A DNA stretch of 64,000 nt from Rhizobacter sp. OV335 (GTDB lineage Bacteria; Pseudomonadota; Gammaproteobacteria; Burkholderiales; Burkholderiaceae_C), in the NCBI RefSeq assembly GCF_900142965.1, contig NZ_FRCQ01000029.1, positions 1 through 64,000 of the forward strand, written 5' to 3'. Below are positions 1 to 64,000 of the stretch, piece after piece; positions within the stretch are counted from its first letter, which is position 1; every line of letters starts with the position of its first letter. A model generated the notes under the pieces. The model saw only the letters and a program-made list of their open reading frames with translations, did not search any database and was not told the origin of the DNA. Position numbers and translations under genes: made by a program.

Positions 1-419
<419 letters not shown>

Positions 420-776
420 CGTGAAGATCCTGTTGCGTCAAAGTGGTTGCGACGCGCCCATCGCACTCGACATGCGGCGCCCTCGATTTCGGCGCTAGTG
501 TGTGAGTCGCGATGTCAGCAAAGCTGACGAAACTTGCGGAGTCGACGGATGCCGCGCGGGGCGTTGGCGCAGCGAGACGTCATGCAACAGGATGCAATTT
601 CGATTTACATCGAAATGCACAGCTCATTCGATGTGCTCACCCGCCATTTTCGGCCATTGTGTGAGGCGCAGTTTCAGGAGAATTGACGAGCCATTGACGA
701 TTCAATGGCCGCGGCATGGGTTGTTGCAACAGGATGCAAGCCCCTACCTCTCGCGTTCACCGACGTGGCTGGTGCC
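420..776. other. Intergenic region upstream of the CE1 esterase
   Basis: No convincing gene on either strand. It holds the 5' region of the esterase (minus strand) and the downstream side of the dihydrofolate-reductase-like gene. Two copies of a 15-bp direct repeat lie at 583-597 and 725-739, and the 10-bp core (GCAACAGGAT) occurs again inverted at 427-436, where it overlaps the esterase Shine-Dalgarno. I see no clear sigma-70 promoter. Confidence 0.6.
583..739. repeat. Two copies of 15-bp direct repeat TGCAACAGGATGCAA
   Basis: Identical 15-bp copies at 583-597 and 725-739, 142 bp apart, in the leader of the esterase gene. Each begins and ends with TGCA, so the repeat has a partly palindromic look typical of protein-binding sites. 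Function as an operator is inference only. Confidence 0.5.
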
Positions 777-1421
777 TCAGCCCTTCGCCAGCACCACGTG
801 CTGCGCCTTCGCCGTCCCCACATGCTCGGTGCACCGGAACCCCTGTGCCGTGAGGTCGATGCCCGACAGCAGCGATTCGCCACGCCCCAGCAGCGTCGGC
901 GAGACCGCGAGGTGCATCTCGTCGATCAGCCCGGCCTGCAGGTACTGGCGGATCGTCGCGACGCCGCCACCGACGCGCACGTCCTGGCCCTTGGCCGCAT
1001 CGCGTGCGCGTTCCAGCGCCTCGTGGATCCCGCCGGTGACGAAGTGGAAGGTCGTGCCGCCCTTCATCTCCAGCGGCGCGCGCGCATGGTGCGTCAGCAC
1101 GAACACCGGCACGTGGTACGGCGGCGTGTCGCCCCACCAGCCTTTCCATTGATCGTCGGGCCAGGGCCCGCGCACCGGCCCGAACATGTTGCGCCCGAGG
1201 ATCCAGGCGCCCACGTTCTCGAAGCTGCGCTTCGCGAAGCCGTCGTCGGCATTGGCCTCGCCGCCTGCCTTGCCGAACATCTGCTGGAAGGTCGTGGTGC
1301 CGAAGAACCACTCATGCAGCGTTTCGCCGCCGACGCCGAGCGGGGCCTGCAGGCTCTGGTCGGGGCCGGCACCATAGCCGTCGAGGGAGATCGAGAAGGC
1401 AGCGACTCTGAGTCTGGACAT
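777..1421 (-). CDS. Dihydrofolate reductase family protein (RibD C-terminal domain)
   Basis: 214 residues, the usual length for stand-alone RibD_C/YyaP-like proteins. The N-terminus (RVAAFSISLDGY) matches the first strand of the DHFR fold, and the C-terminal half carries the family's GGGVATIRQYLQAGLIDEMHL segment followed by PTLLGRGESL. These proteins are NADPH-binding reductases of mostly unknown substrate; folate or riboflavin metabolism should not be assumed. The ATG at 1421 has a GGAG about eight bases upstream. It lies 66 bp downstream of the HD-Pnk gene on the same strand and may be a tail gene of that unit; no functional link is evident. Confidence 0.85.
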   Translation of the reverse strand: MSRLRVAAFSISLDGYGAGPDQSLQAPLGVGGETLHEWFFGTTTFQQMFGKAGGEANADDGFAKRSFENVGAWILGRNMFGPVRGPWPDDQWKGWWGDTPPYHVPVFVLTHHARAPLEMKGGTTFHFVTGGIHEALERARDAAKGQDVRVGGGVATIRQYLQAGLIDEMHLAVSPTLLGRGESLLSGIDLTAQGFRCTEHVGTAKAQHVVLAKG

Positions 1422-1487
1422 GAGGGTCTCCGTGAGAGGGTGATGTCTGAAGGCGACGAACGAGGCCGGCCGGAATCGACAAGCTGC

Positions 1488-2654
1488 TCAGCGGATTCTG
1501 CCCGCCGCCGTGCTGCCGTCGTCCGCCAGGTACTCGACCCGATGCGCCTCCCACGGCATCGGCACCTCCCAGCGGTGCAGCATGCGCAGCAGGTCCTTGT
1601 TCGTCAGCGTCGTGTCGCGCTGCCGGTTGCGTGACAGCACCACCGCCGGCGGCACCTCCAGGTACACGAGCCGCACCTGCGCGTCGTACGCGTACAGCAG
1701 GTCGAGCGTCTTGCCTCGCATCTCGTTCGACAGGTGCGTCGCATTCCAGACGAAGGCCGCCTTCTCGCGCAGCAGCGACTTCGCCTTGTCGATCGCGTGG
1801 TGCGCCGCCCGGCCATCGTTCTCGCCATGCTTCAATCCGAGTTCGGCCTTGGCATCGTCGAACGACACCACCGGCAGCTTGGGCGCATGCTCCGCCACCC
1901 AGGTGTCCTTGCCCGACGCGGGCAGCCCGCACATCACCGTCACCTCGCTGCCCGGCACGCGGTGCAGCGGATAGGCGGGGTCGATCGCCATGCCGCGCGC
2001 GTACATCAGGCGCGTGTGCGCATCGGCCGCAGGCCAGGGCTGGTCCCAGCAACCCAGCTCGCGCGCGAGTTCGCCGAACAGCTCGATGTCGGCCAGGTGG
2101 CCAGCCTGGTCCTCGCAGCGGCGGCCCACCATGTCGGCACGCGCCACCGCAGCCAGCTCGCTCACATCGAGCTCCCACGACAGCCGGCGCACGATGTACT
2201 CCGGCGTCTCGCCGCGGCGGCTCGCGAACGCGAAGAACGGCACCTGGTGCACGGCGATGATGCGGCACACCGCCTCGCGCAGCGCGAACGGAACCCCGGC
2301 CCGCCACAGCAGCGCGCGCACGTCGATCGCGCCGCGCCGCGAATGGCCCGGCTGCCCGATCGCACCCGTCACCGGGTCGATCACCGTGGTGTCGGGCTTC
2401 GCGATGTCGTGCAGCAGCGCAGCGAGGAACATGACGGCCCGGCGTTCGGATGCGGCCGATTGCCATGCAGCATCGGCCAGCAGTGCATCGAGCACCATCC
2501 GCGTGTGGATGCCGACGTTGCCCTCGGCATGGTGCCGCGGGTCCTGCGGTGTCTGCTCCAAGGCCATCAGCCCCGGGATCAGCTCGCACCACGCCGCCCA
2601 GTGGCAGCTGGCGCCGGGTGCGGGGATGTGGGCTTGCAGTTGTTTCCAGTCCAT
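1488..2654 (-). CDS. HD-Pnk: HD-domain phosphohydrolase fused to P-loop polynucleotide kinase
   Basis: 388 residues in two modules. Residues 40-200 look like an HD phosphohydrolase: H50, the HD pair H82-D83 in LLHDIAKP and H104 are candidate metal ligands. Residues 235-375 look like a P-loop kinase: Walker A GLPASGKDT (243-251), acidic VSFDD (263-267), and a lid-like arginine run SRNRQRD (341-347). This HD-plus-kinase order is that of HD-Pnk end-healing enzymes (characterised from Runella slithyformis), which remove 2',3'-cyclic or 3' phosphates and phosphorylate 5'-OH ends. The RNA ligase gene lies only 3 bp upstream, so the pair would heal and seal broken RNA ends. Start ATG 2654 is preceded by GGAG. 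Family knowledge plus context; activity not shown here. Confidence 0.85.
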   Translation of the reverse strand: MDWKQLQAHIPAPGASCHWAAWCELIPGLMALEQTPQDPRHHAEGNVGIHTRMVLDALLADAAWQSAASERRAVMFLAALLHDIAKPDTTVIDPVTGAIGQPGHSRRGAIDVRALLWRAGVPFALREAVCRIIAVHQVPFFAFASRRGETPEYIVRRLSWELDVSELAAVARADMVGRRCEDQAGHLADIELFGELARELGCWDQPWPAADAHTRLMYARGMAIDPAYPLHRVPGSEVTVMCGLPASGKDTWVAEHAPKLPVVSFDDAKAELGLKHGENDGRAAHHAIDKAKSLLREKAAFVWNATHLSNEMRGKTLDLLYAYDAQVRLVYLEVPPAVVLSRNRQRDTTLTNKDLLRMLHRWEVPMPWEAHRVEYLADDGSTAAGRIR

Positions 2655-2657
2655 GGC

Positions 2658-3566
2658 TCAGTCTCCGTGTTCGTCGACGTCAGCGCGTTCGGGCTTGAAC
2701 GCCTTCAGCGCATCGAGCGACGTGATCGTGCGCAGGCCGAGCGTGGCCCAGTCGACATTCACGGTCGGCGCATACAGGTCCACGCCCTGGGCCAGCAGGT
2801 TCGGCAGGATGGGCCGCTGCAGGTGGTGCGAGCCCGAATCGAGGATCGTCTGCAGGAAGTCGTGCCGCACGAGCTTGTAGCGCGCCTCGACGTGGTCCGC
2901 GTTCTCGACCTTCAGGTACAGGCCTTCCGATGCATCGCTGTCGTTGGTCTGCTGCCAGGTCAGCGCGAGCGGCAGGCCCTCGCGCTGCACGTGCTGCTCG
3001 AAGCGGGTGCGCCAGCCGGCGCTCTTCGCGAGCGAGCGGAAGATCAGCTTGCGCAGCAGCTTCGGGTCGGTCGGCATCGGGCCGGCGTAGAGCACCGGCA
3101 CCGAGACGATGGGCAGCCCGGCGAGCATCTCGTGGCGCCGCGCCGTCGACAGGAAGCGGCCGCTCGCCCGATCGAGCAGGTCGAACTCCAGCAGCAGGTG
3201 CGGCAGGCGGTCGTACCACACCGAGTGCTTCGCGTGCATCGCCTCGCCGTAGAGCAGCCAGCGATCCTCGAGCACATGCAGCAGGCGGTCCGCATGGGCA
3301 TGCGCCCAGGGCTTCAGCCAGTTGAACTGGCGCTCGCTGCCGCCGCCGGTGAGGTAGTGGCCGCGCGACTGCAGCAGCAGCTCGCCGCCGTCGGTGAACG
3401 ACAGGCCGCAGTTCGCGCCGTCGAATTTCTCTTCGATCACGACGTGGCGGCCGGCCAGCGCGCGCAACGGCATCTGGTCGGACGCGTCGTCACCATCTTG
3501 CAGCCGGCTGCCTTCGAGGTGGGCCGTGCGCGGGTATTTCGTGAGGTCCAGCGAGTGGAGGTTCAT
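2658..3566 (-). CDS. ATP-dependent RNA ligase family protein
   Basis: 302 residues. The covalent nucleotidyltransferase motif I is clear: EEKFDGAN, with K47 the expected AMP-accepting lysine. Further motifs are visible: a motif III-like WLLYGEAMHAKH, a motif IV-like SEGLYLKVE and a motif V-like RYKLVRHDF. This is the Rnl2-like (RNA_ligase) fold rather than a DNA ligase; there is no OB or BRCT domain. First gene of a two-gene unit with the HD-Pnk gene 3 bp downstream. Together they would repair cleaved RNA (for example tRNA cut by stress nucleases), or act on nicked nucleic acid more broadly. Start ATG 3566 has GGAG six bases upstream. Substrate is inferred. Confidence 0.87.
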   Translation of the reverse strand: MNLHSLDLTKYPRTAHLEGSRLQDGDDASDQMPLRALAGRHVVIEEKFDGANCGLSFTDGGELLLQSRGHYLTGGGSERQFNWLKPWAHAHADRLLHVLEDRWLLYGEAMHAKHSVWYDRLPHLLLEFDLLDRASGRFLSTARRHEMLAGLPIVSVPVLYAGPMPTDPKLLRKLIFRSLAKSAGWRTRFEQHVQREGLPLALTWQQTNDSDASEGLYLKVENADHVEARYKLVRHDFLQTILDSGSHHLQRPILPNLLAQGVDLYAPTVNVDWATLGLRTITSLDALKAFKPERADVDEHGD

Positions 3567-3751
3567 CGTCGTCTCCGAGGTTCAGGGGGATGAACCGACG
3601 ACGATGGCCGTGGGGTACGGCAGCAAGGTGCAGACGCGGGCGCAGTGTTGCGCCTCGCGGATCAGGCGGGTCGTCGGTCAGGCGGTGACGAGGGCGCGGG
3701 GCACGTTGAACTCCAGCTGCACAGAGGCGTTGGGTGAAAAGAAGGGCGCGA

Positions 3752-5617
3752 TCATAGCCCAGCGGCAGTCAGCGCCTCGCCGAACTCCGCCGGCGCCTGG
3801 AACCCCACCACCCGCGTACCCGCCTTCTCGCGGCCCGCGCCGTCGAAGAACACGATCCCCGGCGGCCCGAACAGCCCGAAGCGTTTCAGCAGCACCTTGT
3901 CGTCGGCGCTGTTCGCCGTCACGTCCACTTGCAGCAGCAGCGCGTTGTTCATGCGCGCCTGCACCGGTGCCTTGTTGAAGGTCAGGTGCTCCATCTCCTT
4001 GCACGAGACGCACCAGTCGGCATAGAAGTCCAGCATCGCCGTCTTGCCGCCCGCGCTGCCCAGCGCCGCGTCGAGCTCGGCCACGTTGCGCACGCGCTTG
4101 AAGGCAGGGCCTTCGACCGCCGCCTGCGCCACACCGCCGCGCGCGCCGCCACCGCTGAAACCCGCCAGCGGCTGCAGCAGGTCGCCGCCGCCCGACAGCG
4201 CGCCAGCCACCTGCGCCACGCCGACCAGGCCCAGTACCAGCGCCACACCGCGCAACAGGCGGTGCTTGCCCGACGATGGCGCCGAGCGGCCGTCGAACAG
4301 CCACGCCGCGCCGACCAGCAGCCCGGCCCCGACGATGCCCATCACGACCGCCGACGGCAGCACCGGCGACACGATCCACAGCGCCACGCCGAGCAGCAGC
4401 ACGCCGAACAGGTGCTTCACGCCTTCCATCCACGCGCCGGTGCGCGGCAGCAGCGAGCCGGCCGACACGCCGACCAGCAGCAGCGGCACGCTCATGCCGG
4501 CCGCCAGGCTGAACAGCGCGAGCCCGCCGATCAGCACGTCGCGCGACTGACTGATGAAGACCAGCGCACCGGCCAGCGGCGCCGCGACGCACGGCCCGAC
4601 GATCAGCGCCGACAGCCCGCCCATCGCGAACACGCCCACGTGCTGCCCGCCACGCAGCTTGCCCGCGCCGGCGTTCAGCTTCTCCTGGATCCCGCTCGGC
4701 ATCTGCAGCTCGTACACGCCGAACATCGACAGCGAGAGCAGCGCCAGCAGCAGCGCAAAGGCACCGAGCACCCAGGCGTTCTGCAGCGCGGCGGCCAGCC
4801 CTTCGCCGGCCAGCCCGGCCGCGACGCCGAGCGCGGTGTAGACCATCGCCATGCCCAGCGAGTACGCGAGCGCCAAGCCGAACCCGCGCGCCCGTGACAC
4901 CGGGCCGCTGGTGCCGACGATGATCGACGACAGGATCGGCACCATCGGCAGCACGCAGGGCGTGAACGACAGCAGCAGCCCGGCGACGAGGAACACGCCG
5001 GCGACCGTCAGCAGGTTGCCCGAGCGCAGCGCCGATTCGACGCGGCCGCTGGCCGACTCGGTCGCCGCAGGTGCCGCGGCGGTCGACGTGACGGGTGCTG
5101 CAGTGGTGGTGGCCGCAGCCACCGTGGCTTCCGGCAAGCCCTCCGGCAGCCACGACACCTGCTGCAGCGCGCCGTCCTTCACGCGCGCGCTGATGCCGGC
5201 GTTCTGCGGCGGATAGCACAGCCCCTTGTCGGCACAGCCCTGGTAGCTGATGGCGACACCGAAGTCACCGCTCGCGCTGCGCAACGGCAGCACCACCGTG
5301 ACGGCACCCCGCAGCGTCTCGACGTACTTGCCGAAGCCCTCGTCGTACTCCTGCTTGCCATGCGGCAGCACCGGCTCGGCCAGCGCCGCAGCGCCGCCCG
5401 CCGTGGCGACCGGCGCACCGACCGTGATCCGATCACGGTACAGGTGATACCCCGGCGCCACGTCGACGCGCAGCTCGATGGTCTGCGCATCGCGAACCTG
5501 CACGCTGCTGCGAAACGCCTGCGCCGGGTCGAGGAACTCGTCCGCCGCAAAGGCCGGCGCCGCCAGCAGCGCCACGGTGGAAACCAGGCCACGCCACATC
5601 GAACGCCACCTCGTCAT
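3752..5617 (-). CDS. dsbD: Thiol:disulfide interchange protein DsbD
   Basis: 621 residues with the three DsbD parts. A signal peptide (about 1-27) leads into the periplasmic alpha domain with its cysteine pair in GCADKGLCYPP. The eight-helix membrane core has the paired cysteines of TPCVLPM and VGPCVAAP. The C-terminal thioredoxin-like gamma domain carries WCVSC. DsbD moves electrons from cytoplasmic thioredoxin to periplasmic acceptors such as DsbC and TlpA/CcmG proteins. The ATG at 5617 overlaps the stop of the Cip1-like gene (ATGA), so it is translationally coupled as the last gene of the polysaccharide operon; a TlpA-like partner is encoded in the same operon. A longer upstream reading frame exists but crosses the neighbouring gene and is not used. 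Confidence 0.95.
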   Translation of the reverse strand: MTRWRSMWRGLVSTVALLAAPAFAADEFLDPAQAFRSSVQVRDAQTIELRVDVAPGYHLYRDRITVGAPVATAGGAAALAEPVLPHGKQEYDEGFGKYVETLRGAVTVVLPLRSASGDFGVAISYQGCADKGLCYPPQNAGISARVKDGALQQVSWLPEGLPEATVAAATTTAAPVTSTAAAPAATESASGRVESALRSGNLLTVAGVFLVAGLLLSFTPCVLPMVPILSSIIVGTSGPVSRARGFGLALAYSLGMAMVYTALGVAAGLAGEGLAAALQNAWVLGAFALLLALLSLSMFGVYELQMPSGIQEKLNAGAGKLRGGQHVGVFAMGGLSALIVGPCVAAPLAGALVFISQSRDVLIGGLALFSLAAGMSVPLLLVGVSAGSLLPRTGAWMEGVKHLFGVLLLGVALWIVSPVLPSAVVMGIVGAGLLVGAAWLFDGRSAPSSGKHRLLRGVALVLGLVGVAQVAGALSGGGDLLQPLAGFSGGGARGGVAQAAVEGPAFKRVRNVAELDAALGSAGGKTAMLDFYADWCVSCKEMEHLTFNKAPVQARMNNALLLQVDVTANSADDKVLLKRFGLFGPPGIVFFDGAGREKAGTRVVGFQAPAEFGEALTAAGL

Positions 5618-6756
5618 GATCCGCACCCGATGCGGCTGGTGTGCAGCGCGACGTCGTCGAGCCACACGGTGTTGCCATTGCCGCCGTAGGCTTCCCAGCC
5701 CAGCTTCAGGTCGGTGACCTGCGGCTTCCACGCAGGCCGGCTCGCGAGCCAGGCCTGGTCCACGTCGGCGGTCTGCGTCGAATCGAGCTGCAGTGCGGCC
5801 ACGGCCGTGCCGTTGACCCAGGTCTGCATCGTGCCCATCGCCGAGTTCAGCCCGAACTCGATGCAGGTCCAGGTGGCGGCCGGCAGCTTCGCGCTCAGCG
5901 AGATGCCGGTCGGGCTCAGCGACGGCAGCGTCGCGTCGTCCTTCGAGCGGTTCCACATCAGGATGCCGCTCTGCCCGCCCATGCGCAGGTCCTGCATGCT
6001 GCCGTCGACCGATTCGATCGCGTCGTGCATCGACATGAAGGTCACGTGCGGGTCGCCCAGCGCCGTCGCGAGCCGGATGTAGAAGCGGCCGTAGACCACC
6101 GAGCCCATCGTCGCCACCTTGCTGTTGATGATGAAGGCGTGGCCGCAGTAGCTGCTGCCCGGGTCGATGCGCACCGATTGCTTGCCGCCGTGCGAGACCG
6201 CGCTGTCGATCGTCGCCTTGCCGCTGCCGTCGAAACAGTTCGGCCCGCCGACGCTCCACAGCGCCGGGTTCGGCACCGCGCCGGCGGTGGTCGACTCGAA
6301 GTCGTCGCACAGCGCGAGGTCGGTACAGGCCAGCGTGGCAGGTGCAGGGGCGGGCGCTGGCGCGGGTGCCGGGGAAGGCGCAGGCGCCGGAGCGGGCGTC
6401 GGCGCCGGGGCCGGCGCCGGTGTGGGAGCAGGAGCAGGCGCGGGCGTGGGAGCCGGCGCGGGGGCCGGTGCCGGGGAAGGCGCCGGTGCGGGCGCCGGTG
6501 CGGGTGCCGGTGAGGGAGACGGCGCGGGCGCGGGGGCCGGCGCAGGCGAAGGTGCCGGAGCCGGTGAAGGAGCAGCAGGCGACGGCGCGGGCGCGGGTGC
6601 CGGGGCAGGTGCCGGCGTGCCGGTCACCGGCCCGAGCTCCGAGCCGGTGCTGTTGCCACCGCTCCGGTTCGTGTCGTCCGATCCCCCGCCGCAGCCGGCC
6701 AGCAGAACGGCCGACACCGCGATGAACAACGGGCCCAGGCCCGCGCCGGATCTCAT
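5614..6756 (-). CDS. Cip1-like surface lipoprotein with Pro-Ala/Ser linker
   Basis: 380 residues. Lipoprotein signal with lipobox LLAGC then GGG, followed by a roughly 110-residue linker of PAPA/PSPAP units. The folded C-terminal part (about residues 150-380) begins DLALCDDFES and contains SYCGHAFI, YGRFYIRLATALGDPHVTFMS and LRMGGQSGILMWNRS. These features match the bacterial relatives of fungal Cip1, a cellulose-induced protein structurally related to PL20 lyases; enzymatic activity of the family is uncertain. The ATG at 6756 overlaps the stop of the pectate lyase gene, and its own stop overlaps dsbD. Presumably anchored on the outer membrane. Domain call is from recognised sequence pattern, moderate confidence. 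Confidence 0.7.
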   Translation of the reverse strand: MRSGAGLGPLFIAVSAVLLAGCGGGSDDTNRSGGNSTGSELGPVTGTPAPAPAPAPAPSPAAPSPAPAPSPAPAPAPAPSPSPAPAPAPAPAPSPAPAPAPAPTPAPAPAPTPAPAPAPTPAPAPAPSPAPAPAPAPAPATLACTDLALCDDFESTTAGAVPNPALWSVGGPNCFDGSGKATIDSAVSHGGKQSVRIDPGSSYCGHAFIINSKVATMGSVVYGRFYIRLATALGDPHVTFMSMHDAIESVDGSMQDLRMGGQSGILMWNRSKDDATLPSLSPTGISLSAKLPAATWTCIEFGLNSAMGTMQTWVNGTAVAALQLDSTQTADVDQAWLASRPAWKPQVTDLKLGWEAYGGNGNTVWLDDVALHTSRIGCGS

Positions 6757-8258
6757 GGCTTGACCGTCAGCTTGCCGACGCCGGCTTGCGCCTGCACCGA
6801 AGCCTTCACCGATGCCGCCGGCAGCAGCGCGCTGCGGCTGTACGGCACCGTCCAGCCCACGTCGCTCGCGAAGCTGCACTGCGACAGGTTCAGCGCCGCG
6901 CCGTTCACCAGCGAGCCGGCGTCGGTGATCGCGCCGGTCTTGCTCGACGAGCCCGGGTTCTTCAGCACGCTCGCGCAGCTGTTGGCACCCTGGATCTCGA
7001 ACACGTTGGCCTCCGAGATGATCTTCGCCAGGTAGGCCACGCCGATGCTGTAGCCGTGCGGGTAGGCCGCGTCGGCCTTGCTGCCCACGTACAGGTTGTT
7101 GTACACGTGCACCTTGCCGAAGCGGACGCGCGGTGCGCGCTCGGTGATGTTGGTGAACAGGTTGTTGTGGAAGGTCACCGTCAGGTGGCCGTTGTCGCTG
7201 GTCTTGCTGTCCGACGAGCCGATCAGGTTGTTCTTGTCGTGCTGGTCGAAGACGTTGTGCGAGATCGTCACGTAGTCCGAACCGTTCTTCACGTCCAGCG
7301 AGCCGTCATGGCACTGCTTGCGCTTGCCGTTGACGACCGGCAGCAGGTCGTCGGTGACCGGGGCGTCGGTGAACTTGTTGTGGTCGATCCACACGTGGGT
7401 CGAGTCGTCCACCGTGATGCCGTCGAACTCCGAGTTCCAGTTGCCGGTGGAGCCGTCGTTCGGGTCCCACAGCGGCGACACGTCGCACGGATCGATGATG
7501 GTCAGGTTGCGGACGATCACGTTGTCGACGCTGTTGATCTTGATGTTCGCGTTGACCAGGCCTGCGGTCGAGCCGACGCCGATCAGCGTCGTGTTGCTGC
7601 CGAGCTTCAGCTCGCCGCGATTGGCCTGGTCCGACGTGCTCTTGAACGCGCCGCCGTTGTCGGCTGCGGCCATGTCGATGCGGCCGGTGACCTTGATGAT
7701 CTTGGCGTTGTCGCCGCCGGCCTTGATGGCAGCGAGCAGTTCGGTCGCGGTGTCGACCCGGTAGATCGCCGCTGCCGCAGCGGTCGAGCCGCCGCGCGTG
7801 CCGCCGGACTGGCTGGCCCAGCCGGTGGCCGGAGCGACTTCGGTGCTGGCGTCGGCCGACGGCGCGGGGGCCGGAGCCGGGGCAGGCGCGGGGGCCGGCG
7901 CAGGAGCAGGAGCAGGAGCGGGCGTGGGAGCCGGTGCGGGCGAAGGTGCGGGAGCCGGTGCCGGCGCAGGTGCCGCGGTCGGGCCGACCGCGCACTTCTT
8001 CGCCTTGCCGGGGTACGGGTCCGAGCCGAAGGTCGCGGTGGTGCAGGCGATGTTGCCCGACAGCGTCTTCGTCACGAACTTGTCCTTGATGCCGAACGAG
8101 ACCGAGCGCTTGGCGCTGCCGGCCTTGCAGGTCTCTCCTTCATCGGCGCACTTCGAGTAGCCGGACGGCCAGTCCTTGGCGAAGGCGGGCGATGCGACGG
8201 TGGCGAACAGTGCGGCGACGGCAAGGGCCGCGGCGCGGGGGCGATGGGAAGGGTTCAC
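6753..8258 (-). CDS. Pectate lyase, polysaccharide lyase family 1, with N-terminal Cys-rich module
   Basis: About 501 residues. A Sec signal peptide ends SPAFA-KD; unlike its neighbours it has no lipobox, so it should be secreted. A 65-residue module with four cysteines (YSKCADEGETCK ... GNIACTT ... AKKCAVG) resembles small modules fused to actinobacterial and fungal glycosidases. A Pro-Ala linker follows, then the PL1 beta-helix: WIDHNKFTD, GSLDVKNGSDYVTISHNVF, and ERAPRVRFGKVHVYNN, which holds the expected catalytic arginine. PL1 enzymes cleave polygalacturonate by beta-elimination using calcium. Start is a GTG at 8258 with AGGAG seven bases upstream; no ATG fits the signal peptide. Ends in a 4-bp overlap with the Cip1-like gene. 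Confidence 0.92.
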   Translation of the reverse strand: MNPSHRPRAAALAVAALFATVASPAFAKDWPSGYSKCADEGETCKAGSAKRSVSFGIKDKFVTKTLSGNIACTTATFGSDPYPGKAKKCAVGPTAAPAPAPAPAPSPAPAPTPAPAPAPAPAPAPAPAPAPAPSADASTEVAPATGWASQSGGTRGGSTAAAAAIYRVDTATELLAAIKAGGDNAKIIKVTGRIDMAAADNGGAFKSTSDQANRGELKLGSNTTLIGVGSTAGLVNANIKINSVDNVIVRNLTIIDPCDVSPLWDPNDGSTGNWNSEFDGITVDDSTHVWIDHNKFTDAPVTDDLLPVVNGKRKQCHDGSLDVKNGSDYVTISHNVFDQHDKNNLIGSSDSKTSDNGHLTVTFHNNLFTNITERAPRVRFGKVHVYNNLYVGSKADAAYPHGYSIGVAYLAKIISEANVFEIQGANSCASVLKNPGSSSKTGAITDAGSLVNGAALNLSQCSFASDVGWTVPYSRSALLPAASVKASVQAQAGVGKLTVKP

Positions 8259-8313
8259 AGTAGTTGCTCCTGGGTGGATGTCGAAGATGTCGAATGGGGT
8301 GATGCGCTGACCG

Positions 8314-10017
8314 TCACTTGATCGCCGGGTAGGCATTGCGCAGCAGCATCAGGAATTGGTCGTGGAACCACTGGCCGGCATGCGGCGCGCCGCTCAGCGC
8401 GTCGACGTTGCCCGAGCCGCACATCGCGTCGAAGCGCTTGCCGTCGGCGTTCGGCGTGTTGGCCGTGCTGTCGCTGGTGCCGTCGGAATCGCCGGGCGGC
8501 TTCACGAACACGAAGGCGTCCACGTAAGGGCGGTTCGCATCCGGATTGGCGCGCGGCCGTTCGCCGATGCCGGTGTTCTTCACGTTGCACCAGTTGCCGC
8601 GGTGGGCGCGACGGTCGACGCGCATGTCGTCGACGTCGGCGGCGGCCTGGGTGGGCCTGGCCGCGCCGCCCCAGCCGTTGCGCGAGGTGTCGACGAGGAA
8701 CGACAGCGTGTTCGGAAAGCCGGCGTCCACGAACTTCGTGCGCAGCCTGTCGACATACGTTTGCTCGTCGACCACGTGGTTGTATTCGTAGAACTGGGTC
8801 GTGCCGCCGGTCTCGACGTACTTCGGGGAACCGTCGAAGAACGGCTCCTGCAGCGGCGTGTAGTTCGCGGTGTTGGTCGCGAAACCGCGGATGATGCCGA
8901 GGCTGCCGCTCGGCGTCGCGCCCTTCACCAGGTTGACGAAGCCGGTGATGGCCTTGCCGAGGTTGTCGTCCCAGCCGAGCCAGCCCGAGTGCGCGATGTC
9001 GAGGTACATGTACACGTTCTTCAGCGTCGACAGCTTGTTCAGCGTGTACTGGATGCCCTGCACGTAGACGCCCTTGCTGTTCACCGAGTCGCACACCGCC
9101 TTGCCGATGCCGACGTTGGTCAGCATGTTCGGGAACGAGTCCGGCTCGATCACCGTGACGATGCGCAGGCCGGCATACGCCGGGCGCGCGAGGATCTCGG
9201 CGATGCGGTCGATGTACTGGGTCTTGTACTTCGTCATGCCGTCGTTGGCCGAGCTCAGTTCGCCGTTCGACGCGAGCGCCGCGCAGTCGCGGTCGGGCAG
9301 GTCGTACACCACCAGCTGGATCGTCAGCGGCTTCAGCGTGCTGCCGCTCAGCGCCTTCTGCTGGGCAAGGGCCGCGTCGAGGTGGTCGACCAGGCCCATC
9401 GCGCCGCCGCTGGCCTTGGCGCCATCGATCGCGCCGATGCGGTCCAGCCACACGGCGGTCGGGAACTTGGCGGCGGCCTTCACCAGCGCGGTGTCGGTGG
9501 CCGACGCGGTCACGCGGGTCAGCGATTGCGCGACCTTGTTGCCGTAGTCGGGGTCGATGTAGAACAGCGCATCGGCGTACGGGTTGCCGGTGGTGATCAG
9601 GCCGGTCGCGGGGGCTGGTGCCGGAGCGGGCGACGGTGCCGGGGAGGGCGAAGGCGAAGGTGCCGGCGAGGGCGCGGGTGCCGGTGCCGGAGCCGGGGAC
9701 GGCGTCGGTGCAGGCGCCGGGGCGGGCGAGGGGCTCGGTGCTGGAGCCGGTGCGGGCGACGGCGAAGGAGCCGGGGCCGGGGCCGGCGAGGGCGCAGGCG
9801 AGGGGGTCGGTGCCGGAGACGGCGCGGGTGACGGCGACGGGGCCGGCGAAGGCGACGGCGCCGGGGACGGCGTGGTCGTCGGTGCGGGCGCCGGCGCGTT
9901 GCTCGTCGGCGACGGCGCCGGGTTGTCATTGCCGTCGTTGCCACCGCAGGCGGCGAGAACGAGCGAGAACAGCAGGCTCACACCGGCGCGTCCGCGCTGG
10001 CGTTTTGGGCTTGTCAT
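8314..10017 (-). CDS. Glycoside hydrolase family 6 cellulase, surface lipoprotein
   Basis: 567 residues. Lipobox VLAAC at about residues 20-24, a 90-residue Pro/Ala/Ser/Thr linker (about 45-137), then a GH6 catalytic domain. Signatures: VVYDLPDRDC (236-245), VIEPDSFPN (289-297, with D293 the expected general acid) and LDIAHSGWLGW. GH6 enzymes are inverting cellobiohydrolases or endoglucanases acting on beta-1,4-glucan; the loop structure that would separate the two cannot be judged here. No carbohydrate-binding module is present. The start ATG at 10017 has GAGGG upstream. It sits 38 bp after GH5 and 55 bp before the pectate lyase in the same operon. Confidence 0.95.
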   Translation of the reverse strand: MTSPKRQRGRAGVSLLFSLVLAACGGNDGNDNPAPSPTSNAPAPAPTTTPSPAPSPSPAPSPSPAPSPAPTPSPAPSPAPAPAPSPSPAPAPAPSPSPAPAPAPTPSPAPAPAPAPSPAPSPSPSPAPSPAPAPAPATGLITTGNPYADALFYIDPDYGNKVAQSLTRVTASATDTALVKAAAKFPTAVWLDRIGAIDGAKASGGAMGLVDHLDAALAQQKALSGSTLKPLTIQLVVYDLPDRDCAALASNGELSSANDGMTKYKTQYIDRIAEILARPAYAGLRIVTVIEPDSFPNMLTNVGIGKAVCDSVNSKGVYVQGIQYTLNKLSTLKNVYMYLDIAHSGWLGWDDNLGKAITGFVNLVKGATPSGSLGIIRGFATNTANYTPLQEPFFDGSPKYVETGGTTQFYEYNHVVDEQTYVDRLRTKFVDAGFPNTLSFLVDTSRNGWGGAARPTQAAADVDDMRVDRRAHRGNWCNVKNTGIGERPRANPDANRPYVDAFVFVKPPGDSDGTSDSTANTPNADGKRFDAMCGSGNVDALSGAPHAGQWFHDQFLMLLRNAYPAIK

Positions 10018-10055
10018 GGGGATTCCCTCGATGTGTTGAATTCAGGAAAAGCAGG

Positions 10056-11360
10056 TCACTGCAGGTACGGCTTCAGCACGGCCATCTGCGGCTTGTCGGT
10101 GCTGCCTGCGGGTTCGATCGAATACATGTAGCTGCCCCACCAGGGGCCGGCGGCCCACCAGACCCAGCCGGCCCAGACGTCGGCGTTGGTCTTCAGGTGG
10201 CCGAGCGCGCTGGCCACGGCCAGGTCGCAGGTGGCGTTCGATGCAGCGCCGACCTCGCCGAGCACGGCGCGGTAGCCGTTGCTGCGCGCCCAGGTCGTGA
10301 AGGCCTGCAGGCGCTCGGCGCCGATGGTGGCGCTGGCGCAGTCCGGCTTGGTGCCGGACGAGTCGGCGTCGAGGTACTGGTGCACCTCGAACACCATGTT
10401 CTTGCCCGGGTCGACGATGCCCTTCATCACGGTGCCGTTCGCGGTGCCGTACCAGTTCTCGAGCCAGCTGTGCGCGCCGGTCCAGGCGTTGCCCGGCACG
10501 GTGACGACGTTGGTGGCGCCGGTGCTGCGGATCGCGGCCAGCGCGGCGTTGGCGGCGGCCAGCCACTGCTCGGTCGCGATGTCGTGCGGCTCGTTCATCA
10601 GCCCGAACGCGACGTTCGGGTTGCCCTTGAACTGCGTGGCCAGGCGCGACCAGAAATCGGCGAAGGCCGCGTTCGGCACCTGGGCCGAGCCGATCAGGTT
10701 GCCGCGGTAGCGCGCGTAGTTGTGCGGATCGATCAGCACCGTGACGCCGGTGGCGGTCACGTCCCGCACGAAGTTGGTCAGGTTCGCCAGCTCGGTCGCG
10801 TCGAAGGCCTGGTTCAGCGACGGCTGCAGCCGCTCCCACAGGAAGGGCAGGCGCACCGCGTTCATGCCCTTCGCCTTGAAGTAGCTGACGCTCGCGGCCG
10901 TCGGGTAGACGTAGTCGGCGTTGTAGTTGCCGGGCAGGTTGCCGGGCGCGAACTCGGCGCCGGCCAGGCTGACGGCGCGCCACGAGAGCGTCGCCGCCGA
11001 CGGGGCGGGTGCGGGCGAAGGGGCCGGTGCGGGCGCAGGCGTGGGGGCAGGCGCAGGCGCAGGTGCGGGTGCGGGAGCCGGTGCGGGCGCAGGCGCAGGC
11101 GTGGGAGCTGGTGCCGGTGCCGGTGCAGGGGTCGGCGCGGGCGCCGGTGCTGGCGTGGGAGCGGGTGCCGGCGAAGGCGTGGGCGCAGGCGCCGGTGCGG
11201 GCGAAGGTGAGGGAGCAGGAGACGGCGCGGGCGCGGGCGCCGGCGTGCCACCGCCCACCGGCGACGGCGCAGGTGCATCGTCATTGCCGCCACCGCAAGC
11301 GGCCAGCACCAGCAAGGCGCTCAGCGCGATTCGGCGGGAACGGAAGAGGGTGTCGTTCAT
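10056..11360 (-). CDS. Glycoside hydrolase family 5 endoglucanase, surface lipoprotein
   Basis: 434 residues. Lipobox VLAAC then GGG, a linker of PAPAP/PSPAP/PTPAP units to about residue 125, and a GH5 domain. Visible catalytic elements: GLMNEPHD with acid/base E257, VHQYLD, and the nucleophile E369 in VLGEVGA; also RLPFLWERLQP and WVWWAAGPWWG, which fit subfamily GH5_5-type cellulases. Retaining hydrolysis of internal beta-1,4-glucan bonds is expected. No carbohydrate-binding module. It lies 18 bp downstream of the DUF3570 gene. Together with the GH6 exo/endo enzyme next door this gives a minimal synergistic cellulase pair held on the cell surface. Confidence 0.95.
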   Translation of the reverse strand: MNDTLFRSRRIALSALLVLAACGGGNDDAPAPSPVGGGTPAPAPAPSPAPSPSPAPAPAPTPSPAPAPTPAPAPAPTPAPAPAPAPTPAPAPAPAPAPAPAPAPAPTPAPAPAPSPAPAPSAATLSWRAVSLAGAEFAPGNLPGNYNADYVYPTAASVSYFKAKGMNAVRLPFLWERLQPSLNQAFDATELANLTNFVRDVTATGVTVLIDPHNYARYRGNLIGSAQVPNAAFADFWSRLATQFKGNPNVAFGLMNEPHDIATEQWLAAANAALAAIRSTGATNVVTVPGNAWTGAHSWLENWYGTANGTVMKGIVDPGKNMVFEVHQYLDADSSGTKPDCASATIGAERLQAFTTWARSNGYRAVLGEVGAASNATCDLAVASALGHLKTNADVWAGWVWWAAGPWWGSYMYSIEPAGSTDKPQMAVLKPYLQ

Positions 11361-11378
11361 GGGCGTGGTGGTGTCAGG

Positions 11379-12560
11379 TCAGAAGCGGGTCGCGAGACCC
11401 CACTGCACGATCGTCGCGTCGAAGGTGTCGATGCCGGGCGAGCCCTTGCCGCCGATGCGCCAGTCCGAGCGCTGCTGGTAGCGCTCGAGCTTCAGGTCGG
11501 TGGTCCAGTTGCCCAGGTGCAGCTCCAGCTTCAGCCCGAGCGTGATGCCGCCGAAGGCCGACAGCCGCTGGTCGGCCGACGAGAACTGCGGCGTGCCGAC
11601 CGGCCCCGGGTACACCGCGGTGTCGGGCACCGGGTCGTAGTAGAACGACGCGGCGTTCTGCGTGTAGTAGCGGAACGAAGGCGTCACCGAGAACAGGTCC
11701 GACACCGGCTGCACCCACGCCGTCTCCAGCGTGTTGGAGCGGATGCCGAAGGTGTCGCTGTAGTAACGGTAGCTCGCGCGCAGCGTGCCCGACACCGACT
11801 CGAAGTGGTGGTTCCAGCGCAGCATGCCTATGCTCGCATCGCGCTCGCGCGGCCGGTGGTCGTACAGCTTGTAGGGGTCGTCGAAGTAGCCGCGGCCCAC
11901 CGAGTAGGTCAGGCTCAGCTGCGCGATGTCGCGCGGCGACAGCGCCTGCGTCACGCCCAGCGTCAGCTCCGAGGTGTTCTTGCGCTCGTCCACCACGATC
12001 TCGTTGACCGGGTCGATGCGGTCGCGCGTGCCGGCGATGCCGATGTTGAACGTGGTGTTGTTGTCGGCGGTCGAGATGCGGCCCTCGAGCGAGATCGCGC
12101 TCGACTTGTAGTCGTGCTCGCTCGAATGCGCGGTGCCGAGCGCGAGCGCGCCGCGCTCGAAGTAGCGCGTCACCTTCAGGTCGCCGGCCTTGCGCTTGTC
12201 TTCCATGCCCGGCGAGCGCGAGGCGCCCGACACGTCGCTGTAGTAGCGCGGCGTCGCGCCCGACACGTCGTCGATCACGCCCGAGCCCTCGACCGACCAG
12301 CGACCCATCGGCACCAGCAGGTACAGCGACGGCGCCTTCACGGTGATGCGGTTCAGCCGGCTGCCTTCGCTGCCGTCGTAGTACGGGTAGCGCACGTTGA
12401 CGGCCTGGCTGTCCTTGTACTGCAGGTACTTGAACGCGATCAGGCCGTGCTCGGGCGGGTCTTCGGCATGCGCCGCGCCCGCGGCCAGCACGCCCGGCAG
12501 CGCGATCGCGGCGGCCACGAGGCTGCCGACGCGTTGGCTCTTAGTTGCAGCCACAGCCAC
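11379..12560 (-). CDS. DUF3570 outer-membrane beta-barrel protein
   Basis: About 393 residues with a signal peptide ending GAAHA-ED. The body is rich in alternating aromatic strands (YFERGALALGTAHSSEHDY, LRASYRYYSDTFG) and ends in WGLATRF, a terminal phenylalanine typical of outer-membrane barrels. It matches the DUF3570 family, usually encoded beside DUF4266 lipoproteins and thioredoxin-like proteins, as here. Function unknown; a porin or assembly role in the outer membrane is inference. The start is a GTG: 12560 is the longest, but GTG 12554 is better placed behind GGAGG. It overlaps the DUF4266 gene by about 20 bp. In many genomes this cluster also has an ApbE flavin transferase, which is absent here. 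Confidence 0.85.
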   Translation of the reverse strand: MAVAATKSQRVGSLVAAAIALPGVLAAGAAHAEDPPEHGLIAFKYLQYKDSQAVNVRYPYYDGSEGSRLNRITVKAPSLYLLVPMGRWSVEGSGVIDDVSGATPRYYSDVSGASRSPGMEDKRKAGDLKVTRYFERGALALGTAHSSEHDYKSSAISLEGRISTADNNTTFNIGIAGTRDRIDPVNEIVVDERKNTSELTLGVTQALSPRDIAQLSLTYSVGRGYFDDPYKLYDHRPRERDASIGMLRWNHHFESVSGTLRASYRYYSDTFGIRSNTLETAWVQPVSDLFSVTPSFRYYTQNAASFYYDPVPDTAVYPGPVGTPQFSSADQRLSAFGGITLGLKLELHLGNWTTDLKLERYQQRSDWRIGGKGSPGIDTFDATIVQWGLATRF

Positions 12561-12774
12561 CTCCGCCGACGCCGGAGCCGCCTGAGGCTGCTTCCTTGCT
12601 GTTCAGGATGTGCACGTCGAAGCGGCCCTCGAGGGCGTCGCCGCCGAGCGTCATCTCGGGCTTCGCGAGCAGGCCCTTCTCCCACGGCTGCGGCGGCTGC
12701 AGCACGGAACAGCCGCCCAGGCCGGCGGCGAGCGCGAGCACGAGTGCGGTGGCGAGGGTCTTCTTCATGGCCAT
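12541..12774 (-). CDS. DUF4266 small lipoprotein
   Basis: 77 residues: lipoprotein signal with lipobox LGGC, a PWEKGLLAKPEM segment characteristic of DUF4266, the phrase DVHILNSKEAASGGSG, and a Gly/Cys-rich tail ending GCGCN. The two C-terminal cysteines could bind metal or be lipid-independent redox sites; this is inference. The ATG at 12774 shares one base with the TGA of the TlpA gene (TGATG), so translation is coupled; a GTG three bases earlier is an alternative. Always found next to DUF3570 proteins, probably a partner at the outer membrane. Confidence 0.85.
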   Translation of the reverse strand: MAMKKTLATALVLALAAGLGGCSVLQPPQPWEKGLLAKPEMTLGGDALEGRFDVHILNSKEAASGGSGVGGGGCGCN

Positions 12775-13265
12775 CACTTCAGTGCCGCGACGATCGCGTC
12801 TTCAAGCGCCTTGCGCTCGTCATCGCGGAAGCCGGCATGCATCTGGACGACCTTGCCGTCGGCGCCGATCAGCACCGAGGTCGGCATGCCCTTGATGCCG
12901 TAGCGCTTCGGCGTGTCGCCCTGCGCGTCGAAGGCCAGCACGAAGGTGGCCGGCACCTCGGCCAGGAACTTGTCGGCATCGGCGCGCTTGGAATCGAGGT
13001 TGATGCCGACGATCTGCAGCCCCTTCGCGCCGTACTTCGCCTGCATCTCGTTCATCCACGGGAACGACTGCTTGCACGGGCCGCACCACGAGGCCCAGAA
13101 GTCGAGGTACACGACCTTGCCCTTCATGGCACCCAGGTTCACCGCGCCGCGCGAGCCGTTCAGCTGGAACTCGGGGGCGGCCGTGCCGGCGTCGATGGCG
13201 GCTGCGGGCAGCGCGGCGAAGAGGCTGGCGCACAGGGCCAGCGTGAGGGCGGAGAAGCGGTTCAT
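12774..13265 (-). CDS. TlpA/ResA-like thiol:disulfide oxidoreductase
   Basis: 163 residues: signal peptide (ends LPAAAI), then a thioredoxin fold with active site WASWCGPCKQSFPW and the cis-proline segment GMPTSVLIGADGKV. Proteins of this type are membrane-exported reductases or haem-chaperone reductases that receive electrons from DsbD or CcdA. A dsbD gene terminates the same operon, making it a likely electron donor. The ATG at 13265 overlaps the stop of the cytochrome-like gene by one base and has AAGGAAA upstream. It may keep the cysteines of the neighbouring haem-motif proteins reduced for haem attachment; that target is inference. Confidence 0.92.
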   Translation of the reverse strand: MNRFSALTLALCASLFAALPAAAIDAGTAAPEFQLNGSRGAVNLGAMKGKVVYLDFWASWCGPCKQSFPWMNEMQAKYGAKGLQIVGINLDSKRADADKFLAEVPATFVLAFDAQGDTPKRYGIKGMPTSVLIGADGKVVQMHAGFRDDERKALEDAIVAALK

Positions 13266-15850
13266 CAGAGCGTTTCCTTGGCGAAAGACACAGAAGCGGG
13301 ATTCAGTGAAGCAGCGCTGCGACGGCGCAGCTGCAGCGCCGCGATGGCCAGCACCAGCAGCGCGAGCCAGCGGGCGTCGAGCGCGCCGGCGCCTTCGTTG
13401 GTCGACGGGGTGTCGGCCTGCGCCGACAGCGGCACCTGGGTGGTCTGGCCGGCCGCCGACGTCACCTTCAGCGTGCCCTGCATCGCGCCGCCCGTGCCGG
13501 GAGCGAACACCACCGTCACCGTGCACGATTTGCCGGCTGCCAGCGTCCACGGCACGCCCGGGCAGGCGTCAGCCGCCGAGCCGGACGCGACGATGAAGCC
13601 TGCCGTCGTCGTGACGGCCGAGATCGTCGCGGTGGTCGCCGAGCTGTTGGCGATGCGCACCGTCAGCGGCTCGCTGCGGTCGCCGGTGCGCACCGAGGTC
13701 GAGCGGTAGTCGAGGGCCGTCGGCGTCACGGCGAGCGTGCCGGTGGCCGGCGTGTCGGGCGGCGTCGTGCCGCCGCCACCACCACCGCCGGTGTTCGGCG
13801 GCGTGGTGCCCCCACCGCCACCGGTGTCGGGCGGCGTCGTGCCACCGCCCCCACCGCCGGTCGAGCCCGCCACGCCGCTGCCGCTCAGCGCGACCTCCGG
13901 CGGGTTGCTGCCGCTCGATGCCACCAGCAGCACCGCGCTGCGCACGCCGGCCACGTCGGGCACGAAGCTCACGATCACCGTGCAGCTCGCCGCCGCGGCC
14001 AGCGTCACGCCGCCCACGCAAGTGCCGCCGCCGACTGAGAACGCCTCGGCCTGCGCGCCCGAGGTGCCGATCGACGACACCGTCACGGGGCCTGGCCCGT
14101 TGTTCACCAGCGTCAGCGGGCTGCCCACCGCCGTCTTGCCGACCTCGGTCGACGCGAACTGCAGCGAGTTGGTGTTGCCCGACCAGGCCAGCACCGGCAG
14201 CACCGCCGTCGTGCCCTGGCCGGTCAGCACCACGCTGTTCGGCGAGCTGAACGCGTTCGACGTGATCGTCACCGTCTCGGCCGCGTTGTCGGTCGCCGGC
14301 GCGTAGGTCACCGTCAGCGTGCAGCCGATGCCCGGCGCAAGGCTGGCCGCGCAGTCGTGCGTTGCCTTGAACTCGGTCGAGCTGCTGACGATGCTGGCGA
14401 TCTGCAGCGCCGCGCTGCCGGTGTTCGACACCGTCACCGTGCGCGGCACCGAGCTCGTGCCCATCGACACCTGGCCGAAGCCGATCGCCGGCTGCGACAG
14501 CGTCAGCTCCGGCGACGCGATCGCGATGCCGACCCCGCCGACCGACAGCGAAGCGGTGCCGCCGGGCGCGTTGCTCGCGATCTCGACGCTGGCCGAGCGC
14601 GGGCCGAGTGCACTCGGCTTCAGCGCCACCGTCACCGTGCAGGTGGCGGCCGGCACCACCGTCGCGGCGGCACAGGTGCCGCCGAGCACGATGTCGGCCG
14701 CGTTGGTGCCGCTCGCGCTGACCTTGCTGATCTTCAGGTCCGCCTGGCCGTTGTTCGTGACCGTCGCGGTGCGCGCGGCACCGGTGGTCGCGAGGCCTTG
14801 CGCCCCCAGGTCGAGCACGATCGCGTCCAGCGCCAGCCCGGGCTGCGCGTTCGCATTGCCGGTGCCGGCGAGCGACACCGCGGCGGCCGTGCTGCTCGCG
14901 CTGTGGCCGATCATCAGGCTCGCGGCGCGCGCGCCGGTGGCCGTCGGCTTGAAGCTGACGTCGATGAAGCAGTTGCTGCCGGCGGCGACGCTGCCGCCCG
15001 CCTTGCAGGTCGAGGCCGAGCCGATCGCGAACTCCGAAGCCTGCGCGCCGCTCACCGTCAGCGTGTTGACCGTCAGCGCCGCGGTGCCGCTGTTGCCCAG
15101 CGTCACGCGCAGCGGGTCCGAGCTCGTGCCCACCGTCTGCGCGAAGGTCAGCGCGGTCGGCGACAGCGTCACCACCGGCGAGCTGTCGACGCCGGTGCCC
15201 GACAGCGATGCGGCGCTGCTGCCGGTGGCGCCGTTGTGGCCCACCGTCAGCGTGGCCGAGCGCGTGCCGGCGAGCGTCGGCTTGAAGCTCACGGTGACCG
15301 AGCAGGCGGTGCCGGCCGCGAGCGACGTGCCCACCGCGCAGGTGCCACCGCTCACCGTGAAGTCGCTGCCGGCGGTCAACGCGATGCTCTTCAGCACCAG
15401 CGCCGCGCCCGCGCCCACCGAGTTGTTGACCGAGAAGGTCTGCGCGGCGCTGGTGGTGCCCAGCGCCTGGCTGGTGAAGCTGATGCTGGACGGGCTGATC
15501 GACGGCGCCGGCTCCGGCGTGGTCGGCAGGTAGCTCGGCGTGCGGCCGAGCTGCTGGCCGATGTAGGCCGCCAGGTCGTTCAGCTGCGCATCGGTGAGCT
15601 TGCCCTGCAGAAAGGTCATCTGCGTGTTCTTCGGGATGATGCCCTTGATGTTGGACGCGCTCGTGCCATTGGCGATGCGGTTCAGCGGGTTCGCCGGGAT
15701 CGAGCCGTGGCAGGCGCCGTTGTTGCAGCTCTGCTTGCCGGCGACCAGCGTGGTCGTGAACAGCATCTGGCCGTTGGTGGCGCTCTGCGCGAGCACCGGC
15801 CCGGCGACTGCCATGAGGAGGAGAAGGGTGACGCGCTTCATGGAGTCCAT
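13265..15850 (-). CDS. Cytochrome c-like domain fused to ASH (choice-of-anchor D) repeats
   Basis: About 861 residues. Signal peptide ending GPVLA-QS; residues 20-105 form a small cytochrome-like domain with SCNNGACHGS, a CX4CH rather than CX2CH haem motif, and LTDAQLNDLAAYI, a typical cytochrome c last helix. Then about six to seven immunoglobulin-like ASH repeats of about 110 residues (repeated phrases such as GTCAVGTSLAAGTACSVTVSFKP), a Gly/Thr/Pro linker, another Ig-like unit and a C-terminal hydrophobic helix followed by LRRRS, which looks like a sorting or anchor tail. An extracellular electron-transfer or scaffold role is inferred. Start: ATG 15850; ATG 15841 gives a more compact signal peptide. 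Confidence 0.75.
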   Translation of the reverse strand: MDSMKRVTLLLLMAVAGPVLAQSATNGQMLFTTTLVAGKQSCNNGACHGSIPANPLNRIANGTSASNIKGIIPKNTQMTFLQGKLTDAQLNDLAAYIGQQLGRTPSYLPTTPEPAPSISPSSISFTSQALGTTSAAQTFSVNNSVGAGAALVLKSIALTAGSDFTVSGGTCAVGTSLAAGTACSVTVSFKPTLAGTRSATLTVGHNGATGSSAASLSGTGVDSSPVVTLSPTALTFAQTVGTSSDPLRVTLGNSGTAALTVNTLTVSGAQASEFAIGSASTCKAGGSVAAGSNCFIDVSFKPTATGARAASLMIGHSASSTAAAVSLAGTGNANAQPGLALDAIVLDLGAQGLATTGAARTATVTNNGQADLKISKVSASGTNAADIVLGGTCAAATVVPAATCTVTVALKPSALGPRSASVEIASNAPGGTASLSVGGVGIAIASPELTLSQPAIGFGQVSMGTSSVPRTVTVSNTGSAALQIASIVSSSTEFKATHDCAASLAPGIGCTLTVTYAPATDNAAETVTITSNAFSSPNSVVLTGQGTTAVLPVLAWSGNTNSLQFASTEVGKTAVGSPLTLVNNGPGPVTVSSIGTSGAQAEAFSVGGGTCVGGVTLAAAASCTVIVSFVPDVAGVRSAVLLVASSGSNPPEVALSGSGVAGSTGGGGGGTTPPDTGGGGGTTPPNTGGGGGGGTTPPDTPATGTLAVTPTALDYRSTSVRTGDRSEPLTVRIANSSATTATISAVTTTAGFIVASGSAADACPGVPWTLAAGKSCTVTVVFAPGTGGAMQGTLKVTSAAGQTTQVPLSAQADTPSTNEGAGALDARWLALLVLAIAALQLRRRSAASLNPASVSFAKETL

Positions 15851-15854
15851 CACG

Positions 15855-17345
15855 TCAGGCCTTCATCCACGGCAGGTCCTGCCCGGCCACCGACCAGATC
15901 GCGTCGGTGTGGTCGCCGTTGGCGCCGCGCACGTTCGGGTAGCCCCACGCGGTGGTATTGACGTCGCTGGTGCTGACGCCCATCGCGCGCAGCACCATGC
16001 CCATCCACTGCGTGTACAGCAGGCCCGAGTACCAGTGCGGGTCCGACGACCAGTTGAACGAGTTCAGGTCGCGGTAGTCGAGCGACTGGCCGGTCTTGAA
16101 GTAGCCGCCGGCATCGCCGAGCGCGATGATCGGAATGCAGCGGTTGTGGTGGTGGCCCGGGTTGCCGCCCGAGCCGAGCTCGAAGCCGCTCGCGATCAGC
16201 GCCTTGTCGAACAGCGTCTTGCCGTCGGCCGTCTTCACCTGGTCCATCTTCGTGGCCATGTCGAGCATGCAGCTCTCGAACTGCAGCTGCACCGCGGCGT
16301 TGAAGCCGGCGCGCTTGGCGCTGTCGTCCAGCGCGTGCGCGTAGTCGTTGTGCCACGCGTGTTCCGGCTCCGGGCCGAAGGTGTACGAGGTGGAACCGTT
16401 CACGTAGACGCGGCTGATGCCGGCCGAGAAGGCCGCCACCACGATGTCGTTCCACAGCTGCTCCACCTGCGCCTGGCTCGGCGGCTGGCCATAGAAGCCG
16501 GCCGCCGATTCCAGCGACGAGGTGTCGCTGGTCGGGCGCTGGAAGGTGCTGCTGACCGGCGTCTGCGCGAGCTTGCCTTCGACCTGGTTCAGCAGGTCGA
16601 GGTAGTCGCCGAGCCGCGACTTGCAGTCGGCCGAGCACGAGGCATCGGCCATCACCAGGTCGGCGTGTTCCTTCACGCGGTCGACCAGCACCGTCTTGTC
16701 GGTCGGCGTCGGCGTGCTGCCGCCACCGCCGGCGGCATTCTTGAACAGGCGGTCGAACAGCTTGACGTTGCTCTCGGCGGTCGGCGTCGTCTGCACGGTG
16801 GCCGTGCCGGATTTCGACAGCGACACCAGGTTGCGCACGATCGCCGGCTGCAGCACGGCGTTCGGGTAGAAGCTGCTCGCGCTGCCGAGCACCTGGTCGA
16901 TGGTCGGGCTGGTGGCATCGCCGCCCAGCGTGCCGCCGCGGTTGTGGCCGCCGCTGACCGCGAAGTCGAGCCCGTTGATGATGTTCATGCGCGACAACAT
17001 CCGCGCCGTCAGCTTCGAGCTCTTGGCCTGCAGGATGTCGCTGATCACCGTCAGGTCGCCCGAGGCCTTGGCGGCAGCCGCGAGCTGCGCCTGGCGGATC
17101 GTGATGCCGCCGTAGCTCTGCGTGGCCGCAGGCACCTGGTCGAGCAGCGGCCCGAAGAACTGGCTCTGGAACACGCCGTGCCAGGTGGTGGTGTGCACGA
17201 AGAAGCGTTCGGCCGATGCGGCCGCCTCGGTGGCGGCGCGCGCCTCGCGCGGCAGCAGCGAGGGCAGCAAGGGCAGGGCGAGCGCGGTGCCGCCGGCGCC
17301 GATCAGGAACTGCCGGCGTGACAAGGGGTTGAATGCGGGTTTCAT
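15855..17345 (-). CDS. DUF1552 Tat-exported protein
   Basis: 496 residues. The N-terminus has a twin-arginine signal (LSRRQFLIGAGG, hydrophobic stretch, cleavage near EARA-AT). The rest matches DUF1552: HTTTWHGVFQSQFFGPLL, INGLDFAVSGGHNRGG, ATSPTIDQVLG and the C-terminal GNPGHHHNRCIPIIALGDAGGYFKTG. Function is not established; the family almost always neighbours a DUF1592/DUF1588 protein, as here, and Tat export suggests a folded or cofactor-loaded product. Start ATG 17345 overlaps the DUF1592 gene stop by 4 bp, and the next gene begins about 5 bp after its stop. Confidence 0.88.
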   Translation of the reverse strand: MKPAFNPLSRRQFLIGAGGTALALPLLPSLLPREARAATEAAASAERFFVHTTTWHGVFQSQFFGPLLDQVPAATQSYGGITIRQAQLAAAAKASGDLTVISDILQAKSSKLTARMLSRMNIINGLDFAVSGGHNRGGTLGGDATSPTIDQVLGSASSFYPNAVLQPAIVRNLVSLSKSGTATVQTTPTAESNVKLFDRLFKNAAGGGGSTPTPTDKTVLVDRVKEHADLVMADASCSADCKSRLGDYLDLLNQVEGKLAQTPVSSTFQRPTSDTSSLESAAGFYGQPPSQAQVEQLWNDIVVAAFSAGISRVYVNGSTSYTFGPEPEHAWHNDYAHALDDSAKRAGFNAAVQLQFESCMLDMATKMDQVKTADGKTLFDKALIASGFELGSGGNPGHHHNRCIPIIALGDAGGYFKTGQSLDYRDLNSFNWSSDPHWYSGLLYTQWMGMVLRAMGVSTSDVNTTAWGYPNVRGANGDHTDAIWSVAGQDLPWMKA

Positions 17346-19162
17346 TTCGCCCTCTGGATCGTGGTGAACTCGGTGCGCAGCGCGATCGAAGCGAACAGGC
17401 TGCGCAGGTTGGCGCCGTTGGCGGCCTGCACGCGCAGTGCTTCCATCAAGGCGCCGTCGGCGGCGGTCTCGGAACGGCCGAAGCTGTAGCGGACGTAGTT
17501 GCGTGCGAAGCAGCGCTCGAACTGGCCGCTGTCGAGGATGTACTGCTGGGTGGCCGACGGCGAGGCGACGGCGCGCGACGAGCCATCGGCCAGCCGCACC
17601 AGCGCGGCGGTGTCGATCGGCTTCTCGCCGAGCAGCCCGCCCTTGTCATCGAGCACGCGCTCGGTCTGGCGCGCCCGGCCCAGCGAGTCGAAGCCCTCGA
17701 AGGCGAAGCCCCACGGGTTCATCTGCGTCTTGTGGCAGCCGATGCACGAGGTGCCCTCCATTTCGGTGACACGCTCGACGCGCTGACGCGTGGTCAGCAC
17801 GCCCGTGAGGTCCGCCTTCGAGTTCGATTGGTCCATCGCCGGGGTCGGCATCGCCTCGCAGGTCAGCCCGAACAGCACGCGGCTGCCGCGCGAGATCGGC
17901 AGCGTCGTGTCGGTCGAGCCCTGGGCGATGAAGCCGATGCGGGTGAGCAGGCCCACGCGCGAGGCTTCGGTGAACAGCGGCGGGGCGGTCTTGCCGTCCC
18001 ACACCGCGGTCTTGTAGAGCGAGGCGATGTCGGCCGTCTTCGCGTACGAATGGCGGTCGGTCAGCACCTGCTGCAGCGAGGCATTGCGCCCCGCCAGGTA
18101 CGAGACCATGTCCAGCACCTCGTTGACCGCCGCATCGCGCGAGGTCGACAGCGGCTTGAAGCTGCCTGCGAAGGCGTCGAACTTCGGGTCGCCGACCTTG
18201 CCGTCCAGCGCGACGAGTTCCTGCAGCCGGAACCAGCCGCCGAAGAAATCGCGCATCGCGCGGTCGGAGCGGCTGTCGGCCATCAGGCGCTGGATCTGCT
18301 GGGTGTAGACGGCCGGCTTCAGCAGCGAGCCGTCATCGGCCAGCGTGTTCAGCGCGGCGTCGGGCACCGAGTTCCAGAAGTGCAGCGCGAGCCGGGTGGC
18401 CTGCTCGTGCGCCGTCAGCGAGGTGCAGGTGGCGTTGGCATCGGTGGGCGTCTGGCCCTTCTCGACGACGAAGTAGAACTTCGGCGACGCGATCATCGTG
18501 CCCAGCACCTTGGCGACCGAGGCCTGGCTCGCGGCATTGCCGGCGGCGGTGCGGTAGACGTTGACCTCGGCGTCGGTCAGCGGCTGGCGGAACAGCAGCC
18601 GGCCGGCCTTGCGGATGAAGCCGGTGACGCACGCATCGGCGGTGCCGGTGCAGCTGCCGAGCAGCGTGTTCAGGCGCGTCGCATCAGCGGTCATCGACTT
18701 CGCCAGCGCCTCGGCGGTGTCGTGCAGTGCGGTCACCTGGCGCAGGTTCACGCTCGAGTCCAAGCGTTCGTAACCTTTGTGCCGGGATGTATCTGGATTG
18801 ACCGCGACGTCCGGTGGGAACTGCGTGGTGTCGCGCACCAGCGGCCCGACGCTCGCGGCGAGCGTGGCATCGCCGGTGAGCGCTGTCGTCACGTCGGTCA
18901 GCGCGTTGACGACCTGGTCGCGCGTCAGCCGGCGCGGTGCGCCGGGCGCGCTGCAGCCGGGGCCGGCGACGTCGCCCGGCGTCACCGCGGCGATCGTCAC
19001 CGCGGCAATCTGCGCATGGGGATCGGTGCCGGCGGGCACGACCACGGGGTTGCCGGCGCTGCCTGTTGGCGGCGTGCCGGCAGCGGGCGTCGATTCACTC
19101 GAGTCGCCATTGCAGGCCGCGGCTAGCGCGGCGACACAGAGGGCTAGGAGGTGCGATCGCAT
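17342..19162 (-). CDS. DUF1592/DUF1588 (planctomycete-type cytochrome-associated) lipoprotein
   Basis: 606 residues, first gene of the operon. Lipoprotein signal with AAAC lipobox. Domains in order: DUF1587-like RRLTRDQVVNALTDV, DUF1595-like FIRKAGRLLFRQPLTDAEV, DUF1592 core (NSVPDAALNTLADDGSL, MRDFFGGWFRL) and DUF1588 with the haem-binding motif SCIGCHKTQMNPWGFAFEGFD. A DUF1585-like tail FERCFARNYVRYSFGR closes it. One CXXCH motif implies a c-type haem. Members occur in Planctomycetes and Myxobacteria with DUF1552 proteins; biochemical role unknown. Start chosen at ATG 19162, which fits the signal peptide; longer in-frame extension lacks one. Confidence 0.88.
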   Translation of the reverse strand: MRSHLLALCVAALAAACNGDSSESTPAAGTPPTGSAGNPVVVPAGTDPHAQIAAVTIAAVTPGDVAGPGCSAPGAPRRLTRDQVVNALTDVTTALTGDATLAASVGPLVRDTTQFPPDVAVNPDTSRHKGYERLDSSVNLRQVTALHDTAEALAKSMTADATRLNTLLGSCTGTADACVTGFIRKAGRLLFRQPLTDAEVNVYRTAAGNAASQASVAKVLGTMIASPKFYFVVEKGQTPTDANATCTSLTAHEQATRLALHFWNSVPDAALNTLADDGSLLKPAVYTQQIQRLMADSRSDRAMRDFFGGWFRLQELVALDGKVGDPKFDAFAGSFKPLSTSRDAAVNEVLDMVSYLAGRNASLQQVLTDRHSYAKTADIASLYKTAVWDGKTAPPLFTEASRVGLLTRIGFIAQGSTDTTLPISRGSRVLFGLTCEAMPTPAMDQSNSKADLTGVLTTRQRVERVTEMEGTSCIGCHKTQMNPWGFAFEGFDSLGRARQTERVLDDKGGLLGEKPIDTAALVRLADGSSRAVASPSATQQYILDSGQFERCFARNYVRYSFGRSETAADGALMEALRVQAANGANLRSLFASIALRTEFTTIQRAK

Positions 19163-19406
19163 GGTGCTCTCGGTTGGATGGCTTGTTGCGGGGCTTCGGG
19201 GCGCGATTCTGTTGAAAACGCTACCAAGAGAATTGACGGAGGCGTGACTGAGATGTGGCTGTACGAGGAGAACAACGGCACGCAACCGGGCGCAACAGCT
19301 GTAACGGTGACGAGTTGAAACAGGCGTTCAGCGGCCTGCCGGCAGAATGCGAAGGCATCAAGACACCGGCATGTACCGGGGTCGGCACCAGTCGCAGAGG
19401 GAGTTG
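19163..19406. promoter_or_regulatory. Divergent promoter region between cellulase operon and its putative regulator
   Basis: The only non-coding gap ahead of the eleven-gene minus-strand run and the plus-strand regulator gene, so both promoters should lie here. It is noticeably less GC-rich than the flanks, with GTTGAAAACG and GAATTGACGG segments. I could not assign -35/-10 boxes with confidence. The right end carries AGAGGGAG, the ribosome site of the regulator gene. Confidence 0.55.
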
Positions 19407-21713
19407 ATGGACAACGAGGTGTTCGTTTTCGGCCGGTGCGAAGTTCGCGTCGCGACGCGCGAAGTGCTGCTCTCCGGGGCACAGCGGCCGATGGAGCCGC
19501 GGCCGTTCGAGCTGCTGGTCTACCTGATCCGGCACCGCGGGCGCATCGTCAGCAAGGACGAGCTGCTCGACAAGCTGTGGTCCTTCGATTTCGTCACCGC
19601 CAGCGTGATCGCCCGCGCGATCATGAAGATCCGCAAGGTGCTCGACGACGACGGCGACACCGGCGAGCTGATCAAGACGGTGCACCGCACCGGCTACCGT
19701 TTCATGGGCGAGGTGCGCGAGAAAGCGGTGCCGCCCGCGCCGGCCATCGTGATGCCGGCTGCGCCGTCGGCCGCTGCGGCCGCTGCTTTCCCCTCATCTT
19801 CCTCGGAGGTCTCGGCGACGTCGGGCGTGTCGATGCCGACCACGCTCGCGCTGCTGCCCTTCGAGAACCGCACCGGCAGCGGCGACCTCGACTGGCTCGA
19901 GCTCGGGCTGCTGTCGCTGGTCGTGCGCGACCTCGGCGCCCACCCGCGGCTGCAGGTGACCTCGATCCCGTCGCTGCTGAACGCCTTGCAGGCGGTGCCG
20001 AAGGAGGCCGCCTTCGCCGATCGCGCGGACGACCTGACGCGGCTGCTCGCAGTGCGCCACGTCGCCCGCGTCGAGGTGCATGGCGGGCCGCTGCGCTTCG
20101 AGCTGCGCTGCACGCTGGTCGGCGAAGGCCGCACCGAGAGCACGATGCTCGCCGCCACCGGCCTGCCCAACCTCGGCCGCAACCTGGTGCGCTGGCTGGA
20201 GGGGCGCTTCTTTCCCGGCGAGGCCGCCGCCGAGCTGCAGGCGGATGCCGGCGACAGCGTGCTCGGCCGCGCGCTGCAGGCCATTGCCGAGCAGAAGTGG
20301 ACCCTCGCGCTGGAGCTGCTGGCGACGGTGCTGCGCCTCGAGCCGGCGCACCTCGGTGCGCAGGTGGAGCGGCTGCGCGCGCTGGTCGCGCTCGACGACA
20401 ACGCCGCCTTCGAACTCGGCGACGCGCTGCTGGCGCGCCTGCGCGAGGAGCCGAACCAGGCGGCCGAGGCCGCGGTGCATTTCGAGCTGGCGCAGGCCCA
20501 TGTGCGGCGCCGCGTCAACGACAAGGCCAAGCACCACCTCGAGGAGGCGCTGCACAGCGCACCAGGCAAGGCGGCGCGCGAGTCGGTGATCTCGACCACG
20601 CTGCTGCGGGCCAACATCGCGATCAACGAGTTCGATTTCACCGTGGCCTCGGCCTTGGCCGACCGGGCCGAGACACTGTGCAACGGCAATGGCAGCGTGT
20701 TCGACCAGCTGCGCATCCTGTCGCTGCGCATGGTGATCGAGGGCGAGACCGGCAGCATGGTGCAGGCGTGGACCCATGCGCGGCGTGCGGCCGCGCTGTA
20801 CCGCGACCACGGCGTGCTGGTGGGCCAGGCGCGTGCCGAATGCAACGTCGCGAATGCGAGCGCGAGCCTGGGGCATTTCCGCATGGCCGAGGAGCACGGC
20901 GAGGCCGGCCTCGCGATCTCGCGCAGCCTGCAGGTGCCGACCGATTCGGCCGTGTCGGCGATGCTGCTGTGCGGCGTGTACCGGCAGCTGCGCAAGCCGG
21001 CGAGCCTGGCGCGGGTGCTGTCGATCCTGGAGGCGGTGGACACCGGCGATGCGCCGCGCAACGAAGGTTTCCGGCTGGTGGGCCGGGCGCACTACGCGCT
21101 GGCGATCGGCCAGGTCGGCGATGCGGCGTGGAAGCTGTCGCAGGCGGCCGACGAAGCGGCCGCGAAGGGGCAGGAGATGCAGCTGCATTTCGTGCTGCCG
21201 CTGCTGACTGGCGCGCTGATCCACGACGGGCAGCTCGACGCGGCCGATGACGCCTGCCGCCGCATCGCGTCGCTGACCAAGCTGGCGCGCGACCGCAACC
21301 TGCAGGGCGCGCTGTGGCACAGCCAGGCGCAGCTGGCGCTGGCGCGCGGCGACCGCGAGCGCGCGATCGCGCTGTTGCGCAAGGGGCGCGACGTGACGCC
21401 GCTCGGCTGGTGGAATGCGCACGCGCGGCTCGACGGCGCGTGGCTGTGCATCGAGCAGGGCCGCTCGACCGAGGCGGTCGAGCTGCTGCGCGGGCTGGAG
21501 ACCTGGCTCGACGAGCACCCGGCCGGGCTGGCGCTGTCGGCGCGGCTCGCGCACGCGCAGGGCCGCGCCGGCGAAGCGCGCGCGGCGCATGCGCGGCTCG
21601 CGGCGAGTATCGATGGGGCCTTGCCCGAGTGGCTGGCCGAGCTGGGCGATTGCTACGAGGGTCAGCGCGTGACCGAGCTGCCGCGCGCGCCGTGCGTGGT
21701 GACGTGGATGTGA
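19407..21713 (+). CDS. OmpR-type winged-helix regulator with TolB-N-like and TPR domains
   Basis: 768 residues. Residues 1-110 are a Trans_reg_C winged helix (RPFELLVYLIRHRGRIVSKDELLDKLW ... TVHRTGYRF shows the recognition helix and wing). Next, LALLPFENRTGSGDLDWLELGLL resembles the FlgO/TolB-N-like domain common in CadC-type regulators. From about 280 onward the chain is helical with TPR-like repeats. No transmembrane helix and no receiver domain, so it is a soluble sensor-regulator. The ATG at 19407 is preceded by AGAGGGAG. Divergent placement next to the cellulase operon, 244 bp apart, suggests it controls that operon; ligand unknown. Confidence 0.85.
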   Translation: MDNEVFVFGRCEVRVATREVLLSGAQRPMEPRPFELLVYLIRHRGRIVSKDELLDKLWSFDFVTASVIARAIMKIRKVLDDDGDTGELIKTVHRTGYRFMGEVREKAVPPAPAIVMPAAPSAAAAAAFPSSSSEVSATSGVSMPTTLALLPFENRTGSGDLDWLELGLLSLVVRDLGAHPRLQVTSIPSLLNALQAVPKEAAFADRADDLTRLLAVRHVARVEVHGGPLRFELRCTLVGEGRTESTMLAATGLPNLGRNLVRWLEGRFFPGEAAAELQADAGDSVLGRALQAIAEQKWTLALELLATVLRLEPAHLGAQVERLRALVALDDNAAFELGDALLARLREEPNQAAEAAVHFELAQAHVRRRVNDKAKHHLEEALHSAPGKAARESVISTTLLRANIAINEFDFTVASALADRAETLCNGNGSVFDQLRILSLRMVIEGETGSMVQAWTHARRAAALYRDHGVLVGQARAECNVANASASLGHFRMAEEHGEAGLAISRSLQVPTDSAVSAMLLCGVYRQLRKPASLARVLSILEAVDTGDAPRNEGFRLVGRAHYALAIGQVGDAAWKLSQAADEAAAKGQEMQLHFVLPLLTGALIHDGQLDAADDACRRIASLTKLARDRNLQGALWHSQAQLALARGDRERAIALLRKGRDVTPLGWWNAHARLDGAWLCIEQGRSTEAVELLRGLETWLDEHPAGLALSARLAHAQGRAGEARAAHARLAASIDGALPEWLAELGDCYEGQRVTELPRAPCVVTWM

Positions 21714-21734
21714 GGCCAGCGACCTGACAGCGGA

Positions 21735-23288
21735 TCAGGCTGCGCGCCAGGCCAGGCGCTTCGTGTCGAAGATGAAGTCGGTCGTGTTGCGGGATTCGAC
21801 CGTCTCGTCCCCGTGGCCGGTCAGCACGTTGCCGCCGCTGACGCGGATCTCGTGCGGTGACACGCGCGTCGCGCGATGGCGGTTGATCCAGCCGGGGCCG
21901 TTGTCGAGACCGAGCAAGGTGACGGGCTCGATGCGCCAGTCGCGCAGCCGCAACCGCCACACCGGCGTGTGCCCGGGTCGCCGCGCGGGCGGGTAGCCGA
22001 TCGAGCCGATCAGCCAGATCGAATCGTCCATCAGCGTCGCGCTGTGGAAGTCGGTCGGCGGGAAGTCTTCTTCCGGGTAGCCGAAGATCTCGATGCGCCC
22101 GTCCGGGTGGTGCACGAACACGTCGTTGTAGATGCAGAAATCGGGGTCGTAGTGGTCTTCGTGCTCGCCGCCGACCTGCACGATGCGGCCGTCGGGCAGC
22201 ACCGTGAGCGACTGGCCGAAGCGTTCTGCGCACCACACCGGCGGCGCATCGAACGACGACGGGCCGTCGAAGTGCTCCGTGGCCTGGTAGCCGCTGACCC
22301 CGGCGCGGATCATCGCGAGCCAGAATGGTTCGTCGATGCGCTCGGCATTCGTGCGGCCGAAGCGCGGGCTGCGGGCGCGCAGGAAATCGCCGCGCGTCAC
22401 GCCATTCAGCGGCGCGATGTCCGGATCGGGCGGCAGGCCGATGAACGCGCGGCTGCCCTCGCGGGTCATGAAGCGCGGGTCGGCGCCGGCATCGAGCAGG
22501 CGCTTCAGCGTCGCGGGCCGGCGGGATTCGCTGAGCGCTGTGCTGCCGTTGTATTCGTGGTCGATCGATGCACCCGCTTGCAGCAGCAGGTCGATCGCAC
22601 CGAGGTGATCGATCCGGGTTGCCTCGATCAATGCGGTCCAGCCGAATTCGTCGGGCTGGTCGATGCCGAAGCCGGTGCGCTCGTGGTCGCCCTGGTCGAT
22701 CAGCCAGCGCAGCATCGGCAGCTGGCGGCTGTGCACCGCGTAGCTCAACGGCGCGTGGCTGCAGCGGCCGACGGCGTCCACGTCGGCGCCGCGCTCGCGC
22801 AGCAGCGCGGCCTTGTCGATGTCGCCGCGCAGCAGCGCGACCAGCCACGCGGTGCGCGACCACGTGTCGATGGCTTCCAATGCGGCGCCGTCGTCGAGGC
22901 AGGCGCGCACCTCGTCCAACGTGCCGATCGCGACGGCGCGGATCAAGGGTGTCCACCCGAGATGAGATTCGTCGGCACCGGCCGTGAGCAGCAATTGCAC
23001 CGCATCGAAACGGCCGAGCCGTGACAGCACGCGCAGGCCTGATTCGCTGTACTTGCTGATGCCGCTCAATGCGACGCCGTGCGAGATCAGCACCTGCAGC
23101 AGATCAAGCAGGCGCGGGTCGGCGAACACGTCGCGGCTGTGCACCGCATTGATCAGCGCGTCGTAGCCGTCGGCATTGCGGTAGTGCAGGTCGGCGCCGA
23201 GGGCGACCAGCGCCTTGACTTCATCGGGGTCGCCGGCAGCGAGCGCGCGCAGCAGGGCGTGGTGGAGGTCGAGTCTCATCGGGTGCAT
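21735..23288 (-). CDS. Ankyrin-repeat protein with kelch-like C-terminal half
   Basis: About 517 residues. Residues 5-290 contain ankyrin repeats (DPDEVKALVALGADLHYRN, LGWTPLIRAVAIGTLDEVRACLDDGA, GWTALIEATRIDHLGAIDLLLQAGAS). The C-terminal 200 residues read like kelch or beta-propeller strands (ESLTVLPDGRIVQVGGEHED-type pattern, DFHSATLMDDSIWLIGSIGYP). No signal peptide, so probably cytoplasmic and involved in protein contacts. The start could be ATG 23288 or ATG 23279; neither has a strong ribosome site. It is convergent with the regulator gene and divergent from the lipoprotein pair. Role unknown. Confidence 0.8.
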   Translation of the reverse strand: MHPMRLDLHHALLRALAAGDPDEVKALVALGADLHYRNADGYDALINAVHSRDVFADPRLLDLLQVLISHGVALSGISKYSESGLRVLSRLGRFDAVQLLLTAGADESHLGWTPLIRAVAIGTLDEVRACLDDGAALEAIDTWSRTAWLVALLRGDIDKAALLRERGADVDAVGRCSHAPLSYAVHSRQLPMLRWLIDQGDHERTGFGIDQPDEFGWTALIEATRIDHLGAIDLLLQAGASIDHEYNGSTALSESRRPATLKRLLDAGADPRFMTREGSRAFIGLPPDPDIAPLNGVTRGDFLRARSPRFGRTNAERIDEPFWLAMIRAGVSGYQATEHFDGPSSFDAPPVWCAERFGQSLTVLPDGRIVQVGGEHEDHYDPDFCIYNDVFVHHPDGRIEIFGYPEEDFPPTDFHSATLMDDSIWLIGSIGYPPARRPGHTPVWRLRLRDWRIEPVTLLGLDNGPGWINRHRATRVSPHEIRVSGGNVLTGHGDETVESRNTTDFIFDTKRLAWRAA

Positions 23289-23382
23289 TGTGGCGACCGG
23301 GCTTCTCCACAACGTGAAGGACGACGCGCGGGCGAGTCGTCGGTACAACGGGCACCCATCAGAAGACCGCCGGGAGGACCTC

Positions 23383-24036
23383 ATGCGTTTACTGGGTTGC
23401 TTCGCTGCTTGCATGGTGGCGGTGAGCGCCGTGCTGACAGGGTGTGGTTCAGTGGCTGCCCGCAATTCGCTGCTTGCCGTCGCGGGAACGGCTCAGCTCG
23501 GGCAAACGCCGTCCAACACCATCAAGCAGGTGTACTACCTCGGTGTCTTCGACCCGCGCGACCAGCTACCGCCCACCATCTACCGGGTGAGGGTGCAGGG
23601 CCAGGCGAGCGCTCTGAACGCCACCAAGTTCGCATCGGGCTGGGTGCGCGCGGAGCTGGTGGACTCGTTGTCCGGCCAGGTGGAGTTTCCCGGCGAAGGC
23701 ACGAAGACGCGCCCGGATGCGGCCGATGGTTCGGGCGTGGATGTGGTCGACAAGGGGCTGCTGACCGGGCGGCGGCTCATCATGTTCGGGCCCGAAGGGT
23801 TTCGAGAGGCGCCGAAGAACCACCGGCTGGTGGTCGTGATGGGCTCGAACCCGGACGCGTTCTTCTCCGCGGTCGACCAGGCGCTGGGCGTCGTGGCAAG
23901 CGTGACGCAAGGCGCACAGGCCGGGCCGGAGATCGAGAAGGCTTTGTGGGCTGATCTGGTCACCTTGAGGGAACAGGCGCAACGCCTGGACATCCTGCTC
24001 GACGGCGCGAAGAACGACTACTTCCCGGGAGGCTGA
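23383..24036 (+). CDS. Lipoprotein of unknown function, partner of the 1286-residue lipoprotein
   Basis: 217 residues with a lipoprotein signal (VSAVLTGCGS; lipobox LTGC). Residues 45-190 form an alpha/beta domain of no family I recognise (SNTIKQVYYLGVFDPRDQLPP, RLIMFGPEGFREAPKNHRLVVVMGSNPDAFFSAVDQAL). The tail TLREQAQRLDILLDGAKNDYF is helical. ATG 23383 follows GGGAGGA. Its stop is one base before the ATG of the large lipoprotein, so the two are co-translated and probably form one envelope complex. Confidence 0.8.
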   Translation: MRLLGCFAACMVAVSAVLTGCGSVAARNSLLAVAGTAQLGQTPSNTIKQVYYLGVFDPRDQLPPTIYRVRVQGQASALNATKFASGWVRAELVDSLSGQVEFPGEGTKTRPDAADGSGVDVVDKGLLTGRRLIMFGPEGFREAPKNHRLVVVMGSNPDAFFSAVDQALGVVASVTQGAQAGPEIEKALWADLVTLREQAQRLDILLDGAKNDYFPGG

Positions 24037-24037
24037 C

Positions 24038-27000
24038 ATGAAGCGCTACCACCGCATCGCGGCTTGCGCCGCAGTGGTCCTGTTCGCCGGCTGTGCGGCG
24101 ATCGAGATCGACGTCGATGTGTACAAGGGGCCGCTTGCGCATGAGGAGGAGATTCAGTTGCGGCAGTTTGCCGCGACGGCGATTGCGGCCAAACCACTGC
24201 TGGTGACACTGCGGGATGAGCTGGAGCTCGCGAAGCGGCGGGAGACGCGGGACGACTCGGCGTTCTACCGGGCGGTGCGGCGAACCGGCGGCTCGCTGGA
24301 CACCTTCATCAGCGGGGACGTGACCTTCCAGTCGCGGCTGGCGAAGTTCGTGAACGGGGCGACGTTCTACTACGAGGATCTGGGGGATGCCGAGGTGTCG
24401 AAGGCACGCCGGCATGTCGAGGAGGCCGCTCGCCTTCAAAAGATCATGATGATGACGGAAGGCGATCTGAAGCTCGCCGAGCAGATCGAGAAGGTGCGCA
24501 GTTCGTCCGACAAGGACAGTCTGCAATGGAAGCTGGCGGTTGCCTACCTTCAAATCGCATGCGGGGCTTTCGAACTGAAGGATTGCGCCGGTGTCGGCAA
24601 GCTCCCCTACCGTTCCGTGAGAGATCTTTCGCCGGCGTGCGAGGGCAACAGCCAGAAGCTGAACTGCCCCGCTGAGGGCGGTTCAAATGCCGGATACCAG
24701 TTTCTCAGCGACCCAAGGAACGCACGGGAGCACGCCAAGGCACTCTTCAAGAAGGACGATCCCGACTTCGTGACCCGTATCACCGAGTTGTCCCAGGCCT
24801 TCATCGGCATGCGCGTCTCGATGCACGGCATGCTGGTGCATTCGCTGAATGCATTGGAGCGTGCGCGGGAAGGCTCGCCGGAGCAGATCTACATCGCCAA
24901 GCTCGTGGCCGGGGCGACGCAACCGCGCATGCTGGCCTGCTACACGTCGCATCGTGCCAGTGTGGAGGCGCCGCAGGTGGCCTCGTTGCCGTCCGGCTTT
25001 GTCGAGTCGATGCGAGGACCGACGCAACGACCGAGCGGACTGTTTCTGTCGACGGCTTCGGGCACCGCACCTGTCCAATGGGACGCAGCGCGGTACGCCG
25101 CCGCCACTGAAGCCATTGAACGAACCGGTCCGCGTTACCCGAAGGAGCTGGCCGGCTTCCTGCGGGCCACCGACGCCACGCTGATGCAACTCGACCGGTC
25201 GCGCACCGGCGACAACCACGTCAGTGCGCTGAGCGGTTGTACCGCCGTCGATCCTGTGGCCGTCAAACCACGTGCCGGGTCTTCGCCCATTGCCACCCGC
25301 GTTTCCGAGTTCGATCACGTCGGTCGCCCGCATTCGCTGGATTTCGGCCTGGCGCGCGGACCCACTGACGATGTCCTGCGGCAGACCTGGGTCGAGTACA
25401 TGGAGCTCACACTCTTCACGCTCACGTCCACCGAAGCCAAGACCGCCAGCGGCTTCGATCGTGCTCGCCTGCAAGACGGCATCGAGACGCTGACGCGCGA
25501 GTTCGAGAAGGCACTCGACGAGAAGGACGAGGAACCGAAGCTGCATGCCGAGAAGGTCACGAGGGCCCGGCAGCGCCTCGAAGAAACACTGATCTTTTTC
25601 GCCGAGCGCCTGCTGTTCGTGGCCAACAACATCACCTCGGCCACGTTGAAGGCCGATCTGGGCAAGGAAGACGGAACCGGGCAGGACGAGCCGCTCTACA
25701 ACAAGGGAATCCCCGCCCGCGTCGCGGTGCTGGAGACGCTGGGGAACACGCTGGTGCTGCACGCGAACGACCTGCGCCGACGCCAGCGGCACAACCAGCA
25801 GCTGGTCGACGGGCTCGCATCGGAGCGGGCCGCCGCGTCGCGGGCCTATGCGCCCGGCACCGCCACCAGTTTCGACGCCGTGCTGCTGCAGGCGCGTGCC
25901 GAGCTGAAGGAGAGCGCCAAGGTCGCGGAGAAGGCCACGCCCGCGTTGGCGGCCGCCAGTGCGGCCGCTGCCGGGCTGGAGGCTGAACTGGGCACCGCGC
26001 GGGGAACGACGCTGTCGTCCCACCGCCAGCTCGAACAGAGAAGGGCGGATCTCGCGCCGCTGGAGAGCCTCGTGCGGACCACCGTGCCGAGCAAGAACCG
26101 GTCGGGCATCTACCGCACTGACAAGCCGCAGGAGGAAGACGGCGATGCCGCCGAGCTGGCCGCCTTCATCAAGCAGGAGCTGGATCCGGCCGCGAACACC
26201 ACCGTGGTGCAGTACCTCGACAAGGTGTCGACATGGCTCGAAGTACAGACCAGTGGCCCGAGTGCCGACACGCCTCGGCTCAAGCGGATCGGTGCTGCGC
26301 GCGGCCTGTTGAGCAAGCAGCGCGAGGCGCTCGAGGCAGCGGTCTCGCGTGCACAGAAGCCCGATGCGATCGTCGTGGGCGTGCGCGAGGTGGTGCTGCG
26401 CTGGGCGCGCGATGCCGCGAGCGAGCTGGCCACGCTGGAGGGCAACGCCAAGGATGCCGCAACCAAGGAGGCCGCGCTCAAGAAGAAGGTTGAGACGGCC
26501 GCGACCATCCAGACCACCGCCAAGGCCAAGGTCGACAAATCCACGGCGACCAAGAGTCAGTTCGACAGGATCATTCCGGTGTTGGAGGAGCAACGCGATG
26601 CCGTCGTGCGCGAAGGCGAGAAGGTGGGCGCCGCCGACCCGCGCTCGACCGTGCTGCTGTTGCGCCACAGCCTCGCCGCGCGTCAGGCGGCGAAGAAGGA
26701 CACGGGCGACAAGGCAACGGCCGTCGACGACGCGGCCAAGTACCTGGCCGGCTTCAACCCGCCCGACTGGTCGCAGGTGAAGGATGCGAAGAATCGCGTC
26801 GAGGTGCTCGATCACGTGATCACCACGTTGCAGCACCAGCACATCAGTGCGCTGGCGGCCGGCCACCCGGACGAAGCCAGGAATCTGACCATCGCGCTGA
26901 ACGTGGCGTACCAGACCCGGGCCAACGCGGCGTACCTGCGGCCGTCGAGCGACTACCTGAAGAACGTCTACTCGGCGACGACGCTACAGGACGGCACGCC

Positions 27001-27898
27001 GTCGGAAGACAGGAACATGTTGCGAGAGTGGACCAGGAACTTCGGCAGGGCGGACGACTTCGACGTGGCCACCGCCCAGGCCAAGGAGAAGGTCGAGCGC
27101 CTCTATTGGCAGAACATCAACAGCGTCAAGCTGAACGGTGGCGGCTCGGTCAACTACGTGATGGCCAAGGACGACATCGGCAACTGGTACGTCAAGGCCT
27201 ACAGCACCGATCCGTCGAGCATCTTCAAGTCGGCGCAGGGCTTGGCGCTCTTCAACACCGGCGGTCGGATGGGTGTCAACCTGCTGAAGCGGACCGAGCT
27301 GCAACGCGTGTTCGACGACAAGAGCACCTCGGTGGAAGACAAGGTGCGCATCGGCAAGGAGCTCTCCGGCACCTCGCCCGATGCGAACGCAGCGCTGCTG
27401 AAGGTGCGCGACCGCTACCGGGCACGCTATGCCATCGCTGCCGACACGGCGAGCGAGGCGTTGTTGCAGACGACCCAGGCGCTGCCGGAGGAACTGCGCA
27501 CCGCCGTGAGCAAGGACGGCAACCTGGCCGAAGTGGATGCCGAGGCCTTGCTGAAACGCTTGCAGGCCGTGCAGGCCGCCGAGCTCGATGGCGTGGCGAC
27601 GGCACTGACCTCGGCGCGTGCGCTGGCGGCCGACGACAAGACGCGTCTCGTCAAGCTGGAGGCGGCGATCGCCAACGGCGCGGTCGCACTGAGACGCTTC
27701 CGGCAAGTCGCGTTTTCCGATGTCAGCTCGAACGCAACCGTGTCGACCAATTCGGTCCAACGCGCGGCCGCGGCCTCGCTGGTACAGCGCAAGGTGCTGG
27801 AGAAGCTGACGACGACGCTTGCGCCGTACCGATTGGCGTTGGGCGCCTACGAGCAGGCGCTGATCAACGTCGGTGACGTCGCGGCGGCTGGTCCCTAG
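24038..27898 (+). CDS. Very large lipoprotein of unknown function (1286 residues, helical)
   Basis: Lipoprotein signal with lipobox FAGC. The rest shows no family I can name. Residues 560-900 are strongly alpha-helical with coiled-coil character (repeated Ala/Glu/Lys stretches such as AEKATPALAAASAAAAGLEAEL and KDAATKEAALKKKVETAA). A smaller globular segment near 1000-1100 has KLNGGGSVNYVMAKDDIGNWYVKAYSTDPSSIFKSAQGL. No C-terminal membrane helix. ATG 24038 is one base after the upstream lipoprotein stop, with GGGAGG upstream. Its own stop overlaps the convergent Fic gene by 4 bp. A periplasm-spanning or surface structural role is conceivable but only inference. Confidence 0.8.
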   Translation: MKRYHRIAACAAVVLFAGCAAIEIDVDVYKGPLAHEEEIQLRQFAATAIAAKPLLVTLRDELELAKRRETRDDSAFYRAVRRTGGSLDTFISGDVTFQSRLAKFVNGATFYYEDLGDAEVSKARRHVEEAARLQKIMMMTEGDLKLAEQIEKVRSSSDKDSLQWKLAVAYLQIACGAFELKDCAGVGKLPYRSVRDLSPACEGNSQKLNCPAEGGSNAGYQFLSDPRNAREHAKALFKKDDPDFVTRITELSQAFIGMRVSMHGMLVHSLNALERAREGSPEQIYIAKLVAGATQPRMLACYTSHRASVEAPQVASLPSGFVESMRGPTQRPSGLFLSTASGTAPVQWDAARYAAATEAIERTGPRYPKELAGFLRATDATLMQLDRSRTGDNHVSALSGCTAVDPVAVKPRAGSSPIATRVSEFDHVGRPHSLDFGLARGPTDDVLRQTWVEYMELTLFTLTSTEAKTASGFDRARLQDGIETLTREFEKALDEKDEEPKLHAEKVTRARQRLEETLIFFAERLLFVANNITSATLKADLGKEDGTGQDEPLYNKGIPARVAVLETLGNTLVLHANDLRRRQRHNQQLVDGLASERAAASRAYAPGTATSFDAVLLQARAELKESAKVAEKATPALAAASAAAAGLEAELGTARGTTLSSHRQLEQRRADLAPLESLVRTTVPSKNRSGIYRTDKPQEEDGDAAELAAFIKQELDPAANTTVVQYLDKVSTWLEVQTSGPSADTPRLKRIGAARGLLSKQREALEAAVSRAQKPDAIVVGVREVVLRWARDAASELATLEGNAKDAATKEAALKKKVETAATIQTTAKAKVDKSTATKSQFDRIIPVLEEQRDAVVREGEKVGAADPRSTVLLLRHSLAARQAAKKDTGDKATAVDDAAKYLAGFNPPDWSQVKDAKNRVEVLDHVITTLQHQHISALAAGHPDEARNLTIALNVAYQTRANAAYLRPSSDYLKNVYSATTLQDGTPSEDRNMLREWTRNFGRADDFDVATAQAKEKVERLYWQNINSVKLNGGGSVNYVMAKDDIGNWYVKAYSTDPSSIFKSAQGLALFNTGGRMGVNLLKRTELQRVFDDKSTSVEDKVRIGKELSGTSPDANAALLKVRDRYRARYAIAADTASEALLQTTQALPEELRTAVSKDGNLAEVDAEALLKRLQAVQAAELDGVATALTSARALAADDKTRLVKLEAAIANGAVALRRFRQVAFSDVSSNATVSTNSVQRAAAASLVQRKVLEKLTTTLAPYRLALGAYEQALINVGDVAAAGP

Positions 27899-29010
27899 TC
27901 GGCCAGGTCATAGGCGGTGCTGCGCCCGCCCGCGGACGACTTGCGCAGCACGCCGAGCGCAAGCAACTGCGCGATATCGCGCAGTGCCGTGTCCGGCGAG
28001 CACTTGCCGATGGCGGCCCACTTGCTGCTGGTGAGCTTGCCGTCGAACCCGTCGAGCAGGCGGTTGAGCAGCTTCATCTGGCGTTCGTTCATCGGCGTGC
28101 CCGCCCAGCGTTGCCAGAACCGCGCCTTGGCCAGCACGCCGTCGAGCGTGGTCTGCGCGCTGGCGACGGCCCGGCCCAGCGTGCCGAGGAACCAGGCCAG
28201 CCAGCCGGTGACGTCCAGCGCGCCCTTCTGCGTGCGTTCGAGGATGTCGTAGTAGTCCTTGCGCTCGCGCTGGATCTGCGCCGACAGGCTGTAGAAGCGC
28301 TGCCTGGCGCCATCGGCACGCACCAGGAACAGGTCGCCCACGGCGCGCGCGATGCGGCCGTTGCCGTCGTCGAACGGATGCAGCGTCACGAACCACAGAT
28401 GCGCGAGGCCGGCCTTGATCAGCGCGGGCTCGCCGGTGTCGCGGTTGGCCCAGGCGAGGAACCGCGCCATCTCGGTCGCGAGCGCGTCGGCCGGGGGCGC
28501 CTGGAAATGGACCTTGCTGCGGTTCACCGGGCCGGAGACGACCTGCATCGGGCCGGTCGCGTCATCGCGCCACTGGCCCACGGCGATCTTGCCCATGCCG
28601 GAGTAGCCGGTGGGGAACAGCGCGGCATGCCAGCCGAACAGCCGCTCGGCGGTCAAGGGCTCGGCGCTGCGCGAGGTGGCATCGAGCACCATCTCGACGA
28701 CGCCGTCCACGTGCCGGTCCGCCGGCGCGAGTGCGCCGATGTCCATGCCGAGCCGGCAGGCGATGGAAGCCCGGACCACGGTGGCGTCCAGCAATTCGCC
28801 TTCGATCTCGCTGGTCTTGAGCACCTCGTCGGTCAAGGCGGCCAGGCTGGCCTGCTCGCGTTGCCCGGGCTCGCCGTCGGCCAGGCGGCCGAGCAGCAGG
28901 CCGTGGTCGCGGCGCACGTCGGCCAGCGACTGGGCGAGCGCGGGCAGGTCGACGCGCCACTGTGGCCAGTCACCGTCTTGCCAGACGTAGAGGTTCTCTC
29001 CGCGGTTCAT
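27895..29010 (-). CDS. Fic-domain protein (probable AMP-transferase) with built-in inhibitory motif
   Basis: 371 residues. N-terminal DUF4172-like region, then a Fic core with complete motif HPFDDGNGRIAR (211-222), H211 being the catalytic histidine and D215/N217/R222 the ATP-binding set. An inhibitory helix lies upstream: TSEIEG (66-71) fits [S/T]xxxE[G/N] with E70, so this is a self-restrained class II Fic protein that needs no separate antitoxin. The C-terminal 80 residues look like a winged helix (SKWAAIGKCSPDTALRDIAQLLALGVL). Such proteins AMPylate target hydroxyls. Start ATG 29010. Convergent with the large lipoprotein gene. Confidence 0.92.
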   Translation of the reverse strand: MNRGENLYVWQDGDWPQWRVDLPALAQSLADVRRDHGLLLGRLADGEPGQREQASLAALTDEVLKTSEIEGELLDATVVRASIACRLGMDIGALAPADRHVDGVVEMVLDATSRSAEPLTAERLFGWHAALFPTGYSGMGKIAVGQWRDDATGPMQVVSGPVNRSKVHFQAPPADALATEMARFLAWANRDTGEPALIKAGLAHLWFVTLHPFDDGNGRIARAVGDLFLVRADGARQRFYSLSAQIQRERKDYYDILERTQKGALDVTGWLAWFLGTLGRAVASAQTTLDGVLAKARFWQRWAGTPMNERQMKLLNRLLDGFDGKLTSSKWAAIGKCSPDTALRDIAQLLALGVLRKSSAGGRSTAYDLAD

Positions 29011-29050
29011 GCGGAGATCAGGCCTTCGATTCCCCGCATTGGCAAGAGGG

Positions 29051-29143
29051 CGGAGGGGCATGGGAGTCGAACCCACCCGGCGGCGCATGGCACCACCCAC
29101 CGGGTTTGAAGCCCGGCCGTCCCACCAGGGACGTTCCCCCTCC
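29051..29143 (-). tRNA. selC: tRNA-Sec (UCA anticodon)
   Basis: 93-nt cloverleaf with the hallmarks of selenocysteine tRNA. The acceptor strands are GGAGGGGG (5') and GCCCCTCC (3') plus discriminator G; there are seven clean pairs and an eighth G-G position. The anticodon loop is CTTCAAA, giving anticodon UCA, closed by CCGGG/CCCGG pairs. The variable arm is very long, and the T arm is GTGGG-TTCGACT-CCCAT. CCA is not encoded. It reads UGA in fdhA at 41233-41235. It lies 9 bp downstream of selB on the same strand, consistent with co-transcription. Confidence 0.95.
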
Positions 29144-29152
29144 TCGGGTCGC

Positions 29153-31072
29153 TCAGCGCATCGCAGGTGACCTGAACAGCTCAGTGTCGCTGCGCAAACG
29201 GTGCTCGTCGCCGACGCGGCGCAGCAGGCCGATGCGGTCGAAGTACTCGAGGATCTGGATCGCGCGCTTGCGGCCGAGGGCGGTCGCGTCGCGGAAATGG
29301 GCGGCGGTCACGGCGCCGTCGGGAGCGGCGGCGGCGACGCTGCGCACGTGGGCTGCCAGCTGCGCCATCGCGGCGGGCGCGCAGTACAGGTCCTTCGCGA
29401 CCTGGTGCAGCTCGCCGCGTTGCGCCAGCCGCGCGAGCGTCGTGCGCATCAGCAGCTCGCCCTCACGCGTGTCGCGGGCCAGGTCGCGCACCCAGCTGCC
29501 GTCGAAGCCGGCCGCCGCGAGCAGCGGGGCCACCTTCTGCGCGATGCGCTCGTCGGCGGCCGACAGGCGAAGCGCATGCTCGGGCAGGTGCACGAACGCG
29601 CCGCGCACCGTGACCGCGCCGTCGGCCTGCAGCTCGGCGAGCACGGCGCTCCACAGCGGCAGCGGCAGGCGCGGGGCCGCGAGGCGGCGCAGGCGGGCCG
29701 CGTCGGGGCCGGGCACCTCGGGGTCGCGGGCGTGGAAGCTGCGCAGCGTGTCGATCACTGCGGCGTGCACCGCCGCGCGCTGCGTGCGGCCGAGTGCCCA
29801 GTCCGGCGCATCGGCCTCGGCCTGGGGCGCCAGGCCTTCGGCACTGGCCCAGCGGTGGCGCGACAGGCCGTGTGGCGCAGCGTCGAGCAGCGCGTCGAAG
29901 CGTTGCGCCGCGGTCGGCAGCGACCATGCCGCCAGCTCGGCCAGGCGCTGCGGCGTGCGCCGGTACCGCACCGGCGCGAACGGGTCGAGCACGGAGCCGC
30001 CGGCGATCGTGCGGGTCGCCGAGTTGTCGCGCAGCACGATGCGGTCGCCATGCCAGGCGCCGATGGGCGCCTGCAGCACGATCTGCACGAAGGCGCGGCA
30101 ACCGGGGGCGAGGGCGTCGGCCGCGGCGTCGACACCCGCGAGCACGGCCACCGTGCCCATCGTGTCGCTCGCGCCGAGGTGCACGTGCACCGGCGTGCCC
30201 GAGCGCAGAGGGCGCGGCTCGCCGTGCCACAGCGTCAGCAGCGCATCGAGCCGGTCGGTCGCGACGCCGGCCCCGGCCGACACCAGCCATTGCCCACGCG
30301 CCACCTCGTGCTTGTCGACACCGGCCAGCGCCACCGCGCAGCGTTGGCCGGCATGCGCCTGCATCGCGGCCTGGTTCTGCGTGTGCAGGCTGCGCACGCG
30401 GGCGTGGCGGCCGGTGGGCGAGGGGCACAGCGCCAGCTCGTCGCCGACCTGCACCCGCCCGGCATGCACCGTGCCGGTCACCACGGTGCCGACGCCGTCG
30501 AGCGTGAACGCGCGGTCGATCGCGAGTCGGAAGGCGTCGCTCGCACCGTCGCGTGGTGGCGTGGCACGCGCCGCGGCGAACAGCAGCTCGCGCAAGGCCA
30601 GCAGGCCCTCGCCGGTGGGGGCCGCGACGGCGAGCACCGGCGCAGCGGCGAGCGGCGTGCCGACCAGCAATGCGGCCACTTCGCCGCGCACCTGCACGAG
30701 GCGCGCCGCATCGACGCGGTCGCATTTCGTGATGACGACGGCCGCGCGCGACAGCCCCAGCAGCGACAGCACGGCCAGGTGCTCGCGTGTCTGCGGCATC
30801 ACGCCGTCGTCGGCGGCGACCAGCAGCAGCGCGAAGTCGATGCCGGTCGCGCCGGCGAGCATCGTGTGCACCAGGCGCTCGTGGCCGGGTACGTCGATGA
30901 AGCCGATGCGCGGCACGGCTTCGTCGCCCGGCACGTCGAGGAACGCGTAGCCGAGCTCGATCGAGATGCCGCGCGCCTTCTCCTGCGGCAGGCGGTCGGT
31001 GTCGACGCCGGTGAGCGCGCGCACCAGCGTGGTCTTGCCGTGGTCGATGTGGCCTGCGGTGCCGACGATCAT
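29153..31072 (-). CDS. selB: Selenocysteine-specific elongation factor SelB
   Basis: 639 residues, close to the usual 610-640. EF-Tu-like GTPase: G1 [13 protein letters not shown] (4-16), the SelB-typical [13 protein letters not shown]3 DVPGHE and G4 TKCD. Two beta-barrel domains follow, and the C-terminal 250 residues carry the winged-helix repeats that bind the SECIS hairpin (for example [29 protein letters not shown]). It delivers Sec-tRNA to the ribosome at UGA. Start is ATG 31072, which begins [13 protein letters not shown] exactly as in the family; a longer in-frame extension upstream overlaps the ferritin-like gene and is spurious. Confidence 0.97.
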
Positions 31073-31089
31073 GCTCAGGCGTCCGGGGG

Positions 31090-32304
31090 CTACATGAAGT
31101 TGCGCGTGTGCAGGTCGGCCAGCCGCTCGGCCTCGGCGCGCTCGAAGCCGAGCCGGCTCAGCCGCGCGCGCCGCCCGGCTGCCATCTCGCGCTTCAGCTG
31201 CTGCACGGCCGCATGCCCGCGCGCCACCGCGTCCGGCGTCAACGCGCCCGCGGCCAGCAGCACCAGCGCATCGAACACCTCCTCGTTCAGCCCCGCAGTG
31301 TTCGCCAGCGCATCGAAGCGCTGCTCGATCGCGTTGCGCAGCCGCACCTGGTAGTCGGGCTCGACCGCGAGCCGGTACTCCAGGTGCGCCATCCCGAAGG
31401 CCACGTGCCGGCCTTCGTCGCGCGCCGCCAGCCGCGCGACCTGGCGCGTGACCGGATCGGGCCCGTGCTCGTGCAGGAAGTTCAGCAGGTTCACGAAGCT
31501 GCCTTCGCCGAGCACCGAGAGCAGGAAGGTCGCCGTCGAGAAATCCGGCGCGTCGAACAGCGTGCGCAGCGAGGCCTGCCCGCCGGCCGTCGACAGCGCC
31601 GGCGGCAGGCCACGCAGTGCGGCGCGGCGCGTGAACACCTCGACATGCCGCGCCTCGTCGGCGCACTGCAGCGCGAGCAGTTGCAGCACCTCGCGGTAGT
31701 GCGGGTGGATCTGCCCGAGGTGCCGCGCCGGCACCAGCAAGGCCGCGTTCTCGTTCTCGACCAGGTAGGTCATCACCTGCACGACGGCGGCCTCGATCTC
31801 CGGGGCGAGCTCGAACGGCGCGGTCCAGTCGATCGCGGTGGCCGGGTCCCACTGCGCGGCTGCCGCCTGCGCGTAGAGCTCGCCGGCGGTGGCGGCCCAC
31901 AGCTCGTGGCGCTGCCGCAGCCCGAACGCGAACGCCGGGCTGCCGGCCTCCACCGTCGCGCCGCGCGCGGCGAGGCCCCAGTCGGCGCGCGCTTCGGGGG
32001 CGGTGGTTTCGTCGTCGGTCGTGGGGCCGGCGCGCTGCGCACCGCGCCAGCGACCTGCGGCCGACGGGCCGCGCGTCAGGATGCCGTGCAGACAACCCTG
32101 CGCATCGGTCTCGAAGCGCAGCGCATGGCCCTGCTGCCGGCACCACGCGGCCAGGTGCAGGTCCCACGCGTCGGCGCGGCCACGCACGCGCAGCTCGTCG
32201 CCATCGGCGAGGGTGGCCAGCGCGCGGCGCACCAGCAGCAGCGCGCCCTGGTCCAGCGCCAGCGACTCAATATCGATAGTCGCTGGCAAGGATGCGGCCG
32301 TCAT
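31090..32304 (-). CDS. TusA-like domain fused to ferritin-like di-iron domain
   Basis: 404 residues. The first 75 residues resemble a TusA/SirA fold ([41 protein letters not shown]) but lack the active CPxP cysteine. Residues 140-380 look like a ferritin-like four-helix bundle: [15 protein letters not shown], then [10 protein letters not shown] and [12 protein letters not shown], which supply two ExxH-type metal ligand pairs, plus [11 protein letters not shown]. This is the ligand pattern of di-iron oxygenases or reductases (AurF and R2-like). Substrate unknown. The gene overlaps the preceding substrate-binding-like gene by 38 bp and is 17 bp before selB, so it belongs to the selenocysteine cluster. 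Domain assignment is from pattern recognition. Confidence 0.72.
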
Positions 32305-33127
32305 CGCTGTAGAACCCTTCGTCGTCGACTGCTCGCTCGAGCAGCGTGTAGCCGCTGGTGCGGCCGGTGCGCCACGCGCGCAGCCCCTCCAGCTCGAGCA
32401 GCGGACGCACCTCCGGATCGTCCCAGCGCATCGCGAGCAGCAGCGACGTGAAGTGGTCGATCAAGGCCGCCGGCGCACCCGGGCTGGTCGTGAAGTTGCA
32501 GTGGTCGTAGGGATCGGTGCGCGCGATCACGCGCGTGCTGCCGGCCGGCAGCGTGCCGTCGAGGCCGAACGCGAGGTGGTTGCTGTCGATCAGGCAGCAG
32601 GCGTCGACCTCGCCGGCCAGCAGCGCGACGGCTGCATCGCGCTCGCCGCCGATGTGGTCGCCGTGCTTGCCGCCGAGCACGTCGAAGCGGCGCAGCGTGA
32701 AGTCGCGGCCGGCCACCAGCCCGTGCGCACGCAGCAGTCCGAGCGGAATCAGCGTGGCCTGCGGCGAATCGATCGCGCCGGTGCCCACGCGCGCACCGCG
32801 CAGGTCGGCGAGTGCCTGCAGCGGGCTGTCGGCACGCACGACGACCACCGAGCGCAGGTCGCAATCGGTGTCGCGCATCGCGACCGCCCGCACGGCCTGG
32901 CCGCGCGCGCGGGCCAGGCGGTCGGCGCGCACCCACGCGAGCGGCGAGTTCCAGGCCAGGTGGATCGCGCCGTCGAACTGCGCCTCGACCTGACGCTCGT
33001 AGTTTGAATAAAGCAGGTAGTCGAAGGCCAGGCCGTGGCGCGCGAAGAAGGCCTTGAAGCCTTCCCAGATCGTGACGACCTTGGGCGCGTAGGCCACGGC
33101 GCCCATGATCAAGGTGGAGTTGCTCAT
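32267..33127 (-). CDS. PhnD/SsuA-type substrate-binding-like protein without signal peptide
   Basis: About 286 residues from the start MSNSTLIMGAVAY; a 17-residue extension is possible but has no clear ribosome site. It has the type 2 periplasmic-binding fold seen in PhnD-like proteins: KVVTIWEGFKAFFARHGLAFDYLLY, HLAWNSPLAWV, LADLRGARVGTGAIDSPQATLIPLGLLRAHGL and LLAGEVDACCLIDSNHL. There is no signal peptide or lipobox, so it is probably cytoplasmic and not a transporter component; no ABC transporter genes are nearby. It may bind an anionic metabolite for the overlapping ferritin-like protein. That link is inference from a 38-bp overlap. Confidence 0.78.
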   Translation of the reverse strand: MSNSTLIMGAVAYAPKVVTIWEGFKAFFARHGLAFDYLLYSNYERQVEAQFDGAIHLAWNSPLAWVRADRLARARGQAVRAVAMRDTDCDLRSVVVVRADSPLQALADLRGARVGTGAIDSPQATLIPLGLLRAHGLVAGRDFTLRRFDVLGGKHGDHIGGERDAAVALLAGEVDACCLIDSNHLAFGLDGTLPAGSTRVIARTDPYDHCNFTTSPGAPAALIDHFTSLLLAMRWDDPEVRPLLELEGLRAWRTGRTSGYTLLERAVDDEGFYSDDGRILASDYRY

Positions 33128-33567
33128 TGTCCTGGGTGTCCTTGGAGGCGAATGGGTCTGCGAATGCGTCGCTGGCATGGCGAACAGGGCTTCGACAGGC
33201 TCAGCCCGAACGGGGGAGGGGTGAAGATTCCGTTCGCCATGAGCACATCAGGTCCTTGAAGGGACCGGGCGGTTGCACGGAAACCCCGTTCGCCCTGAGC
33301 AGGGACTGAGCCTGTCGAAGGCCCGTCCGTCGAAGGGTTGTGCCCGAAGCGCGCGAGGCCTTCGACAAGCTCAGTCCGTCCCTTCGACAGGCTCAGGGCG
33401 AACGGGGAGGGGCTCAGGGCGAACGGGGAGGGGCTCAGCCCGAACGGGGAGAGGCCGAGCCCGAGCGGGGAGAAACTCAGCCCGAACGGGGCGCCATGCG
33501 CCAGTCGGGCAGGGTGCACGAATCGGTCGCCGTCCATGTTCCGGATTCCTTCGACCCTGCGTCGCTT
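33128..33567. other. 440-bp gap holding a REP-like repeat cluster
   Basis: Between the acyl-CoA dehydrogenase and the substrate-binding-like gene. It is filled with copies of a REP-like sequence related to CTTCGACAGGCTCAG and CCTGAGCCTGTCGAAGG in both orientations. Open frames across it only translate the repeat and are not believed to be genes. Confidence 0.7.
33184..33494. repeat. REP-like palindromic repeats and a 21-bp tandem array
   Basis: Copies of the core TTCGACAGGCTCAG lie near 33188 and 33383, with the inverted form near 33309 and a variant (TTCGACAAGCTCAG) at 33361. Immediately after the last copy a 21-bp unit beginning CTCAGGGCGAACGG is repeated about five times (33392-33412, 33413-33433, 33434-33454, 33455-33475, 33476-33493) with a few substitutions. 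This sequence type is widespread as intergenic REP elements in Burkholderiales and Pseudomonas. It may split transcription of the formate dehydrogenase/selenium cluster or stabilise mRNA ends. Confidence 0.85.
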
Positions 33568-34683
33568 TCAGAACAGCGGCAGGCCGGTGATGGCCTTGCC
33601 GATGAAGTCGTACAGCACGTCCGAGGTCGGCGCCATCACGCTCGATGCGCGCGCGTCGCGGAACAGCCGCTCGATGCCGGCCTCCTTGCGGAAGGCCGCA
33701 CCACCGCACACGCGCATCGCGGTATCGGTCACCTCCAGCGCGGCTTCGGCCGCGGCGGCCTTCACCTCCAGCACGCGCAGCATCGTGTCGGCGCGGCCGC
33801 TGCCGATCGCCGCCAGCGTGTCGTCGATCAGCGCCTGCACCATGTCGGCTTTGATGCGCGCACGGGCCAGGTAGGCGCGGATCGTCGGCAGGTCGGCCAG
33901 CGAGCTGTCGAGGTGCAGGTGGCGGGTCTGGCCGACGTGGCCGATCGCGCGCGACAACGCACCTTCCATCAGCCCGGCCGAGCACGACGCGCTCAGCACC
34001 GAGAACCACGGCAGCACCACGCCCATCATCGTGTCGAAGCCCTTGCCGTCCTCGCCCAGCCGGTCGGCGGCGGCGATGCGCACGCCGCGCGCGGTGATCG
34101 GCGTCGACGCGTTGCCGCGCAGGCCCAGCCCGTCGAACGCGCCGGGCTGGCTCAGGCCGTCACTCCTGGCATCCACGAACCACAGCGTGCTTGCGCCGTC
34201 CGCCGCCAGCGGCTTGCTCGACCAGACGTAGCTGTCGGCCTCGAACGCCGAGGTGACCCAGCTCTTGCGCGCGTCGAGCAGCACCGCGCTGCCGTCGGCG
34301 CGGGCCGTGCCGGTCGGCGCCCAGAAGTGGCTGCGCGAATCGGCCTCGGAGAACGCGAGCGTGCTCAGGTGCCGGCCGCGCGCGATGGCCTCGCGGATGG
34401 CGGGCTTGTCAGCGGACTCGATCACCGCGACCGCGCAGTAGTGCATGCAGACGATCATCGCGGTCGACGGGCAGGCCTGCGCAAGGCGCGAGACGACCTG
34501 GCTGGCCTCCTTCAACCCCAGGCCGAGCCCGCCCACCGCTGGGGCCGACATCAGGCCGAGCAGCCCGGCTTCGCCCAGCGCGGTGATCGTCTCTCGCGGG
34601 AAGCGTCCCTCTCGGTCCGTGCGCAGCGCGAGCGGCTCCACGGTGTCGGTGACGATGCGGGCGAGCGTGTCGAGCGGATTCAT
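33568..34683 (-). CDS. Acyl-CoA dehydrogenase family protein
   Basis: 371 residues, normal family length. Recognisable: GLMSAPAVGGLGLGL and TLAFSEADSRSHFW in the N-terminal and middle domains, FDGLGLRGNASTPI, and the C-terminal ALEVTDTAMRVCGGAAFRKEAGIERLFRDAR helix pair. The typical FAD-linked alpha/beta oxidation is known for the family, but related members oxidise sulfur or amine compounds (SfnB- and DszC-like), and the substrate cannot be read from sequence. It lies 13 bp downstream of selA on the same strand within the selenocysteine cluster. Start ATG 34683. Whether it takes part in selenium or formate metabolism is unknown. Confidence 0.85.
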   Translation of the reverse strand: MNPLDTLARIVTDTVEPLALRTDREGRFPRETITALGEAGLLGLMSAPAVGGLGLGLKEASQVVSRLAQACPSTAMIVCMHYCAVAVIESADKPAIREAIARGRHLSTLAFSEADSRSHFWAPTGTARADGSAVLLDARKSWVTSAFEADSYVWSSKPLAADGASTLWFVDARSDGLSQPGAFDGLGLRGNASTPITARGVRIAAADRLGEDGKGFDTMMGVVLPWFSVLSASCSAGLMEGALSRAIGHVGQTRHLHLDSSLADLPTIRAYLARARIKADMVQALIDDTLAAIGSGRADTMLRVLEVKAAAAEAALEVTDTAMRVCGGAAFRKEAGIERLFRDARASSVMAPTSDVLYDFIGKAITGLPLF

Positions 34684-34696
34684 CGGGTCTCCTTGG

Positions 34697-36175
34697 CTAC
34701 ATCAACAGTTCATGCAAGGCCTGCAGCTGGCGGGTGAACAACGAAGCGTCTTCCAGGCAGCGCAGGTCGAGCAGCAGCCTGTCCTGCGCGATGCGGCCGA
34801 TCACCGGCTGCGGCAGCGCGCGCAACGCCGTTGCCAGCGCATCGAGCGCCGAGCCGATGCCCTTCTTCGACGCACCGGCCGGCGCGAACGCCAGCCCGGC
34901 CGACGGCAAGCGCTCCACCGGCAGCGAGCCGGAGCCGATCTGCCCCATCAGCTCGACCACCTGCACCTCGAAGCGCGGCGCCACCGCGGCCGCGACCGCC
35001 GGCAACAGCCCCGCGGCCATCGCGCGGATCGCGTCCGCCGGCCGCGTCAGCAGCCGCAGCGTCGGCAGATCGTGCGACAGCCGCTCGGGCCGCAGGTACA
35101 GCATCAGCGTCGCCTCCAGCGCCGCCAGCGGCAGCTTGCTCATGCGCACCGCGCGCTTCATCGGGAACTTGCGGATGCGCGCGATCGCGCCCTGGCTGCC
35201 GACGATCAAGCCCGCCTGCGGCCCGCCCAGCAGCTTGTCGCCCGAGAACGTGACGACGTCGCAGCCGGCCGCCAGCATCTCCTGCGGCAGCGGCTCGCGC
35301 GGCAGCCCGTACTGCGCCAGGTCGACCAGCGAGCCGCTGCCGAGATCGGTGGCCAGCGGCAGCCCGTGCGCATGCGCGATGCCGGCAAGCGTCGCCTCGT
35401 CGACCGCGTGCGTGAAGCCCTGCACCGCGTAGTTGCTGGTGTGCACCTTCATCACCAGGCCGGTGCGCGGCGTGATCGCGCGCTCGTAGTCCTGCGCGTG
35501 CGTGCGGTTGGTGGTGCCCACCTCGACCATCTCGGCACCGGCACTGGCCATCACGTCGGGCATGCGGAACGCGCCGCCGATCTCGACCAGCTCGCCGCGC
35601 GAGACGATCACCTCGCGCTCGCGCGCCAGCGCCGCGATCGTCAGCAGCACCGCCGCCGCGTTGTTGTTGACCACCGTCGCCGCCGCCGCGCCGGTGATCG
35701 TGCACAGCAGGTCCTCGACGATCGAATCGCGGTCGCCGCGGCCGCCCGACGCGAGGTCGTATTCGAGGTTGTTCGGCGCCGTCATCACCGCCAGCAGGTG
35801 CTGCAACGCGCTGTCGGCCAGCAGCGCGCGGCCGAGGTTGGTGTGGATCACGGTGCCGGTCAGGTTGATCACCGTGCGCAGCCGCGGCGCGAGCTTCGCC
35901 TGCACGCGCGCGGCGAGCGCCGCCGCCAGCGCGCCGGGCTGCAGTTCGAGCGAGGCAAGTTCACCGGCCACCGCCTGCGTGCGCAGGCCGTCGAGCAGCG
36001 CACGCGCCTCGCCGGCCACCAGCGTGTGGCCGTGCACGTCGAGCAGCGCGCGCGTGGCGTCGGTGCGCAGCAGCTTGTCGATCGACGGCAGGTCCTGCGG
36101 CCGGGCCCGCTCGCCGCGGTGCCCGTCTTCGCCCGACCCGCCGCCGTGAACCACGGACGTCTCGGGTCGGTCCAT
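34697..36175 (-). CDS. selA: L-seryl-tRNA(Sec) selenium transferase SelA
   Basis: 492 residues, slightly longer than E. coli SelA (463) because of a Gly-rich N-terminus. PLP-dependent enzyme converting Ser-tRNA-Sec to Sec-tRNA-Sec using selenophosphate. Visible: tRNA-binding N-terminal domain (DLPSIDKLLRTDATRALLDVHG), NLTGTVIHTNLGRALL, the substrate loop LEYDLASGGRGDRD, and the PLP lysine K314 in FSGDKLLGGPQAGLIVG. Its ATG shares one base with the fdhE stop (TGATG at 36177-36173), so the two are translationally coupled. selD is not in the window. Confidence 0.96.
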   Translation of the reverse strand: MDRPETSVVHGGGSGEDGHRGERARPQDLPSIDKLLRTDATRALLDVHGHTLVAGEARALLDGLRTQAVAGELASLELQPGALAAALAARVQAKLAPRLRTVINLTGTVIHTNLGRALLADSALQHLLAVMTAPNNLEYDLASGGRGDRDSIVEDLLCTITGAAAATVVNNNAAAVLLTIAALAREREVIVSRGELVEIGGAFRMPDVMASAGAEMVEVGTTNRTHAQDYERAITPRTGLVMKVHTSNYAVQGFTHAVDEATLAGIAHAHGLPLATDLGSGSLVDLAQYGLPREPLPQEMLAAGCDVVTFSGDKLLGGPQAGLIVGSQGAIARIRKFPMKRAVRMSKLPLAALEATLMLYLRPERLSHDLPTLRLLTRPADAIRAMAAGLLPAVAAAVAPRFEVQVVELMGQIGSGSLPVERLPSAGLAFAPAGASKKGIGSALDALATALRALPQPVIGRIAQDRLLLDLRCLEDASLFTRQLQALHELLM

Positions 36176-37194
36176 CAGCCGCCTCCGCCGTCGTCGCCGC
36201 TGGGGTCGTCAGGGTCGCCGAACAGCAGCATCAGGTTGACGCCGTGGCGCTGGAAGCCGGCCTCGCTGACCAGCAGGTCGAGCGTCACCGAGCCGAGGTC
36301 GTCGGCGACCGGTTCGACGAAGGCATCGCGTTCCATGTGGACGATCTTCAGGTAGTGCCCGCAGGCGTCGCAGGTTTCGGCCTCGATCGCCGGCTTGGCG
36401 TCGGTGCTGTCGGTGCCCACGCGCTGCGGCGATTGGTAGTGGATGCCCTGGGTGCCCAGGCAGTGCGTGCATTTGATCCGCACCATGTGCCACTGTCCAG
36501 CGCAGAGCGCGCAGTGCAGGTAGCGGAAACCCGCATCGCCGCCGATGCGCGAGATGCTGGCCGTCGGCCGGCTGCCGCAGCAGGGGCACAGCGTCGCGTC
36601 GTCGGTGCGGCCGAAGGGCGGCAGGCGGTCGGCGCCGCGCGCCTGCTGCGTCGCGAGCACGAGGTGGGTCCAGTACACCTGCAGCGCCGCGGCGATCAGC
36701 GGCGCGGCGGCCAGGTCCAGCCCGAGCATCACGCCGGTCAGCAGGCGGTCGGCCTGTTGATCGAGCCAGGCGTCGTAGCGGCTGCTGGAATCCTTCAGCG
36801 CACGCACCGCCGCCAGCGCGGGGCTGCCGGCCAGCCGCGGCAGCAGCGCATCGAGCAGGCGGCGCAGGCCGCCGCGCCACGCCGGGTCGCGCGGCCAGTG
36901 CTCGGCCGGCAGCGGCGGCAGGCCGGCGCGCGAGGCGGCGTCGAGCGCGGCCGCATCGGGCAGCGCGACCGCGGGGTACGCCTGCAGCAGCTCGTGCTGC
37001 ACATGCGCCAGCTCGGCCATGAACACCAGGAAATCGCGCATCGCATGCCCGCCGGCGGCCAGCTGGCGCAGCCGCATCTCGCGCTCGGCGAACAGCGTGC
37101 TGCGTTCCGGCAGCCGCAGGTACGGCACCTGCTGGCCGGCCTGGACCGCGATCTCTTCGGGCGACAGCAGCCGTGTCGTGGAGCTCAGTGCCAT
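36175..37194 (-). CDS. fdhE: Formate dehydrogenase accessory protein FdhE
   Basis: 339 residues. FdhE is a rubredoxin-like maturation factor for respiratory formate dehydrogenases. The C-terminal half has four paired-cysteine knuckles: CPCCGSRPTAS, HCALCAGQW, CTHCLGT and CDACGHYLK, followed by DLGSVTLDLLVSEAGFQRHGVNLML, a typical ending. The N-terminal half (YLRLPERSTLFAERE) is helical. It lies 13 bp after fdhC and overlaps selA by one base. Needed for assembly or redox activation of the FdhAB dimer. Confidence 0.95.
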   Translation of the reverse strand: MALSSTTRLLSPEEIAVQAGQQVPYLRLPERSTLFAEREMRLRQLAAGGHAMRDFLVFMAELAHVQHELLQAYPAVALPDAAALDAASRAGLPPLPAEHWPRDPAWRGGLRRLLDALLPRLAGSPALAAVRALKDSSSRYDAWLDQQADRLLTGVMLGLDLAAAPLIAAALQVYWTHLVLATQQARGADRLPPFGRTDDATLCPCCGSRPTASISRIGGDAGFRYLHCALCAGQWHMVRIKCTHCLGTQGIHYQSPQRVGTDSTDAKPAIEAETCDACGHYLKIVHMERDAFVEPVADDLGSVTLDLLVSEAGFQRHGVNLMLLFGDPDDPSGDDGGGG

Positions 37195-37207
37195 CGCGCG
37201 CGGTTCA

Positions 37208-37831
37208 TCATTTCTTTCCGGTGGTTTCCTGGTACCAGAGCGGATGATTCTGCCGCGCCCAGGCCTCGGTGACGGTGCCGCGCGTCATCGCCCGCATCGT
37301 TCCCTTGACCCAGATCGCGGCATACACGTGCACGATCACGCTGAGCACCAGCACCACCGCCGAGGCCGCGTGCACCACCACCGCGATGCGCCGCAGCGGG
37401 ATCGCGAAGTAATCCGCGAACCACGGCTGCCAGAACACGAAGCCGGTGATGAACAACAGCAACAGGCTGATGCCGAACAGCCAGAACACCAGCTTCTGCC
37501 CGGCGTTGTACTTGCCCACCGCCGGCATGTCGCGCTCGTGGCCGGTCTGCATCAGGTGCGGTGCGGCCTTCAGCCACTCGGTGTCGCGCGGCTTCCAGGT
37601 GTTCTCGCGCCACACCTTCGCGAACAGCAGCACGAAGCCCAGCACCATCAGCACGCCGAAGAACGGATGCAGGATGCGCGTCCACGGCCCGCCGCCGAAC
37701 AGCATCGTGAAGAAGTAGAGGGCAGGGTGGAAGAACGCCAAGCCCGACAACGCGGCGCAAAAGAACAGCATCGCCACCGCCCAGTGGTTCATGCGGGTGC
37801 CGTCGGCATAGCGCTGGATGAAACGCTTCAT
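37208..37831 (-). CDS. fdhC: Formate dehydrogenase cytochrome b subunit (gamma)
   Basis: 207 residues with four predicted membrane helices: [56 protein letters not shown] and [22 protein letters not shown]. Histidines at HW near residue 15, HPFF and the helix-4 pair VVHAAS...VIVHVYAAI are candidate haem b ligands. It anchors FdhAB to the membrane and passes electrons to quinone. The ATG at 37831 overlaps the fdhB stop by 4 bp (ATGA). Confidence 0.95.
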
Positions 37832-38727
37832 GGCCGTTCCTCCTCTTCAGCGGGTTCTTCGATCGGCCCGACCTTCGTGTAGTGGAAGAACCCGACCACC
37901 GCGGCGCCGATCATCGCGGCCAGCGCGAGCGGCTTGGCCGCGCCCTTCCACAACGAGACCCACGGGCTGATCGACGGATCGGCCGGTAGCCCGTGGTACA
38001 GCTGCGGCCGGTCGGCGTGCTGCAGCACGTAGACCACGTGCGTGCCGCCGACGCCGGGCGGGTCGTAGACGCCCGCCTGCGCATAGCCGCGTTCCTTCAG
38101 GTCGGCGACGCGCTCGCTGCCGTACTCCAGCATGTCTTCCTTGCTGCCGAAGTGGATCGCGCCGGTCGGGCAGGCCTTCACGCAGGCCGGCTCCAGGCCG
38201 ACGCTGACGCGGTCCGAGCACAGCGTGCACTTGTAGGCCTTGTTGTCTTTCTTGCTGATGCGCGGCACGTCGAACGGGCAGCCGGTGACGCAGTTGCCGC
38301 AGCCGATGCAGTTCTCTTCGATGAAGTCGACGATGCCGTTCGTGTACTTCACGATCGCGCCCGGCGCCGGGCAGGCCTTCAGGCAGCCGGGGTCGTCGCA
38401 GTGCATGCAGCCATCCTTGCGGATCAGCCACTCGAGCTTCATCTCCTGGTTCAGCGATGGCTCCGGCGGCTTGACCTCGACCTCGGAGAAGCGCATCACC
38501 GTCCACGATTCGGCGCTCAGGTCGGCCGGGTTGTCGTACACGCCGACGTTGTTGCCCACCGTGTCGCGCAGGTCGTTCCACTGCATGCAGGCCACCTGGC
38601 AGGCCTTGCAGCCGATGCAGCTGGAGACGTCGATCAGCTTCGCGACCTCAGGCGTCGTCCGCGCCCGCGGGCTCGGCGTGGTGGTGGCCGAGCGCGCGGC
38701 GATGTCGAGAGATTGCAGTGAACTCAT
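37828..38727 (-). CDS. fdhB: Formate dehydrogenase iron-sulfur subunit (beta)
   Basis: 299 residues. Four [4Fe-4S] cysteine groups are present: [45 protein letters not shown] and [23 protein letters not shown]-terminal membrane helix ([17 protein letters not shown]) anchors the subunit, as in FdnH. It carries electrons from FdhA to the cytochrome b subunit. The start ATG 38727 is only 3 bp after the fdhA stop, and the end overlaps fdhC. Confidence 0.97.
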
Positions 38728-38730
38728 GGC

Positions 38731-41700
38731 TCAGGCTTTCTCGATGTTGACGGTGAACGACTTGTATTCCGGCGTCTGCGTGTTCGCATCGCCGACGAAG
38801 GGTGTCAGCGTGTTCACGAGGTAGCCCTTCTTCGCCAGCCCGACGAAGCCCCAGTGGTTCGGCAGTCCGACCGTGTCGACCTTGATCCCGTCGACGTCGA
38901 GCTGCGGAATGCGCTTGGTCACCAGCGCCACCGCCTTGATCGAGCCGCGCTTCGACGAGACCTTCACCGTGTCGCCGTTCGCGATGCCCTTCGCCTTGGC
39001 CAGCTCCTCGCCGATCTCGACGAACTGCTGCGGCTGGATGATGGCCGAGGTCTCGACGTTCTTGGTCCAGTAGTGGAAGTGCTCGGTCAGCCGGTAGCTG
39101 GTGGCGACCAGCGGGAAGTCCTTCGGCGAGCCCATCATCTCGAGATCGCCCTTGAACACGCGGGCCGCCGGGTTGGCGCGGGCCTTCGGGTTGTTCGGGT
39201 GCATCGGGTTGGTGGCCAGCGGCGATTCGAAGGGCTCGTAGTGCTCCGGCAGCGGTCCTTCGGCCATGCCGGTGGGCGCGAACAGCCGCGCGACGCCTTC
39301 GGACGTCATGATGAAGGGTTGCACGCGCTCGGCGTCGCCCGGGTTCGCATCGGGCCGGATGTCGGGCACGTCGGAGCCGCCCCAGGCGGTGCCGTTCCAT
39401 TGCACCAGCTTGCGCCGCGCATCCCAGGGCTTGCCGTCGGGTGCGCTCGACGCAGCGTTGTACAAAATGCGTCGGTTCGCCGGCCAGGCCCAGGCCCAGC
39501 TCAGCGTCTGGCCGATGCCCCACGGGTCGCTGTTGTCGCGCCGCGCCATCTGGTTGCCGGCCTGCGTCCACGCGCCGCAGTAGATCCAGCAGCCGCTGGC
39601 GGTGCTGCCGTCGTCGCGCAGCAGGCCGAAGCCCGAGAGCTGCTCGCCGGCCTTGGCCAGCACTTTCGGCGGCGCCTTCGGGTCTTTCGGGTCGGGCGGG
39701 GCCAGCACGTCGGCCAGTGCCTTGCCGTTGTATTCCATCGCCAGCTCTTCGGCCGACGGGCTGTGCGGGATCTTGTACGGCCAGGTCAGCTTGACGATCG
39801 GGTCGGGGAAGGCGCCGCCGTCTTTCGCGTAGGCGGTGCGCATGCGGTTGAACAGGTCGGCGATGATTTCCGGATCGCCGCGCGCTTCGCCCGGCGGCTC
39901 GGCGCCCTTCCAGTGCCACTGCAGCCAGCGGCCTGAGTTGGTCAGCGAGCCGTCTTCTTCGGCGAAGCAGGTCGACGGCAGCCGGAACACCGTGGTCTGG
40001 ATGGTCTCGCTCTTCACGTCGTTGAACTCGCCGAAGTTCTTCCAGAACTCCGAGGTCTCGGTGTTGAGCGGATCGATCGTGACGAGGAACTTCAGCTTCG
40101 ACAGCCCCTCGATGATCTTCTTCTTGTTGGGGAACGAGCCGACCGGGTTGAAGCCCTGGCAGATGTAGCCGTTGAGCTTGCCCTGGCTCATCAGCTCGAA
40201 GGCCTGCAGCACGTCGTAGACCTTGTCGATCTTCGGCAGGTAGTGGTAGGCCCAGGAGTTCTCGGCGGTGGCCGCGGCGCCCCACCAGCTCTTCTGCAGG
40301 CTGACGAAGAACTTCGGGTAGTTCTGCCAGTAGCTCATCTGGTTGGGACGCAGCGGCTTCAGTGCCCGGGTCTTGTAGTAGGTCTCGAGGTCTTGCTCGG
40401 ATTCACGCGCGAGCGACAGGTAGCCCGGCAGCGAGTTCGACAGCAGCCCGAGATCGGTCAGCCCCTGGATGTTGCTGTGGCCGCGCAGCGCGTTCATGCC
40501 GCCGCCGGCGATGCCGATGTTGCCGAGCAGCAGCTGCACGATGGCCGCGGTGCGGATCATTTGCGAGCCCTGGCTGTGCTGGGTCCAGCCGAGCGCGTAC
40601 ATGATGGTCATCGCACGGTTGGGCACCGCGGTGGTGGCGATCATCTCGCAGACCTTCAGGAACTTGTCCTTCGGCGTGCCGGTGATGCGGCTGACCAGCT
40701 CGGGCCTGTAGCGCGCGTAGTGGCGCTTCATCACCTGCAGCACGCAGCGCGGGTGCTCGAGCGTCGGGTCGACCTTGGCGAAGCCCTTGTCGTCGAGTTC
40801 GTAGCCCCAGCTCGCGCTGCTGTAGCTGCGCTTGGCCTCGTCGTAGCCGCTGAAGATGCCGTCCTGGAAGCCGTAGGCCTCGCCGACGATGAACGACGCG
40901 TTGGTGTACGCCTTCACGTACTCCTTCTGCAGCTTGTCGTTGCTGATCAGGTAGTTGATGACGCCGGCCAGGAAGGCGATGTCGCTGCCGGCGCGGATGG
41001 GGGCGTAGTAGTCGGCCATCGCGGCCGAGCGCGTGAAGCGCGGGTCGACGACGACCAGCCGGGCCTTGTTGTGGTGCTTGGCCTCGATGACCCACTTGAA
41101 GCCGCAAGGGTGGGCTTCGGCGGCATTGCCGCCCATGATCAGCACGAGGTCGGCGTTCTTGATGTCCACCCAGTGGTTGGTCATCGCGCCGCGTCCGAAC
41201 GTCGGGGCCAGACTGGCCACCGTCGGTCCGTGTCAGACGCGCGCCTGGTTGTCGAAGACCAGCAACCCCATCGAGCGCATCACCTTGTGCGTGATGTAGC
41301 CCGATTCATTGCTGGACGCCGAGGCGCACAGCATGCCGGTGGAGGTCCAGCGGTTGACGACCTGGCCGGCGGCGTTGGTGGCCATGAAGTTGGCGTCGCG
41401 GTCGGCCTTCATCAGCGTGGCGATGCGCGACATGGCGTCGTCCCACGAGACGCGTTTCCATTCGGTGCTGCCGGCCTCGCGCACCTCGGGGTACTTGAGG
41501 CGGTTGGGGCTGTGCACGAAGTCGAGCAGGCCGGCGCCCTTGGGGCACAGCGTGCCGCGGTTGACCGGGTGATCGGGGTCGCCCTCGATGTGGATGATGT
41601 CGGCGACGACGTTCTTCGCCTTGTCGCCCAGGCTGTACATGATGATGCCGCAGCCCACCGAGCAGTACGGGCAGGTGTTGCGGGTTTCGGTGGTGCGCGC

Positions 41701-41820
41701 GAGCTTGAAGTTGCGCGTTTCGGCAAGCGCCGTGGCGGGCGAGAAGCCCAGCGCGACGAGGCTGGAAGCGGCGAGTCCGGCGCCGCTGACGCGGAAGAAC
41801 TGCCTGCGGTTCATGTCCAT
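38731..41820 (-). CDS. fdhA: Formate dehydrogenase catalytic subunit, selenoprotein (Sec196)
   Basis: 1029 residues when the in-frame TGA at 41233-41235 is read as selenocysteine; the frame is otherwise open on both sides. Sec falls at residue 196 in the context ARV-U-HGPTVASLAPTFGRGA, the same context as E. coli FdnG. Tat signal NRRQFFRVSGAG at the N-terminus; [4Fe-4S] cysteines C50, C53, C57 and C92; the remainder is the bis-MGD molybdenum or tungsten domain (DPRFTR, LGWTQHSQGSQMIRT, GGGMNALRGHSNIQG). It oxidises formate to CO2 in the periplasm. ATG 41820 has AGGAGG six bases upstream. Do not annotate as two genes or a pseudogene. Confidence 0.97.
41205..41221 (-). promoter_or_regulatory. 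SECIS hairpin of fdhA
   Basis: Beginning 11 nt after the UGA, the minus strand reads a 17-nt element starting GGTGGCCAG and ending CTGGCCC, in which GGCCA and TGGCC pair around the loop GTC. Length, spacing from UGA and the GU in the apical loop all match the minimal E. coli fdhF-type SECIS bound by the SelB C-terminus. Structure inferred by eye. Confidence 0.82.
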
Positions 41821-41905
41821 CAAGGGCCTCCTGCGGGGATCGCGTGCTGCGCGAAACGTGGGAACGGCGATGTCGGATGCGAGCGGGGATCTTGGCGCGG
41901 AATCG

Positions 41906-42208
41906 TCAAGGCCGCAATGGGGCCGACGCGCTGCCGTCGCCGGCGGTGGGCGCGGGGGTGGCGGTTGCGCCGGACTTGGACTCGGTGGGGTGGGCTTCCA
42001 TGCCACCGATGGCGGTGCCGCCGGCCGGGCCGCTGCCCGTGGCGGAGGCGGCGCTGTCACCCGGTGGTGGCGTGACGGCCGACTGCGGGGCGCTGGCCGC
42101 ACCGCCTGCGGTGGTGGGCGGCGGTTCACTTCGGTTGCAGGCCGACAAGGCGAGCAGCAGGCCGGCAAGCCAAGCCACGCGGACCGCGCGAGCACGCATC
42201 AGGTTCAT
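41906..42208 (-). CDS. Small Ala/Pro-rich lipoprotein upstream of fdhA
   Basis: 100 residues: lipoprotein signal (VAWLAGLLLALSACNRS, lipobox LSAC) and a low-complexity Ala/Gly/Pro/Thr tail with no recognisable domain. ATG 42208 fits the signal peptide; a 15-residue extension does not. It lies 85 bp upstream of fdhA on the same strand and may be the first gene of the formate dehydrogenase transcript. Function unknown. Confidence 0.6.
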   Translation of the reverse strand: MNLMRARAVRVAWLAGLLLALSACNRSEPPPTTAGGAASAPQSAVTPPPGDSAASATGSGPAGGTAIGGMEAHPTESKSGATATPAPTAGDGSASAPLRP

Positions 42209-42568
42209 GCGATTCCCCCTACGACGACGACAAAGGGCAGCGAAGTAAGCCACAGGGGAGGGGTGACTGCAAGTTGAGGGTTTTGTGCGCGGATCGGGAT
42301 CGCGTCAGGGCGGCGTCAAAGGAAGGAAGTTCCATGACCACACCGCTTCACGAACTCGAGGCGGGGTACTCCAAGCTGATTCCTGGATCTCAAGCCACGG
42401 CACGGGTGCGAGCGAGACTGCAGCAACCGGGCAGGTGATCGGCCAGCGGCTCGATGCCGCTGGCGGAACCCTCAAATCAGCTCAGAGCTGATGGCGTCGG
42501 GCGGGGAGCGCCGCTATAACGGCTCGCAACAGGGGCGCCATGCGCCTTGAACCTGCGAGGAGCCGACG
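42209..42568. other. Intergenic region between fdh cluster and eCIS-like gene
   Basis: Divergent upstream regions of the fdh-side lipoprotein (minus) and the 42569 gene (plus). A 34-codon frame at 42334-42438 on the plus strand (MTTPLHELEAGYSK...) follows GGAAGGAAG and could be a small gene or a truncated remnant; support is weak. A hairpin CCAGCGGC-TCGAT-GCCGCTGG lies at 42443-42463. TATAAC at 42515-42520 could be a -10 box for the plus-strand gene, but the -35 is poor. Confidence 0.45.
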
Positions 42569-43669
42569 ATGAGACACACCCGCGCCACGCCGACCGCCGA
42601 ACAGCACAACGCGGCAGCCGAGAAGCCTTCCACGTCGCGCGCGACGGCGCAGACGTTTCCGGACAAGCGCATCGGCGCCATCGACGACCACATCCACAAC
42701 AGCCCGCGCATGCTGGCGCAGCGTCGGCAGCTCGGCCAGGCTTTGCCCGCGGCGCCGGTGCAGCGCAAGAACCTGGGCCAGACGCCGCTGGCGGGCGGCT
42801 TGACGCTGGTGCAAGAGGGTCAGCGCAGCTTGGTTGGTGATGGCCGCGGCGCGAACATCTACTACCGGTCGGCCGATGTCGATGGCGACCGCACCGATGC
42901 CCTCGTGGCGGCGGCGGCCATCAATGGAGAGGTGGGCAAGCGGGTGGACGTCTGGGGCCGCACCGGCCGGGTGGGAGAGCGCGAGGGTGTCGACTGGAAA
43001 CAGAACCACATGTACACGCCTGCGGGAACTGCCTTCAACTCCGACCTGGTCGCGAACCTCGACCCCTACTTTCTGTACGTCACCATCCGCTATGGCGTGG
43101 GCGAGGAGCTGGAGCAGCTCGACCTGGTGTATCAGCACGCGCCGGCGTTCACCGGATACGTCGAGCAGATCATGGACAGCTCGAACGACAACACGAAGGA
43201 CTACCCGTCGATGTTCACCAACGGCAAAGAGGTCTCCGGCACCAAGCTGGACACCGGCAATGTCGCGAAGGAGCGCAACCTGCAGTACAGCAACATCCAC
43301 CACAAGGACGACAGCGACACGATCACCGCGATGACGGAAGACGGCACCGCCAAGGGGCTGGATGCCTACACCAAGCTCGCCGGCGAGGGTGCGCGATGGC
43401 AGGCGGTTCGCAGCCACGCGCGCGTGCTGAAGGACAGCTCGCGCTTCTTCATCCCCGTTCCCGGGACGGAGGCTGAGCCGAAGGTGTACGCGGTGGATTT
43501 CGTCAGCCTGTGGTTGAGCTGGGACTCGGCGTTCGGCAAGCAATACGACATCTCCAACGTCGACTTCGGGAACGCCCTGCTCACCACCCGCGGGGCCTTC
43601 AAGGGGAAGGGCGTCAAGTCGGTGGATGCGGCAGCGATCACGACCGACGACTACGACCTGGGCCAGTGA
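42569..43669 (+). CDS. Putative eCIS / polymorphic-toxin-type secreted effector of unknown activity
   Basis: 366 residues. The N-terminal 70 residues have the composition and short motifs seen in proteins next to DUF4157 and in extracellular contractile injection system cargo: DKRIGAIDDHIHNSPRMLAQRRQLGQ, then VQRKNLGQ. The C-terminal 280 residues (ANIYYRSADVDGDRTDAL, DWKQNHMYTPAGTAFNSDLVANLDPYFLYVTIRYG, TKDYPSMFTNGKEVSGTKLD, FVSLWLSWDSAFGKQYDISNVDF) match no family I know. No signal peptide. ATG 42569 is preceded by GAGGAG. No injection-system structural genes are nearby. The effector reading rests on the N-terminal motif only. Confidence 0.6.
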   Translation: MRHTRATPTAEQHNAAAEKPSTSRATAQTFPDKRIGAIDDHIHNSPRMLAQRRQLGQALPAAPVQRKNLGQTPLAGGLTLVQEGQRSLVGDGRGANIYYRSADVDGDRTDALVAAAAINGEVGKRVDVWGRTGRVGEREGVDWKQNHMYTPAGTAFNSDLVANLDPYFLYVTIRYGVGEELEQLDLVYQHAPAFTGYVEQIMDSSNDNTKDYPSMFTNGKEVSGTKLDTGNVAKERNLQYSNIHHKDDSDTITAMTEDGTAKGLDAYTKLAGEGARWQAVRSHARVLKDSSRFFIPVPGTEAEPKVYAVDFVSLWLSWDSAFGKQYDISNVDFGNALLTTRGAFKGKGVKSVDAAAITTDDYDLGQ

Positions 43670-43694
43670 ACGAGGGATCGAGCCGAGGCAAGAC

Positions 43695-43717
43695 CCGCCA
43701 GCGGATGCCGCTGGCGG
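43695..43717. repeat. Perfect 10-bp inverted repeat between convergent genes
   Basis: CCGCCAGCGG-ATG-CCGCTGGCGG forms a strong hairpin in the 57-bp gap between the stops of the eCIS-like gene and the convergent 43727 gene. No T-tract follows on either strand, so it is not a textbook intrinsic terminator but may stop or stabilise both transcripts. A related hairpin lies before the eCIS-like gene at 42443-42463, sharing GATGCCGCTGGCGGA. Confidence 0.7.
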
Positions 43718-43726
43718 ATCGGGGCG

Positions 43727-44128
43727 TCACGCTGGGGGCCTGCGCCGCCGCGGCTGCATCACACCGAACTCGGGCACGTGGAACTGCTGGTCGCCGACCC
43801 AGCCGGTGAGACGCTTGGCCTGGTCGCCGATGAGTTCGAGCGAGGCGATGCACAGGCCGCGCATCGCGACGTTCTGCGCGTGGTGGATGGTGGGCGACAC
43901 GTCGTCGGGCGGGGGCTTGGGGCGCTCGCGCTCGTCGACCTCGAGCCACGCGGCGACGCCGTCACTGACATCGATGACGTGCTCCAGCAGGCGATGCACC
44001 AGGCCGGCCTTGAGCGTGAACTCGACGCTGTCGATCGGGGAGCTGCGGCAGGCGTGGAGCCGGGGCTTGAAGCGCGGGCCGTGGGGCTCGCTGGATGCGG
44101 GGGAGGCGATCGGATCGGTGGCGGTCAT
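43727..44128 (-). CDS. Conserved-looking hypothetical protein (133 residues)
   Basis: No signal peptide or membrane helix. The central part is well ordered (IDSVEFTLKAGLVHRLLEHVIDVSDGVAAWLEVDERERP, then HAQNVAMRGLCIASLELIGDQAKRLTGW), helical, and does not resemble a shadow of the other strand; the ends are Pro/Arg-rich. The ATG overlaps the stop of the upstream small frame by 4 bp (ATGA at 44128-44125), supporting both. No family recognised. Confidence 0.6.
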   Translation of the reverse strand: MTATDPIASPASSEPHGPRFKPRLHACRSSPIDSVEFTLKAGLVHRLLEHVIDVSDGVAAWLEVDERERPKPPPDDVSPTIHHAQNVAMRGLCIASLELIGDQAKRLTGWVGDQQFHVPEFGVMQPRRRRPPA

Positions 44129-44232
44129 CTTGACGGCCTCCTCGCGGCGGAGGGAGAACCCGCTTGGTCGGACTGCGATGAAGAAGCGGGAAAGGTCGGC
44201 GCGTGCGGGGCGCCAACGGGGGTACCAGCCAT
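44125..44232 (-). CDS. Small Ser/Pro-rich protein coupled to the 43727-44128 gene
   Basis: 35 residues (MAGTPVGAPHAPTFPASSSQ...), low complexity. Support is contextual: AAGGAG seven bases before the ATG at 44232 and a 4-bp ATGA overlap with the next gene. It could be a leader peptide whose translation loads ribosomes onto the downstream gene. The leader region upstream also holds the hairpin GAGCC-TTCG-GGCTC (44329-44342). Confidence 0.4.
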   Translation of the reverse strand: MAGTPVGAPHAPTFPASSSQSDQAGSPSAARRPSR

Positions 44233-44392
44233 GTGAAGGGCTCCTTGGTTGCGGTTAAAGCCGCCAAGCGCGCTGTCAAACACGGGTGGCGGCCCAAAGC
44301 AGGGTTGACAGACCGGAACCAAGGGACCGGCGAGCCCGAAGGCTCCCCCACCCGGGCCGCCCAAATCTGGAGTGGCATAGGTGTGTGACGCG

Positions 44393-44417
44393 CAAAAGAA
44401 AAGCCGCTGTGGCGGCT
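44393..44417 (-). terminator. Intrinsic terminator on the minus strand
   Basis: On the minus strand AGCCGC-CACA-GCGGCT forms a six-pair stem followed by TTTCTTTT. It lies about 90 bp past the stop of the 44505-44804 gene and would end that transcript before the next minus-strand unit. Confidence 0.7.
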
Positions 44418-44504
44418 GCGCGCCTTGGTTCTCAGGCTGTCAAACCCGACCTGCGATGTGGCAGGCCGGGGGACTTTAGCACTGGCGATGCGGGCGGTTT
44501 TCAG

Positions 44505-44804
44505 TCAGTCCCGCGGGTCGCCAAACGTCTCGATGAATTCATCGATGAATCGCTGCGATCCGGTGAGCGTCAGCGTGATCGCATGCCACCCACCGTCTTC
44601 GACGTTCACCTGCAGGTCGTGATCCCAGTCCATGCCTTCATCCGCAGGACCGTGCGTGTGCGGGAAGCGGCGCCAAGCCCAATCGAGGAGGTGTTGGGCT
44701 TCGGCCAGCGCGGCGGGGTGGTGCTCGGCGGCGGTGGAGGCGAGGGCCTCCAGGGTGGAGATGCCTTCGGAGTTGTCGCTGAGGTCGAAAGTCAAATACT
44801 GCAT
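44505..44804 (-). CDS. Hypothetical acidic protein (99 residues)
   Basis: Begins MQYLTFDLSDNSEGISTLEALAS and contains AEAQHLLDWAWRRFPHTHGPADEG, DWDHDLQVNVEDGGWHAITLTLTG and SQRFIDEFIETFGD. Acidic, no signal peptide, coherent alpha/beta pattern, so likely a real cytoplasmic protein. ATG 44804 chosen; a TTG five codons upstream has no better ribosome site. A terminator lies downstream on the same strand. No family recognised; size and acidity would suit an immunity or anti-factor protein, but nothing proves it. Confidence 0.65.
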   Translation of the reverse strand: MQYLTFDLSDNSEGISTLEALASTAAEHHPAALAEAQHLLDWAWRRFPHTHGPADEGMDWDHDLQVNVEDGGWHAITLTLTGSQRFIDEFIETFGDPRD

Positions 44805-44837
44805 TGGTCGAGCATACAAAGGATGACTGCTTCAGAC

Positions 44838-44854
44838 GGCGGATTCAACCGGTC
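44838..44854 (+). repeat. Solo copy of the IS30-type terminal repeat
   Basis: GGCGGATTCAACCGGTC occurs here exactly as at the left end of the IS30 element (49721-49737) and inverted at its right end (50933-50949). The match stops after 17 bp. It marks the far side of the 1539-residue nuclease-like gene. Confidence 0.8.
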
Positions 44855-44982
44855 CCGTGACAACTTTCCGGCAAAGCTGTCGCTCGATGCGCCTAGCGAC
44901 AAGGAACCGCAGTTGTCCTACCCGGTTGGAGGACCGTCTTGACCAGCGGAGTCATGTGCACTATTCCACGGATTGATCGGGA

Positions 44983-47900
44983 TCAGCCTTTCGTTGGCGT
45001 GAAAGGCGGTGCAGCTGGGAAGGGCGCGGGTGGCTGCGTTTCCGCATTTATAGCGGGCTCCTCATCGGGGACGCTCGCCATGAGCAGCACGGGCTTCTCG
45101 TCTGAGTGCGGGTTTTCCGGAGTCTTTTCAACTGTCTCAACGAGCGGGGTCGTCCGGCTTGTCTCTGCGGCGTCCTCAGCCGTTTTCATCAGCCAAGGGG
45201 TACGGCCAACCATCAATACCTTGACGTTGACCGGTCGGAGTCGCGGGGGAGCTTCCTTTGCCCGATGCAGACCTTCCTGAATGAAGGGTGCCAGATACTC
45301 GAGCGTTCTTCTTACTGCCCGAGTACGCTCCATGTCTGCCGGCTTGTAGAGGTACACCGCATCCGTTGGCGTGAGCAGGTTCATGAGGAACTGCACTAGC
45401 TTTTCCGGCAGGTCAGCCGGGCAGTTTTTGTTCCTTGCCAGACCCTCGGTGACGTGACACAACAGCTCACCGAAGGCGCCCATGGTCGTGGATGACTGTG
45501 ATAGCACCTGGAGACATTCGAGAGTCGCGGTCAGCACTGAGTCGAACAGAATGGTGTCGCTGTTCAAGTACTGCTTGAACCGTGCGACACCTCCCTTGAG
45601 CCAATTGGTGCCCTGTTGGCAGAGCAATGCAAGGTCGAAACCCCCGAGCATCACGAAAGAGCGGTTTGAAAGAAACATCCTTGCGGCAGCTAGCGAATAC
45701 GCCGACTGCATAAGCGCCAGCAGCTGCAACGCGTGCATCAGGACAACCTGAGGCCAGACTCCCTGAATCTGCAAGTGTCCGGCCCACGAACGAAGACGCC
45801 CGTCGACGGTAAAGATGTGCGCACCCGTCTCAGCAGCAACAAGCAAGACCGAATAGTCCTCTTCGCCGATGACCTTGCGCAGACTCTGCAGAAGTGGCTG
45901 CTGCTCTTCCGGGCCGTAGGCAGCCACGACCGTCGTAAACCCGTCGATTGCGTCAGCGATTGATTGCAGGAACTGAATGTTGCGCGCATGGTCGGCCGGC
46001 GTAATCTCAACGAAGCCCAACTTCCCATTCGCCTCGAAAGCTTGACCCCAGGACCGGGCCAATTTCGCCTCTTCCAGCGCCCCGACGACCCTGTCACGTG
46101 TACGAGAGCAAACGAGAATCTTAGGTAGGATAGACAGCACGTCAAGCTGGTCCAGAGCCGCGAGTTCACACAGTGTGGCTGCGTCGATGACGTAGGCGGC
46201 CGAGGCCTCTTTCAGCACCGACAGTGCGGACTGAATCTCTGGTTCGGTCCCTTCGCACACAAAAAGCGAAGGCCCGTCCGACGGCCACCCACGCACCAAC
46301 TCCAAAGTGCTGCGCCCCACAAGGCGAGCAAGGCCGCCCAGGGTAATCGGAATCTTCGAGTAGTTCTCGAACGCGTTTCTTGAGTGCTCACCATTTCGCT
46401 TTAACTGCTCGAGGACACCCGAGAAGTCCATGCCATCCGCGGTCTTTCGGATGGGCACTGACATTGCATTGGGAACTGGCGTCAGCGAGGCGTCGATGGC
46501 TTGTTTCGCCAAGCCGAGCAACCGGCGGTGCGAAGACTCGATGGCGACAACCGTGAACCTTCGTACTGAACCAAAGGCCCCCTCAACGGCAACCTCTTCG
46601 TCGACCGCACGACCGATGAAGGGCTGAACGTGTTGAGACGCTGAACTCTTGAACTCAACCGTCTCTGGCAAGTCAGTCAACGGCTCCGGGTCCAAGGTAA
46701 TCCATACCCGCATTCCATCGGCATCGCGGACCGTGACCGCGCAACCCGGGCCAACCAAGGGGAGCTTCTCCTCCATGTTCGGAAGCTCGTCCGTAATGGC
46801 GCAGCACGTGAGAAGGAAGGCCGACGCGGCCTCGACGTTCTCCATGTTCTCGCGCCGAAGCCGATACATCCGGCGCATTCCGTTCTCTGCGAGCCCATGC
46901 CGAAGCTCCAACGCAGCGACCTGGCTGACTTGCTGAATGCTGCCTTCGAGCCGCTCCGGGAAAGTCTTGAGCAACTCGATGAGTGCGGAAGTCGGTTCGC
47001 CGCGAACGGCCACCATGAACTTGAACAACCAACTCGACGCGTGGTTTGGCGCAGCCCGATGCTGCGCAGTGGCGAGGGTCTTGAGCAATGCCCAGTCCCC
47101 AGCGCTCTGCCCCAGCTCCATGGCGAGTGAGCGCGCGTTGTCGTCCTCAGCCCATCCAGTAGGAAACGACTCAATCAGCTTCTTGGCACCCCGGAGGCCG
47201 CCGGAACGGACCGGGGCGTGCAACCAGCGCGTGTGCAATTCGCAGTGGTGGCCAAGTGGAAGCACCTTTGCATAGGCCGCAGACGCTTCCTCGTAGCGCT
47301 TCGCCTCAAACAGGAGTTCTGCAAGGAGCAGGGTTGTCTCAGGCCCATCCTCTCGGCTCGCAGCAACCGTAGCCAACTCAATTGCGTGCTCGGCTGCGCC
47401 CGAGTCCTTCGATAGCAGCAGAATGCGGGCCGCACCAAGCAGAGTCGTGAAGGTCGTCTTCTCGTCCAGGGGCTGTGCCTTGACTTCTTCGACCGCTTTG
47501 TCACGCAGCGGCGAGAAGTACATCCCCATCCAACGGATAGACCGCATCGCGTCCAGCGTGTCAGGACGAGAGCGCTCGACTTTTTCTGCGGCGGCAATTG
47601 CCAGGTCGACCAAGCCGATGTCGGCCGCGTGCGCTGCCGCCTGCGCCAAGCTGACCAAGCCTCCTTCATCAAGCTGGCCGACAACCTCGCGCCCACGCGT
47701 CTTCAGTTTGTCGACTAAGCCAGCTTGGTTCAATGCATCCAGCTCCATGCGAAGCAGGCCTGATGAGGCAATACCATGTGCCGCGGCCTCCTGCGCCACT
47801 GTGATTGCATCCATTGGCCGCTTGAGCATGAGATAGGCGAATCCGAGGTGTGAGGCCGCGTCAGCGACCGTCCGCTTCGACTGAACGGACCAAAGCCGGT

Positions 47901-49602
47901 CCAGGCGCGGCTCGAACGCAGCGACGGCGGTGTTCAGCGCATCAGCAATAGAGGCGTCGACAAGTCGATAGGTTGAGCGAACTCCGTTGGTAGTCGCCGC
48001 CTCCAGCGCAATCGTCAGGGCCGCATGGCGCGTGTAGAAGCCCGCGTCCGACGCCTTCAGGGACCGAATGCTGAAGTCAATGGCTGCTGGAAACTCGTTG
48101 GCTGACCGCCGCCCCCAGGCCAGCATCTGCAGAACGTCTGCGCTGTCCCGATCGGCCAGTGGCGCGTCCGTCTGTTGAATGGAGTCGCCATGCACGATTC
48201 GGGCGCTGGCCAGCGCAATCCAGACGTAGACCGAGTTGGGGAAGCGCTCTTTCGCGGTCAAACCAGCGGCAATTGCTCCGTCGACATCCTTCTTCAGCAA
48301 GAGACCTCGGATGCGCGCAGCAACCACCTTATCGTCATCACTCGACAGGTCAGCAGCCTTCAAGAAATCGTCAGCTGCTTGTTCGATGTTGCCGAGGTGC
48401 CAATGGCAGGCGCCTCGCTGCAGATACCAGTGAGCGCGTTGATGCGCGTCGAATGGACCGAGGTCCTTGCCCAGCGTCGTGATGTCTGCCAGGGCGTCCT
48501 CGTATCGAAACTGCTTCAACTTCTCATTGATGCCGTCGAGTTGGCCGCCGATAACCTTGTTGACGGCATCGGGGCGTCCGCTGGGCAACGCAATTTCAGA
48601 CGCGCGTGCTTCGACTGCTCGCGGTGTCGCACCGACGCCAATCCCAAGCGTGGCGGCACCGGTGCCTTCCAGAACACGTTCGTAGACGGATTCCGCAGCA
48701 CCACCCAGCGCGGCAAGAGTCGGTTGAGGAAGCCTCGACGCACCACTGCTGCGATGCCTTGCAAATGCCGCTGAGAGCGTGCTGCTGATCTGGCCGTCCA
48801 GATTCGCGGCGGTGACGTGCGCCGCAAGGGGGTTCAGGCGCTGACAGGCGCCAACCAACTCTGCCCAAATCGAGGTAGGTGCGACGGGGTGAGCCAAGCC
48901 GAACACCCGCTGAATGCGCGAGAGAATGTCGGCAAACTCCGGGGTGGTTTGCGTCGACAGTCGATGGGATACAAACCACAGGTGCGAGCAGAAGCTGCGC
49001 AGCTCGTCGGGATGCATAGGTCCTTCGACAATGTCTCGCACAATCCCTTCGATGGTGGCGAGCGCACCCCGGATAGGTTCGGAACTGAAGCGCGGCGCTG
49101 TCACTTTCAAGACGAAGTCTGCGCCGTTGGTTGAGGTCCGAGCGAACTCCGATACTCGCTCGGCGCCGCGGACGTTGGAGTCCCCGTCGCCGTCGTACAC
49201 CACCGCGATGCGGTCTACCCAAGGCGTAAAGAGGGCCACATTCTTGAAGTCAAACCAAGCGCCTGTTAGCGCCTCCCGGAAGGGGCCATTGGACGCTGTC
49301 GACTTCAGAGTCTGCTTGACCTGCAGCAGTACCTTGTGGACAGTCCCCGCACGGTCTTCAACGAGGCAGACCAAGTCGTCGGTGTTGTAGGTCAGGACCC
49401 TGACCTGAAACTGCAGGCCAACGACGGTTCCTTCCGGAAGCAGGGCGGTGGGCTCCCCGGTGAACTGGGCAAGCAGATAGACCGCCTGCACCCGGGACTC
49501 GTACGAGCCACCCTCGTTGCTCGTTGAACGCGGGTTGGACACCTGCTTAGGCTTGACCTTGGTAGGCGCTTTCGCTGGGGGCTTAGTCTTTGGCTTGGCC
49601 AT
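44983..49602 (-). CDS. Giant putative defence protein: REase-like, TPR, GreAB-C-like and PIN-like domains
   Basis: 1539 residues from MAKPKTK (ATG 49602); an in-frame extension reaches into the IS30 end and is not used. After a Lys/Pro-rich start, residues 33-200 resemble a PD-(D/E)xK nuclease of the DUF4297/Cap4 kind: SYESRVQAVYLLAQF, TDDLVCLVEDRAG and LLQVKQT, giving acidic residues followed by Q94-x-K96. About 390-900 is helical with TPR-like pairs (HWYLQRGACHWHLGNIEQAADDFLKAADL). Residues 945-1035 (GPGCAVTVRDADG ... QPFIGRAVDEEVAVEGAFG) resemble the GreA/GreB C-terminal domain. Residues 1135-1275 look like a PIN nuclease (YVIDAATLCELAALDQLDVL ... IFTVDGRLRSWAG). No NTPase motif. GC is lower than the flanks. 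IS30 lies 119 bp upstream; FRG and Abi_C genes follow beyond it. Function inferred. Confidence 0.8.
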   Translation of the reverse strand: MAKPKTKPPAKAPTKVKPKQVSNPRSTSNEGGSYESRVQAVYLLAQFTGEPTALLPEGTVVGLQFQVRVLTYNTDDLVCLVEDRAGTVHKVLLQVKQTLKSTASNGPFREALTGAWFDFKNVALFTPWVDRIAVVYDGDGDSNVRGAERVSEFARTSTNGADFVLKVTAPRFSSEPIRGALATIEGIVRDIVEGPMHPDELRSFCSHLWFVSHRLSTQTTPEFADILSRIQRVFGLAHPVAPTSIWAELVGACQRLNPLAAHVTAANLDGQISSTLSAAFARHRSSGASRLPQPTLAALGGAAESVYERVLEGTGAATLGIGVGATPRAVEARASEIALPSGRPDAVNKVIGGQLDGINEKLKQFRYEDALADITTLGKDLGPFDAHQRAHWYLQRGACHWHLGNIEQAADDFLKAADLSSDDDKVVAARIRGLLLKKDVDGAIAAGLTAKERFPNSVYVWIALASARIVHGDSIQQTDAPLADRDSADVLQMLAWGRRSANEFPAAIDFSIRSLKASDAGFYTRHAALTIALEAATTNGVRSTYRLVDASIADALNTAVAAFEPRLDRLWSVQSKRTVADAASHLGFAYLMLKRPMDAITVAQEAAAHGIASSGLLRMELDALNQAGLVDKLKTRGREVVGQLDEGGLVSLAQAAAHAADIGLVDLAIAAAEKVERSRPDTLDAMRSIRWMGMYFSPLRDKAVEEVKAQPLDEKTTFTTLLGAARILLLSKDSGAAEHAIELATVAASREDGPETTLLLAELLFEAKRYEEASAAYAKVLPLGHHCELHTRWLHAPVRSGGLRGAKKLIESFPTGWAEDDNARSLAMELGQSAGDWALLKTLATAQHRAAPNHASSWLFKFMVAVRGEPTSALIELLKTFPERLEGSIQQVSQVAALELRHGLAENGMRRMYRLRRENMENVEAASAFLLTCCAITDELPNMEEKLPLVGPGCAVTVRDADGMRVWITLDPEPLTDLPETVEFKSSASQHVQPFIGRAVDEEVAVEGAFGSVRRFTVVAIESSHRRLLGLAKQAIDASLTPVPNAMSVPIRKTADGMDFSGVLEQLKRNGEHSRNAFENYSKIPITLGGLARLVGRSTLELVRGWPSDGPSLFVCEGTEPEIQSALSVLKEASAAYVIDAATLCELAALDQLDVLSILPKILVCSRTRDRVVGALEEAKLARSWGQAFEANGKLGFVEITPADHARNIQFLQSIADAIDGFTTVVAAYGPEEQQPLLQSLRKVIGEEDYSVLLVAAETGAHIFTVDGRLRSWAGHLQIQGVWPQVVLMHALQLLALMQSAYSLAAARMFLSNRSFVMLGGFDLALLCQQGTNWLKGGVARFKQYLNSDTILFDSVLTATLECLQVLSQSSTTMGAFGELLCHVTEGLARNKNCPADLPEKLVQFLMNLLTPTDAVYLYKPADMERTRAVRRTLEYLAPFIQEGLHRAKEAPPRLRPVNVKVLMVGRTPWLMKTAEDAAETSRTTPLVETVEKTPENPHSDEKPVLLMASVPDEEPAINAETQPPAPFPAAPPFTPTKG

Positions 49603-49720
49603 GAGGTCAATGCTGGCGCTTGTTGCGTCGGTGGCTTCCCTCAGCGAGGTCTGGGACCCGCGGAGGGGAGACATTGAATGGGTAGGACGTATGTTTATAC
49701 GGCTAAAGACAGCAACCGCT

Positions 49721-50949
49721 GGCGGATTCAACCGGTCATCGCAACACATTCGCTGAATCTCTCAGCGGGCGTTTGGAAGCCGAGCGTCTTGCGCGGCCTC
49801 TCGTTCAATTGTCTGGCGATCGAGTTGAGCTGAAGCTGTGAGTAGCCCGAGATGTCGATGCCCTTTGGCAGGTACTGCCTGAGCAGCCCGTTGGTATTCT
49901 CGTTGCTACCCCGTTGCCAAGGACTTCGAGGGTCACAGAAGTAGACCTGGATGTCGGTGGCCATGGTGAATCGCTTGTGCCCATGCATCTCCGTGCCTCG
50001 ATCCCAGGTGAGCGATTTGTAGAGCTCCTGCGGCAGCTTGCGGGCGTTCCTGATGAGTGCGTTGACGACCGTCTGCGAGTCCTTGCCGTCCAGCTTCACC
50101 AGCATCACGTATCGCGTCTGGCGCTCCACCAAGGTCGCGATCTGGCTGTTGCCGCTGCCAAAGACCAAGTCGCCTTCCCAATGACCAGGCACTGCCCGGT
50201 CCTCGATTGATGCGGGCCGCTCGCTGATCGACACCGCGTCGGCGATCTGACCGTGGATCGCGGTCTTCTGCGTGTAGGAACGAGCGCGACGCATCCCGCG
50301 CGTGCGCCGCAGATGCTCCAGCAGTTCCTTCTTCAAGGCACCGCGCGCTTGAATGAACAGACTGCGGTAGATCGTCTCGTGTGACACGTGAAGGCTCGGG
50401 GCGCTCGGATAAGTATGCTTGAGCCAACCAGCGATTTGCTCCGGTGACCACAGCATCCGAAGCATGTCCGCCACGATGCCAGCCAGAGCGTGGTTCTTGG
50501 CCAATTTGCAGAGCTTCGGTCGAAGAGCGCGCTCCCAGGCAGCTTGGTCTGCCAGGGTCGCCCGATAGCCATCCAGGCCGCCGTTGCGTCCGATCTCCCG
50601 GCTGATGGTCGACGGCGCTCTTCCAAGGCGGGCGGCGATTGAACGCATCGAATGACCGACTGTCAGCGCACGTGAGATCTCTTCTCGTTCTTCCAGCGAC
50701 AGCGCGGTTGCGCAGCGCCGACGCTCGAGCGGTCGAATGCCACCCGTCTTCGACAGGATGTTGTGGATCGACGTGTGCGGCCGGTCAAACAGCTTGCCGA
50801 TCTCATGAAGCGTCCAGCCTTCCTTCCAACGCGCCCACATCAACGCCTTCTGCGTGGCGGTGTAGTACGTTCGCGTGCGGTACTTCATTTGCAACACTCC
50901 TTCTGCCTGAGCAGTGGTTAGTGTGTTGCGTCGACCGGTTGAATCCGCC
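49721..50949 (-). mobile_element. IS30-family insertion sequence, apparently intact
   Basis: 1229 bp bounded by inverted repeats: left 49721-49748 and right 50922-50949, both GGCGGATTCAACCGGTC, two differing bases, then CGCAACACA when read inward. A 2-bp CT duplication flanks the element, within the 2-3 bp target duplications known for IS30. One transposase gene fills it, and its stop codon lies inside the left repeat. No disruption seen, so it may be active. Confidence 0.93.
49728..50888 (-). CDS. IS30-family transposase
   Basis: 386 residues from ATG 50888, which has GGAG eight bases upstream; a GTG at 50897 is an alternative. Two N-terminal helix-turn-helix parts (ALMWARWKEGWTLHEIGKLFDRPHTSIHNIL and SLEEREEISRALTVGHSMRSIAARLGRAPSTISREI) precede the DDE catalytic core: GHWEGDLVFG, LTWDRGTEM and SPWQRGSNENTNGLLRQYLPKG provide the acidic triad. 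Ends RPRKTLGFQTPAERF as usual for IS30. Full family length, no frameshift. Confidence 0.97.
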   Translation of the reverse strand: MKYRTRTYYTATQKALMWARWKEGWTLHEIGKLFDRPHTSIHNILSKTGGIRPLERRRCATALSLEEREEISRALTVGHSMRSIAARLGRAPSTISREIGRNGGLDGYRATLADQAAWERALRPKLCKLAKNHALAGIVADMLRMLWSPEQIAGWLKHTYPSAPSLHVSHETIYRSLFIQARGALKKELLEHLRRTRGMRRARSYTQKTAIHGQIADAVSISERPASIEDRAVPGHWEGDLVFGSGNSQIATLVERQTRYVMLVKLDGKDSQTVVNALIRNARKLPQELYKSLTWDRGTEMHGHKRFTMATDIQVYFCDPRSPWQRGSNENTNGLLRQYLPKGIDISGYSQLQLNSIARQLNERPRKTLGFQTPAERFSECVAMTG

Positions 50950-51231
50950 CTGCAAAGCCGTCACCACAGAGTCGCTGACTGCCTCAGGCTGAATGCAGTC
51001 AACGTGCGCCTGCTGAGCGACCGCTCCGGCCGAAAGAAGAAGCTTCTATCATCAATGATGATGACGCTACTACGTCGGCGAACTCCTCTCCGGCGCGGCA
51101 GGTATGTCCGTAGCAAAGCGACCGAGGCCGAACCAGCTTCGTCGATGAACGCCCGCTTTTGGCGAGGTAGCAATCCTCGCTAAACTTCGTAGCCAGCGCT
51201 CACGATTGGTGGGCAACGCAGGGCAAAGTCC
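50950..51231. other. Intergenic leader of the FRG gene
   Basis: 282 bp between the IS30 right end and the FRG gene, with no convincing gene. It contains a 15-bp near-perfect palindrome ATCATCA-A-TGATGAT at 51048-51062, a possible binding site, and the rest is less GC-rich than the chromosome around it. Promoter boxes not assignable. Confidence 0.5.
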
Positions 51232-52587
51232 ATGTACAACTTTCTCGTTACGAGTCAAGACGGCGCATGGGAGGGGGACGACTACGAGTACGAGCGCAGC
51301 CGCTTTCTCGAATACACGAACAGTGACATCGCCTCGCGGTTCGAGGAGCTCAAGACGCCTCAGATAGAAACCCTGCTGAAGTTCCCTTGCCTGTTCGCCT
51401 ACGAGGGCTCCGTGAAGCCGATGCGCGTCGGCCGGCTGCTTGAGGTCAAGCGTCGCGACAACGGCCGCAAGCTGTACCTCCGGTTCAGCATCGATCTGAA
51501 CATACAACCGATTCCGCACGAGAGTATCGACCAGCTGAAGCGCGCGCTGGACATACGCAATTGGGAGCTCAACCGCACCCATTGGGCGATCAAGGAAGAG
51601 GATCTGCTTGCGATCCTGAATCGCGAGAACTTGGCCGACGCCTCCTCGGTGGCGGAGTCCCCCAAGATTCAGCAAGGAGATCTCCCCCCGGTACCAGCGC
51701 CCGACAATCTGGCGGCTTCAGTTGACGCGTTCATCAAGTTGGTAGTCGAAATGGCTGACGCATCGAGAGAGGTGTTCTATCGCGGACACTCGAACCGAAC
51801 GAAGTACAAACTGCTGCCATCACTCTTTCGGACCAACGAGGGAGGCGAGCCCATATACCGGGACGCAGAGGACACGATGTGTCGCGAACTCTTGGTTTCC
51901 AACTCCGCGGACTTTCAAGGCGACGTCTACACACTGGATCGACTAGTGCGAATGCAGCATTACGCTCTCCCGACGCGTCTTTTGGACATTACGTCCAACC
52001 CTCTGATCGCCTTGTACTTCGCGTGCATGAGCAACCCTGACGATCAAGGCGAAGTGATTAGCTTCTCGATGGAACGCGCAACGGTGAAATACTTCGACTC
52101 CGACACGGCCAGTTGCATCGCCAATCTCTCGCGCCTCTCCAAAGCATCGAAGGACTCGTTGGACCTGCTCAACGATGCCAACATTGCCGATTTCAATCAG
52201 CGTCAATCGGTGAAACAGCTGCTGCACTTCATCAAGGAGGAGAAGCCTTACTTCGATGATCGAATCGACCCTGAGCACCTGCGCTCGGTGATCTGCGTCA
52301 AAGGAAAGCGCACCAACAGCCGCATCTCGTTCCAGTCGGGTGCATTTCTCTTGTTCGGTGAAGAAGCAACTCTCAAGGAGGAGGGCTCATCCACGATCTC
52401 AGTCGCGCGTATTGCCATTGAAAATAAGGCCGGGCTGCTGCGGCAACTCGATACGCTCAATATCAACCAGAGCACCGTGTTCCCATACATCGAGAATTCA
52501 GCTAAGTACATCGCGCATCGATACCGACTCCAGTCTCTCAATGAGGTCGTCACTGGCGAGGCGAAAGGCTCGGCCGACGGCTCCTGA
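51232..52587 (+). CDS. FRG-domain protein (defence-associated)
   Basis: 451 residues. The N-terminal 150 residues (YNFLVTSQDGAWEGDDYEYERSRFLEYTN) are of unknown type. From about 165 comes the FRG domain named for its Phe/Arg-Gly motif: EVFYRGHSNRTKYKLLPSLFR, then RMQHYALPTRLLDITSNPLIALYFACM and, later, RISFQSGAFLLFGE. FRG proteins are frequent in phage-defence and toxin neighbourhoods; an ADP-ribosyl-transferase-like activity has been proposed but is not generally proven. The ATG at 51232 starts a soluble protein. It is 151 bp ahead of the Abi_C gene on the same strand and both are of lower GC than the flanks. Confidence 0.9.
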   Translation: MYNFLVTSQDGAWEGDDYEYERSRFLEYTNSDIASRFEELKTPQIETLLKFPCLFAYEGSVKPMRVGRLLEVKRRDNGRKLYLRFSIDLNIQPIPHESIDQLKRALDIRNWELNRTHWAIKEEDLLAILNRENLADASSVAESPKIQQGDLPPVPAPDNLAASVDAFIKLVVEMADASREVFYRGHSNRTKYKLLPSLFRTNEGGEPIYRDAEDTMCRELLVSNSADFQGDVYTLDRLVRMQHYALPTRLLDITSNPLIALYFACMSNPDDQGEVISFSMERATVKYFDSDTASCIANLSRLSKASKDSLDLLNDANIADFNQRQSVKQLLHFIKEEKPYFDDRIDPEHLRSVICVKGKRTNSRISFQSGAFLLFGEEATLKEEGSSTISVARIAIENKAGLLRQLDTLNINQSTVFPYIENSAKYIAHRYRLQSLNEVVTGEAKGSADGS

Positions 52588-52738
52588 GATGCTCCACGGC
52601 TCTGTGCTGCCCCAGCAGCCCATCAAAGAACTCGCACATGATAGGAACTCTGGCTGAGCCACAAGGCTATTCGGCTACGACCGGCTAGGTACCTTCACCG
52701 GCGGTTACCCGGCGACCGCTTCAACTCCACGCGCGACC

Positions 52739-53563
52739 ATGGCAGCTTCGCAAACCGCACCGCTCAACGACGAGATCATTGTTGCACTCGGGCAGCTTGT
52801 CGACGACGCTCAGACGGGCCGGCGCGATCCGAGCCATTCGGATATCGAGCACTTGATCCTGCGGCACTCGCTGCGGGCGGGGGATCCCAACAGCAACGGG
52901 CAGACCGTCGGCAAGATGAAGCGGATTCGAGCCGTCCTGAGCTGGGCCTTGGAAGGTGCGCCCGATGCTGGCGGTTCGTTCGCGATCTCGTTTGTCTCAC
53001 TGGTACGCGGGCACGGAGGTTTCAGAGTTGGATCACCCAACTACGTCGGTGCGGATGCTCTCGGCAACTGCATAGCGGCGTTTGCGTCGGAGGGATTCGT
53101 CCTGGGAGTTGACGGAGACCTTCGGGCCAAGGTGCTCGACGCACTGACAGGCATGGCGCTGACCGATGCACTAATGACGTACGTGCGTCGCGCCAAAAAA
53201 GGCGCGGAAGACGCCGCGCTGGAGGTGGGGACCGGAAAGGATTTGGTCGAAGCGGTGGCGGCACATGTCCTTCAGCAGAAGTTCGGTGCGTACTCGCCTC
53301 AGGCCAACTTTCCGACGCTGCTCGGTCAGGCCTTTGTAGCGCTGAACTTGTCCACGCCGCAGAGCCCTGTCCTGGCAGGAGAACCGGCGCAACGGCGTGT
53401 GGAGCGTGCCATGTATGAACTCGCCTGCGCTGTCAATCAGCTTCGCAACAAGCAAGGCACGGGACACGGTCGCCCATGGCTGCCTACTTTGACCGATGCC
53501 GAGGCACGCTCTGCGATTGAATCTATGGGGCTTGTTGCCGAGTTTCTGCTGCTTCGTATGTGA
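52739..53563 (+). CDS. Abortive infection protein with Abi_C domain
   Basis: 274 residues. The C-terminal 90 residues carry the Abi_C signature: RRVERAMYELACAVNQLRNKQGTGHGRPWLPTLTDAEARSAIESMGLVAEFLL, with the RNKxGTGHGR core. The N-terminal part includes SDIEHLILRHSLRAGDPN and MKRIRAVLSWALEG, also seen in members. Abi proteins kill or arrest infected cells; the mechanism of this family is unsettled. The ATG at 52739 begins MAASQTAPL. Probably transcribed with the FRG gene. Confidence 0.88.
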   Translation: MAASQTAPLNDEIIVALGQLVDDAQTGRRDPSHSDIEHLILRHSLRAGDPNSNGQTVGKMKRIRAVLSWALEGAPDAGGSFAISFVSLVRGHGGFRVGSPNYVGADALGNCIAAFASEGFVLGVDGDLRAKVLDALTGMALTDALMTYVRRAKKGAEDAALEVGTGKDLVEAVAAHVLQQKFGAYSPQANFPTLLGQAFVALNLSTPQSPVLAGEPAQRRVERAMYELACAVNQLRNKQGTGHGRPWLPTLTDAEARSAIESMGLVAEFLLLRM

Positions 53564-53723
53564 TGCGGTGCAGGCTACTCGCACGACGCGCTGCGAAGGC
53601 TACCGGAAAGCAGTCGTCGATCAACGGCAGCAACTGGCCCGGCTACAGTCAATCGACCAAGCGGCGCGAATGGTAGCTACCGCTGCATAGAAGTCAAAGC
53701 GATCGCTGATGCTTCGTGCCAGG

Positions 53724-54149
53724 TCAGGTCGCCTTGTAAGTGTCGGGCACATGAACCTCCATCATCCGGTCGGGTGCCGCGAGCGGCGTGAAGCCGAACT
53801 TTGCATACAGACCGTGCGCATCCCGCGTCGCCAGCATCATGCGGCGCAGGCCCTGCAATTCAGGATGGGCCTTGACCGCTTCCATCAGGCGGAGGGCGAG
53901 GCCTTTTCCGCGATGCTCTTCCAGCACATAGACATCGGCCAGGTACGCGAAGGTCGCCTTGTCCGTCACGAGCCTGGCAAAGCCTACTTGCCGACCTTCG
54001 AGCAGAACGCCGAAGCACAGTGAGTTGTCGATGGCGCGCTGGACAATGTGGCGCGGGATGCCAGGCGACCAATAGGCCGTCGACAAGAAGGCGTGGATCG
54101 CATCGACGTCCAAGCGGGCAGCATCGGAGGTGATTTCGTAGTCAGGCAT
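53724..54149 (-). CDS. GNAT-family N-acetyltransferase
   Basis: 141 residues, standard length. Acetyl-CoA-binding motif A is YVLEEHRGKGLALRLMEAVKAH (R/Q-x-x-G-x-G/A), preceded by the beta4 strand TFAYLADVYV and followed by LATRDAHGLYAKFGFTPL. Substrate unknown; the FGFTPL ending is common among small-molecule or protein acetyltransferases. Start ATG 54149. Confidence 0.92.
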   Translation of the reverse strand: MPDYEITSDAARLDVDAIHAFLSTAYWSPGIPRHIVQRAIDNSLCFGVLLEGRQVGFARLVTDKATFAYLADVYVLEEHRGKGLALRLMEAVKAHPELQGLRRMMLATRDAHGLYAKFGFTPLAAPDRMMEVHVPDTYKAT

Positions 54150-54188
54150 GCCTGGATTCCGGACGATGCGGGGGTTGGGAATGCTTGG

Positions 54189-54434
54189 TCATTCGCGCCG
54201 GGGAGCCTCAACCCAGATCCTCTGACCCGGGTGGTGCTCTTCAACGGTCGCGATGGCGCCATCATCCAGCGTCAGATCTGCAAGGCTGTAGCTGAACCGA
54301 CTCATGTTCGGGCGCCGCAGCTTCACATACTCAACCTCGGAAATCGCATCGCTGCCGCACCAGATTGCGTCGCCGGCCGCAGCCCGGTCAAGAGCTTCCG
54401 CCAAACCAGAGGGCGTGATCGCAACGAAGACCAT
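54189..54434 (-). CDS. Small hypothetical protein (81 residues)
   Basis: MVFVAITPSGLAEALDRAAAGDAIWCGSDAISEVEYVKLRRPNMSRFSY..., an acidic alpha/beta protein with a well-formed pattern in this frame. No signal peptide or domain recognised. It lies 39 bp upstream of the GNAT gene on the same strand and may be co-transcribed. Confidence 0.65.
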   Translation of the reverse strand: MVFVAITPSGLAEALDRAAAGDAIWCGSDAISEVEYVKLRRPNMSRFSYSLADLTLDDGAIATVEEHHPGQRIWVEAPRRE

Positions 54435-54553
54435 TGGGGTGTCCTTCCATGTTTGGCCAGCGGTCAGTTTGCCAGCTGGGCTGGTAGCCGAAACGACCAG
54501 TGTCTGATTGGAGAGCTGGGCGCTGCAGTCGCACCAGCACGCAGAATCCCCGA

Positions 54554-55216
54554 ATGACTGAAGCGATCATCAGCGAGTTGCAAAACATCGTGCGGCGACA
54601 CGCCCAGCTGGATACCGACGCGCACGGACCGGAACTTCGGCCGGTGCTCCCCCGCGGGCCGCGAGACGCCGCCATCTGTTTCGTGGGCAGGGATCCCGGC
54701 GAAAAGGAAGCGAAGTGCGGCCTCCCCTTCATCGGCGAATCCGGGCAGCGCCTGCGCAATGGCTTGCTGGAGTTCTACACGCCGTCCGTCCTGCCCAGCG
54801 AGCAAAGCAGGCTCGAAGTCGGCGAGCGCTTCTTCTGGATGAGCACGGTGCCGTTCAAGCCCAGGGGCAACAAGTCCTGGAGCCAGCAGGTTCGGGTCGC
54901 GTGCCAGCCGATGCTCCTGCAGCTGATGCAAGACCAGTGGGGCGGTCGCGATGTCGTGACGTTCGGGACCGAGGCGTTCTTCTGGTTCGGCATCGGTCAG
55001 CCGGACGAGACCCGGCAGAAGCTCCGCGCCTTCTGGGACCAGGGCGACATCAAGTACGAGCGGAGCATCGAAGTGCCGTTGCCCGGCCTGGCGCGCACTG
55101 TCTGCCTCCACCCGATGCCGCATCCATCGCCCGCCAACGCCCGATGGCGCGCGCGGTTCCCAGAGCTGTTCAAGCAGCGGCTGTCGTCGTTGTCATCGCC
55201 GTCGCGGCCTGCTTGA
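54554..55216 (+). CDS. Uracil-DNA glycosylase superfamily protein
   Basis: 220 residues from ATG 54554, which starts MTEAIISELQ; an upstream ATG at 54500 is less likely. Superfamily features: motif 1 VGRDPGEKEAKCGLPFIGESG (44-64), like the GEAPGxxE of family 4/5 enzymes, and motif 2 LHPMPHPSPANARW near the end. The cysteine pattern of an iron-sulfur family 4 enzyme is not complete, so it belongs to a divergent branch. Expected to excise uracil or a related base; specificity unknown. Confidence 0.8.
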   Translation: MTEAIISELQNIVRRHAQLDTDAHGPELRPVLPRGPRDAAICFVGRDPGEKEAKCGLPFIGESGQRLRNGLLEFYTPSVLPSEQSRLEVGERFFWMSTVPFKPRGNKSWSQQVRVACQPMLLQLMQDQWGGRDVVTFGTEAFFWFGIGQPDETRQKLRAFWDQGDIKYERSIEVPLPGLARTVCLHPMPHPSPANARWRARFPELFKQRLSSLSSPSRPA

Positions 55217-55330
55217 CGTTATCTGTCGGCTGGTGTGGCTCGGTCCTCGCCCGCGTCCCTCGAACTAGGGGGTACGCCAGCCCCACGAATTCCTATGCTG
55301 GATTCACTTCATCCACAGGGGGATCCGTCC

Positions 55331-56542
55331 ATGAAGACAGCATTGCGCCTCATCGCTTCACTCGTTGTCGGCTCCGCGGCCGCCGTCTGCGCGCCTGCCC
55401 ATGCCAGCGGCTATTCGGTGTTCGACATCGGTCAGCTGTCCGCCGGCACCGCAACCTACGCCACCGGCGTCAACAGCAGCGGCCAAGTCACGGGCTACTC
55501 GTACCAATTCGACAACGAAGGCGACGAGATCAATTACCAGGCCTTCGTCACCGGCGCCAACGGCGCGGGCATGACCGGGCTGGGCACGCTCGGCGGCGCG
55601 TGGAGCAAGGCGTGGGCCATCAACGACTCGGGCACCGTGGTGGGCCAGTCGCAAACAGCCAGTGGCGATGCACGCGCCTTCATGAGCGGCCCGGGCAACA
55701 CGCTCACCAACCTGGGCACGCTGGGCGCGGGCACCCACAGCGTTGCCACCGGCATCAACCGGTTCGGGCAGGTGATCGGCATGACGATGTCGTACTCAGA
55801 CCCCGCCTACTTCTACGCCTACGGGCAAGAGGGCTTCATCACCGGCGAACATGGCCAGAACATGCGTTCGCTCGGCACGCTCGGTGGCGAACCGTTGCTC
55901 GGCACGGCCATCGGAGACACGGAGCAGATCGTCGGCCGCATCGGCAACAGCGGGGGCTCGCCAAGCAAGCATTTCGCCATTGGCGTCTACAACGGGCAAC
56001 CAATGCCCCTGGCGTTCTCCGTGAGTCGCATGGATGCCATCAACATCAGCGGGCAGACGGCCGGAGAATATTCACCCGACGGTGTCAGCAACAACGTCTT
56101 CATCGGCGACGTCAACGGCGTCCTGATCCCGCTCGATTTCCACCACACCACCGGCTACAGCTACGGCTGCGCGGGCGCCTTCTGCCAATATGGCCCGGCG
56201 TCGCGAAGCTACGCATTCGACATCAATGATTCCGGCCAGATCGTCGGGCACTTCAACAACGCCACGCTCACGACGCACTTCGACTGGGGCTTCGTCACCG
56301 GCCCCAACGGGCAAGACCCGGTGAGCCTGGACGACATCGTGACCCTCGCCGGCGGGGACCGGTTCATCTCGGCCACCGGCATCAACAATGCCGGCCAGTT
56401 CATCGCCAACACGCAGTACGGGCACGCCTACCTGATCTCGCCGATACCGGAGCCCGCCATGGCGGCGCTCTGGCTTGGCGGGCTGGTGCTGGTCGGCCGC
56501 CGCACCCTTCGCGCAGGCGGTCGCCGATTCGCGCCGGGGTAG
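55331..56542 (+). CDS. HAF-repeat extracellular protein with PEP-CTERM sorting signal
   Basis: 403 residues: signal peptide (ends PAHA-SG), then HAF-type repeats with the phrases LGTLGG, AINDSGTVVGQS, GINRFGQVIG, DINDSGQIVG and INNAGQFIA. The C-terminus IPEPAMAALWLGGLVLVGRRTLRAGGRR is a PEP-CTERM signal (PEP, hydrophobic helix, Arg cluster) recognised by EpsH/exosortase systems, so the organism should have exosortase. Start ATG 55331 follows AGGGGG. Exported to the outer surface or matrix; role unknown. Confidence 0.9.
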   Translation: MKTALRLIASLVVGSAAAVCAPAHASGYSVFDIGQLSAGTATYATGVNSSGQVTGYSYQFDNEGDEINYQAFVTGANGAGMTGLGTLGGAWSKAWAINDSGTVVGQSQTASGDARAFMSGPGNTLTNLGTLGAGTHSVATGINRFGQVIGMTMSYSDPAYFYAYGQEGFITGEHGQNMRSLGTLGGEPLLGTAIGDTEQIVGRIGNSGGSPSKHFAIGVYNGQPMPLAFSVSRMDAINISGQTAGEYSPDGVSNNVFIGDVNGVLIPLDFHHTTGYSYGCAGAFCQYGPASRSYAFDINDSGQIVGHFNNATLTTHFDWGFVTGPNGQDPVSLDDIVTLAGGDRFISATGINNAGQFIANTQYGHAYLISPIPEPAMAALWLGGLVLVGRRTLRAGGRRFAPG

Positions 56543-56603
56543 TCACACGCCATTGGCACAATGACCGCTGCTGCATCAACTGCAACGGCCTACTCAATCA
56601 TGC

Positions 56604-56840
56604 TTGTCAACGATGCCTTCGCGAGCGATGGTTCACTACAGCTATCTCGCGATGCCGGGGCTACCCGAAGGCATTGTTCCCATCGTCATGACGATGCCCG
56701 CGGTCGCGCAGAACTTCGTCGTGGCCGAGAGCTTCGACGAGTTCCTCGGTGTGGGGTATCGCGTGGGCTGGTTCGCGCTCAAGCAGATCACCTCTCACGC
56801 GACCGAAGCAGAGGTGTACTCCGCAGCCGAGTTCAAATAG
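56604..56840 (+). pseudogene. C-terminal remnant of a SMI1/KNR4-like protein
   Basis: A short frame reading PIVMTMPAVAQNFVVAESFDEFLGVGYRVGWFALKQI..., which resembles the last third of SMI1/KNR4-family (immunity-type) proteins where VVADSFEEFL is typical. The N-terminal two thirds are absent, with no start or ribosome site of quality. Likely decayed or a product of recombination. Confidence 0.45.
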
Positions 56841-56850
56841 GAATCGAGGA

Positions 56851-57342
56851 ATGGAAACCCGCAACCACTACGCTCCGCCACGAGCGCCGCTCAACAAGGG
56901 GCCAGCGCTCTGGGGCAGCCGGGTCTCGCTGCGCGCTCGCACGAGGATCGCATTCGTCGCGGGTGCCGTGGCCTTCGCGATCTTTCATACCGCGCTCGTC
57001 TACTCGCCGGTGGCGTTGCCCTGGTCAGAAAGCATCGTCTGGGGTCTGATCAGCTCTGCCGTGTCTATCGCAGGGTACCTGGTGATCATCAGTCCCGCAT
57101 GGGTGCCGATGTTGATCCCGCAGAGATACCCGAAGGTCGCGCGCGCGGCGTTTGTGTTGGGCGGGCTGATGTTGCTCGCCGCGGGTGGCGGCGCCGCCTT
57201 CGCCGAAGTTCGCGGCATTCCGCACGACGGGTTCAGCTTCCTTGCGCTGTACGGGCTTCTCGCATCGATCATCGGCACCTGCTTTCTTTGGTTGGCGGCG
57301 TCTCGGACCGATGCGAACGAGCCGCCTGTGAGCGACAGGTGA
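56851..57342 (+). CDS. Inner-membrane protein with about four helices
   Basis: 163 residues: hydrophilic N-terminus (METRNHYAPPRAPL), then helices at IAFVAGAVAFAIFHTALVY, WGLISSAVSIAGYLVIISPAW, AAFVLGGLMLLAAGGGAAF and FLALYGLLASIIGTCFLWLA. No family recognised. ATG 56851 follows GAGGA, ten bases after the SMI1-like remnant. Confidence 0.75.
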   Translation: METRNHYAPPRAPLNKGPALWGSRVSLRARTRIAFVAGAVAFAIFHTALVYSPVALPWSESIVWGLISSAVSIAGYLVIISPAWVPMLIPQRYPKVARAAFVLGGLMLLAAGGGAAFAEVRGIPHDGFSFLALYGLLASIIGTCFLWLAASRTDANEPPVSDR

Positions 57343-57419
57343 CGACATGCATTCGGTAAGCCCGTTCCGACGCCTGCCTCCCGCTGGTGCAACTCAGTTC
57401 GTACCCTCCAATCCTTCAA

Positions 57420-57938
57420 ATGACTGAACAAACCTTGAACGTCATCGGCACCTACACCGCGAGCGACATCTTGTCTGCCACGTGGCTGTCCCTTCGGCCG
57501 CGTCGCAGCTGGCGCGTCGCCGGCGTTGTCCTCATCCTCTTTGTTCTGTGGGCGGGGTGGGCGGAGTTCTACGGGCCTCACGCCCAGACCGACGGCTGGA
57601 TGCGATGGATTGTTCCCGGTGCCGCGCTCTACTTTGCCTTTGTCTTCGCGGCCGTCCTCCCGATCAAATCGCGCCGCGCCTACGAACAGCGGAAGGACCT
57701 GCAGCGACCATGCTCATTCACCACGAGCGATGCCGGGCTTCTCTTTTCCGCGGAGGGCGTGGCGGACCTGAAGCCCTGGAGCGACTACCTCAAATGGAAA
57801 GAGAGCGATTCGACGCTGCTGCTCTACATGTCCGACAACATGTACCAGATCATCCCGAAGCGCTTCTTCACGTCGACCGCCGATCTGGATGCGTTCAGGG
57901 CGGTGGTGAGCCATAAGATCGCAAACCGAGTGACATGA
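57420..57938 (+). CDS. YcxB-like membrane protein
   Basis: 172 residues. N-terminal region, two membrane helices (VAGVVLILFVLWAGWAEFY and IVPGAALYFAFVFAAVLPI), then a YcxB-like soluble tail: FTTSDAGLLFSAEGVADLKPWSDYLKWKESDSTLLLYMSDNMYQIIPKRFFTS. This is the usual YcxB/PH-like arrangement; function unknown. Start ATG 57420 chosen over a further 11-residue extension because it opens a clean N-terminus. Confidence 0.8.
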   Translation: MTEQTLNVIGTYTASDILSATWLSLRPRRSWRVAGVVLILFVLWAGWAEFYGPHAQTDGWMRWIVPGAALYFAFVFAAVLPIKSRRAYEQRKDLQRPCSFTTSDAGLLFSAEGVADLKPWSDYLKWKESDSTLLLYMSDNMYQIIPKRFFTSTADLDAFRAVVSHKIANRVT

Positions 57939-58001
57939 CCCGATGACAAGCTCGCAGCGGCGAGCCATCAAGAACAATGAACGGAGCGGGAGGATGTTGA
58001 T

Positions 58002-58460
58002 ATGAAACCATTTCTGATGGCCGTGGCCCTGCTGGTCATCGCGGCGCAGGCGCATGGCCAGACCACGCCTCTCGCGAAATATTCCTCCAGGGAGGAGTAC
58101 CGCGCGTGCTTCAAGGAAGAAGACGCGCTCAAGGCACAAAAGGCGGTGTTCAGTGAGCAGACCAAGGCTCACGGTGCGAACCTGAAGCGCGTGCAGGATG
58201 AATTGCAAGCCCATGTGGCGACACAACCGAAGCCGGGCCAGGCCGATGATGCGGCGGTGGATGCGTTCAACGACAAGATCGACGCCCTGAATGCGCGTGT
58301 CGATGCGTCGAACCAGGAAGCCGAACGCCTCAACCAGGAAACTCGCAGCCTGAACGCCAAGGTCGCCGCATTGAACCAGCGCTGCGCCGGCATGGTGGTC
58401 TCACATGCAGACCATGTGGCCGTCTTGAAGGAGCGAGCCGCATCCGGGAAGCAGAAGTGA
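58002..58460 (+). CDS. Periplasmic coiled-coil protein
   Basis: 152 residues: signal peptide (LVIAAQAHG-QT), then one long amphipathic coiled coil (DAFNDKIDALNARVDASNQ, ERLNQETRSLNAKVAALNQ). Single cysteines at EYRACF and NQRCAG could form a disulfide. No enzyme motif. A structural or chaperone role in the envelope is inference. Confidence 0.75.
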   Translation: MKPFLMAVALLVIAAQAHGQTTPLAKYSSREEYRACFKEEDALKAQKAVFSEQTKAHGANLKRVQDELQAHVATQPKPGQADDAAVDAFNDKIDALNARVDASNQEAERLNQETRSLNAKVAALNQRCAGMVVSHADHVAVLKERAASGKQK

Positions 58461-58502
58461 GGCCGCGAAACTCACCTCCCATGTCATGACGCTCACTTCG
58501 TC

Positions 58503-58730
58503 CCTCGAAATGCTCATCCCGCGCTGGCGATCTCAAACGCGACGGAAGCAGAGGCGTACTTCGCGCAACCTGATCGGGACGCAGGTTCACGCAAGACGGC
58601 GTTGATGGCGTTGCTGCGAGAGCGGCTGGCAATCCCGCACGTGCCACTCCGGCGGGAACGAGTCGAGTTGCTGACGCAGCGCTACGCGGAGCATCTTGTT
58701 GTTCGTGATGTTGATCGGTCTTTCAGATAA
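58503..58730 (+). pseudogene. Probable gene remnant (open frame without start)
   Basis: A coherent frame ending TAA at 58728 reads AISNATEAEAYFAQPD, then TALMALLRERLAIPHVPLRRE and RVELLTQRYAEHLVV. No credible start codon or ribosome site precedes it and it is shorter than 80 codons. The phrase NATEAEAYFA resembles HATEAEVYSA at the end of the SMI1-like remnant (56.8 kb). The rest of the 301-bp gap to the next gene holds only that gene's leader with GGAGG. Confidence 0.35.
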
Positions 58731-58761
58731 ATGACAGTCGGAGCGATATGGAGGAGGGTGT

Positions 58762-59352
58762 ATGGCGTTGATTGGTGCCTGGGGCCGCGCGATTGGAACG
58801 TTCATGATCCTGTTCCTCTTGCTGGCGGTCACGTCGATGTTGGGCCGCAATGTCTGGGCCGCGCTCTTGTCCATCGGCCTCGTCATGTTCTGGCGTGGCG
58901 CCACATGGTGGCTGCTCCCATGGCGTGCTCGCAGATGGCGAAAGATTGAAGTCGTGGTTCGAGGGGCGACATTGCGCAAGCGCGGCGAAATCGTCGCTGG
59001 GACGATTCGCACCGATGTCGCACCCGAACTGATCCTCTGGCGCGAGGACGAACGCAGAGAGGTGCGAGGCTTCGGCTTGCTTCGAGGCGACCACCGGATC
59101 GGCGCGACGGAAGATGAACTCGAGAGCATCCTGGCGGCGAACTTTCCGCGCGGAATGCAAAGACCCGCCCTGGTTCACCCAGGTGATTCCGAATGGGTCG
59201 TCCTGGTTCCAAAGCTGTCCCGGCGTTTGCTCCAGCGCAGCATCGTGTTGACCGTGGGCGGGCTGCTTTCCACCGCCTGGGGCGTGTGGATGGTGGTGAA
59301 CGACCTTCACCGATTTGCGTCGTCGTCGGCGACGCTCAGGGCACTTCTTTGA
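58762..59352 (+). CDS. Hypothetical protein with N-terminal helices and C-terminal helix
   Basis: 196 residues. Two adjacent N-terminal membrane helices (GTFMILFLLLAVTSML and VWAALLSIGLVMFW), a charged soluble middle part (KIEVVVRGATLRKRGEIVAGTIRTDVAPELILWREDE), and a C-terminal helix (IVLTVGGLLSTAWGVWMVV). ATG 58762 follows GGAGGGTGT. It overlaps the convergent 59336 gene by 17 bp. No family recognised. Confidence 0.7.
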   Translation: MALIGAWGRAIGTFMILFLLLAVTSMLGRNVWAALLSIGLVMFWRGATWWLLPWRARRWRKIEVVVRGATLRKRGEIVAGTIRTDVAPELILWREDERREVRGFGLLRGDHRIGATEDELESILAANFPRGMQRPALVHPGDSEWVVLVPKLSRRLLQRSIVLTVGGLLSTAWGVWMVVNDLHRFASSSATLRALL

Positions 59353-59914
59353 CGGCAGTGATCGAATCGACTTTGAACTGCAGCAGCGTCCCCTCCTGGC
59401 CGCCGTTGATCTGCAAGACCCCGTACGACAGGGCCTCGTAGGCGTCGAACGCGGGCACGTCAACCTTGCGCGGAAGCTTCGTGCCTTTCAGTACGTCGCG
59501 GTGCAGTGGCGCGCTCGACAAGACGAATCCAAAGACGCCCTCGGGGAAGGTCGTGCCGTCCAGGACCATGGACTCGCCCATGACAGTCAGCGAGTCTTCG
59601 ATGTTGCCCTTGAAGTTGTTCACGACGGTCACCGTCAGCCTTTCCGTCGTGATCGTGTGGCCGGCCACAGTCGCAGAGATGATGTGAGGCGCAGGGATCT
59701 GGTAGGACGAGGACCCCTTGAAATGGATCGCCGGCTCGGTCTTCGCGTCGTACGAATAAGACCCGGTGATGGGCGTGCCGACCGGTACGGACACGCCCGC
59801 ACCATAGGTGACGGTGCCGGTGAACTGGAACGTGAAGGTCGCGGCGGTTGCAGCACCCGCTGCAGCCAAGGCAGCCGTGGCGACAAGAGCACGAGCGACA
59901 TTTTTGAAAGACAT
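59336..59914 (-). CDS. Secreted beta-rich protein of unknown function
   Basis: 192 residues: signal peptide (LAAAGAATA-AT), then a beta-rich domain starting FTFQFTGTVTYGAGVSVPVGTPITGSYSYD, a pattern frequent in PEP-CTERM-type exported proteins, although the PEP-CTERM tail is lacking here. AGGAGG lies four bases before the ATG at 59914. Probably periplasmic or extracellular. Confidence 0.78.
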   Translation of the reverse strand: MSFKNVARALVATAALAAAGAATAATFTFQFTGTVTYGAGVSVPVGTPITGSYSYDAKTEPAIHFKGSSSYQIPAPHIISATVAGHTITTERLTVTVVNNFKGNIEDSLTVMGESMVLDGTTFPEGVFGFVLSSAPLHRDVLKGTKLPRKVDVPAFDAYEALSYGVLQINGGQEGTLLQFKVDSITAVKEVP

Positions 59915-60161
59915 GGAACCTCCTGATGTTCATTGGCATGCGCACCCGCGCAAGCCTTCTTCTCGCCGACCATCACGGCATCGGCTGCTGCCATGCTCAC
60001 AAAATGAACGGCGCGATGCCATCCCTCTCGCGGGGGCACCCGATTTCGGATCGCGGATCGTGGGGTCGGCCGCTACCACAGACGGCGCGCAGCGCCGTGC
60101 TGCAAATGCGCTGATAGACTTTCCCGCGCCTTGATTGACGACTTCGAACCTGGGAGGGAAC

Positions 60162-60488
60162 GTGACCGATCACAGAACGCTGGACCAGCACATCGCGGAC
60201 AGCCTGAAGAAGGACGCAGCCAACGGAGAGTTGCAATCCGCCAAGAGCTGGGGAAAGCCGCTTGATTTCGGCGACGGCTTCAGCGAGACGCCTGAAGAGC
60301 TCCGAACGGCATTCAAACTTCTCAAGGACGCGGGCTACGTCCCCCCAGAGGTGGAAATGCTTCGCGAGCTTGAAGCCCTGAGAGCCCAGCTCCAGCACGC
60401 ATCAGGCGTTGAGCGACAAGAGCTGATCGCGAAGATCACTGACCTCCAACTGCGGGTACAGGTTCGGATGGAAAACATCCGCAGCTAG
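60162..60488 (+). CDS. DUF1992 (DnaJ-C28 conserved domain) protein
   Basis: 108 residues from GTG 60162, which has GGGAGGGAA upstream; an earlier ATG at 60135 lacks one. DUF1992 signature: SAKSWGKPLDFGDGFSETPEELRTAFKLLKDAGYVPPEVEMLRELEALRAQL. Small cytoplasmic helical protein related to the conserved segment of DNAJC28; function unknown. Confidence 0.88.
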   Translation: MTDHRTLDQHIADSLKKDAANGELQSAKSWGKPLDFGDGFSETPEELRTAFKLLKDAGYVPPEVEMLRELEALRAQLQHASGVERQELIAKITDLQLRVQVRMENIRS

Positions 60489-60504
60489 CAAGGATTGCTC
60501 ATCC

Positions 60505-60954
60505 CTACGCACCAAAGTCAAAGTCTTCGTCGAGGGCAAACTCGCCGCGCTTGTATGCAGCGATGACCTCCATGGCTTCCGGGGCGAACTGCACCGGGAC
60601 GCGCAAACAGGCTCCGCCAACGGCGCCAGCCAGCAGCGAGTGTGCTTGGACCAGATTGGTATCTCCCGTCTCGGCAGGAACTCCGGCCGCCTGAAGGCAA
60701 GAACAGAGCATGTGTGCTTCCGTCGGCGTGAGGTAGCGCGCGACGATCTGCATGTCGCCGTGATACGCCCCTTCGGCTGGATTTGCTTCATCCATCGGCT
60801 GCAGCGCAGGCAATGAGAGGCCGCGCGCCTGGGCCTCTGCAATGGCAACGGATTGCGCGAGTGCCGTGAGGCCTCCGGAGGTTCCACGCGACACAAGCTC
60901 CTCATCGGACAGGCGTTGGAACTGCGCGGCGAGGTGGTCTCGATCTGAATTCAT
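60505..60954 (-). CDS. DUF2007-type protein
   Basis: 149 residues. The C-terminal half reads MQIVARYLTPTEAHMLCSCLQAAGVPAETGDTNLVQAHSLLAGAVGGACLRVP, which matches DUF2007 (putative signal-transducing, PII-like fold). The N-terminal part has a helical FQRLSDEELVSRG segment seen in related proteins. Cytoplasmic; role unknown. Start ATG 60954. Confidence 0.85.
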   Translation of the reverse strand: MNSDRDHLAAQFQRLSDEELVSRGTSGGLTALAQSVAIAEAQARGLSLPALQPMDEANPAEGAYHGDMQIVARYLTPTEAHMLCSCLQAAGVPAETGDTNLVQAHSLLAGAVGGACLRVPVQFAPEAMEVIAAYKRGEFALDEDFDFGA

Positions 60955-61007
60955 AGGATTGATATTTGATGCTTGATACCGCCCTGAGCATTCTGCAGCT
61001 TCACTGT

Positions 61008-61553
61008 CTAGTCGTGGGGCCCACGCTGCACCTCACCGGGAATGACCGAATACATCCAGTAGTCGGTTGGCTGGCCTCGCACGAGCCTGAAGTTTCGGAC
61101 GAGCCCCTCGCGCTTGAAGCCACAGCGTTCCAGCACGCGCTGAGAGCGCACGTTCGGCAGGACCGTGGTCGCCTGAATCCGGTGCCAGGCCTTTGCTTCG
61201 AAGCCCCAGCGTGCGGCCGCTCGACATGCGGCGGTCGCGATGCCCAAGCCCCAATGGGAGGGCGCCACGTCGTAGGCGATCTCTGCCGTACCCGACACCG
61301 CGGATATGGTGTGAAAGCCGACCGTGGCGATGACAAGCTCGCTCGCCGGTGAAACAAGAACGAATCGAATGGGTGTGTTGGGTTCGCCGGCAAGCGTGCG
61401 CTGAATCTCGGCCTTGACGTCATCCACGGTCATCGCGGTAGAACTCGTGTGCTCCTTCACTTCGGGCAGGCATGCATAGCGTGCCCACGAAGCAGCGTCT
61501 TCGAGCAACGCGGGACGGACCGTGAACCCTGGAACCTGTGGCAGCAGCGTCAT
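61008..61553 (-). CDS. RimJ/RimL-type GNAT acetyltransferase
   Basis: 181 residues from ATG 61553. Family landmarks: FTVRPALLEDAASWARYACLPEVKEHT at the N-terminus, GTAEIAYDVAPSHWGLGIATAACRAAARWGFE (motif A with WGLGIA) and VLPNVRSQRVLERCGFKREGLVRNFRLVRG, typical of the RimL/SpeG-like branch. A longer frame upstream overlaps the VOC gene and is spurious. Substrate unknown; N-terminal protein acetylation is common in this branch. Confidence 0.92.
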   Translation of the reverse strand: MTLLPQVPGFTVRPALLEDAASWARYACLPEVKEHTSSTAMTVDDVKAEIQRTLAGEPNTPIRFVLVSPASELVIATVGFHTISAVSGTAEIAYDVAPSHWGLGIATAACRAAARWGFEAKAWHRIQATTVLPNVRSQRVLERCGFKREGLVRNFRLVRGQPTDYWMYSVIPGEVQRGPHD

Positions 61554-61703
61554 GAGATCCGCATGATGCCAGCCTCCGCGCGACCGACGGCAGCACGAAC
61601 GAAGAGCGATGCCCCGACCTCTTGCCGGAGCTGACCGCAGGCGACGAGAATGCCGCCTGAACTTGGCATGCAGGCATTGCGCAGGCCCACACAAGGAGAG
61701 TTC

Positions 61704-62081
61704 ATGTTCGACCACGTCAAATTCGGTGTCAGCGACTACGCGGCGAGCAAGTCGTTCTACCTCAAGGCGCTCGCGCCGCTCGGCGTCGTTGCCGTCTCGG
61801 AGGGCGTGCCGACCTACGGTATCGAGCTCTGCCCACCCGAGGGCAAGGTGTCGCTGTGCCTGTTCCAGACCGAAGAGAAGCCGGCGCACCTCCACATCGC
61901 GTTCGTGGCCGAAACCCGGCAGCAGGTCGACGCGTTCCATCGCGCGGCGTTGGAGGCGGGTGGCAAAGACAACGGCGAGCCCGGCCTGCGCCCGAAGTAC
62001 CACGCGAACTACTACGCCGCATTCATCATCGATCCGGATGGGCACAACATCGAAGCGGTGTGCCACGCCGCTGGGGCTTGA
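61704..62081 (+). CDS. VOC-family (glyoxalase/bleomycin-resistance-like) protein
   Basis: 125 residues from ATG 61704, which has AAGGAG upstream. The first half begins MFDHVKFGVSDYAASKSFYLKALAPLGV and the second ends YYAAFIIDPDGHNIEAVCH; H4 and E121 fit paired metal-ligand positions. Single-domain VOC proteins act on small molecules; specificity is unknown. Confidence 0.93.
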   Translation: MFDHVKFGVSDYAASKSFYLKALAPLGVVAVSEGVPTYGIELCPPEGKVSLCLFQTEEKPAHLHIAFVAETRQQVDAFHRAALEAGGKDNGEPGLRPKYHANYYAAFIIDPDGHNIEAVCHAAGA

Positions 62082-62084
62082 AAC

Positions 62085-62528
62085 ATGTCGAACGCGCCTG
62101 ATGCCCGAGCACCCGCGCCAGTCTTGCTCGCAGCACTTCTTCTTGTCGCTTCCATTGGCGTGGGGATTTCGGACTTCCTTGATTTCCTGCATGCCGGATA
62201 CGGAATGGCCGGCGGGAATTTGCCGGCCACCTTCTTGGTCGTTCTGATTCCTACGGCAGTGCTCACAGTCTTTCCCCTCGCTGTCGTCTATGGAATCCTT
62301 CGCGGCGTCGGTTGGGTCAGGTACCTCGTTGTTCTACTGGGTGCGTACGCACTGTTGGGCATCAGTGAACAGGACGGCACGGGATCATTCTTCTTTCGAG
62401 CCTGGCCTTGGCTGGACAGTGCGCTTCACCTCGTGGCGATTGTTCTTTTGTTTCTGCCCAGCTCCCATGTGTGGTTCCGAGCGCGACGAGCGCGACGAAC
62501 CCGACGTGCTGACGCAGCGCACCCCTGA
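62085..62528 (+). CDS. Four-helix inner-membrane protein
   Basis: 147 residues; helices at VLLAALLLVASIGVGISDFLDF, LPATFLVVLIPTAVLTVFPLAVVYGIL, YLVVLLGAYALLGIS and ALHLVAIVLLFLPSSHVW, followed by an Arg-rich tail. It starts three bases after the VOC gene stop. No domain family recognised. Confidence 0.72.
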   Translation: MSNAPDARAPAPVLLAALLLVASIGVGISDFLDFLHAGYGMAGGNLPATFLVVLIPTAVLTVFPLAVVYGILRGVGWVRYLVVLLGAYALLGISEQDGTGSFFFRAWPWLDSALHLVAIVLLFLPSSHVWFRARRARRTRRADAAHP

Positions 62529-62558
62529 TCCCTCCATTACGTTCTCATCACCCTTGCC

Positions 62559-62990
62559 ATGTCCAATACGCAGTACGCCTTCATCGACAAATCCCGTGTG
62601 CCCGACCGCGCCGCGCTGCAGGCATCGATCGACGCCTTGGGCTTCGACCTGAAGCTGCACCCCGATTTCACGCCGTTCTCGGATTCAGGCTTTTCGCCGT
62701 TCGTCCTCAACGGTGAAGTCGGCCCGGGCTTCGAGATCTTCTACCAGCCCACCGACGATGTGGTCGGTGGCGACAAGGCCTTCCGCGCGCTGGCCGCAGG
62801 GCGCGACCACTGCATCAGCATGTCGTGGCGCGGCAGCATGAAGGACCTGGCCTGCGTGATGATCGTCAGCTGCGCGCTCACGAAAGACTTCGGCGCGATC
62901 GTCAGCTACGAAGGCGATGACCCGGAGCCGCTCGATGAGATGCTGGAGGGCACCAAAGAGATCATTCGTGACGCCGCGGATGAGGCTTGA
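62559..62990 (+). CDS. Hypothetical acidic cytoplasmic protein (143 residues)
   Basis: MSNTQYAFIDKSRVPDRAALQASIDALGFDLKLHPDFTPFS..., with EVGPGFEIFYQPTDDV, GRDHCISMSWRGSMKDLACVMIVSCALTKDFGAIVSYEGDD. Acidic, single-domain alpha/beta, comparable in size and feel to polymorphic-toxin immunity proteins; no toxin gene is adjacent, so this remains a guess. ATG 62559. Confidence 0.7.
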   Translation: MSNTQYAFIDKSRVPDRAALQASIDALGFDLKLHPDFTPFSDSGFSPFVLNGEVGPGFEIFYQPTDDVVGGDKAFRALAAGRDHCISMSWRGSMKDLACVMIVSCALTKDFGAIVSYEGDDPEPLDEMLEGTKEIIRDAADEA

Positions 62991-62992
62991 CC

Positions 62993-63436
62993 TCAGCTCG
63001 GACGGAACGGGTGGGCTCCGTCGCACTTCCCGCAATGACATGAGAGCTCGATATCGGGAACCTGCGCTGCTGTCGCGAGAACCCGTCTCGCACTGATGCG
63101 GCCCTTGCACATGAGGCACCTCGTGCGAACGCTGCCTTCGGCGCGGAACTGCTGCAGGGCTTGCTGGATGGCTTGAGCCGAAGTCGTTGGAGTGGATTCG
63201 GCTGCTGCCTTCCTGTGGAACAGCGACCCGAACCCCACGCAGATTGCCGTTCCAGCGAAGAGGACACCGCCGCCATAGCCCAGCAGGAGGATCACGACAT
63301 CCCCCAGGACGGAGATCGCGATGCCGATCCCGACGGACAGCAGCACGGCCATGGTGATGCAGCCGAACTTCACGTCCAGGATGGCGCCGCAGAAGACGGC
63401 GATGAGTGCCAGGGCGATCAGGCAGGCTGGAACCAT
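62993..63436 (-). CDS. Membrane protein with C-terminal zinc-ribbon-like cysteines
   Basis: 147 residues. The N-terminal 80 residues are largely membrane-embedded (VPACLIALALIAVFCGAIL, CITMAVLLSVGIGIAISVLGDVVILLLGYGGGVLF); the C-terminus has CLMCKGRISARR and CHCGKCDGAHPF, spacing that suits a zinc ribbon. No family recognised. It converges with the 62559 gene, leaving only 2 bp between stops. Confidence 0.65.
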   Translation of the reverse strand: MVPACLIALALIAVFCGAILDVKFGCITMAVLLSVGIGIAISVLGDVVILLLGYGGGVLFAGTAICVGFGSLFHRKAAAESTPTTSAQAIQQALQQFRAEGSVRTRCLMCKGRISARRVLATAAQVPDIELSCHCGKCDGAHPFRPS

Positions 63437-63466
63437 GGCATCAACAGCAGAAGGGGCTGGTCAGCC

Positions 63467-63829
63467 TCATACCCTGAGAAATCCCCGCCCGGATCGCGCC
63501 TGGTGCCAGCCACGGACCCGATACAGGAGCCACAGGGCAGCCGTGCACATGGCCCAATCCGCGATGAACGCGAGGGGCACGAACTGGTCTTCGCCCAGGA
63601 AAAGCTGGTTCTCAACAGAGACGCCGGGCGTGTCCACCAGGAAGGCCAGGGGATACCCGCCCTTGAGCGACGGTCGCATGCAGGGCTGGTCGTGCGTCGT
63701 GCCGCACAGGTTGCCGAATTGCACGAACTCGGGGCCTCTTCGTTCGATCTTCACGGACAGAAAGGCAACAGCGGCTGAGACAAGCAACAGGCCGGCAAGC
63801 TTGGCGAGTGTCCTGGTGGTTCCTGGCAT
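63467..63829 (-). CDS. Small membrane protein (120 residues)
   Basis: An N-terminal helix (LAGLLLVSAAVAFLSV) and a C-terminal helix (FIADWAMCTAALWLLYRV) flank a periplasmic loop with a probable cysteine pair (NLCGTTHDQPCM). No domain recognised. ATG 63829 is 2 bp after the stop of the GFA gene, suggesting co-transcription. Confidence 0.65.
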   Translation of the reverse strand: MPGTTRTLAKLAGLLLVSAAVAFLSVKIERRGPEFVQFGNLCGTTHDQPCMRPSLKGGYPLAFLVDTPGVSVENQLFLGEDQFVPLAFIADWAMCTAALWLLYRVRGWHQARSGRGFLRV

Positions 63830-63831
63830 GC

Positions 63832-64000
63832 CTAATCCATGTGCTCGATGTCGACGGGCATCTCGACCCAGCTGTGCATGCGCTCTTCGTACACCGAGAA
63901 CGTGGGTGCGGGAAAGGCCGGATCGGCGAACGCACCGACGGGAATGGCGATGTTGTCTTCACCGCCCTGGCAGGTGTAGTACACGGTGGCACCGCAGGTG
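63832..64000 (-). CDS. GFA-family (glutathione-dependent formaldehyde-activating-like) protein, 3' part
   Basis: Only the last 56 codons are in the window; the gene continues beyond the right edge. They read CGATVYYTCQGGEDNIAIPVGAF, then DPAFPAPTFSVYEERMHSWVEMP, the typical ending of the GFA/CENP-V zinc fold, where a late CG pair completes the metal site. These proteins bind zinc and glutathione-type adducts; most members have no known substrate. Confidence 0.85.
   Translation of the reverse strand, partial: TCGATVYYTCQGGEDNIAIPVGAFADPAFPAPTFSVYEERMHSWVEMPVDIEHMD

What the first reader, a model, noticed from the sequence alone, without database searches (positions are those of the whole stretch)
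44983..49602. Candidate new defence protein combining REase-like, TPR, GreAB-C-like and PIN-like domains
One 1539-residue protein appears to join an N-terminal PD-(D/E)xK-like nuclease (acidic residues then QVK), a long helical TPR-like middle, a domain resembling the C-terminal part of transcript-cleavage factors GreA/GreB, and a PIN-like RNase domain. There is no P-loop, so it is not a standard STAND/Avs protein. The pairing of a DNA-nuclease-like and an RNA-nuclease-like end with a domain that docks near RNA polymerase suggests sensing of phage transcription, which is speculation. It sits beside IS30, FRG and Abi_C genes in lower-GC DNA.
Basis: partly seen in the sequence, partly recalled or inferred. 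Interest (0 to 1): 0.82.

Follow-up and report, generated by a model that had tools for sequence, protein, structure and literature searches.

The report
Two-nuclease TPR–GreA/B-C–PIN defence protein
This is a large bacterial protein with a DNA-nuclease-like end, a part resembling proteins that dock on RNA polymerase, and an RNA-nuclease-like part; it belongs to an anti-invader family predicted in print in 2021, for which I found no experimental test.

Summary
Window 44983-49602 (-) is one open 1539-residue gene without a P-loop. Fold prediction supports all three domains: an N-terminal nuclease fold like Avs3, Cap4, Lamassu LmuA and Hachiman HamA, a GreA/Gfh1 C-terminal domain at residues 941-1022, and a PIN RNase at about 1128-1299.

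It is not a new kind. Pfam PF20698 is named for the "TPR-GreAB-C-PIN system". Kaur et al. 2021 (PMC8195603, passages read) describe this core with interchangeable N-terminal effectors, REases among them, and propose action at RNA polymerase. I found no experimental test (searches).

Added here: models of both ends; a same-genus relative with the same core but a different N-terminus; the same N-terminal domain on an Avs4-like STAND protein; PADLOC hits in genes flanking 6 of 10 relatives; an IS30 end at the left edge of the foreign segment. Best explanation: a horizontally acquired single-gene defence protein with two nucleases. Docking on polymerase is untested.

The parts
44983..49602 (-). 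the gene: 1539-residue TPR-GreA/B-C-PIN protein with a Cap4-like N-terminus
   Evidence: open frame; PF20698; models
48736..49509 (-). N-terminal PD-(D/E)xK-type nuclease domain, about residues 32-289; candidate active site D75/D76, Q94, K96
46798..48591 (-). TPR-like helical scaffold, about residues 338-935; start of the core shared with relatives that have another N-terminus
   Evidence: TPR hits; core alignment from residue 338. Most of this stretch was not modelled (the model starts at residue 860)
46537..46782 (-). GreA/Gfh1 C-terminal-like domain, residues 941-1022
45706..46221 (-). PIN domain, about residues 1128-1299; acidic residues D1140, E1146, E1248, D1267
45253..45705 (-). C-terminal helical region, about residues 1300-1450
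   Evidence: DSSP of the model
49721..50949 (.). IS30-family element with 28-nt inverted ends; transposase ORF 49728-50897 (-)
   Evidence: only full-length match in its own genome
44838..44854 (+). solitary 17-base IS30 end beside the gene's 3' side, at the left edge of the foreign segment
51232..52587 (+). neighbour: FRG-domain protein, PADLOC candidate family PDC-S15
52739..53563 (+). neighbour: Abi_C-domain protein

Best explanation
A stand-alone, horizontally acquired defence protein of the TPR-GreA/B-C-PIN family. Shown by sequence and models: a Cap4-like nuclease fold at the N-terminus, TPR-like repeats, a GreA/Gfh1 C-terminal-like domain and a PIN domain, with the residues expected of two active nucleases. 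Inferred: the GreA/B-C domain docks on RNA polymerase near the secondary channel (proposal of Kaur et al. 2021); the PIN domain cuts RNA there; the core acts as sensor and releases the N-terminal nuclease to cut DNA, of the invader or of the host (abortive infection). The order of events is inference.
For: Fold matches of the N-terminus are all defence nucleases at the top: Avs3, HerA-DUF, Cap4, LmuA, HamA. GreA/Gfh1 match by fold and profile. PIN fold and acidic residues: D1140 and D1267 in 34 of 34, E1146 and E1248 acidic in 33 of 34. Putative N-terminal active site invariant in 11 of 11. Different N-termini on one core; the same N-terminal domain on an Avs4-like protein. PADLOC hits in 8 of 20 flanking ORFs, 6 of 10 loci; FRG, SIR2 or abortive-infection genes beside Burkholderia plasmid relatives. 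Patchy: PF20698 in 14 of 398 genomes of the phylum, 10 of them over the cut-off; the core in 1 of the 10 other genomes of the genus. GC3 0.699 against 0.943 in a chromosomal gene nearby.
Against: No activity, phage or binding data. The window's own GreA/B-C stretch gives no Pfam hit. The Gre coiled coil is absent, and the proline of the Gfh1 'SP' motif is kept in 8 of 33 members, not in the window, so docking may be lost. PADLOC has no model of the protein. The neighbourhood control from the own genome was not empty, and type-B surroundings are not clearly enriched.
Confidence: 0.5

Rival explanations
1. The GreA/B-C-like domain no longer touches RNA polymerase. It and the TPRs recognise an invader protein directly, like the sensor half of Avs proteins; the Cap4-like nuclease is the main effector and PIN adds RNA decay.
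For: Same N-terminal domain on an Avs4-like STAND protein; 'SP' proline mostly missing; no coiled coil.
Against: The GreA/B-C fold and profile signal are kept across the family, which a free sensor would not require.
Confidence: 0.27
2. It acts mainly against plasmids or other mobile elements and serves competition between mobile elements rather than phage defence.
For: Relatives on plasmids (12 plasmid records, 6 with at least 80% of the query); IS30 beside the gene.
Against: Neighbours of relatives include phage-defence genes such as Thoeris and DRT parts, and phage-defence genes often ride on plasmids too (general knowledge).
Confidence: 0.12
3. A housekeeping transcription quality-control factor that clears stalled polymerase.
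For: GreA/Gfh1-like domain.
Against: Patchy distribution, foreign composition, defence neighbours, different N-termini.
Confidence: 0.03

Closest known systems
TPR-GreA/B-C-PIN conflict system (Kaur et al. 2021, PMC8195603; Pfam PF20698)
   Same: Order TPR, GreA/B-C, PIN, with a variable N-terminal effector; large stand-alone gene; REase is among the listed effectors (passages)
   Different: Whether their 'REase' includes this Cap4-like type could not be seen: figures and supplements are not held
Cap4 / HerA-DUF4297 / LmuA / HamA / Avs3 nuclease domains
   Different: No Pfam or PDB sequence match; attached to a TPR-GreA/B-C-PIN core instead of a SAVED, helicase, SMC-type or STAND partner (partners recalled)
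Avs4 (STAND) proteins with the same N-terminal domain
   Same: The window's N-terminal domain aligns with that of a Hymenobacter protein (26% over 231 residues) whose residues 299-1144 match PADLOC Avs4, E 1.2e-114
   Different: No P-loop and no NTPase here
GreA / GreB / Gfh1
   Same: C-terminal domain fold and profile
   Different: No N-terminal coiled coil; one domain inside a 1539-residue protein

Membership tests
TPR-GreA/B-C-PIN system (PF20698) | PIN domain of this family over the curated cut-off | tested here: met
   60.2 bits against 27.8
TPR-GreA/B-C-PIN system (PF20698) | GreA/B-C domain before the PIN domain | tested here: met
   fold and family profile; window sequence alone has no Pfam hit
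TPR-GreA/B-C-PIN system (PF20698) | TPR repeats before GreA/B-C | tested here: met
   one stretch over cut-off, others below
TPR-GreA/B-C-PIN system (PF20698) | variable N-terminal effector | tested here: met
TPR-GreA/B-C-PIN system (PF20698) | association with RNA polymerase | not testable with these tools
   needs binding data; a prediction in the source paper too
Cap4/DUF4297-type nuclease | shared nuclease fold | tested here: met
Cap4/DUF4297-type nuclease | match to a curated sequence model | tested here: not met
   no Pfam hit at E<=1 for the N-terminus; hence 'Cap4-like', not filed as a member
Cap4/DUF4297-type nuclease | metal-dependent DNA cutting | not testable with these tools
   residues present, no assay
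STAND / Avs | P-loop NTPase | tested here: not met
   no Walker A motif, no NTPase hit
Gre transcript-cleavage factor | N-terminal antiparallel coiled coil | tested here: not met
   helices before the domain are 13-14 residues long in the model

The most novel reading that the evidence does not exclude
One polypeptide parks on RNA polymerase through a Gre-type domain and, on invader transcription, uses PIN to cut the transcript and releases a Cap4-like nuclease against the template DNA: an Avs-like immune receptor in which the host polymerase, rather than a STAND NTPase, is the sensing platform.
Probability: 0.3. Interest if true: 0.8.

Novelty: new member of a known kind. Interest (0 to 1): 0.4.

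Why it matters
The family carries a published and striking prediction, immunity acting at RNA polymerase, for which I found no test (searches named in Tried and rejected). This member has usable models of both ends, two separately testable nuclease sites, and a same-genus relative with another N-terminus on the same core, so active-site and domain tests can be designed directly. The shared N-terminal domain links this core with Avs4-type sensors.

Tried and rejected
'Categorically new defence protein': rejected after PF20698 and the passages of Kaur et al. 2021.

'STAND/Avs protein': rejected, no P-loop and no NTPase hit.

Longer start at 49749: not favoured; it runs through the IS30 end, and several relatives start near the 49602 ATG.

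Composite IS30 transposon 44838-50949: the outer ends are inverted repeats, but the bases outside them, printed, do not make a matching target duplication, so it is not claimed. The IS30 copy itself (49721-50949) has CT on both outer sides, two bases only, weak. The left junction rests on a 9-base match read by eye from the flanks printed; the last BLAST match to the sister genome ends at 44815.

Repeated exchange of N-termini: not supported in this sample; the core tree needs one change between the two types (34 rows including the window and the viral-contig locus L082; left out: L065 partial, L068 and L070 near copies, L015 and L016; L049, L050 and L062 in the tree without a label).

Neighbourhood: PADLOC at 1e-10, ORFs called mechanically (longest first, 120 aa or more). 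Type A: 276 model families in 123 ORFs of 12 loci, within 6.5 kb (25 families shown). Control: 34 families in 75 ORFs from seven stretches of the window's own genome, not empty: HEC-01, AriA, mad3, Old and AbiLi models among them. Type B: 30 families in 115 ORFs of 20 loci, within 3.5 kb, a narrower span. Model families are redundant (one DRT protein gave 27), so these totals are only indicative. The flanking-gene count (8 of 20 ORFs, 6 of 10 loci) has no matched control; two of the eight hits (GajB-type helicase, E1-E2) cover only part of their models.

No relative in phage records or, with the single protein, in viral contigs; one in viral contigs with the alignment. PADLOC and NCBIfam name nothing for the protein over cut-off.

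Paper searches for an experimental test: (capped lists). Passages seen: PMC8195603, PMC7159879, PMC13092281, PMC10907252, PMC10270631; no full text read; other papers only as listings. PMC13092281 validates other PIN systems; the passages shown do not describe this family.

Full report
What was checked. The reported ORF is real: window 44983-49602 (-), 1539 residues, no internal stop, no P-loop. Pfam gives PF20698 'PIN-TPR-GreABC' at residues 1138-1274 (E 3.5e-16) and one TPR stretch over its cut-off. PADLOC and NCBIfam name nothing for it over cut-off.

Published precedent. Kaur et al. 2021 (PMC8195603; [quoted passage not shown] The N-terminal EAD10 domain is replaced in other examples by one of 13 effectors, such as REase, HNH, PNPase, TIR, SIR2 and peptidases. 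They suggest that GreA/B-C engages the beta' coiled coil of RNA polymerase, that PIN cuts the extruded transcript, and that the N-terminal effector acts if this fails. My searches found no experimental test.

Relatives. A scan of genome contigs with one conserved core motif gave 45 stretches, 35 of them relatives. Ten carry the window's N-terminal type (A), 22 another one that I read by eye as a different REase (B), and three could not be assigned (L049 is cut by its contig end but matches from query residue 105). On a tree of 34 cores the two types need one change, support 99. A Nostoc member has a phosphorylase domain in front. Two proteins with a phosphorylase or a Death-like domain (L044, L042) match PF20698 only below cut-off and belong nearer to a 'double PIN' relative. 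Near full-length relatives sit on Burkholderia plasmids, next to FRG and SIR2 genes or an abortive-infection gene and an integrase.

Context. Around type-A relatives PADLOC finds parts of Thoeris, DRT, Qat, Shedu, CBASS and Olokun (276 redundant model families in 123 ORFs). The control of 75 ORFs from the window's own genome gave 34, and type-B surroundings gave 30 in 115 ORFs over a narrower span, so enrichment is seen for type A and not clearly for type B. Of the two flanking ORFs of each of ten type-A loci, 8 of 20 have a hit, at 6 of 10 loci (no matched control). In the window the neighbours are an IS30 element, an FRG protein of PADLOC family PDC-S15 and an Abi_C protein.

Arrival. GC and GC3 are well below the chromosome to the left, though low GC continues to the right end of the window. 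PF20698 occurs in 14 of 398 genomes of the phylum, 10 over the cut-off; in the genus the core was found in 1 of 10 other genomes. An unnamed sister genome (G750) matches the window up to 44815 and shares nine bases just before 44838, then differs (by eye). At 44838 begins a 17-base sequence identical to both ends of the IS30 copy at 49721-50949; three matches in the window, 0.01 expected. The left edge of the foreign segment was therefore probably made by an IS30 end. The right edge is not resolved.

Verdict. An intact member of a described conflict family for which I found no test, with a Cap4-like nuclease fold as its N-terminal effector. The domain reading was right, the claim of newness was not. 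Docking to RNA polymerase, the order of events and phage specificity are inference.

Noticed in passing
window 44838-44854 and 49721-50949: A solitary 17-base IS30 end lies beside the gene's 3' side, identical to both ends of the IS30 copy upstream of the gene.
   Followed up: partly
window 51232-52587 (+): FRG-domain protein matching PADLOC candidate family PDC-S15 (E 3.4e-99) with an N-terminal extension of about 160 residues outside the match.
   Followed up: no
window 54500-55216 (+): Uracil-DNA-glycosylase superfamily gene; among the 10 other genomes of the genus one has a near full-length copy (78% identity, one stop inside, G750) and one a short piece.
   Followed up: no
L048:5816-7264 and L052:3715-5181: A bSEFIR gene lies near a type-A relative and near a type-B relative, with the same PADLOC score (312 bits).
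   Followed up: no
L020:7983-11546: Shewanella baltica plasmid protein with the type-A N-terminal domain; the rest has no Pfam or PADLOC match at E<=1.
   Followed up: no
   Followed up: no
L062: A Nitrosospira core gene whose ORF lacks the N-terminal part although upstream DNA is held; a split or broken gene is possible. Described only.
   Followed up: no
window 29049-29144 (-): tRNA-Sec gene, about 10 kb from a formate-dehydrogenase-like cluster.
   Followed up: no
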